Shown here: one piece after another, positions 1 to 32,325 of the stretch
How positions within the stretch are numbered: position 1 is the first letter of the stretch
Layout of the letters: each line of letters begins with the position of its first letter
From: Candidatus Poribacteria bacterium
GTDB lineage: Bacteria; Poribacteria; WGA-4E; GCA-2687025
Direction: 5' to 3'
DNA: 32,325 nucleotides
Assembly (NCBI GenBank): GCA_016866785.1
Contig: VGLH01000040.1
Span: forward strand, 1-32,325
Translations under genes and position numbers: made by a program
Notes under the pieces: model-generated
Told to the model about the DNA's origin: nothing
Seen by the model: only the letters and a program-made list of their open reading frames with translations
The model's database searches: none

Positions 1-2146
1 CTTCCCGGTCACCGCGCCGACGGCAACCGCGTTGACGACGACGTTCGACTTGACGGCGCTGGGTCCCGATTGGGACGGCTTGCAGGAGGTCCATTTCTCG
101 ACCAACGGCGGTTCCACCTATGCGTCGACGGGTCTCACGTTCATGATCAACTCACCGCCGCCACCGCCGCCGGTGTTCGAGGCGATCCTGCCTGACCACG
201 CGGATCGCGGCTCTATCGCCGACGTGGTGGTGACCGGAGCGAACCTCGACAACGTCGAGTTGGCTCTGCTGAACGATGGTCTGGAATCGCTGCTTTGGGC
301 ATCGGAATACTTTGTGACATCGTCGATCGCTGTCGGGGCGGCGTTCGACTTGACCGCTCTGGGCCCCGACTGGGAAGGTACGCATAGCGTCTACTTCGTC
401 GTCGGCGAAGGCGAGCCGATGCCCACGGGCTTGAGCTTCACTATCACCATGCCGCCTCCGCCGGAGCGGAACTGGATGGGGACGCTCCGTCTGATGAGCG
501 GCGTTCCCGTCGAGGACAAGCTGGTGACCTTCGGGTTGGCGATCGATGCGGTCGATGGCTACAACTCGCTCGAAGACATCATCGCTCCTCCGGCTCCGCC
601 GCCTCCATCGTCGTGGCTGCGCCTGCAGCGAGGTGGTGAAGACTACCTGCAGGACGTCCTCGCCTTCTCGGACACCATCGACCGCATCTGGAACATCGCC
701 GTCCACGTGGACAGCGGGACGTTCTACTTGGGCGTCGATTCGCTCCCGGAGGGCGTCCTGGCGTTCTTCAACGACTCGCGGATCGAGTACGGCGAAGCCG
801 TCTATCAGTTGCCTCTGGAAGCATCGATCCCGCTGAACACCGGGTTCCACACGCTGACGCTGGTCATCGCCAAGCGTTCCGCCGTTCCGCTGAGCACGAC
901 GCTGGGCGTGCGCTGGCAGATGTTCTCGCTGCCGGGACCGACGACGGACGGGTCGCCTGCGGACCTGTTCACCCGCGGCGTCGTGTCGATGTATGGCTAC
1001 AACCCGTCGCCGGAAGTCCAAAACTACTACTCGATGTTCGGCGATGTGGTTGCTGAGGTGCCGGGTGTTCAAGTGTCGGATGATCCGCTTCCGTTCGTGA
1101 GCCAGGGCTGGTGGATCTTCCGCGATCCGGCGGCGGGTCCCCTGCCGACGACGTTCAATGTGGACATCTTCGATCCGAACGCCGAGTCGGTGGACGTGAC
1201 GCTGCATCCGCGGTGGAACATGGTGGGCGTCCCCTGGAGCGGGACGACGGCGGGAGCATACAGCACGGCTCCCAACTCGGTCTACGCCTTCGACGGGGCG
1301 AACTACAGCATCGTCCCGGCTGAGAGCCCGCTCTTTGACTTCCACGGATACTGGGTCTTCAACGCGCTGGCGACGATGCAGACGGTGACGATCACGCAGG
1401 GCGGGCTGGTGACGGCTCCGTCCATCGTCCAGCGTGCGGCTCCGTCGGCTGACTGGCTGGCTCCGCTGACGATCTCGCTGGACAGCGGGATCGACAAGAC
1501 GGTGGAGCTGGGCGGTGGATCGAAGGCAGTCGTGGGCTTTGACGCCTATGACGTGGGTCTGCCTCCGGCTCCTCCGATTCGCAGCTACTCCGAGTTCTTC
1601 GCCAAGACGGACGATCCGATCGAGCGGATGACTCGGAGCGTGCTCCCGTCGAATCTGCGCGAGGCGACTTGGGAGCTCTCGGCGAACCTGGCGGAAGCTG
1701 GCACGCTCCGCTGGAAGGCGCTGACGCTTCCCGAAGGCTACCGGATCATCGTCGAGTCGGGCAGCGAACGGCACGACCTGAGCCGGGACGGTTCCATGCG
1801 TCTCGACGCCGGTCGGCACTCGTTCACGGCTCGTCTGAGCTTCACGGCTCCGTCTCGCAGCCGTCTGATGACGAACTATCCCAACCCGTTCAATCCGGAG
1901 ACGTGGATTCCCTTCGAGCTGAAGGAGGGTTCCGCCGTCACGGTGAACATCTACGACGTGGCGGGTTCCCTGGTGCGGACGCTCGATCTGGGCTACCGCG
2001 ATTCGGGCTACTACACGTCGCGCAGCGATGCGGCTTACTGGGACGGACGCAACGAGCTCGGAGAACGCGTCGCCAGCGGCGTGTATTTCTACGAGCTCCG
2101 CGCGGGCAGCTTCCGTGAGACGCGTCGGATGGTGATTCACAAGTAG
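1..2146 (+). CDS. Secreted multidomain protein with C-terminal FlgD/T9SS-like sorting module (5' truncated)
   Basis: The frame is open to the left edge of the window, so the true start lies outside; about 714 codons are visible. Two tandem units sharing FDLTALGPDW end in proline-rich linkers (runs of four to six Pro); the unit between the linkers has an IPT/TIG-like look (VVVTGANLDNVELAL). A central segment containing APPAPPPPSSWLRL resembles modules common in secreted proteins of uncultured FCB/Poribacteria-type genomes. The last ~90 residues contain NYPNPFNPETWIPFEL, VNIYDVAGSLVRTL and GVYFYELRAG, which is the FlgD-Ig/type IX-like C-terminal sorting fold. I infer an exported, surface-attached or released protein; no enzymatic motif is visible. 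It is followed by a hairpin at 2167-2197. The family of the C-terminal module is a confident call; the substrate or partner is unknown. Confidence 0.85.
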   Translation, partial: FPVTAPTATALTTTFDLTALGPDWDGLQEVHFSTNGGSTYASTGLTFMINSPPPPPPVFEAILPDHADRGSIADVVVTGANLDNVELALLNDGLESLLWASEYFVTSSIAVGAAFDLTALGPDWEGTHSVYFVVGEGEPMPTGLSFTITMPPPPERNWMGTLRLMSGVPVEDKLVTFGLAIDAVDGYNSLEDIIAPPAPPPPSSWLRLQRGGEDYLQDVLAFSDTIDRIWNIAVHVDSGTFYLGVDSLPEGVLAFFNDSRIEYGEAVYQLPLEASIPLNTGFHTLTLVIAKRSAVPLSTTLGVRWQMFSLPGPTTDGSPADLFTRGVVSMYGYNPSPEVQNYYSMFGDVVAEVPGVQVSDDPLPFVSQGWWIFRDPAAGPLPTTFNVDIFDPNAESVDVTLHPRWNMVGVPWSGTTAGAYSTAPNSVYAFDGANYSIVPAESPLFDFHGYWVFNALATMQTVTITQGGLVTAPSIVQRAAPSADWLAPLTISLDSGIDKTVELGGGSKAVVGFDAYDVGLPPAPPIRSYSEFFAKTDDPIERMTRSVLPSNLREATWELSANLAEAGTLRWKALTLPEGYRIIVESGSERHDLSRDGSMRLDAGRHSFTARLSFTAPSRSRLMTNYPNPFNPETWIPFELKEGSAVTVNIYDVAGSLVRTLDLGYRDSGYYTSRSDAAYWDGRNELGERVASGVYFYELRAGSFRETRRMVIHK

Positions 2147-2166
2147 CCCACGCCAACGGTCAAGCA

Positions 2167-2197
2167 CGTAGGGGCGGGTCTGAGACCCGCCCCTACG
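2167..2197. terminator. Perfect 14-bp hairpin after the secreted-protein gene
   Basis: Arms 2167-2180 (CGTAGGGGCGGGTC) and 2184-2197 are exact reverse complements around a TGA triloop. It starts 20 bases after the stop codon at 2146. There is no T-tract on either side, so it is not a classical intrinsic terminator. It may be a dispersed palindromic repeat that also protects or ends the transcript. Its symmetric form makes orientation meaningless. Confidence 0.5.
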
Positions 2198-2211
2198 ACC
2201 CGTCCGCAACC

Positions 2212-2306
2212 AGTGTGAGGGGTAGCTCCCCTCATGGTGAGTCCGCTGGACGGACTCACCGCTTCATCCGCGCGCCCATCTCTCAGCGAGGGATGGGCGC
2301 GTTTGT
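2212..2306 (+). repeat. Multi-hairpin dispersed repeat, copy 1
   Basis: A roughly 95-base block that recurs at 4344-4441. It contains three consecutive hairpins: 2216-2222/2228-2234 (TGAGGGG arm), 2236-2245/2251-2260 (GGTGAGTCCG arm) and 2271-2280/2292-2301 (CGCGCCCATC arm). The first 22 bases are identical between copies and the rest is about 80% similar by eye. It lies in the 210-base spacer between the secreted-protein gene and the convergent phytanoyl-CoA-dioxygenase-like gene. No ORF of its own is convincing. Confidence 0.7.
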
Positions 2307-2356
2307 GCTCGCCCTTGAAGTGCGCCCAGGGGATGCGATGCCCAGCGCTTGTGCCA

Positions 2357-3250
2357 CTAGCTCTCTTCGGAGAAGGGGCGGAACCCGCGCACCATCAAGC
2401 CGCGCTGGTTCCCTTTGCGGACCTCCGCCGCGCGCTTCTCGGCTTCGGCGCGGTTCAGCGTGGTCGTCCCGCCGATGGTCACGTAGTCGTCTGCCCGTCG
2501 GTAGCGGTTGATGAACACCGGGCGGGGCTTGCTGGAGTGGTTCTCTTTGGAGCCGTGGACACACTTCACGTGGAAGAGGATCGAATCACCCGCCTTGCCG
2601 GTGACCGGCACGGCGCGCTCCCAGGGCCACTCGTCCTCGCCGAGTCCCAGATGCGAGAACGTGTCGATGTGCTTCAACTGCCCCATCCGATGGGAGCCCG
2701 GCACGACGTGGAGCGCGCCGTTCACCAGGTCCGTGTCGACGGCGTAGTTGAGCACGCCGACGGGCCCCTCGTACCGATGCTCAAAGTAGGCGGAATCCTG
2801 ATGCAGGTGCTTCGGATGGCCGCCGACTGGTTCCTTGTAGAGCGACTGCCCGTGGCCGAAGAGCTCGACGTTGGGGCCCAGAATCGCCTCGATGATATCG
2901 AGCGTCCGGGGGTCGAGGGCGCTCTGGAAGAACGTCCCGCTCGTCATGTACCCGATCGCGAGAACCATGATCTGCTTGTCGCGTGGGAACCCGGGCGGTG
3001 CTGGTAGGAAGAGCGTTCCGTCAGGCGTTCGCCAGCCCTCGACGATCTTCTCGGCGCGGTCGAGCAGCGAGATCGCCGTCGCGGCGGCGGCCTCGATATC
3101 GCGCAGGACACCCGGGACGTAGGGCTTCGCCAGGCCTCGCACGACGAGGCATCCGTGCTCCTGGTAAATGGCGGCGGCGCGGGAGACGTCCAGATCGTCG
3201 GCAAAGACTTCGATCTCGTCGACGGTCACGCTCGCGTCGGGAGGATTCAT
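2357..3250 (-). CDS. Phytanoyl-CoA dioxygenase (PhyH) family protein A
   Basis: A 297-residue Fe(II)/2-oxoglutarate-dependent oxygenase-like protein. The cupin core shows the HxD pair in HLHQDSAYF (H150, D152) and the distal histidine in KCVHGSKEN (H232), followed by basic residues (RPVFINRYRR) suited to bind the 2-oxoglutarate carboxylate. The start ATG at 3250 overlaps the stop of the upstream paralogue as ATGA, so the two are translationally coupled. A longer in-frame reading to 3412 exists but runs over the upstream gene and lacks conservation. The substrate cannot be read from sequence. PhyH families hydroxylate diverse small molecules, and many paralogues are typical of Poribacteria-like genomes. 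Confidence 0.88.
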   Translation of the reverse strand: MNPPDASVTVDEIEVFADDLDVSRAAAIYQEHGCLVVRGLAKPYVPGVLRDIEAAAATAISLLDRAEKIVEGWRTPDGTLFLPAPPGFPRDKQIMVLAIGYMTSGTFFQSALDPRTLDIIEAILGPNVELFGHGQSLYKEPVGGHPKHLHQDSAYFEHRYEGPVGVLNYAVDTDLVNGALHVVPGSHRMGQLKHIDTFSHLGLGEDEWPWERAVPVTGKAGDSILFHVKCVHGSKENHSSKPRPVFINRYRRADDYVTIGGTTTLNRAEAEKRAAEVRKGNQRGLMVRGFRPFSEES

Positions 3251-4020
3251 CGCGCGGGTTCTCCTGGTTCCAGCGGGAAGGGGATCGGGCGTTCTCCGAA
3301 GTGGTGGTGCGGGTCGTTCCCGCGCACGAGGACAGCGGGCCAGGGCCGGTTCAGAGAGTTGCCGGTCGCCGGTCGGACATGGGACGGCACATAGCGGATC
3401 GTCAATCCGCATCGGCGTCGTCCTGAGAGGTTCGGCAGGCTCCCGTGGACGAGCGCGCCATCGTGGAAGGACGCTTCGCCCGCTCGGAGGGGCACATCGA
3501 CGGCTCTCGCCGCGTCGCTCTCGGAGACGGCGACCTCCTGATTGATGCTCAGCAGGTTGCCCTCGCGGTCGGACTTGCCGTGCTCGTGGATGCCGCTTGC
3601 ATGGGAGCCGGGGATGACGCGCATGCAGCCGTTCTCGGCGTCGCTGTCATCAACGGCGTACCAAGCGGTGATGGCGCGAGCGGGGTCGAGTCCCCAGTAG
3701 GTCAGGTCTTGATGCCACGCGACGAACTTGCCGTCCTGCCCGTACTTGCAGAAGAAGTGGGTCGCCAGCAGGAGCACGTCGGGACCGATGAGCGATTCGG
3801 CGGCGTCGAGCAGGAGCGGATGCGTCGCCAGTTCCCAGATGAACCGCTCTTCGAAGTGGTGGTTGACGAGTCCGACGGCGGCCATGCGCGTCCCGACGCG
3901 GGCTTCGAGGGCGTCGAAGTCGGCGCGGTAGCGCTTGGCGTCCTCGTCGGACGCGATGCAGAGCGGCGACAGGAACCCGTCGCGGGCGAACGCAGCGACG
4001 TCCTCGCGCGTGAGAGCCAT
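3247..4020 (-). CDS. Phytanoyl-CoA dioxygenase (PhyH) family protein B
   Basis: A 257-residue PhyH-family oxygenase. The metal ligands are visible: H103 and D105 in VAWHQDLTYW and H192 in GALVHGSLPN, with R201-R203/R209 as candidates for 2-oxoglutarate binding; RVIPGSH is a family hallmark. I place the start at the ATG at 4020, because AGGAG sits 8 bases upstream; the ATG at 4026 is only 2 bases from it. Longer starts up to 4095 are unsupported. It is the first gene of a two-gene operon with paralogue A, whose ATG overlaps this stop. The two share only fold-level motifs and different loop lengths, so they are old paralogues, probably acting on related substrates (inference). Confidence 0.88.
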   Translation of the reverse strand: MALTREDVAAFARDGFLSPLCIASDEDAKRYRADFDALEARVGTRMAAVGLVNHHFEERFIWELATHPLLLDAAESLIGPDVLLLATHFFCKYGQDGKFVAWHQDLTYWGLDPARAITAWYAVDDSDAENGCMRVIPGSHASGIHEHGKSDREGNLLSINQEVAVSESDAARAVDVPLRAGEASFHDGALVHGSLPNLSGRRRCGLTIRYVPSHVRPATGNSLNRPWPAVLVRGNDPHHHFGERPIPFPLEPGEPAR

Positions 4021-4227
4021 CCTCATGTCTCCTAGATGCCGCCCGTCGCGCCACGGGAACCGGCGGCCTTCCCACAGAATACCACGCCAACGCACAGGCT
4101 CCTAGCAAGCCGACGCAGCCGCAGGGATGTTTCATGTAGCCACTCGGTCCCCGCACGGCGGGGTCCGGACGAACGCCCGCTGCTCCGACGGGACACCAGC
4201 CGTCCATGGAGCCACCGTTTCCGCTCC

Positions 4228-4308
4228 GTCGCTCCCGCGAAAGCGGGAGCCCAGAGTACTGGATTCCCGCTCCTGGCCCCGTGAAAACGGGGCTACGTGG
4301 GAATGACG
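4228..4308. repeat. REP-like palindromic element in the 495-base divergent spacer
   Basis: The spacer 4021-4515 between the PhyH pair (minus) and the peptidase (plus) has no gene. Within it lie two perfect stem-loops with GAAA tetraloops: 4231-4238/4243-4250 (GCTCCCGC arm) and 4276-4282/4287-4293 (GCCCCGT arm). They are framed by GGATTCCCGC and GGGAATGACG. This resembles the widespread CATTCCCGCGAAAGCGGGAAT class of bacterial palindromic repeats. A further weak 6-bp hairpin is at 4149-4163. No transposase of the REP-associated type is nearby. Confidence 0.6.
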
Positions 4309-4343
4309 TGCTTCGGACCGGGCCGAATGAACCGGAGCTCGTG

Positions 4344-4441
4344 AGTGTGAGGGGTAGCTCCCCTCCTGGCGAATCCGACCGACGGACTCGACGCTTCATC
4401 CGCGCGCGCCCATCTCTCCATCGAAGGGTGAGCGCGCTTGT
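4344..4441 (+). repeat. Multi-hairpin dispersed repeat, copy 2
   Basis: Second copy of the block at 2212-2306, in the same orientation. The GAGGGGTAGCTCCCCTC core is identical and the shared tail includes GACGCTTCATCCGCGCG. The middle and last hairpins carry substitutions and a 2-base insertion that weaken pairing, so this copy is more decayed. It ends about 75 bases before the peptidase start and supplies the spurious TTG at 4438 that could be mistaken for that gene's start. Confidence 0.68.
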
Positions 4442-4515
4442 CTGAGACGGCGATGCACGACCACGGGATCCGCGCTATTCTCACGGCGAACACTGCCCTT
4501 GCGAGGAGACCGCCC

Positions 4516-5259
4516 GTGCAGACGATTCCCGCTGACTCCCGCGCGACGGCATCGGCTCCAGCCGCGATACCCAACGAAGCCGATCTGAACCCGCGATTCG
4601 AGCGATGGGGACTTTCGACCCGCCCGCAGGGCAACCGCCCGACGTGCTCCGTGTTCACCGTGACAGGCGCTCTGGAATACGCCCTCGCCAGCCGCGTGGG
4701 TCAGGGCACGCTGCTCAGTGTGGACTTTCTCAACTGGGCGTGCCAACAGGCGACCGGTCGCGAGACGGACGGGGCGTTCTTCTGGCAGCTCTGGGCGGGC
4801 TACGAGCAGTACGGCATCTGCCCGGAGAGCGACATGCCCTATGCCGCCGCGTTCGACCCTGAGCGGGACCCGTCGGCAGAGGCGCGCGATCGGGCGCAGC
4901 GTCGGTCGAAGCTCGCGCGACGTCTCCACTGGATCAAGGAATGGGACGTCAACACGGGTCTGACCGATGAGCAGTTCCTCGGCGTCAAGCGCGCTCTCGC
5001 CGATGGGTTCCCGGTCTGCGGCGGGTTTCGATGGCCCAAAAAGGCGACGTGGACCAACGGCGTCCTCGACATGTGCCCCGCCTCCGACGTGTTCGACGGA
5101 CACAGCGTCCTGCTCTCCGGGTACTGCGACGATCCGTCGGGAACCGGCGGCGTCTTCGCGATCCGCAACTCCGGCGGCTCGGACCGCGCCGGGTTCCTGA
5201 CTTACGAGTACGCGTGCGCCTACATGAACGACGCCGCCATCATCGAACCCGCTCCGTAG
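4516..5259 (+). CDS. Papain-like (C1A) cysteine peptidase
   Basis: A 247-residue protein with the papain layout: oxyanion Gln and nucleophile in PQGNRPTCSVFT (Q38, C44), histidine in FDGHSVLLSGY (H196) and asparagine in FAIRNSGGSD (N218). I place the start at the GTG at 4516, because GAGGAG (4503-4508) precedes it by 7 bases; an in-frame TTG at 4438 lies in the repeat and has no ribosome site. No signal peptide or inhibitory propeptide is visible, so the predicted enzyme is cytoplasmic and made without a prodomain, unlike most papains. It stops 19 bases before the DUF2961 gene and is probably cotranscribed with it. The substrate is unknown. Confidence 0.85.
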   Translation: MQTIPADSRATASAPAAIPNEADLNPRFERWGLSTRPQGNRPTCSVFTVTGALEYALASRVGQGTLLSVDFLNWACQQATGRETDGAFFWQLWAGYEQYGICPESDMPYAAAFDPERDPSAEARDRAQRRSKLARRLHWIKEWDVNTGLTDEQFLGVKRALADGFPVCGGFRWPKKATWTNGVLDMCPASDVFDGHSVLLSGYCDDPSGTGGVFAIRNSGGSDRAGFLTYEYACAYMNDAAIIEPAP

Positions 5260-5278
5260 CCTCCTCGGAGAACAACCC

Positions 5279-6943
5279 ATGTCGCTGTTTCAGGGCCCGC
5301 TCGGGGCGCTTCTCGCGCCTCCTGTCGGCCGGAGCCGCCGCGTATCGAGCAACGAACAGCCCAACTGGAACGACGGCAACTTCGACATGACGCGGTTGCC
5401 GCCGGGCGACACGCTGGAGCTGCCCGTCCTCCAAGGACCCGGCGTCATCAATCACATCTGGCTGACGAGCCACGCTGGCGGCGTCAACGAGCTGAACGCG
5501 CTCAGCATGCGCATCTACTGGGATGATCGGGAGGAGCCCGGCGTCGAGGTTCCCCTGGGCGACTTCTTCGCGGTCGGACAGAAGCCCGCCGTCGTGGAGA
5601 GCATTCCGGTACAGGTGTCGCCGTCGGGAAGCCTCACATGCTACTGGCGGATGCCCTTCGCGAAGTCGGCGCGGATCGTGGTCCGCAACGACAACGCGAA
5701 CCGCTCGACGGGTCTCTACTGGCAGGTGGACTACGTGGAGCTCGACGAACTGCCGCCCGATACCCTCTACTTCCACGCCCGATACCGCCAGGAGTACCCC
5801 GCCGTCATGGGCAGGGACTACCTGCTGGCGGATTTGCAGGGACGCGGGCAGTACGTCGGAACCGTCATGGCGTTCACGCTGGCTCAGGACGGGTGGTTCG
5901 GCGAGGGGGACGACTTCTTCTTCATCGACGGCGAGGAGATTCCCAGCCTCCAGGGAACCGGCACGGAGGACTACTTCAACGACGCCTGGGGATACCGCCC
6001 GCGCACGAGCGTGTGGTTCGGGCAGCCGCGCTGGCAGGGACACCGCGCCGGCGACCACGGCATCTGCTACCGCTGGCACGTCCTCGATCCGGTCGGGTTC
6101 AGCAAGTCGCTGAAGGTCGCCATCGAGCACAAGGGGAACCGCGCTGAAGGCGAGGACGCGTGGTACATCGAGCGACCCGACTTCATCTCCAGCATCGCCT
6201 ACTGGTACCAGCTCGGAGAGCCCAAGCCGTTCGGGCATCTGCCGGGTTACCCGGAGCGGTGCGTGCCGTGGCAGGAGCACCACCTCGTCGCGGCGTTCCG
6301 CGATGCGCAGACAACCGGCGGAACCGTCAAAGTGCAGACGGTCGGGTTCTTCGGCGGGAGGCCATCCCTGCGGTGGGAACCGTCCGAGGCGGGCGCGACG
6401 TTCTCCCTGCCGTTCTCCGTCGGCGAAGCGGGTCGGTACGCGGTGCGGTTCACAGCGTTCGCGTCTTCGTCCGGCGGGACATTCGATGTCGAGCTCGACG
6501 AGGTCTCGGTCGCGTCGGGACTCAGCTTGCGGACGGACTCCTTCGAGGACAGCGACCGCCTGCTGGGAACCCACGAGCTCGCCACCGGGGAACACACGCT
6601 GACGTTCCGCGCCGTGGCTGACGCGTCGGGCTCGGTCTCGCCGCTCTCAATCGAGGGTCTGCGGCTGCTCCGGCTTCCGCCGGAAGCCGTCCGTCCCGTC
6701 AAGACGTTCAACGAGGCGCACTTCATCCGCCTGGGCATCGGCAGAGCCCTCTACGCCTACCGATTGGCGTACGGCGAGCTTCCGCAATCGCTGCAGACGC
6801 TCGTCGAGAGCGGCATCATGCCGGATCGCTACCTGACCGATGAGAACGGGAACGCGATGGAAGCGCGCCTGGAGGGCGACCACTTCGTCGTTGTTGCGCG
6901 CGTATGGCATCATCGCTGGCAAGGGCTGGACGCGCGCCGCTGA
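5279..6943 (+). CDS. DUF2961 / GH172-like glycoside hydrolase with accessory C-terminal domains
   Basis: A 554-residue protein. Residues ~25-325 match the DUF2961 fold, now classed as glycoside hydrolase family 172, which includes alpha-fructofuranosidase and alpha-arabinofuranosidase activities. Key blocks are NWNDGNFD, GPGVINHIWLT, VPLGDFFAVG and the acidic motif LQGTGTEDYFNDAWG (E230, D231). Residues ~350-465 form a beta-rich, carbohydrate-binding-like segment. Residues ~475-540 (LYAYRLAYGELPQSLQTLVE, then LTDENGN) resemble the globular end of a type II secretion pseudopilin. No signal peptide is seen. GGAG (5267-5270) lies 8 bases before the ATG. It follows the peptidase gene by 19 bases. 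An IS1 remnant begins just after its stop, so the 3' end could have been altered. The exact sugar is unknown. Confidence 0.85.
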   Translation: MSLFQGPLGALLAPPVGRSRRVSSNEQPNWNDGNFDMTRLPPGDTLELPVLQGPGVINHIWLTSHAGGVNELNALSMRIYWDDREEPGVEVPLGDFFAVGQKPAVVESIPVQVSPSGSLTCYWRMPFAKSARIVVRNDNANRSTGLYWQVDYVELDELPPDTLYFHARYRQEYPAVMGRDYLLADLQGRGQYVGTVMAFTLAQDGWFGEGDDFFFIDGEEIPSLQGTGTEDYFNDAWGYRPRTSVWFGQPRWQGHRAGDHGICYRWHVLDPVGFSKSLKVAIEHKGNRAEGEDAWYIERPDFISSIAYWYQLGEPKPFGHLPGYPERCVPWQEHHLVAAFRDAQTTGGTVKVQTVGFFGGRPSLRWEPSEAGATFSLPFSVGEAGRYAVRFTAFASSSGGTFDVELDEVSVASGLSLRTDSFEDSDRLLGTHELATGEHTLTFRAVADASGSVSPLSIEGLRLLRLPPEAVRPVKTFNEAHFIRLGIGRALYAYRLAYGELPQSLQTLVESGIMPDRYLTDENGNAMEARLEGDHFVVVARVWHHRWQGLDARR

Positions 6944-6960
6944 GCGACCGGCTCGCGCGT

Positions 6961-7365
6961 TCGCTGGACGAGATGTGAACCAACGTGAATACGCGCAGAG
7001 GCAATCGCCGCAACAGCCAATGGGTCTGGACGGCAGTCACCCAATGGAGCGACGGCTCTCGTTCCGTGGACTTCGGTGTCGGAGCCCGAACCGAGGCGAC
7101 CTTCCTCCGACTTTGCGACCGCCTTCCCATCGCCGAGGAGTGTTGCAGCGATGCCTGCGAGGTCTATCGCCGGCTCCCGTCAGGCCACCACCGGACCGGC
7201 AGGGGGGAAAGTGAACCGCAGTGGAGGCGTCCACTCGATCGTGCGAGACCGTCTCCACCGGCTCCGTCGTGCCACCAGGGACTTCACAAGGGCTGCACCA
7301 AGGGTCTCCCAGCGCTGGCAGCGTCGGTCGCCATGACCATCCTGCGCGTGGGATGGCCACAGTAC
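6961..7365 (+). pseudogene. IS1-family transposase remnant (frameshifted, internal stop)
   Basis: Translated fragments follow the IS1 InsAB' catalytic region in order. In frame 1 there is SLDEM, then a TGA at 6976-6978 where IS1 proteins have Trp (LDEMW). It continues with NTRRGNRRNSQWVWTAV, DGSRSVDFGVG, ATFLRLCDRLP and SDACEVYRRLP to about 7200. The match then moves to frame 2 after a G6 run at 7202-7207 (GGKVNRSGGVHSIVRDRLHR, RRAT) and returns to frame 1 near 7290 (LAASVAMTILRVGW). The catalytic Asp positions survive; the expected acidic position in the NxxEGxHS block is Gly. The N-terminal zinc-ribbon part and terminal repeats are not visible. This is a dead fragment occupying most of the 480-base spacer 6944-7424. 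Its frame-1 reading runs on to a stop at 7428, touching the end of the convergent ferritin-like gene. Confidence 0.78.
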
Positions 7366-7424
7366 CAGCATTCGTTGAGAACACCGGCGAGCCTAGGGCA
7401 GTTCCTCAGTATGCGGTCGTGGTG

Positions 7425-7898
7425 CTAGGACTTGGCGCGACGCTCGTACTCTTTGAGGTAGCCGCGGAACGCCCGTCGATGGGATTCCTCGTCCGCCAGC
7501 GCCGTGATGCACATATCCTGCGTGACGTAGTCGATGCCGTCGCAGAGCTTGATGAGCGCGTTGTAGTGCACGATGGCGGCTTCTTCCGCCTCGAGCACGC
7601 CTCGGACGACTGCGCCGACGTCCATCGAGTCTGCCGGTGGCTGCAGCGACGTCTGAGAGGGCGTGAACCTCATCGAGCCCGGTACGTTGCCTCCCAGCTC
7701 CCGCACGCGGTTGGCGAGCGTCTGAGCGTGCAGGAGCTCGCCCTGAACGTCGGCGGCGAGGGACTTCTTGATCTCCTCGGCGAGAATGCCGTCGAGGTGG
7801 ATGGAGTTCGCCAGGTAGTTGAGGACGGTCTCGATCTCCATCCAGTAGCCCTGGATCAGTCCGTCGATGATTGCTTGTCTGCGGTCGCTGTCAGTCAT
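7425..7898 (-). CDS. Ferritin-like (bacterioferritin-type) domain protein
   Basis: A 157-residue four-helix protein. Carboxylate and ExxH ligands of a ferritin-like di-iron site are present: E21/E23 in helix 1, E54-x-x-H57 in helix 2 (GELLHAQ), E103/E106 in helix 3 (LEAEEAAIVHYN) and E137-x-x-H140 in helix 4 (DEESHRR). Its length fits the bacterioferritin/DUF892-like range. The likely role is iron storage or peroxide-coupled iron oxidation in the cytoplasm (family inference); the haem-ligating Met of true bacterioferritin cannot be assigned with certainty. It is transcribed alone, divergent from rpsT, with a candidate promoter at 7960-7989. Its stop meets the tail of the IS1 remnant. Confidence 0.8.
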   Translation of the reverse strand: MTDSDRRQAIIDGLIQGYWMEIETVLNYLANSIHLDGILAEEIKKSLAADVQGELLHAQTLANRVRELGGNVPGSMRFTPSQTSLQPPADSMDVGAVVRGVLEAEEAAIVHYNALIKLCDGIDYVTQDMCITALADEESHRRAFRGYLKEYERRAKS

Positions 7899-7959
7899 CT
7901 ATGGTCTCCTCGAGGACGGCTTCGGTCGTCTCGGCAGGCACGGGCGGAAGGACGGCTCC

Positions 7960-7989
7960 ATCGTAGCACGCCCGCGATGGCTTGACCAA
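7960..7989 (-). promoter_or_regulatory. Candidate promoter for the ferritin-like gene
   Basis: On the minus strand TTGGTC (7989-7984) and TACGAT (7965-7960) are separated by 18 bases and end about 60 bases before the ATG at 7898. The -35 box is a weak match (3 of 6) and the -10 moderate (4 of 6). I see no clear operator palindrome beside it. Confidence 0.35.
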
Positions 7990-8046
7990 CTCGACGGACG
8001 AGTCGGCTGGATGCCCAGTCGTTGCGAACCGGCTCCCCTCATTGAG

Positions 8047-8075
8047 TTGACAAGCGGCGAGGCGGACACTACACT
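8047..8075 (+). promoter_or_regulatory. Sigma70-type promoter for rpsT
   Basis: A perfect TTGACA at 8047-8052, a 17-base spacer and TACACT at 8070-8075. Transcription would start near 8082, giving a leader of about 50 bases before the rpsT ATG at 8134. The position between divergent genes and the consensus spacing support it. Confidence 0.65.
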
Positions 8076-8133
8076 TCACTGCGGTTCAACCACGACGCTC
8101 GACCACGTTCCGACGCAGAGCACACGGAGTCTC

Positions 8134-8400
8134 ATGGCAAACCTATCTTCCGCGAAGAAGCACATCCGCGCCGACGCGCGCAAGAACGAGCGGAATCGCC
8201 GCGTCAAGGGCGCGATGCGGGCTGCGGTTCGTCAGGCGCGCATGGGGATCGTCAGCAACGACGCCAACGCCGCCGAAGCGCTGCGTCGCGCAATCAGTCA
8301 GCTCGACAAGGCTGCTAAGAAGGGCGTCATCAAGAAGGGCAACGCGAACCGGCGCAAGTCCCGCCTCATGCGCGCCTACGCGCAAGCGTCTGCTAGCTAG
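8134..8400 (+). CDS. rpsT: 30S ribosomal protein S20
   Basis: An 88-residue, Lys/Arg/Ala-rich protein beginning MANLSSAKKHIRADARKNER, the typical S20 N-terminus, with the conserved KGVIKKGNANRRKSRLM near the C-terminus. It binds 16S rRNA in the small subunit. The ATG at 8134 is preceded by GGAG (8126-8129). It is a monocistronic gene with its own promoter at 8047-8075. An upstream in-frame reading exists but has no support. It converges on rpe, with a hairpin at 8441-8459 in the 59-base gap. Confidence 0.97.
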   Translation: MANLSSAKKHIRADARKNERNRRVKGAMRAAVRQARMGIVSNDANAAEALRRAISQLDKAAKKGVIKKGNANRRKSRLMRAYAQASAS

Positions 8401-8440
8401 GCGTCAGCCCCGAGTCCATGTCGAACCACAGCGTGCGCCC

Positions 8441-8459
8441 GGACGTGAACGACACGTCC
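8441..8459. terminator. Hairpin between convergent rpsT and rpe
   Basis: GGACGTG (8441-8447) and CACGTCC (8453-8459) pair perfectly around a 5-base loop. It sits 40 bases after the rpsT stop and directly against the rpe stop (8460-8462), where a bidirectional terminator would be expected. There is no T-tract, so function is uncertain. Confidence 0.35.
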
Positions 8460-9146
8460 TCAGGCGTTCGTCTGCGCACTCGCTGCGGCGCGTAGCTCCC
8501 GGATCGCCGTCCGCACGTCAGCCTTTCCCATCGCCGCTGAGCCCGCGACGAACGACACGACGCCTGCCGAACGCAAAGCGCCGATAGTCTCAGTCGAGAC
8601 GCCTCCGTCCGCCTGCAGAATGGCGTGGCTTCCTGCCGCCGCCAATGCGTCTCGGATCCCAGCGATCTTGGGCAGCACCTCTGGCATGAACCGCTGACCG
8701 GAGAATCCGGGGCGCACGGTCATCGGCAGGATCAGGCCCACCTGGTTCAAGTAGGGATCGATGGCTTCCGCTGGCGTGTCCGGCACCAGCGACAAGCCGA
8801 CGCGGCATCCGAGCCGGCGTATCGTCGCCAGCAGGTTCCCGACATCCTCGTCGGCTTCGACGTGAACCGTGATGCCGTTGGCTCCCGCTTCGGCGAACCG
8901 ATCGAGGAACGCTCCGGGCTTCGCGATCATCAGATGGACGTCGAAGTCGAGCGACGAGAGAGGGCGCAGATCGGCAACGGTCTGGGGCCCGAAGGATAGA
9001 TTCGGAGCGAAAACGCCGTCGAACACGTCGATGTGGAGCCAGTCCGCGCCGGCTTCCTCGACGCGTCGGACGGCGTCGCCAAGGGCTGCGCTGTTCGCGG
9101 ACAGCAGCGAGGGAGCGATCAGCAAAGGTCCGGGAGTGACCGGCAC
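8460..9146 (-). CDS. rpe: Ribulose-phosphate 3-epimerase
   Basis: A 228-residue TIM-barrel enzyme interconverting D-ribulose 5-phosphate and D-xylulose 5-phosphate in the pentose phosphate pathway. Signatures are IAPSLLSAN, WLHIDVFDGVFAPNLSFGP (metal ligands H38, D40), DVHLMI (H71), MTVRPGFSGQRF and LQADGGVS (D180), plus a phosphate-binding VAGSAA. Most relatives have HxDVMDG and VNPGFGGQ, so Phe and Arg substitutions are mild variants. The start is the GTG at 9146, overlapping the upstream TAG stop (TAGTG); an AGGA lies about 9 bases before it. It is the last gene of the proC-to-rpe run. Confidence 0.93.
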   Translation of the reverse strand: MPVTPGPLLIAPSLLSANSAALGDAVRRVEEAGADWLHIDVFDGVFAPNLSFGPQTVADLRPLSSLDFDVHLMIAKPGAFLDRFAEAGANGITVHVEADEDVGNLLATIRRLGCRVGLSLVPDTPAEAIDPYLNQVGLILPMTVRPGFSGQRFMPEVLPKIAGIRDALAAAGSHAILQADGGVSTETIGALRSAGVVSFVAGSAAMGKADVRTAIRELRAAASAQTNA

Positions 9147-10117
9147 TAGAGAGGTTCCTGGAGCTTCGGCTCGTCCATGTCGCCCTCGTAGATCAGCAGC
9201 GTCGCATTGCCGACGACCGCGCGTGGAATCGACACGTGATGCCCGCCCTTCACGAAGCCGTTCACCATCTCGTGAGCGCCGGCTTGGTCTCTCACGATGA
9301 TCTTGAGGCGAACGTCCGTGCCAGGGCTGCCGCCGACCTCGTAGTTGATCGTGACGATGCGCGTGCGCGTGTTGGAGGACGCCCTGGCGGAGGGCTGGTT
9401 CACCGTCAGCGTGACGGGTTCGCCGGTGGTGATTGCCGCGTTGGCAGGCGGGTATTGCCCCACGACGGTTCCCGTTTCCTGCCCGGGGCGCGATTCGTAG
9501 ATGACATCCGCCAGCGACAGACGAAGTGATCGCACTTGGCGTTCCGCGTCCTCGCGGCGAACGCCCAGCAGACTCGGCATCAGGAACTCGAGTCGCTGAG
9601 GACCCCGGCTGAGGAGGACGTCGACGGGCGTGTCGAACTCCACCTCGACGTCCGCCGACGGCGACGACGCGATGACCGTGTCTGTCATCGGGAACGTGTC
9701 CGAGTAGGTGTAGACACGCCGACCGAGAACAAGATTCCGCACCATCAGTTCGAACTCGACTTCGCGCAGGCTCTTGTTGACCAGGTCGGGCACCTTCGCC
9801 GTTTCGGGTCCCGAGCTGACGATGAAGTTGATGGGGCGCTTCTGCTTGACCTGTTGTCCCTTGACGGGCAAATGATCGACGACGCTTCCGCGCGGAACGC
9901 TGTTGTCCGGACGGCGATCGACCTTCCCGACGACGAGCCCCATCTTCAGCGCCGTAGACCGCGCGGCAGCCAGCGACGAGCCGTGGAAGTCGGGGACGAC
10001 GACGGGAACGCCGCGTGTGTAGTGGGGCAGCCACAGGTAGAGGAATACGGCGCTTCCGACGAGCCAGAGCGTGACGATCCCGGCGGCGATGGCAGAAAGG
10101 CGGTTAAGGATGCGCAT
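9146..10117 (-). CDS. Membrane-anchored PASTA-domain protein without a kinase domain
   Basis: A 323-residue protein. One N-terminal transmembrane helix (about 9-31) is followed by three PASTA-type repeats (about 38-104, 105-173, 176-241), with phrases such as VPDFHGSSLAAARSTALKMG, KVPDLVNKSLREVEFEL and MPSLLGVRREDAERQVRSL. The C-terminal ~70 residues are beta-rich and unassigned. PASTA modules bind peptidoglycan/muropeptide fragments in Ser/Thr kinases and penicillin-binding proteins; here there is no kinase or transpeptidase domain, so a cell-envelope sensing or scaffold role is inferred. GGAG lies 5 bases before the ATG. It lies 9 bases after fmt and overlaps the rpe start by one base. Confidence 0.88.
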   Translation of the reverse strand: MRILNRLSAIAAGIVTLWLVGSAVFLYLWLPHYTRGVPVVVPDFHGSSLAAARSTALKMGLVVGKVDRRPDNSVPRGSVVDHLPVKGQQVKQKRPINFIVSSGPETAKVPDLVNKSLREVEFELMVRNLVLGRRVYTYSDTFPMTDTVIASSPSADVEVEFDTPVDVLLSRGPQRLEFLMPSLLGVRREDAERQVRSLRLSLADVIYESRPGQETGTVVGQYPPANAAITTGEPVTLTVNQPSARASSNTRTRIVTINYEVGGSPGTDVRLKIIVRDQAGAHEMVNGFVKGGHHVSIPRAVVGNATLLIYEGDMDEPKLQEPL

Positions 10118-10126
10118 TGGGCTCCG

Positions 10127-11089
10127 TCACTCGGTGGCGACGGGCGTTGGGGCACTGCAGAAGCGGCTTGGCAGCCCTCCCCGACAACCGTTGATGTAGT
10201 CGCGCGCCGTCATCGCGGATCGGTTTTCGGGACGCAGACGCATGATAGCCAGACTCCCGACGCCGCACTGAACACGCAATCGTTCATTGTCCTCGCGCAG
10301 CGAGCCGGGATCAAGGCCGCGGTCCTCATCGCTGGGTTCGCACTCCAAGATCGTCACACGCGACCCGTCCGGCAGGCTGGTATGCGTCCCGGGCCACGGC
10401 ACGCACGCTCTGAAGCGACCGTAGAGGCTGCCGGCGTCCAGAGTCCAATCCGCATCGCCCATTTCCTTGGTGAGGCGCGGAGCGTGCGTTGCCTCGGCGT
10501 CGTTCTGTGGACGCGGCTCGGGCGGATCGTCCGGATAGCGCACGATCACCGATGCCAGCAGGTCGGCGCTGGCTTCCGCCAAGGTCCGGCTCAGTTCGGG
10601 CGTCGTGGCGGTCGGTTCGATGGGCACAGCCATCTGCGCCAGAATGGGCCCAGTGTCTTCGCCTGCATCGAGCTGCATGATCGTGATGGCGGTTTCCGAG
10701 TCGCCGTTCCACAGAGCCCATTGGATCGGTGCTGCGCCTCGGTACTTGGGCAGGCAGGACGGATGGATATTGAGGCAGCCGAACCGTGGCACGTCCAGCA
10801 ACCTCTGTGGCAACAACTGCCCGAACGCTGCGACGACGATCATGTCCAGGTCGAGCGCACGCAACCTCTCCCGGAAGCTGCGCTCGCCGGCTCGCTCAGG
10901 CTGAAGAACGGGCAAGCCGAGGTTCTCGGCGGCGACCTTCACCGGCGGCGGCGCAACCCGATGTCCTCTACCGGCGGGTCGGTCCGGCTGCGTCACGACG
11001 GCGAGCGTATGCGCGACTTCCGAGACGCGACGGAGCGCCGGAACCGCGAAGTCGGATGTTCCCATGAAGGCGACGCGGAGCCGGCTCAC
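10127..11089 (-). CDS. fmt: Methionyl-tRNA formyltransferase
   Basis: A 320-residue enzyme that formylates initiator Met-tRNA using 10-formyltetrahydrofolate. The N-terminal Rossmann domain opens with VAFMGTSDFAVPAL. The catalytic set is N107 and H109 in LNIHPSCLPKYRGAAPIQWA and D145 in DAGEDTGPI. The C-terminal OB-like tRNA-binding domain follows (WPGTHT, AGSLYGRFRA). The start is the GTG at 11089 with GAGGGG about 4 bases upstream; this ribosome site overlaps the stop region of the preceding small gene. It is coupled to the PASTA gene downstream. Confidence 0.95.
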   Translation of the reverse strand: MSRLRVAFMGTSDFAVPALRRVSEVAHTLAVVTQPDRPAGRGHRVAPPPVKVAAENLGLPVLQPERAGERSFRERLRALDLDMIVVAAFGQLLPQRLLDVPRFGCLNIHPSCLPKYRGAAPIQWALWNGDSETAITIMQLDAGEDTGPILAQMAVPIEPTATTPELSRTLAEASADLLASVIVRYPDDPPEPRPQNDAEATHAPRLTKEMGDADWTLDAGSLYGRFRACVPWPGTHTSLPDGSRVTILECEPSDEDRGLDPGSLREDNERLRVQCGVGSLAIMRLRPENRSAMTARDYINGCRGGLPSRFCSAPTPVATE

Positions 11090-11097
11090 AGGACCCC

Positions 11098-11556
11098 TCA
11101 GAATCGGACGCTGAACGCTGCCAACGGGGCGCCGAACGGCGCTCTGCGGGATACCGGCGCGAGCGAGGGAGTTGTCGGCAGTTCGGGAAGCAACGGCTCG
11201 TTACGGTCCTTGCCTCGCAGCCGGAGCCAGTCGTACGCCGCAATCGCGATGGCGAAACCCGCCGCGCCGACGCCGACCCAGTTCCAGTCGTCGCCTTCGA
11301 CGCCGGCGGCGAGGCTGCCAGCTTGCGCGACTCGGACTGAACGGACGACGACGTAGCTATGGACCGCCGTGAAGGGCAGAGCGACGAGCGTCACGATCTC
11401 GAAGCGCCGAAGCGTCGACTCGCCGCGGATCGCCGTGGCGGATTCCTCGGCGTCATCCGCCCCTGTGGGCTCGGCAGCCGTCTGACACAGCGCTGATGAT
11501 CCGAGCGTCAGGAAGGCGAGCATCGCTACCAGCGCACGAGCAATCTCACGCCGCAT
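11098..11556 (-). CDS. Small membrane protein of unknown function
   Basis: A 152-residue protein I do not recognise. It starts with a basic N-region and hydrophobic stretch (RALVAMLAFLTLGSSAL), likely a signal peptide cleaved near residue 24. Two more hydrophobic helices lie at about 55-75 and 93-110. The ends are polar and the C-terminus is rich in Pro/Ala. The Cys at the end of the signal region does not fit a good lipobox. The ATG at 11556 overlaps the lspA stop by 11 bases, and the stop lies 8 bases before fmt. Its conserved position between lspA and fmt would be the best route to a function. Confidence 0.7.
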   Translation of the reverse strand: MRREIARALVAMLAFLTLGSSALCQTAAEPTGADDAEESATAIRGESTLRRFEIVTLVALPFTAVHSYVVVRSVRVAQAGSLAAGVEGDDWNWVGVGAAGFAIAIAAYDWLRLRGKDRNEPLLPELPTTPSLAPVSRRAPFGAPLAAFSVRF

Positions 11557-12082
11557 CGTCTGCTCCCTGGCTCTGAACGTCCGGCTGACGCCTCATCAGC
11601 ATGAGCAACACGAGCAAGCCTGCACCCACGCAAATCAGCGTGTCCGCGATGTTGAAGTAGGGCCACTGGTACGACCCCAGATCGACGTCGATGAAGTCCA
11701 CGACGTAGCGCAACCGGATACGATCGACGAAGTTCCCGACCGCTCCCGCCGCGATCAGCGACAATGCGACGCGCACCGGCAGGTGCTCTCGGTGCTGCCA
11801 GTAGTACCAAGCGATGAAGCCCAGTGCGATGGTGGAGATGAGCAGGAGCGCGATGCTGACCGTCTCGCCCGCCCACATGCCGAATGCGCCGCCCGTGTTC
11901 TGCGTGTACGTCAGATGGATCAGACCGCCCAAGACGGGGATCGGTTTCCGCATCGATCCGCGGGCGAAGTAGTCTGAGATGCTGAGCTTCGTCCACTGAT
12001 CGAGCCCGACTAGCAGAGCCGCCAAGACCGCAAGCAACGCGTGCGATTTCCACTGGCTTTTCGCGTTGACGGGTTCGGTCAC
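11546..12082 (-). CDS. lspA: Lipoprotein signal peptidase II
   Basis: A 178-residue inner-membrane aspartyl peptidase that removes signal peptides from prolipoproteins. It has four hydrophobic helices and the family blocks DQWTK, NTGGAFG, GNFVDRIRLRYVVDF and WPYFNIADTLI; the catalytic aspartates are D129 and D147. The start is the GTG at 12082, overlapping the stop of the IleRS-like gene (GTGA); a longer frame to 12307 lies wholly within that gene. The ileS-lspA adjacency is a classic bacterial arrangement. Candidate lipoproteins in this window (the SCO protein and the ABC binding protein) are possible substrates. Confidence 0.95.
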   Translation of the reverse strand: MTEPVNAKSQWKSHALLAVLAALLVGLDQWTKLSISDYFARGSMRKPIPVLGGLIHLTYTQNTGGAFGMWAGETVSIALLLISTIALGFIAWYYWQHREHLPVRVALSLIAAGAVGNFVDRIRLRYVVDFIDVDLGSYQWPYFNIADTLICVGAGLLVLLMLMRRQPDVQSQGADDAA

Positions 12083-14664
12083 GCCGAGTCCTCCACGGGG
12101 TCGGGAACTTCGGAGAGCCGGACGGTTCCCGTCGATACCGGGTCGGCGTCCGGTTCCACCAGGCGTACCTCGACGCCTGCCAGCGCTGCCATGTCTTCGA
12201 CGAGAGCGGCGAACAGAGGTCTCCGGTCCTCGCGGTCGAGCACGAGCGACACGGGATCGCCATTGCCGCCTGCGACGTCGCGCGCCTTCCGCGCGACCGC
12301 GAGCCATTCCGCGAACGTGCCGTCGGGGCGATCCCGCCGTGTGACTCGGAGCACCGGCGGGCCCTCGTCGAAGGCGACGGAACTGTCGGACAGAAAGATG
12401 CTGTCAGCGTTTGCCCACACGGTGTGCCAGACGTGCTCGGCGGCGGCGGGCACCATGGGCGTAGCCAGTTTCGCGAACTGCGTGGCGCAGTCACGGAGCA
12501 GCGATTCCGCCAGACCGCGTCGTTCCCCCGATGCCGCCCCTCTCGCCTCGACGATCCGAGCATAGTCTCGCAGATCGTCTCCAAGCCGTCGCACACGCTT
12601 CCAGGCATCGAGGAACCGGTAGTTGCGGTAGCTGGTGGCGATCCGCCAGGCGGCTGTGCGGAAGTGCTCGTAGAACATCCCGTCGCACACGGGGAGCGCG
12701 GACGTCCACCGCGTTACGAGCTTCGCGTCGCGAGACACCCATGCCGCGTAGAGCATCGCGTCGAGGACATCCGCGTGCGCGGCGCGAGCGTGTGCCACGG
12801 GATCGTCCGAGTCCTCCTCCGGGTCGCGGATGACCAGCAGGCGGAACAGGTCCGACCCGCCTTTGGCGTCGTCGAGTAGGGTCATCAGATGGCTGTCGTC
12901 GGACACGGCGGGGTCGAGCCACGGGCTCTGCAGATGGAGGAACTGCATCGGCAGGACCTCCTTCGTCGCGAAGAGGGAGAGCAGCATCGGCACGACCCAG
13001 TTGAGCGCATCCTCGTCGGGCTCCAAGAAGATATCTCCGACGGCGGAGCTCTCGCGTCGTCCCTCCATGTTGAGGAGAGACGCGAGCACGGTCACCATCC
13101 GGGGGTCGAGGATGCTGGTGTCTTTGCGGAAATCCCGCTCGCCGCAGTGCGCACAGGAGACGTCATTCGCCAGAATCGCATCGGCTTTCATGCGGAACCA
13201 GGCATCGGTGCCCTTGTGGCTGATGAGGTCGCGGACGGCTTTGACGCCCTTATCGACATCCAACTGGCTCCCGCACTTGCGGCAGTAGAACGCCGGAACC
13301 GGGAGTCCCCACACGCGTTGGCGCGAGACGCCGAACTTGTGCTTCGCCTCGATCTTGGCAGCGATCGTGCCGGTTCCGTGCTCCGGGAACGCCTCGAGCG
13401 AGCGCATGTCGCGAACGACGCGCTCGGCGAGATTGTGGCGACGCGTATCGAAGAGCCATTGGTCGGCAGGACGGAAGATGGCGGGCATCTCGCACGTCCA
13501 GCAGTGAGGGTACTGGTTCTCGACGGTATCCATCTGTTCCAGGAACCCGATGTTGTCGAGCTGCAGGGCGATGTGCTCGGATGCCTCGAAGACGCTCAAG
13601 CCGCAGAACCGCTCGGCGTCCTCGGTAAGCCTTCCCTCGTCGTCGATGATCGAGACGATCCGGTAGTTGTGTTCCAGCCGAACGACGTAGTCGTCCTGGT
13701 TGTGACCGGGAATGGCGAGAAAGAGCCCGGCTCCCCTCTTTGGACCGTTCTGGACATCGCTGATGACGACGGGCAGCTCGGCGTTGACGAGCGGATGGCT
13801 GCAGGTGCACTGCAGCAGTTGCGTGGCGTCGATGGGTCGGATCGTCGCGCAGGGCTTGTCGGCGAGGATGCGGTTCGCGGTGCTCCGCTCGACGATGAGC
13901 GCCCCGGTCTCGTGCGCGACTGCGACGTAGTCGCCTTCCTTGGGAAGCGCGATGGCGATACCCGCCGGGAGCGCCCACAACTCGACGACCCAGACCATCA
14001 GGCTGACGTTGGTGCCGAGGTCCTCCAGCCCCTTCCGAACCGGGAACCGAACGTACGCCGCCGTGGATTTCCTCGGCTTCGGGCGAAGCTCGTCCTCAGT
14101 GAGGATGGTCTGGCACTGGACACACCAGTAGCTCGGCTTTGCCTCCTTCGAGAGGTAGCCTCGCTCCATCAGCAGACCGAAGCCGTCCAGGAGTCGAGCC
14201 TCATAGCGTGACTCGAACTGGGAGCGCACGCCTCGCCAGTCCGCAAACACGCCGAGGCGCTGCAAGAGCGCCTTTTCGGACGCCATGCGTCGGGCGACAC
14301 GAGCCTTGCACTGTCGGCGAACCTTGACGGCGTCGGTCGTATTGCCCGCCCGGTGTTCGGTTTGAACCACGTCGCTCTCGACGGATGGGTCGAACAGGTT
14401 CCAGCTAGGCAGGTAGGAGACGTTGAACCCCATCAACGCAGCGGCTTTGAAGTAGATGTCCTTGGCGATGCGGTGCGCGAGGTCGCGAGGGGTCGATTCC
14501 TCAATCGGCGGTCGGGGCACGTCGTGGATGACCTGCTTCTGCCGACCCTTGTTCCGCTGCCGAAGCCGTCCGAGGAGGTCTTCCTCGTCCCACCGACGCA
14601 GGATGTCGGTATCGCAGAAGCCCTCGAGAACGGAGGAATGGAAATCATCGTAGCTGTCGTGCAT
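12079..14664 (-). CDS. Isoleucyl-tRNA synthetase-like pseudoenzyme in the ileS slot
   Basis: An intact 861-codon frame with IleRS-specific blocks: LRRWDEEDLL, YPHCWTCEMPAIFRPADQWL (385-404), GVSRQRVWGLPVPAFYC (445-461) and an anticodon-domain-like LATPMVPAAAEHVW. The catalytic motifs are missing. The HDGPPYANG..HIGH block reads HDVPRPPIEESTPRDLAH (47-64), with TPRD where HIGH should be. WDCHGLPIE reads WNLFDPSVE. DVWFDSG reads DPRMVTV. The KMSKS region (about 585-600) has no such motif. In the editing domain WTTTPWTLP reads WVVELWALP (225-233), though GHNQDDY remains. The usual C-terminal CxRC zinc cluster is absent and the protein is short for IleRS. The ATG at 14664 follows the divIVA stop by 11 bases, and the stop overlaps lspA. 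By inference it cannot aminoacylate tRNA; its function is unknown. Confidence 0.85.
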   Translation of the reverse strand: MHDSYDDFHSSVLEGFCDTDILRRWDEEDLLGRLRQRNKGRQKQVIHDVPRPPIEESTPRDLAHRIAKDIYFKAAALMGFNVSYLPSWNLFDPSVESDVVQTEHRAGNTTDAVKVRRQCKARVARRMASEKALLQRLGVFADWRGVRSQFESRYEARLLDGFGLLMERGYLSKEAKPSYWCVQCQTILTEDELRPKPRKSTAAYVRFPVRKGLEDLGTNVSLMVWVVELWALPAGIAIALPKEGDYVAVAHETGALIVERSTANRILADKPCATIRPIDATQLLQCTCSHPLVNAELPVVISDVQNGPKRGAGLFLAIPGHNQDDYVVRLEHNYRIVSIIDDEGRLTEDAERFCGLSVFEASEHIALQLDNIGFLEQMDTVENQYPHCWTCEMPAIFRPADQWLFDTRRHNLAERVVRDMRSLEAFPEHGTGTIAAKIEAKHKFGVSRQRVWGLPVPAFYCRKCGSQLDVDKGVKAVRDLISHKGTDAWFRMKADAILANDVSCAHCGERDFRKDTSILDPRMVTVLASLLNMEGRRESSAVGDIFLEPDEDALNWVVPMLLSLFATKEVLPMQFLHLQSPWLDPAVSDDSHLMTLLDDAKGGSDLFRLLVIRDPEEDSDDPVAHARAAHADVLDAMLYAAWVSRDAKLVTRWTSALPVCDGMFYEHFRTAAWRIATSYRNYRFLDAWKRVRRLGDDLRDYARIVEARGAASGERRGLAESLLRDCATQFAKLATPMVPAAAEHVWHTVWANADSIFLSDSSVAFDEGPPVLRVTRRDRPDGTFAEWLAVARKARDVAGGNGDPVSLVLDREDRRPLFAALVEDMAALAGVEVRLVEPDADPVSTGTVRLSEVPDPVEDSA

Positions 14665-14675
14665 CGCGTGGTCTC

Positions 14676-15188
14676 TCAGACGTTCGTGGTCTTGACGACC
14701 CGCGTCGTGGGTTCTTCGTTCCGATCCGATGGATCGGCAGCCGATTCGTCCTCGCTCGCGGCGCGTCTGCCGAACTCGACGACGCGCGCCAGGTGCTCCC
14801 GCAGCAACGTCTCGTACTCCGCGGTCAGTCGCGGCACCGGCGACGGCTCGGATGGCTGCAGCCTGGAGGCAGTTCGCAGCCTTTCGGCTTCCGAACGCGC
14901 CGCGTTGACGATGGCGCGCGCCTGCTCCTCGGCGTCCGACACGATGGCGCGCGCTTCGTAGCGCGCTCGCTGTATCTCGGTTCCCGCGTCGCGAGTGCGC
15001 TCCGGTTCGGTGCTGGCGACCGTGCCGATGACGCCGTCTCGACGCCGCAGCCGTTCGTTCTCCTCGAGGAGCGCCGCAACGCCCTCTGCGATCTGGTCGA
15101 GGAACGACCCCACATCATCCGGGTCGAGCCCGTTGATCGCCTTGCGTCGGAACTCCCGTTGGAGGATGTCGAGCGGCGTGAGCTTCAT
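14676..15188 (-). CDS. divIVA: DivIVA-domain protein
   Basis: A 170-residue protein. The N-terminal LTPLDILQREFRRKAINGLD followed by VGSFLDQIAEGVAALLEENERL is the DivIVA membrane-binding and first coiled-coil segment. A second coiled coil spans about 72-108 (EIQRARYEARAIVSDAEEQA), and the acidic tail is disordered. DivIVA proteins recognise curved membrane at poles and septa and organise growth or division; in diderms the role is less defined. The ATG at 15188 overlaps the proC stop (ATGA). The proC-divIVA-ileS-lspA order matches a widely conserved cluster. Confidence 0.88.
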   Translation of the reverse strand: MKLTPLDILQREFRRKAINGLDPDDVGSFLDQIAEGVAALLEENERLRRRDGVIGTVASTEPERTRDAGTEIQRARYEARAIVSDAEEQARAIVNAARSEAERLRTASRLQPSEPSPVPRLTAEYETLLREHLARVVEFGRRAASEDESAADPSDRNEEPTTRVVKTTNV

Positions 15189-15997
15189 CCCGCGACCTTC
15201 CCGAGCTCCCGCGAGCGCTCCGTCGCGGCAGTCACCGCCTCGGCGAGCGCAGCCCGCAGGCCGAGTCGCTCCAAGGCGGCGAGTCCGGCGGCGGTGGTTC
15301 CACCAGGGGACGTCACCATCGTCTTGAGCTGCGCGGGGTGCGCATCGCCCGATAGCAGCATCTTCGCCGCCCCCAGAAGCGTCTGCGCGGCGAGAACCCG
15401 CGCCTGGGCGAACGTCAGTCCGTTCTGCACGCCGGCGTCTGCGAGCGCTTCGATGACAAGAAATGCAAAGGCGGGCCCGCTCCCGCTGAGTCCGGTCACC
15501 ACATCCATTAACGACTCAGACAGCCGCGCCGTGACGCCTACCGCCTCGAAGAGCCGCTCCGCTTGGACCAAGTGCTCCTCGGTCGCCGACGCGCCGGGGC
15601 ATATGGCAGTGGCGGCTTCCGAGACCGATGCGGCGATGTTCGGCATCACGCGCACGACCGGCGTCTCTGCCGGGAGGTAGCCCTCCAACGACCGAGTCCG
15701 AACGCCTGCCGCGATGGAGAGAAGCCATTGACCGGGTCGGACGTGGCGCGCCACCTGGGGCAGAACTTCGGCGACGTTCTGGGGCTTCGCGGAGAATACG
15801 ATCCAGTCGGACTGCGCGACCAGGTCCTCGAGGCTCGCAGCAACGCGGACGCCATGCTCTTGGCGGGCGGCTGCTGTTTGCGACGCGAGCGCATCGAAGA
15901 CGAGCACGCTGTCTGATTCGAGCACACCGGCGCTCAGCCCGCCCTTGAGGATGGACATGCCCATATTGCCGACGCCGATGAACCCTACCATTGCCAT
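15185..15997 (-). CDS. proC: Pyrroline-5-carboxylate reductase
   Basis: A 270-residue enzyme that reduces 1-pyrroline-5-carboxylate to L-proline with NAD(P)H. The N-terminal Rossmann motif is GFIGVGNMGMSI. Other blocks are FSAKPQNV, RVMPNIAASV, LSGSGPAFAF and MVTSPGGTTAAGL, the conserved dimer/active-site region. GGAGG lies 7 bases before the ATG at 15997; an alternative in-frame ATG two codons in is less well spaced. It is the first gene of the coupled run down to rpe and follows the SCO gene (stop at 16074) by 76 bases. Confidence 0.95.
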   Translation of the reverse strand: MAMVGFIGVGNMGMSILKGGLSAGVLESDSVLVFDALASQTAAARQEHGVRVAASLEDLVAQSDWIVFSAKPQNVAEVLPQVARHVRPGQWLLSIAAGVRTRSLEGYLPAETPVVRVMPNIAASVSEAATAICPGASATEEHLVQAERLFEAVGVTARLSESLMDVVTGLSGSGPAFAFLVIEALADAGVQNGLTFAQARVLAAQTLLGAAKMLLSGDAHPAQLKTMVTSPGGTTAAGLAALERLGLRAALAEAVTAATERSRELGKVAG

Positions 15998-16073
15998 CCA
16001 GACGCCTCCCCGGTGAGACCGTCGCGATGCTGGTTCAGCTTACCATATGCGACCCGATGTGCGGAAACCGACG

Positions 16074-16751
16074 TCAGCCCTTGTTCGGAATGAGGCTGCG
16101 AAGCAGCTCTACGGCGGCTTTGGGGTCCCAATCAGCGCCGCGCAGATCGCTGACGTACTTGCCTTCCGCATCCAGCACGACGCTGAAAGTTCGGTGCGCG
16201 TACTCGCCGTCTTCCGCCTTGTACCACATGTTGTAGGAATCGGTGAGATCGAAGACGTTCTGCTTGTCGCCCGTCCAGAGGGAGAGATTCGTCAGATCGA
16301 CGCCGTATTGCACGCCGTATCGTCTCAGCACCTCGGGCGTGTCGTACTCCGGGTCGAAGGACAGGAGTACCAGTGCGGTCGCCTGCTTCTCGGCGGCGGA
16401 GAGCTGGTTCTGCACGTTGACGAACTGCTTGGTCGTCAGTGGACACATGGTCGGCATCGGGCAGCGTGTGTAGATGAACGACATGAGAACCGGCTTGCCC
16501 TTGAGATCGCTGAGGTGGACGGTCTCGCCGTCCTGGTTCGTGAAAGGCAGGTTCGGCACGTTCGGGTTCGCGCGGATCATAGCGGGAGCGTTCGGGTCTG
16601 CCGTTGCCTGTGGACTTGCGTCGTATCCGCCCGTATGCTTGTTGTGAGCATCTCCGCGTTGGCATCCGGTCGACGTCAGGATGAGCGCCGCAAGGGCTGC
16701 CACGGGAATCAGAGATCGCACGGCGACGCGTGCCTTCGTCCGGGGATCCAT
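16074..16751 (-). CDS. SCO1/SenC-family copper/thiol lipoprotein
   Basis: A 225-residue thioredoxin-fold protein. The N-terminal signal has a lipobox-like STGC ending at C30, so it is probably a lipoprotein (the -3 residue is unusual). The SCO core contains FIYTRCPMPTMCPLTTKQF, with C97 and C103, and the distal copper-ligand histidine in YAHRTFSVVL (H186). The cysteines are separated by five residues rather than the three of classic CxxxC SCO; similar CPLPxxCP forms occur in SCO-like proteins. The role is copper delivery to cytochrome oxidase or thiol redox (family inference). The ATG at 16751 is chosen because GGAGG lies 8 bases upstream; the GTG at 16764-16766 overlaps that site. Confidence 0.88.
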   Translation of the reverse strand: MDPRTKARVAVRSLIPVAALAALILTSTGCQRGDAHNKHTGGYDASPQATADPNAPAMIRANPNVPNLPFTNQDGETVHLSDLKGKPVLMSFIYTRCPMPTMCPLTTKQFVNVQNQLSAAEKQATALVLLSFDPEYDTPEVLRRYGVQYGVDLTNLSLWTGDKQNVFDLTDSYNMWYKAEDGEYAHRTFSVVLDAEGKYVSDLRGADWDPKAAVELLRSLIPNKG

Positions 16752-16904
16752 CTGCTCTGCCTCCACGGTTGGGTTCGGGCGAATGATAGCACGCCGAGGG
16801 CGCGCTCTGGCGAGGCGGGCAAGGCTCGTCAGGCGGTGAGAGGATAGGGAGAGCCAGACCGAGCGACGGCGGAACCCTCAGGAACCGTAACGAGGAGACT
16901 CGTA

Positions 16905-17516
16905 ATGCGGATTGCCGTGTTGGCGTCGGGGAACGGCTCGAACCTCCAAGCCCTGATCGACCGACTCCATCTGGATGCCGACGCGCCGGTCGAGATCGCT
17001 GTTGTCGTCAGCGACCGGAAGGCGTGCTACGCGCTGGAACGCGCGCGGGCAGCCGGGATACCGACGGCGACCGTCCGGGTTCAGGATCACGTGAATCGCG
17101 ATGCCTTCGACGCTGCCGTGGAGGCGGTGTTACGGGAGCACGGTGTCGAGCTCATCGTCCTCGCGGGGTTCATGCGGGTGTTCCAGCCGTCGCTCGTGCG
17201 GCGGTACCGGCATCGGATCGTGAACATCCATCCTGCCCTGCTGCCGTCGTTTCCGGGAACCCACGGCATCCGGGACGCGTTCGAGTACGGCGTCCGCGTC
17301 ACCGGCGTCACGGTTCACTTCGTTGATGAGGGTGTCGATACGGGACCCATCATTGGGCAAGTCGCCGTGTCCATCGAATCGGACGACACGGAGGACACGC
17401 TGGCAGAGCGCATCCACGCGGCGGAGCACCAACTCCTCCCGGAAGTGGTCCGGGCGCTCGCCGAGGGGCGTGTATGCGTAGACGGCAGACGCGTACGCAT
17501 CGCGCCGCCGACTTGA
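16905..17516 (+). CDS. purN: Phosphoribosylglycinamide formyltransferase
   Basis: A 203-residue enzyme transferring formyl from 10-formyltetrahydrofolate to GAR in purine synthesis. It has MRIAVLASGNGSNLQALID, VVVSDRKACYALERA and the catalytic set N107, H109 (IVNIHPALLPSFPGTHG) and D145 (VDEGVDTGPII). GAGGAG (16892-16897) lies 7 bases before the ATG. It is divergent from the SCO gene across a spacer of about 150 bases that holds no obvious consensus promoter. The next gene starts 80 bases downstream. Confidence 0.96.
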   Translation: MRIAVLASGNGSNLQALIDRLHLDADAPVEIAVVVSDRKACYALERARAAGIPTATVRVQDHVNRDAFDAAVEAVLREHGVELIVLAGFMRVFQPSLVRRYRHRIVNIHPALLPSFPGTHGIRDAFEYGVRVTGVTVHFVDEGVDTGPIIGQVAVSIESDDTEDTLAERIHAAEHQLLPEVVRALAEGRVCVDGRRVRIAPPT

Positions 17517-17596
17517 GATATCCTAGAGGCGTGCGCCGTCGTCCGACGCCTGCGCGTGCTGCGAACCGGTGAGTACGACTGAGGAGGCATGACCGG

Positions 17597-18187
17597 ATGT
17601 TGACACCGCAACCTGACTGTCTTTCCAGCTCGTCGACGCGTCGAGCGTTTTTGCGCACCAGCCTGCTGGCGGCGTCGGCGGTGGCATGGGCTGGATGCGG
17701 CGGCGATGAGGAAATCGTCCTCGCCGACGATGACGGCATGGACGAACATATGGACGACGGCTCGTCGATGGGCGACCACACCGGCGACGACGGTACTGGA
17801 GCCGGGAACGACCCGGGCGGCGACCCGGGCGGCGAGAAGGAACCACCAGTTGACGAGAAGCCTGCCGGAGTCGAGGTGAAGCTGACTGCCAAGACGAAGG
17901 CGGTCGGCGGACAACAGAAGGTCGATGACGCGGCGACGCTCAAGGCGCTGGGGTCAGGCGAGGCGCTTCTGCTCGTTCGGGCGGATGCCGATACGATCTC
18001 GGCGAACACGATCGTGTGTACTCACCAGAAGTGCGAAGTCGCCTACAACGCGGGGTCGAAACTCCTCGAATGCCCATGTCACGGCTCTCGGTTCGAGCTC
18101 GACGGCTCAGTGAACCGAGGTCCTGCGGGGAAGCCGCTCAAGCACTTCAAGGCGACGATTCACGGCGACTCCGTGTTCCTGGAGTAG
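17597..18187 (+). CDS. Tat-exported Rieske [2Fe-2S] protein
   Basis: A 196-residue protein. A twin-arginine signal (STRRAFLRTSLLAASAVAW, R15-R16) leads to a possible lipobox AGC (C34; Trp at -3 is atypical). Then comes a 45-residue Asp/Gly-rich linker (about 43-90) with repeated DDG. The Rieske fold has CTHQKC (C141, H143) and LECPCHGSRFELDG (C159, H162) as cluster ligands, with C146 and C161 as the stabilising disulfide typical of high-potential Rieske proteins. It has one domain only, so it is probably a periplasmic or membrane-tethered electron carrier; no cytochrome b gene is adjacent. GAGGAGG is 9 bases before the ATG. Its 3' end overlaps the convergent glycosyltransferase gene by 28 bases. 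Confidence 0.9.
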   Translation: MLTPQPDCLSSSSTRRAFLRTSLLAASAVAWAGCGGDEEIVLADDDGMDEHMDDGSSMGDHTGDDGTGAGNDPGGDPGGEKEPPVDEKPAGVEVKLTAKTKAVGGQQKVDDAATLKALGSGEALLLVRADADTISANTIVCTHQKCEVAYNAGSKLLECPCHGSRFELDGSVNRGPAGKPLKHFKATIHGDSVFLE

Positions 18188-19573
18188 CGTAGTCGGTAAA
18201 CGTCGATGGACCGATCCGAGGCTCGCGCATAGCCAGCCCGATGGACGGAGTGGTCCGCGTTGGAACCCAGCCACGCGCGGAATGCGCCGGATGGATCAAG
18301 GCTCTCCAAGGCGCGGACTTCGGTCACGATGAACGCGGACCGACCTGGCGGCGGGGACGGCAGTCCGTCAGGCTTGCGGATGGCTTCGAGCGTCAGCTTC
18401 TGCCACGCGACGCGGGCATCGCGCGCATAGTAGCCCGCGACCTCCGGCAGGTCGGACAGGACGAGGTCGCCGGGCTCCATCAGAGGCAGCGCCTCTCGCA
18501 TCGCGCCTCGCCAGTCTGGGCGTCCGCCTGCCTCCGCCGTGTAGTAGAGCGCGTCGCCAGCCAACAGCGCAGCGACGACCGCCGCCGGTGCGAGCCAGCG
18601 GACGAGCCCGGTTCCCTTCACCGATGACGCCCGCGCGCACGCCGATCCCGCCAGCAGGCAGACGAACGGCATCGCGAAGAACGCGTAGTAGCCTGTGACG
18701 TTCTGCGCCAACGATGCCGCGACGAAGAACCCCACTGGAAAGATGACACCGCAGACGACGAGTGCGCGCGCGCGATGCCTGGGTTCGCCGGGCAGAAGCG
18801 CGCCAGCGAGCGCGCACACCGCGACCGGCAATGTCACGCCATGCAGGAACGTCATCAGGACGTAGGCGGGGCTCCGAGCCCACAGGTTGTGCCCCCAGCC
18901 GCTGAACAGGAACGTGCGCGCCTGAGGCAGGACGAGCACGCCCAGTCCGAACAGAACAAGGGGCGCGAGGAACACGGCGGCATACCGCAGCGCCGTGCGA
19001 TCTTCCGCAGAACGACGCGAGCGATACGTCAGATAGCCTGTGTATGCCGCGAGACCGAATCCCAGCGCCACGGCGAGCGTGTGCGACAGGACCGTCGCCA
19101 CGAACGACGCCCACGCCACGATGAGCCAACGGAGCCGGCTCGTCTCGATCAGCCGATGGAGGGCAACCACCGCGAGCACGGCGAAGAACGCGGTGAAGAC
19201 GTAGTGGCGGGCGTTCTGCGACCAGAAAAGATGCCACGGAGACAGCGCGACGAACAACGCGGCGAAGCGTCCCGTCCCGTTGCCGAGAAGACGATTTCCT
19301 GCCCATTGAACCAGCGGCACGGTCGCCGTCCCGACGATGGCAGGGGCGAGCCTCGCCGACCATTCGTGCTCGCCGAAGAGACGCAGGCATGCTGCGACAG
19401 CAGCATAGGGCAGCGGGTTGATCGTCAGCGATCCGGGGAAACTCGCGGCGTCTCTGAGCGTGAAGATCTCGTCCGCCCAGAAGCTCCAAGTCCCCAAGCC
19501 GATGGCGCGCAGCAGACCGGCGATGGCGACGAACCCGCTTGCCCACAGGAGTTCCGCCCGGCGGTGGGGGTCG

Positions 19574-19581
<8 letters not shown>
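18160..19581 (-). CDS. GT-C (PMT_2/ArnT-like) membrane glycosyltransferase
   Basis: An integral membrane protein of about 473 residues with roughly ten to eleven hydrophobic helices and a soluble C-terminal domain of about 110 residues. The first periplasmic loop has FWADEIFTLRDA, the acidic loop motif of GT-C enzymes that use polyprenyl-phosphate sugars, and ALSPWHLFWSQNARHYV is typical of PMT_2 proteins. It likely transfers a sugar to a lipid or protein at the outer face of the inner membrane; donor and acceptor are unknown. I prefer the TTG start at 19581, with GGAG 6 bases upstream and an 8-base overlap with the glycosylase stop; an ATG at 19614 is the alternative. It is the last gene of the waaA-ligA run. 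Confidence 0.82.
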
Positions 19582-22242
<2,661 letters not shown>

Positions 22243-25200
22243 CTAGGCGCGGTTCTTGACGGCGAGCTCGTTGAGCGCCTCCAACTCGCGCTTGAGGAGC
22301 TCGAGCGCCTTCGCGGCGTCCATCAGCTTCCCCTCGCCGGTCATCTTCAGATACTGCTGAAGGGCTTGGTTCGCGGATGCCGCAATGTCCGCGAGCGAGC
22401 GTACGGGCTTGGGCTTTGCCTCGGATCGCTGGAGCGCAAGCGCCAGTTCGACCGGGATACCGGGCTGCACATCGACGGGAGTGTCGGACGTGCGGAAGCC
22501 CTCCCGCGCGATCCGGAGCGTATACTTCCCAGGCGGGATGTTCTCGACTCGGAACTTCCCGGTCGCATCGCTGATGCCCGGGTTCGCCAGCGTCGCCCCG
22601 TCCGCCGCGACCAGAGTCACCACCGCGTTCTGCACGGGGCTCTTTCCGGCGTCTACGATGCTCCCCGATGCGATGCCGAACTGCCCGACGCGGAATACCT
22701 TGCGGAGGGATGCTTCAAACGTTGCGTCCACGGCGAGCTTGTCGTCGGCGATCACAACGACGAACTTGAGCTCGGGCATGCTCTGACCAGCCTCCGCCGT
22801 CGCTCGCAGATAGACCGGCTCCGTGTAGAACAATGCGTCCTCGCCGCTGACCGTCCGGACCGGCAGCAGCAGCAGGTTCCCACGGATCACCTCGGAACCG
22901 GCTGCGCCCAACAGCGTGAACTGCCCCGACAACTCCGTGTCCTGGTCGATGCGGTTCTCGATTTGCTCGGGCCCGTCCACTTCTTCGGAGCGTGAGAGCG
23001 CGTAAGCCCGTACTTCGCCATAGTGTTCTCGATCCGAGCGCGCGACAATCCATGCGGTCAGCCGCTTCGTGGTCGCAGGCGGCGCAAACGGCAGCACGCT
23101 GACGAACTCAGGTTTCGACATGCCGGGGAGGGTGAGAACCGTGTAGTAGGGCATCATCGGCTGCAGACCGTTGCTGTGGAAGAGCTCTCGCGGCAGTTTC
23201 CACGCGTCGCCGCCCGTGATGAAGATGACCGGGTCTTGGACGTGATACAGCGCGTAGACGGACGACTGAACCCATGTCAAATAGTCCGGGAACCGCAGAT
23301 GCGTGCGCACCTCCTCCGGCATGTCGTCCATCGGCGTGAACACCTGCGGGAACAGGTGCATGTACATCTGGATCATCGGATCGTTGACGTCGGTGGCGTA
23401 GATGTAGACGCTGCCGTGGTACGCGTCGATCACGGCGACGGCCGAGTTGCGGATGTAGTTGAACCGCTTGAGGTCCGGCTCCGTGTGGTAATCGCCGCCG
23501 AGATCGTTGACGGGCTTGCCGGTCGTGTCGAGCGCTCGGAACGGCTGGGAATAGGGATACCGCGTGCTCACCGTATACGCGTCGATGACCCACCACAGCC
23601 TACCGGAATCCTTGCCGATAACGAGGAACGGATCGGGGTCGAACTCCAGGAAGGGCGCGATGCGCTGGACGCGCTCTTCCACCTGCCGATGGTAGAGCAC
23701 CCTCGATTCGGGCGTCAGGGCGGACGACAGCGCGACGCGAAGCGGCTCGTTGAGACGACTGGCGAAAGCGAGACGTCGAAGCCCGCCCCCTATTCGGACT
23801 CCGCCGATGCCGTCGTACTGCGTCGTCGCGAAGTCCGCCTCGATGGGATAGTCGTATTCCAGCTCCGCCGTGTTGACGATGGAGTAGTCCTTCGTCAGCT
23901 CGCCGTAGTAGATGCGGGGCTGCTTGATGGTGACCGACTCGAAGCCGGTGTCGCCGGGAGTCTTGGGAGGGATGCCCTTCAGCCAGAAACGGGGCACGCC
24001 GGGGTCTTCGACTTCATTGACCGGCGAGACGACGACGCCGTATCCGTGCGTGTACTTGAGCCGTTTGCTGAACCACTCGCGCCCTGCGAGCCACGTCGGG
24101 TTCAGTTCACGCGCGGCGACCACGACCTGGCGCATTTCGCCGTTCACCTCGTACCGGTCAACGTCGGGATCGCGGTGGAACTCGTAATAGCGTTGCAGCG
24201 TGTGGCTCTGCTGCAGCCGCTCCCACATGACGCGGCGGTCCCATAGCTGGACGTTCTTGAGCACCTCGGGGTGCGCGACGATGTCCTGATACTGCGCCAG
24301 CTTGCGGATGACCCCGCTCTGAGCGATGGACTCGAGGTTGAACGCCTGGCGCGTCAGTGAGATGTGGTTCTGTAGGAACACGCGCTCCATGCGCAGCGGG
24401 TTGGGACGCACGCGCAGCACGTATTGGATCGCGGGATACCCCCAGATGATCGCAAGATAGGCTCCCACCCAAGCGATGCCCACCGACGCCCAGATGCGCC
24501 GCTGCCGAAGGAAGATGTTGACGATCAGCACGCACATCAGCACGATCACGACGAGCGTGTAGACCGGATAGGCTTCGATCTGCTTCAGGTCTACATAGCT
24601 GACCCCAACGGGAACACGCCCGCTCTTGATCGGTGACGGTCGGGCATAGAGAAGCCCTTCCGCAACGACGCGAGAGCGCCAGATGCCGACCGCCATCTGG
24701 ATGATCCACAACACCGTGCCGTGAACGGTCGCACCGACGACCGCCGCCGTCATCGAGTGGGCGTCCCGGTGGTAGTAGAACCGATACTGGTAGGCGATGA
24801 ACGCGAACGCCAGCCAGACCATCACCTTCACCCACAGGCTGGTCCACCAGACCGCGGAATACTGGAACAGGAAGTAACCGACGTTCTTGTGGAAGATGGG
24901 GTCCGCGAAACCGTCGCGCAGGTACTTGGAGTTCAGCAACTGCTCCGACAGCCCATCGACGGCGATACCGAGGTCCGCCCGCTCGACGGAAGCGCGGAAC
25001 ACCTGCATCTTTCGGTAGTTCTCGCCGGTGCGTCGCTGCCGCTGGGCTTCTGCGTCGAGCACGTCAGGGGTCTCTTCGACGGGCTCCAAGACGGTGGGAC
25101 CTCTGAGGGCGAGGTAGACATCATACGCGGTCGGTTCGCCCTGGTGGTTGAGCGCAGTCGGTCCCAGGAACCCCTGAATCACGTAGTGCTCGCGAGTGAT

Positions 25201-25929
25201 CCGGTGTCCGGCGGCGGGGCTCTCCGCGCCGAGGACGCGCACGTCCGGCAGCGCCTCGATCTTGGGAGTGAGCGATTGTGTCACGGCTTGGGCGAACCGC
25301 TCGAGATCCGCCTGGAATCGTCCGTTCCGATCCGCTGGGAGGTAGGCATGCTCAGGCTGACCGCCGTGAGGGAGCTCCAGCCTCACAATGGCGGGAACGC
25401 GACCGTGCCCGCGCTCGAACGCCCCATAGCTCGCGAAGTCTTCCCACAGCCGCATCGGCACAAACGCGATGATGCCGCTCAAGAGGAACGCGGCGACCGC
25501 CAACATGCGGTGGACGAAGCGCGTGTGGAGCGAGACCCAGCTCGCGAACTCCTTCGGGAGCGGACAGACCATTCGCGCCACGACCACATTGGCGAGCAGG
25601 AACACGCCGCCGCAGAGGGCGAACTTGCCGAACACACTCCAATGGAACCCGATGATGCGCCAGAACGCCGTTTCATAGCGCGAAGGCGCGCCGGTGCTGG
25701 TCACGAACTGCCGGAACCACAGGCTTTCCGTCCAGAGGTAGGCGGCGGTTGGGAAGGCGACGATGAACAGAGGGATCCATGACGAGAGGATCGTGAACCA
25801 TCCCTGGACCACGAGACGCCGTTCGCGCTGTCGCATCCCACGACGGACGCGCCAGAGCCCGACGCCCAATGCGAGGAGGAGCAGGAAGGCGTCGATGGCG
25901 AGGAGAAGCGTCGCGATGACACCGGTCAT
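22243..25929 (-). CDS. UPF0182-family membrane protein with inserted carboxypeptidase-regulatory-like domain
   Basis: A 1228-residue protein. The N-terminal ~500 residues contain about seven hydrophobic helices alternating with extracytoplasmic loops. The large soluble part has UPF0182 hallmarks: NPLRMERVFLQNHISLTRQAFNL, WDRRVM, LKYTHGYGVVVSPV, IYYGELTKDYSIVNT, RFNYIRNSAVAVIDAYHGSV and GLQPMMPYYTVLTLPG. Residues ~1086-1168 form a beta-sandwich typical of carboxypeptidase-regulatory-like domains (GKSPVQNAVVTLVAADG, GKFRVENIPPGKYTLRI), followed by the usual UPF0182 C-terminal helices (ANQALQQYLKMTGEGKLMDA). The function of the family is not established. It sits between the AAA gene (86-base gap) and ligA. 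Confidence 0.9.
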   Translation of the reverse strand: MTGVIATLLLAIDAFLLLLALGVGLWRVRRGMRQRERRLVVQGWFTILSSWIPLFIVAFPTAAYLWTESLWFRQFVTSTGAPSRYETAFWRIIGFHWSVFGKFALCGGVFLLANVVVARMVCPLPKEFASWVSLHTRFVHRMLAVAAFLLSGIIAFVPMRLWEDFASYGAFERGHGRVPAIVRLELPHGGQPEHAYLPADRNGRFQADLERFAQAVTQSLTPKIEALPDVRVLGAESPAAGHRITREHYVIQGFLGPTALNHQGEPTAYDVYLALRGPTVLEPVEETPDVLDAEAQRQRRTGENYRKMQVFRASVERADLGIAVDGLSEQLLNSKYLRDGFADPIFHKNVGYFLFQYSAVWWTSLWVKVMVWLAFAFIAYQYRFYYHRDAHSMTAAVVGATVHGTVLWIIQMAVGIWRSRVVAEGLLYARPSPIKSGRVPVGVSYVDLKQIEAYPVYTLVVIVLMCVLIVNIFLRQRRIWASVGIAWVGAYLAIIWGYPAIQYVLRVRPNPLRMERVFLQNHISLTRQAFNLESIAQSGVIRKLAQYQDIVAHPEVLKNVQLWDRRVMWERLQQSHTLQRYYEFHRDPDVDRYEVNGEMRQVVVAARELNPTWLAGREWFSKRLKYTHGYGVVVSPVNEVEDPGVPRFWLKGIPPKTPGDTGFESVTIKQPRIYYGELTKDYSIVNTAELEYDYPIEADFATTQYDGIGGVRIGGGLRRLAFASRLNEPLRVALSSALTPESRVLYHRQVEERVQRIAPFLEFDPDPFLVIGKDSGRLWWVIDAYTVSTRYPYSQPFRALDTTGKPVNDLGGDYHTEPDLKRFNYIRNSAVAVIDAYHGSVYIYATDVNDPMIQMYMHLFPQVFTPMDDMPEEVRTHLRFPDYLTWVQSSVYALYHVQDPVIFITGGDAWKLPRELFHSNGLQPMMPYYTVLTLPGMSKPEFVSVLPFAPPATTKRLTAWIVARSDREHYGEVRAYALSRSEEVDGPEQIENRIDQDTELSGQFTLLGAAGSEVIRGNLLLLPVRTVSGEDALFYTEPVYLRATAEAGQSMPELKFVVVIADDKLAVDATFEASLRKVFRVGQFGIASGSIVDAGKSPVQNAVVTLVAADGATLANPGISDATGKFRVENIPPGKYTLRIAREGFRTSDTPVDVQPGIPVELALALQRSEAKPKPVRSLADIAASANQALQQYLKMTGEGKLMDAAKALELLKRELEALNELAVKNRA

Positions 25930-26015
25930 GCGGCAAGAGCTCAGGCAGGATGCCCGCGTCTATCGCAGGCGACGAGCGCAGTCTAACGCATCGAGCCGAA
26001 CAGGGCAACGACGAG

Positions 26016-28133
26016 TCAGACGCCTGTCGGCGACATCAGGTGTGACAACTCGCGGAGCCGAGCGTCGATGCGCTCCTTGGCGACGCGCGATCCATCCAAG
26101 ATGGACGCCGCGAGTGGCGGAAGGATCACGTCTGGAAGTTGCGTCCTGGCGGTGGAGAACCTCGCCGCTTGCAGCGATCTCCACTCCGTCTCCATCGGTG
26201 TCGATTCTGATGCGAAGTCGTTGAGCGTCGCCAGCAGGTCGTCTCGGACGACTTGCGATCTGCCGGAGACCGAGGCGCGTCGCGAGGCGCGGACGACGAT
26301 GGTCGCGAGGTCCTCGCCGGTGAGACGTTCGGCTGCGGGCTGGCGCATCAGCTCCTCGAACGGGATGTCGCCGCTGAACGGCACGTGCGTATGCAGCAAC
26401 ACCTTGCGGAGGATGTCCGCGCGTTCCTGGGGTGTCGGCAGCAGATAGACGAGCGTATCCATCAGCGGCACGGCGACGAGGCTCGGTTCGACCAGCTCGG
26501 GCGCGGAGGATGCGCCGACCCACAGGATTTGGCAGCGCGTGTCGGGGCGCGACATCCAGTCGAGGAGCATGCCGGTCGCGCGTGAGGTCGGAGCGCGTCC
26601 CAAAGCCGTGCTGCCCCGGCGGAACGTCTCGTCGACACGGTCGATGAAGACGACCGAGGGTCCGATCGAGCGCGCGTAGTTCAGCGCCAACATCAGGTCA
26701 TTCGCGTACGCGTCCTCTGCCGCGAGTCCTAGCTCTGCGGGTCGAATGCCCAGTTCGTGCGGCATTCGGAGTCGGAGCACCGGCACGATCGTGCTGCGTG
26801 CCAGCGCGTGAAGCGTCATGCTCTTGCCGGTTCCCGGCGGTCCGAACAGCCAGACGCCGTTGGGCACGGCAACGCGGTCGCTTGCGAGCAGACGCGTGAT
26901 GACCTCCTGAAAGTAGCGACCCACGTGCGTCAGCCCGCCGACGTGCTCCAGAGGCGTATCCGGCGGCACAAGTTCGAGCAGCCCGCGTGAGAAGTCGAGC
27001 ACCTCGCGCGCTTTGCGTTCGTGCAGGTCCTCCCACCTCACCGCCGTGGAATGGATCGTGCTGGGCAGGATCGCGTCGTAAATGCTGCTGAGCGTCAGCC
27101 CGGCGGTTTGCTGGGCGGCGTCGCGCTGGTTGAAGCCTTCCGAGTAGCGCAGCCGGTCGGGGTACTGCGTCCTCTGCCGGAAGGGGGGCCAGTCCTTGAC
27201 CGGCTCCTCGCCTTCCTTGGGTTCTGGGGGCGGCTGCCAGTGCTCCGTGAAGAGCCCCAGATGTCTCAGAAACGCGCGCCGCTCTTGAAGCTCCGGCAGA
27301 GGCACTTCCAGCACGACCAGCTCGCGGCTGTCGAGGATCTCCGGGGCGACATCCGCCAGGTTCTGCGTCGTCATCACCAACAGATTACGGCGAGCGCGGA
27401 TCACCTTGTCGTAAGACCAGCGGGCGAGCGTCTCGGTGAGTAGGATCGACTCGGTGTTCCCGATCGGCTCGTTGCGACGGGAGCGATGGCGGTTGGGAGC
27501 CATCATCTCGACGCGCTCGATCAGGATGGCGACCCGTCGCCCGTACGGGTTCCCGTGAAGCAGCCCGTCGAACCGGTTGATGACGTCTCCGAGCGCCATG
27601 TTCCGGTCGACGCCGGAGCGCGCGGCACGGATTCCTGAGTTGAGGTGCTTCCATTGGTAGCGGGGCTGAGTCGCGAGGATCGCTTGGAAGGTCGGGTCGT
27701 CGCGCATCCGCGCGAAGGGCTTCTCATCAGCGCTATCGTCCTGCGCGCACTTGCCGAACTCGACGTCGAGCAGCGACAACGCCGCCAGCGCTCCGAGCGC
27801 TGCCCGGTCGTTCCCCGCCACGGAGGAGCTCTGGGCGAACTTGTAGAGCGTCGCGTTGAGACCGAACCGCCACTGGTAGTCGGCGCGCTCGCCGCCGCGC
27901 ACGCGGAGATCGGGCGGGAACACGGCTCCCAAGGATCGGTCGTACGCCATGAGGAGCCAATTGACCGACTCGTCGCCAAGCTGTCCGACATTCCACAGCA
28001 GGTAGTCGGAGAACGGAATGTATCCGAAGACGTTGTGCGCGACGATGTCGCGGGTGTTCAGGTGAAGCAGGAAATGGTGCGCCACCTCCGCCTCGTAGAG
28101 CTCGCGGATTCGGTTCCAGACAAATGAGACCAC
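26016..28133 (-). CDS. Two-module AAA ATPase (Ycf46-like arrangement)
   Basis: About 705 residues. An N-terminal helical region leads to a degenerate AAA module (RRVAILIERVEMMAP near 199-213, no Walker A) and then an active-looking one: Walker A GPPGTGKS (431-438, K437) and Walker B VVFIDRVDE (494-502). In the second module the usual RRGRFD region reads VAVPLMDTLVYLLP, so the arginine finger is not evident, and sensor 1 has Ser for Asn. This resembles Ycf46-type proteins; the role is unknown, possibly remodelling. I chose the GTG at 28133 (GGAG 10 bases upstream) because a longer frame to 28355 runs into waaA. It follows waaA by 26 bases. Confidence 0.82.
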   Translation of the reverse strand: MVSFVWNRIRELYEAEVAHHFLLHLNTRDIVAHNVFGYIPFSDYLLWNVGQLGDESVNWLLMAYDRSLGAVFPPDLRVRGGERADYQWRFGLNATLYKFAQSSSVAGNDRAALGALAALSLLDVEFGKCAQDDSADEKPFARMRDDPTFQAILATQPRYQWKHLNSGIRAARSGVDRNMALGDVINRFDGLLHGNPYGRRVAILIERVEMMAPNRHRSRRNEPIGNTESILLTETLARWSYDKVIRARRNLLVMTTQNLADVAPEILDSRELVVLEVPLPELQERRAFLRHLGLFTEHWQPPPEPKEGEEPVKDWPPFRQRTQYPDRLRYSEGFNQRDAAQQTAGLTLSSIYDAILPSTIHSTAVRWEDLHERKAREVLDFSRGLLELVPPDTPLEHVGGLTHVGRYFQEVITRLLASDRVAVPNGVWLFGPPGTGKSMTLHALARSTIVPVLRLRMPHELGIRPAELGLAAEDAYANDLMLALNYARSIGPSVVFIDRVDETFRRGSTALGRAPTSRATGMLLDWMSRPDTRCQILWVGASSAPELVEPSLVAVPLMDTLVYLLPTPQERADILRKVLLHTHVPFSGDIPFEELMRQPAAERLTGEDLATIVVRASRRASVSGRSQVVRDDLLATLNDFASESTPMETEWRSLQAARFSTARTQLPDVILPPLAASILDGSRVAKERIDARLRELSHLMSPTGV

Positions 28134-28159
28134 GACGGCATCGCTCCACGCAGGTTGGG

Positions 28160-29470
28160 TCAGCGCCGCTCGGTCGTCGCGGGGAGTACATGGGCTCGCA
28201 GCGCTTCGAGCGTCCGGTCGCTCGCTCCGAGATTGACCACGATGAACTGTCTCCCGGCTGTGCCGATACGGTGACACCGTTCCGCGTCTTGGGCAAGCCG
28301 GATGAGGGCTTCGGCGAGATCGTCGCTGCCGGTGACCGCGATGCTGCCGCCGCACGCTCGCAGCCCCGCCGCCTCCGAGGAGTTGTCGGTCAGCGGTCCG
28401 ACGAGGACCGGCTTCGAGAACGCCGCAGGCTCCATGACGTTGTGAACGCGCCGATGGAAGCTGCCCCCGACGAAGGCGGCGTCCGAAGCGGCGTAGAGCC
28501 GGGCGAGCAGACCAACTCGATCGACGATCAGCGCGTCAGCCCGGCGCGCGTCCGCCCTCGCATCGACGGCGGACAGGCATACGGATCGCAGGTCTGCACG
28601 GTTCAGCGCTTTCTGCGTCATCGCGACGTGGCTCGGCGTGGGTTCGTGCGGCACGACGATGAGGCGAGAGCTCGGAATCTGCTTTCGCAGGGCGACGAAT
28701 GCGGGGATCACGACCTGTTCGTCGGCTGCGTAGGTGCTGCCGGCGATTAGTGTGAAGCCGTTCCAACCTTCGAGCGCCGTGGGCAGCGGCTCGGATTCGG
28801 ATCGGCGCGCGCGCGCCTCGACTTGGTCGAACCGCGTGTCGCCGGTCACGACGATGTTCGCGCCCTTCCCCGCCAGCACGCGAAGCCGGTGGGCGTCCTC
28901 CTGAGTCACGGCACAGAGCAGCGCCAGATGGGGATAGACGTGCTGCATGAGCCCTCGGACCGGCTGAATCAGACGCGTCGATTTGGCGTGCATCGTCCCG
29001 GCGATCAGGGCAACCGGAATCCCTCGGCGGGATGCCTCCCACACGCAGTTGGGCCACACGTCGAACTTGCTGAACACGACCGCGCTCGGCCGGACGAGGT
29101 CCAACAGCGCGTTCACCTCTCGGCGGGAGTCGAACGGCAGGTAGCAGGACCCGTCGGCGTGCGGATAGCGCCCAATCGCCTGATACACCGACGGCGAGAA
29201 GCAGGTCACGACGATGCGATGGTCGGGGTGCAGGGCGGCGATGACCGGCTTGGCTTGCTCGAACTCGCCGACCGACGTCGTGTGGAACCAGAGCGTGCGG
29301 TCGGCGGAGCGGGCTTCGGCGAGCTTGCGTGCGAGCTCCGAGCGCCACGTTCGCTGACCTGACAGGACTTCGCGCGCCTTGCTATCGAACACGGCGGCAG
29401 CGCGCATGGCGACCTTCGCCACGGGACTCCCGACGGCGTCGTAAAGGGATCGCCAAGTGGACTCGCGCAT
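28160..29470 (-). CDS. waaA: 3-deoxy-D-manno-octulosonic acid (Kdo) transferase
   Basis: A 436-residue GT30 enzyme that adds Kdo from CMP-Kdo to lipid A precursor at the inner membrane. It shows WFHTTSVGEFEQAKPVI, with the catalytic-base Glu (E69) in SVGE, then FSKFDVWPN, LIAGSTYAADEQ, VVPHEPTP and the C-terminal VGGSFHRRVHNVMEPAAFSKP. The usual GGHN block reads RVHN, a mild change. No clear N-terminal membrane helix is seen, so peripheral association is likely. Its presence implies lipopolysaccharide and a diderm envelope. The ATG at 29470 comes three bases after the trx stop; no separate ribosome site is obvious, so coupling to trx is likely. Confidence 0.92.
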   Translation of the reverse strand: MRESTWRSLYDAVGSPVAKVAMRAAAVFDSKAREVLSGQRTWRSELARKLAEARSADRTLWFHTTSVGEFEQAKPVIAALHPDHRIVVTCFSPSVYQAIGRYPHADGSCYLPFDSRREVNALLDLVRPSAVVFSKFDVWPNCVWEASRRGIPVALIAGTMHAKSTRLIQPVRGLMQHVYPHLALLCAVTQEDAHRLRVLAGKGANIVVTGDTRFDQVEARARRSESEPLPTALEGWNGFTLIAGSTYAADEQVVIPAFVALRKQIPSSRLIVVPHEPTPSHVAMTQKALNRADLRSVCLSAVDARADARRADALIVDRVGLLARLYAASDAAFVGGSFHRRVHNVMEPAAFSKPVLVGPLTDNSSEAAGLRACGGSIAVTGSDDLAEALIRLAQDAERCHRIGTAGRQFIVVNLGASDRTLEALRAHVLPATTERR

Positions 29471-29473
29471 GGG

Positions 29474-29806
29474 TTAGGGGGTATGGCGCTCCAAGTGGCG
29501 CTTGATGTCGGACTTGGGCTGCATGCCGATGATCTGACCCGCGACCGCGCCATCCTTGAAGATGAGAAGCGTCGGGATGTTCTGCACGCCGAACCTGCCC
29601 GCAAGCCCCTGGTTCTCATCGACATTCAGCTTGCGGAACCGAAGCTTGCCTTGGTACTCCTGAGCCAGCTCGCCGATGACCGGCGCAATCGCGCGACACG
29701 GGGCGCACCATTCCGCCCAGAAGTCGACGACGACGGGCTCCGACGCATGGAGCACTTCTCGGTCAAAGTTCGTCGCGTTCAGATCGCCCAACTCACCCAA
29801 TGGCAT
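29474..29806 (-). CDS. trxA: Thioredoxin
   Basis: A 110-residue thioredoxin. The active site reads FWAEWCAPCRAIAP (C34, C37), with Ala where most thioredoxins have Gly; the cis-proline is in NIPTLLIF (P78), and the conserved core VVVDFW and LNVDENQGLAGRFGV are present. It reduces cytoplasmic disulfides with thioredoxin reductase. The start ATG at 29806 is preceded by GAGGTG at 6 bases; the longer reading to 29944 adds 46 residues without thioredoxin homology. It is the first gene of the long minus-strand run. The 163-base spacer 29807-29969 shows no gene. Confidence 0.94.
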   Translation of the reverse strand: MPLGELGDLNATNFDREVLHASEPVVVDFWAEWCAPCRAIAPVIGELAQEYQGKLRFRKLNVDENQGLAGRFGVQNIPTLLIFKDGAVAGQIIGMQPKSDIKRHLERHTP

Positions 29807-29969
29807 ATCGCACACCTCGCATGGACCTGACGAATCCCGCGCACGCGTCGGGCTCCCATCGGGAACGCCGCGCGGGAGTTTAGAGCCGCCTTCTCGGTAC
29901 GTCAATCGGAAATCGCTCTGCACAACTGAACGGCGGAAACACACGCCGCGTGACGGGCAACCGACCCGA

Positions 29970-30701
29970 TCACCAGAGAACGCTATGCAGGAACGCCTTC
30001 GCCCGTGGGCTCTCCGGCGACCGCAGCACCTGCGCCGGGGGTCCGTCCTCGACGACGGTTCCGTGGTCCATGAAGAGCACGCGGCTGGCGACCTCCTCTG
30101 CGAAGCGCATCTCGTGGGTGACGATGAGCATCGTCATCCCTTCGTCTGCGAGGGCGCGCATGACCTGGAGCACTTCGTGGACCAGCTCGGGATCGAGGGC
30201 TGACGTCACCTCGTCGAACAGCATGACGCGCGGAGACATCGCCAGGGCGCGCGCGATGGCGATTCGCTGCTGCTGTCCGCCCGAGAGCTGCGCCGGAAGC
30301 GCGTCGCGCTTGTCGGCGAGCCCGACTTTTTCGAGCAAGGCATCGGCGAGGTCGGAGGCATTCTGTCGCGGCAGCCGCAGAACCCGGTGGGGAGCCAGCG
30401 CGATGTTGGCGTGTGCGGTCATGTGCGGGAACAGATGGAACTGCTGAAAGACCATGCCCGTGTCGGCGCGAGGTCTGACCGGCGAGCCGTCCGTCGGCTG
30501 GGCAGCCGTGCTGTCGATACGGATCGTCCCGGCGCTCGGCGTTTCGATGCCGTTCAGGCATCGTAGGAACGTCGATTTGCCGGAACCGCTGGGCCCGATG
30601 ATGGCGACCTTTTCGCCGACGTGGACGTCGAGCGAGATGCCACCGAGGACTTCGTGAGCTCCGAACGACTTACGCAAGTCTCGGACGGCGATGATGGGCA
30701 C
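29970..30701 (-). CDS. Polar amino-acid ABC transporter ATP-binding protein
   Basis: A 243-residue ATPase of the GlnQ/HisP type. Walker [10 protein letters not shown] (36-44), Q-loop [12 protein letters not shown] (Q86), signature LSGGQQQR (139-146), Walker [13 protein letters not shown] (159-170) and the switch histidine in IVTHEMRFA. It powers uptake of a polar amino acid with the permease and binding lipoprotein just upstream. The start is the GTG at 30701, 32 bases inside the permease gene, with GGAGG 7 bases before it. It is the last gene of the operon. Confidence 0.94.
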
Positions 30702-31332
30702 CGAACTGCCTCCGCTCCAGCGACCTCGACAGAACCGAAAGACCCAGGGTCAGCACCAGATAGATGGCGGCGACGGACCCCCAGACGCCGAACGTGTCGT
30801 AGGTTCGCGCGACCTCCAGCCGCGCCCGCTGCGTAATCTCAGGGATGGCGATGACCGTCGCCAGCGAAGTGTCTTTGAGCAGTGCGACCGATTCGTTGAC
30901 CAGCGCGGGCAGCGTGTTCCGAATCGCTTGGGGCAGGATGACGAAGCGCATCGACTGCCACGGCGTCAGTCCGAGCGCTCTGGCGGCTTCTGTCTGACCA
31001 GCGGGAACCGACTCGACGCCAGCCCGGAACACTTCCGCGATGTACGCCCCGTAGCAGATGCCGAACGCGCTCACCGCCGCCCAGAACTCGGAGATGCGGA
31101 ACCGCAGTCCGACGATGCTCTGGACGCCGAAATAGACGAATAGGAGGAGCACGAGGAGCGGGATGCCTCGGACGAGCTCGACGTAGCCGACTGCCGCCCA
31201 GCGCAGCGGCGCGATGCGCGATCTGCGGAGAAGCACAAGGATCAGCCCGAGGGCGATACCCATCGCCAGCGAGCACGTGAGCAACTGGAGGGTCGTACCG
31301 AGCCCGCCCAGAAGGTAGCGGAGCCTATCCAC
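30670..31332 (-). CDS. Polar amino-acid ABC transporter permease
   Basis: A 220-residue inner-membrane permease of the HisM/GlnP family. It has five or so hydrophobic helices. The family motif is [29 protein letters not shown] with a following [16 protein letters not shown], the EAA loop that contacts the ATPase. The start GTG at 31332 lies one base after the binding-protein stop, without an obvious ribosome site, implying coupling. Its 3' end overlaps the ATPase gene by 32 bases. Confidence 0.94.
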
Positions 31333-31333
31333 G

Positions 31334-32071
31334 CTATGGGCCCTGAATCCACTTGCGGTCGAGCGCAGCCAGCGTGCCGTCGGCGCGGGCGGTCGCCAGC
31401 GCGGCGTTCAGTCGCGCGGCGAGCTCCTCACGGTCCTTGCGCAAGGCGATGCCGTAGCGCTCCTCCGTCAACGGCGCTCCCACGAGCTTCACCGACCCGC
31501 GCGCGGCGGCGATGGCGCGCGATGTCAGCTCGTCGTTGATCACGGCATCGACGGTTCCGTTCTCAAGGGCGAGGAACGCGAGGTCGATCGTGTCGTATTC
31601 GCTCAGCGTGGCGCCCGCGACGTCGCGCGCCTTGAGGGCTCCCGTCGTCCCGCGCTGGACGCCGATGCGCCGGCCGGTCAGGTCCGCGAACCCGTGGATG
31701 CTCATGTCCTCCGAGCGGACGGCAACGACCTGCCCGGCGTCATAGTAGGGGTCGCTGAACAGCACGCGCTCAGCACGCTCGGGAGTGATCGTCATGGCGG
31801 AGATCGCCGCGTCGTACTTTCCCGATTCCAAGCCCGCGATGATCCCGTCGAACGGCTGGTTGATGAACTCGACGGACAGCGAGGCGCGTTCGGCGAGCGC
31901 CCGCATCAGGTCGATGTCGAACCCGACGAGCTCGCGGGATTCGTCGTAATACTCGAACGGGCGATAGCTCGCGTCCGTCGCGACACGGATCGTTTCGGCT
32001 CGCCGGTCCGACCGGGAACAGGCTCCCAAGAGCAGGATGACGGCGGCGAGGATCGGCGTAAGTCGAGTCAA
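31334..32071 (-). CDS. Amino-acid ABC transporter substrate-binding lipoprotein
   Basis: About 245 residues. A short signal with lipobox LLLGAC (C18) anchors the protein. The mature part is a type-II periplasmic binding fold (SBP_bac_3): IRVATDASYRPFEYYDE, LVGFDIDLMRALAERA, FDGIIAGLESGKYDAAISAM, FSDPYYDAGQ and IGVQRGTTGA. The Asp/Arg ligand-binding pattern points to a polar amino acid, but which one cannot be read. I prefer the TTG at 32071, with AAAGGAG 5 bases upstream. An ATG at 32107 shares a base with the preceding stop (TGATG) and would add 12 residues, so it is a credible alternative. Confidence 0.9.
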   Translation of the reverse strand: MTRLTPILAAVILLLGACSRSDRRAETIRVATDASYRPFEYYDESRELVGFDIDLMRALAERASLSVEFINQPFDGIIAGLESGKYDAAISAMTITPERAERVLFSDPYYDAGQVVAVRSEDMSIHGFADLTGRRIGVQRGTTGALKARDVAGATLSEYDTIDLAFLALENGTVDAVINDELTSRAIAAARGSVKLVGAPLTEERYGIALRKDREELAARLNAALATARADGTLAALDRKWIQGP

Positions 32072-32106
32072 CACGACTCCTTTCGATGTCTGCGCGGGAG
32101 GCGGCA

Positions 32107-32325
32107 TCAGGCGACGCGGGCGTTCTCAGCTTCGAGAACCAGCACCCAGTCCTGGAACCGAGGCGGGCTCGGCGGACGCCAGTTTCCCTGATCATCCGGT
32201 TCCGCCGCGCCGGCGTCGTACTCGCCGCCCTCTTTGGGATCGAAGTAGTAGGCGCGATAGGCGACCCCGGCTTCAAGCCCCTGAACGCGCTGCACCCGCA
32301 CGAACGAGGGCACGAACAACATCCG
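32107..32325 (-). CDS. C-terminal fragment of a glycosidase-associated protein (5' end outside window)
   Basis: About 72 codons of a frame that stays open to the right edge. The end reads YRAYYFDPKEGGEYDAG and PSPPRFQDWVLVLE, which resembles the C-terminal beta-domain (putative collagen-binding type) found after DUF4038-like glycoside-hydrolase domains; the match is suggestive only. Its TGA overlaps the possible ATG of the ABC binding protein by one base, so the transporter may lie in a longer operon with a sugar-processing gene. Confidence 0.5.
   Translation of the reverse strand, partial: RMLFVPSFVRVQRVQGLEAGVAYRAYYFDPKEGGEYDAGAAEPDDQGNWRPPSPPRFQDWVLVLEAENARVA

Follow-up and report, generated by a model that had tools for sequence, protein, structure and literature searches.

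An apparent isoleucyl-tRNA synthetase pseudoenzyme maintained by selection at the ileS locus of Candidatus Poribacteria

The window, by which we mean the whole 32,325-nucleotide stretch of DNA that was analysed, comes from a 4.35-Mb genome of Candidatus Poribacteria that is 95.4% complete; in the NCBI taxonomy, Ca. Poribacteria has the rank of a phylum. It contains an uninterrupted frame whose extent an earlier note had given correctly while leaving its strand unstated. The frame, hereafter pseudo-IleRS, lies on the minus strand together with proC, divIVA and lspA (Table 1). As the GTG start codon of lspA overlaps the TGA stop codon of pseudo-IleRS, translation of the two genes may be coupled. 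The gene order proC-(divIVA)-pseudo-IleRS-lspA was found in the inspected Poribacteria loci for which flanking sequence was available. Where the contig permits, lspA is followed by a small gene of unknown function, fmt, a gene for a PASTA protein and rpe, and the window is identical in order. Neither the window nor the locus of the second synthetase described below gave an Rfam hit to a T-box or any other RNA element. Other genes of the window are included in Table 1; the frame downstream of the papain-like peptidase gene is one that we read as DUF2961-like.

Table 1. Features of the window, with residue numbers of the pseudo-IleRS protein
Feature	Coordinates	Strand	Remarks
Papain-like (C1A) cysteine peptidase-like protein	4438..5259	plus	weak PF00112 match
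Small gene directly 3' of lspA	11098..11556	minus	apparent signal peptide and membrane segment, no Pfam match; in this position across Poribacteria
lspA (signal peptidase II)	11546..12082	minus	GTG start overlaps pseudo-IleRS stop (GTGA)
pseudo-IleRS1 gene	12079..14664	minus	861 codons plus stop, uninterrupted; PF00133 and PF08264 above cut-off, TIGR00392 267 bits
Anticodon-binding helical domain (665-760)	12385..12672	minus	relaxed constraint
Deleted KMSKS loop site (about 579-593)	12886..12930	minus	from alignment
Second zinc ribbon, C461-C464 ... C504-C507	13144..13284	minus	four Cys in 76/76; pN/pS 0.05-0.08
SRQRVWG (447-453)	13306..13326	minus	retained from IleRS; most constrained stretch begins here
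Zinc knuckle 1b, CWTC (388-391)	13492..13503	minus	conserved
Former editing loop	13690..13719	minus	His333 lost (L316); Asp342 kept here (D325), Ser in most relatives
Former editing threonines TTT (E. coli 241-243), now VVE (226-228)	13981..13989	minus	
Zinc knuckle 1a, WCVQC (180-184)	14113..14127	minus	conserved
Former WDCHGLP, now WNLFDPS (88-94)	14383..14403	minus	amino-group-binding Asp lost
Former HIGH, now TPRD (58-61)	14482..14493	minus	0/78 orthologues with HxGH or GxHH here
Former PPYANG, now PRPPIE (50-55)	14500..14517	minus	P50 kept in 77/78
divIVA	14676..15188	minus	PF05103
proC	15185..15997	minus	first gene of the conserved order
UPF0182 membrane protein	22243..25929	minus	fused to C-terminal carboxypeptidase-regulatory-like domain
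AAA ATPase protein	26016..28355	minus	779 residues; long N-terminal part without Pfam match

The product matched both profiles against which alignment had been proposed, scoring 267 bits with the NCBIfam IleRS model TIGR00392 and 98.5 bits with PF00133, as well as 35 bits with the anticodon-binding model PF08264. IleRS was the top match over all other families; the score was far below the TIGR00392 equivalog cut-off of 621 bits. Motifs were read from an alignment to E. coli IleRS. HIGH and WDCHGLP were replaced residue for residue as the earlier note had claimed, and deletion of the KMSKS loop agreed with its statement that no KMSKS-like lysine pair exists near residues 585-600. The reported loss of PPYANG was likewise correct, but the replacement had been read as RPPIEE, one position off the actual P50-RPPIE. 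WFDSG was also gone, and among the CP1 editing residues (Thr241-243, Asn250, His333 and Asp342) only Asp342 was kept, as D325. Since SRQRxWG, P50, W556 and D325 remain, the claim that every catalytic signature had been erased holds for HIGH, KMSKS and WDxHGLP but was slightly too strong overall. The C-terminal zinc finger zf-FPG_IleRS (PF06827) was not detected by Pfam in the window protein or in the scanned relatives of the same class. We take the spacing of the cysteine pairs in the two zinc ribbons to resemble that in T. thermophilus IleRS, which likewise has two zinc sites. Structure prediction from a two-sequence alignment (the window protein and its relative L039) gave a mean pLDDT of 36 and no usable model.

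All 85 Poribacteria genomes were searched, and 78 of them (~92%) contained an orthologue. The frame was not cut by a contig end in 74 of the 78, and in these it was uninterrupted over about 750-1000 codons. The position of HIGH most commonly read TLDT or TLNT, the second proline of PPYANG was missing in 75 orthologues, and the Asp of WDxHGLP was gone in nearly all, with Glu or Asn in most. KMSKS was absent from the 78 aligned orthologues. The suggestion that an IleRS pseudoenzyme had been retained in the ileS locus, with catalysis lost and the scaffold kept, was thus borne out nearly phylum-wide.

A single carrier (G002) belongs to another, basal class. Its frame begins at a contig edge, leaving the HIGH position unreadable, and it lacks both KMSKS and WFDSG, so loss of catalysis probably preceded the split between the two classes. 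The G002 copy keeps PF06827 (Pfam), so the zinc finger was probably lost secondarily in the class of the window. The window protein and those of G007 and G011 keep part of the domain preceding the finger, and proteins of other families end shortly after the anticodon helices; this C-terminal truncation looks like a stepwise reduction. The gene left no detectable trace in three genomes that are 92-96% complete (G012, G013 and G015), in which proC and lspA are 480-830 bases apart. These deletions are clean and the flanking genes, including lspA, are intact, indicating that pseudo-IleRS is dispensable in some lineages. One genome (G010) has another frame after divIVA in place of pseudo-IleRS, and no copy was found in three more (G001, G009 and G032), where the locus is unresolved. 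Viral contigs scanned with the family profile gave no match.

The family profile scored 421 bits against P. megaterium IleRS1 (8c9f), 403 bits against S. aureus IleRS1 (1ffy) and 241 bits against P. megaterium IleRS2 (8c9d). In the tree, the pseudo-IleRS clade had 100/100 support and joined IleRS1 opposite IleRS2 and ValRS on a branch supported at 100/99; the row labelled IleRS1_Psychrobacter joined the ValRS outgroup and was read as ValRS. In the loci examined, the gene occupies the ileS-lspA position, between proC/divIVA and lspA. As profile scores, tree and locus position agree, we conclude from these sequence comparisons that pseudo-IleRS is, by descent, the resident type-1 ileS of Poribacteria. 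A gene on a Variovorax plasmid (L203, 2992-5535), near an IS21 element, encodes an 847-residue 'class I tRNA ligase family protein' that is 35% identical to E. coli IleRS.

The genome of the window also contains a full IleRS on contig C6, a 1095-residue frame with a DUF5915 C-terminus that scored 920 bits. An IleRS above the cut-off was found in 20 of the 26 genomes checked, and a type-2 IleRS, about 1045-1192 residues long, in most genomes of the phylum. GVHH stood in place of HIGH in 30 of 31 aligned IleRS2 proteins, and all 31 had KMSKS or KMSKT. The copy in the window's own genome (C6:55707-58985) carries this swapped motif. So does a second, divergent IleRS2 lineage (L087, L089, L090 and L091, from G017, G012, G022 and G015), which is ~42% identical to that copy and replaces the usual IleRS2 in two Poribacteria families. 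No IleRS2 was found in a few draft genomes (e.g. G016 and G018), probably because these are incomplete. In IleRS2, GXHH confers mupirocin hyper-resistance, IleRS1 is intolerant of GXHH, and none of the IleRS1 proteins among 379 prokaryotic IleRSs surveyed had lost HXGH (PMC10485003). As the phylum apparently lives on a GVHH-containing IleRS2, we predict that Poribacteria are intrinsically hyper-resistant to mupirocin.

Constraint on pseudo-IleRS is unevenly distributed along the protein. Pooled pN/pS was 0.22 (28 pairs), compared with 0.09 for IleRS2 (8 pairs). The lowest values (0.05-0.08) fell at E. coli positions 465-554, which cover the SRQR segment and the second zinc ribbon; within this region, block 495-524 was tighter in pseudo-IleRS (0.06) than in the active-type IleRS2 (0.13). 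Values of 0.08 were also obtained at positions 75-104 and 165-194. All eight zinc cysteines (pairs 181/184, 388/391, 461/464 and 504/507) were 97-100% conserved where present.

Several readings of this pattern were weighed. The dead synthetase might still bind tRNA-Ile, charged or not, and act as a chaperone, sensor or translation regulator, for which SLIMP and the HisRS-like domain of Gcn2 are comparisons. It descends from a tRNA-binding enzyme, its first Rossmann segment is basic (pI 10.3 in the window, median 9.2), PF08264 was recognised in 27 of 27 members scanned, and the basal-class copy has the C-terminal finger. However, constraint is weakest in the anticodon helices (pN/pS 0.24-0.44, as opposed to 0.05-0.08 where it is strongest), and the anticodon-reading finger has been lost in members of the window's class. 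For these two reasons the classical tRNA-Ile anticodon binding raised in the earlier note is disfavoured outside the basal class, and we regard a tRNA-binding regulator as unlikely. The same note had also raised sensing of isoleucine. Sensing through the old pocket is disfavoured because the Asp of WDxHGLP and the Gln of DQ, which we take to be the residues gripping the alpha-amino group, are gone. A scaffold or protein-binding role, or binding of RNA at the acceptor end, is still possible.

Rebuilding of the old active site for a different chemistry, with REMP..TLDT replacing HDGPP..HIGH, would be a second possibility. In several families the stretch that once held HIGH has become conserved again, with Thr at the second His position in 60 of the 78 orthologues and a pN/pS of 0.18, falling to 0.08 in the next block. 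This reading is nevertheless improbable, as the replacement sequences vary by family (TPRD in the window, TLDT in others), the conserved columns contain no new set of catalytic-type Asp, His or Lys residues, and neither Pfam nor NCBIfam gave a match to another enzyme family. A stand-alone editing factor, in which the CP1 domain would go on clearing tRNA that carries the wrong amino acid, has even less to recommend it: the domain is retained and constrained and the window protein keeps Asp325, but Thr241-243, Asn250 and His333 are lost across the orthologues, and in 58 of the 78 Ser replaces Asp342.

Equally hard to sustain is a decaying gene retained only as a translational leader coupled to lspA. 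The overlapping stop and start codons, several losses of the gene and faster evolution than IleRS2 would fit such decay, and a dN/dS near 1 had been named beforehand as its expected sign. By the Nei-Gojobori method, omega was instead 0.10-0.39 in all 32 close pairs, never reaching 1, and was 0.105 for G007/G008, the pair nearest the window. This result contradicts decay, as do the 74 uninterrupted frames and the near-invariant zinc cysteines; moreover, genomes without pseudo-IleRS still have an intact lspA. Finally, an error of assembly or base calling confined to one genome, which no observation supports and for which relatives with an intact HIGH or KMSKS had been proposed as evidence, is refuted beyond reasonable doubt because no such relative was found and 78 genomes, several of them in only one to four contigs (G022, G028, G046, G080 and G082-G084), share the motif losses.

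On these comparisons, made without data on activity or on a partner, we are confident that pseudo-IleRS is a pseudoenzyme maintained by selection. The explanation that we prefer, and hold to be reasonably probable as a whole, is that the vertically inherited ileS of Poribacteria became a pseudoenzyme before the two sampled carrier classes split, and that a type-2 IleRS took over charging of tRNA-Ile. The intact type-2 gene is observed and its charging activity is inferred. The type-1 protein would have lost ATP binding, adenylate transfer, amino-group recognition and editing and later, outside the basal class, its C-terminal anticodon-reading zinc finger, with the Rossmann/CP1 shell and both zinc ribbons demonstrably kept under purifying selection. 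Erosion has reached the amino-acid, ATP, editing and, for the most part, anticodon sites but has spared the shell, the zinc ribbons and the SRQR face; on this ground a non-catalytic partner or scaffold, similar in logic to HisZ and SLIMP, is favoured over a tRNA-Ile sensor, and pseudo-IleRS would most likely work as a non-catalytic binding or regulatory subunit. We infer that the SRQR segment and the second zinc ribbon form the surviving functional face, at which a macromolecule would dock; another protein from the translation machinery is the likeliest candidate, ahead of the acceptor arm of tRNA. That it acts by docking a protein is only tentatively proposed in the absence of partner, expression or biochemical data, and the zinc ribbon may be so tightly constrained merely to keep the fold stable.

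Few enzymes are as conserved as the aminoacyl-tRNA synthetases. In Poribacteria the resident gene for one of them lost its catalytic motifs early in the history of the phylum, yet it persists in about 92% of genomes at its original operon position, and the dead version has probably acquired an undescribed role. We see the arguments as evenly balanced on the fuller proposal that, after takeover by a mupirocin-hyper-resistant type-2 enzyme, the resident ileS of the entire phylum was anciently turned into a non-catalytic protein that selection maintains for a new task in the control of translation or the assembly of complexes, and so into the first IleRS pseudoenzyme. If true, this would be an enzyme-to-scaffold conversion at a core housekeeping locus. 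The case is anchored by gene order and concerns an essential enzyme that became a pseudoenzyme once a functional analogue was present. Experiments can be directed at a defined surface, that of SRQR and the second zinc ribbon. The case also means that annotation of ileS by locus or weak homology will select the wrong enzyme in Poribacteria.

Pairs of IleRS1 and IleRS2 are known in which both members are active. Synthetase-derived pseudoenzymes are a known kind (PMC9437257). In agreement with the earlier note, the literature, searched among open-licence papers only, contained no description of an IleRS pseudoenzyme and no paper mentioning Poribacteria with isoleucyl-tRNA synthetase; to our knowledge, phylum-wide conversion of the resident synthetase gene is a new variant. 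Pseudo-IleRS is homologous to type-1 IleRS (E. coli IleS, S. aureus 1FFY, P. megaterium 8C9E/F/G) over ~760 residues and shares its ileS-lspA context, CP1 and SRQRxWG. It differs in lacking HIGH, KMSKS, WDxHGLP, WFDSG and most editing residues, and in having the C-terminal zinc finger only in the basal class. The intact partner gene in Poribacteria genomes corresponds to IleRS2 with GXHH in having GVHH, the altered mupirocin-linked motif; such proteins, unlike pseudo-IleRS, are active-type enzymes. HisZ, a HisRS paralogue without adenylation activity, is used as a regulatory subunit of HisG (PMC9437257) and offers a bacterial likeness for a non-adenylating regulatory role, but it is a class II protein with a known partner, and a paralogue rather than the resident synthetase gene. 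SLIMP is a conserved, catalytically dead SerRS paralogue that exists beside the active enzyme (PMC9437257), as pseudo-IleRS does; it differs in belonging to class II and to insect mitochondria, in its reported retention of tRNA binding and in having LON and SerRS as partners. LeuRS-I of Sulfolobaceae is, like pseudo-IleRS, a class I second synthetase with a disrupted editing domain and a divergent C-terminus, and it does not charge tRNA (PMC9437257). The difference is that LeuRS-I still makes leucyl-adenylate and binds tRNA-Leu.
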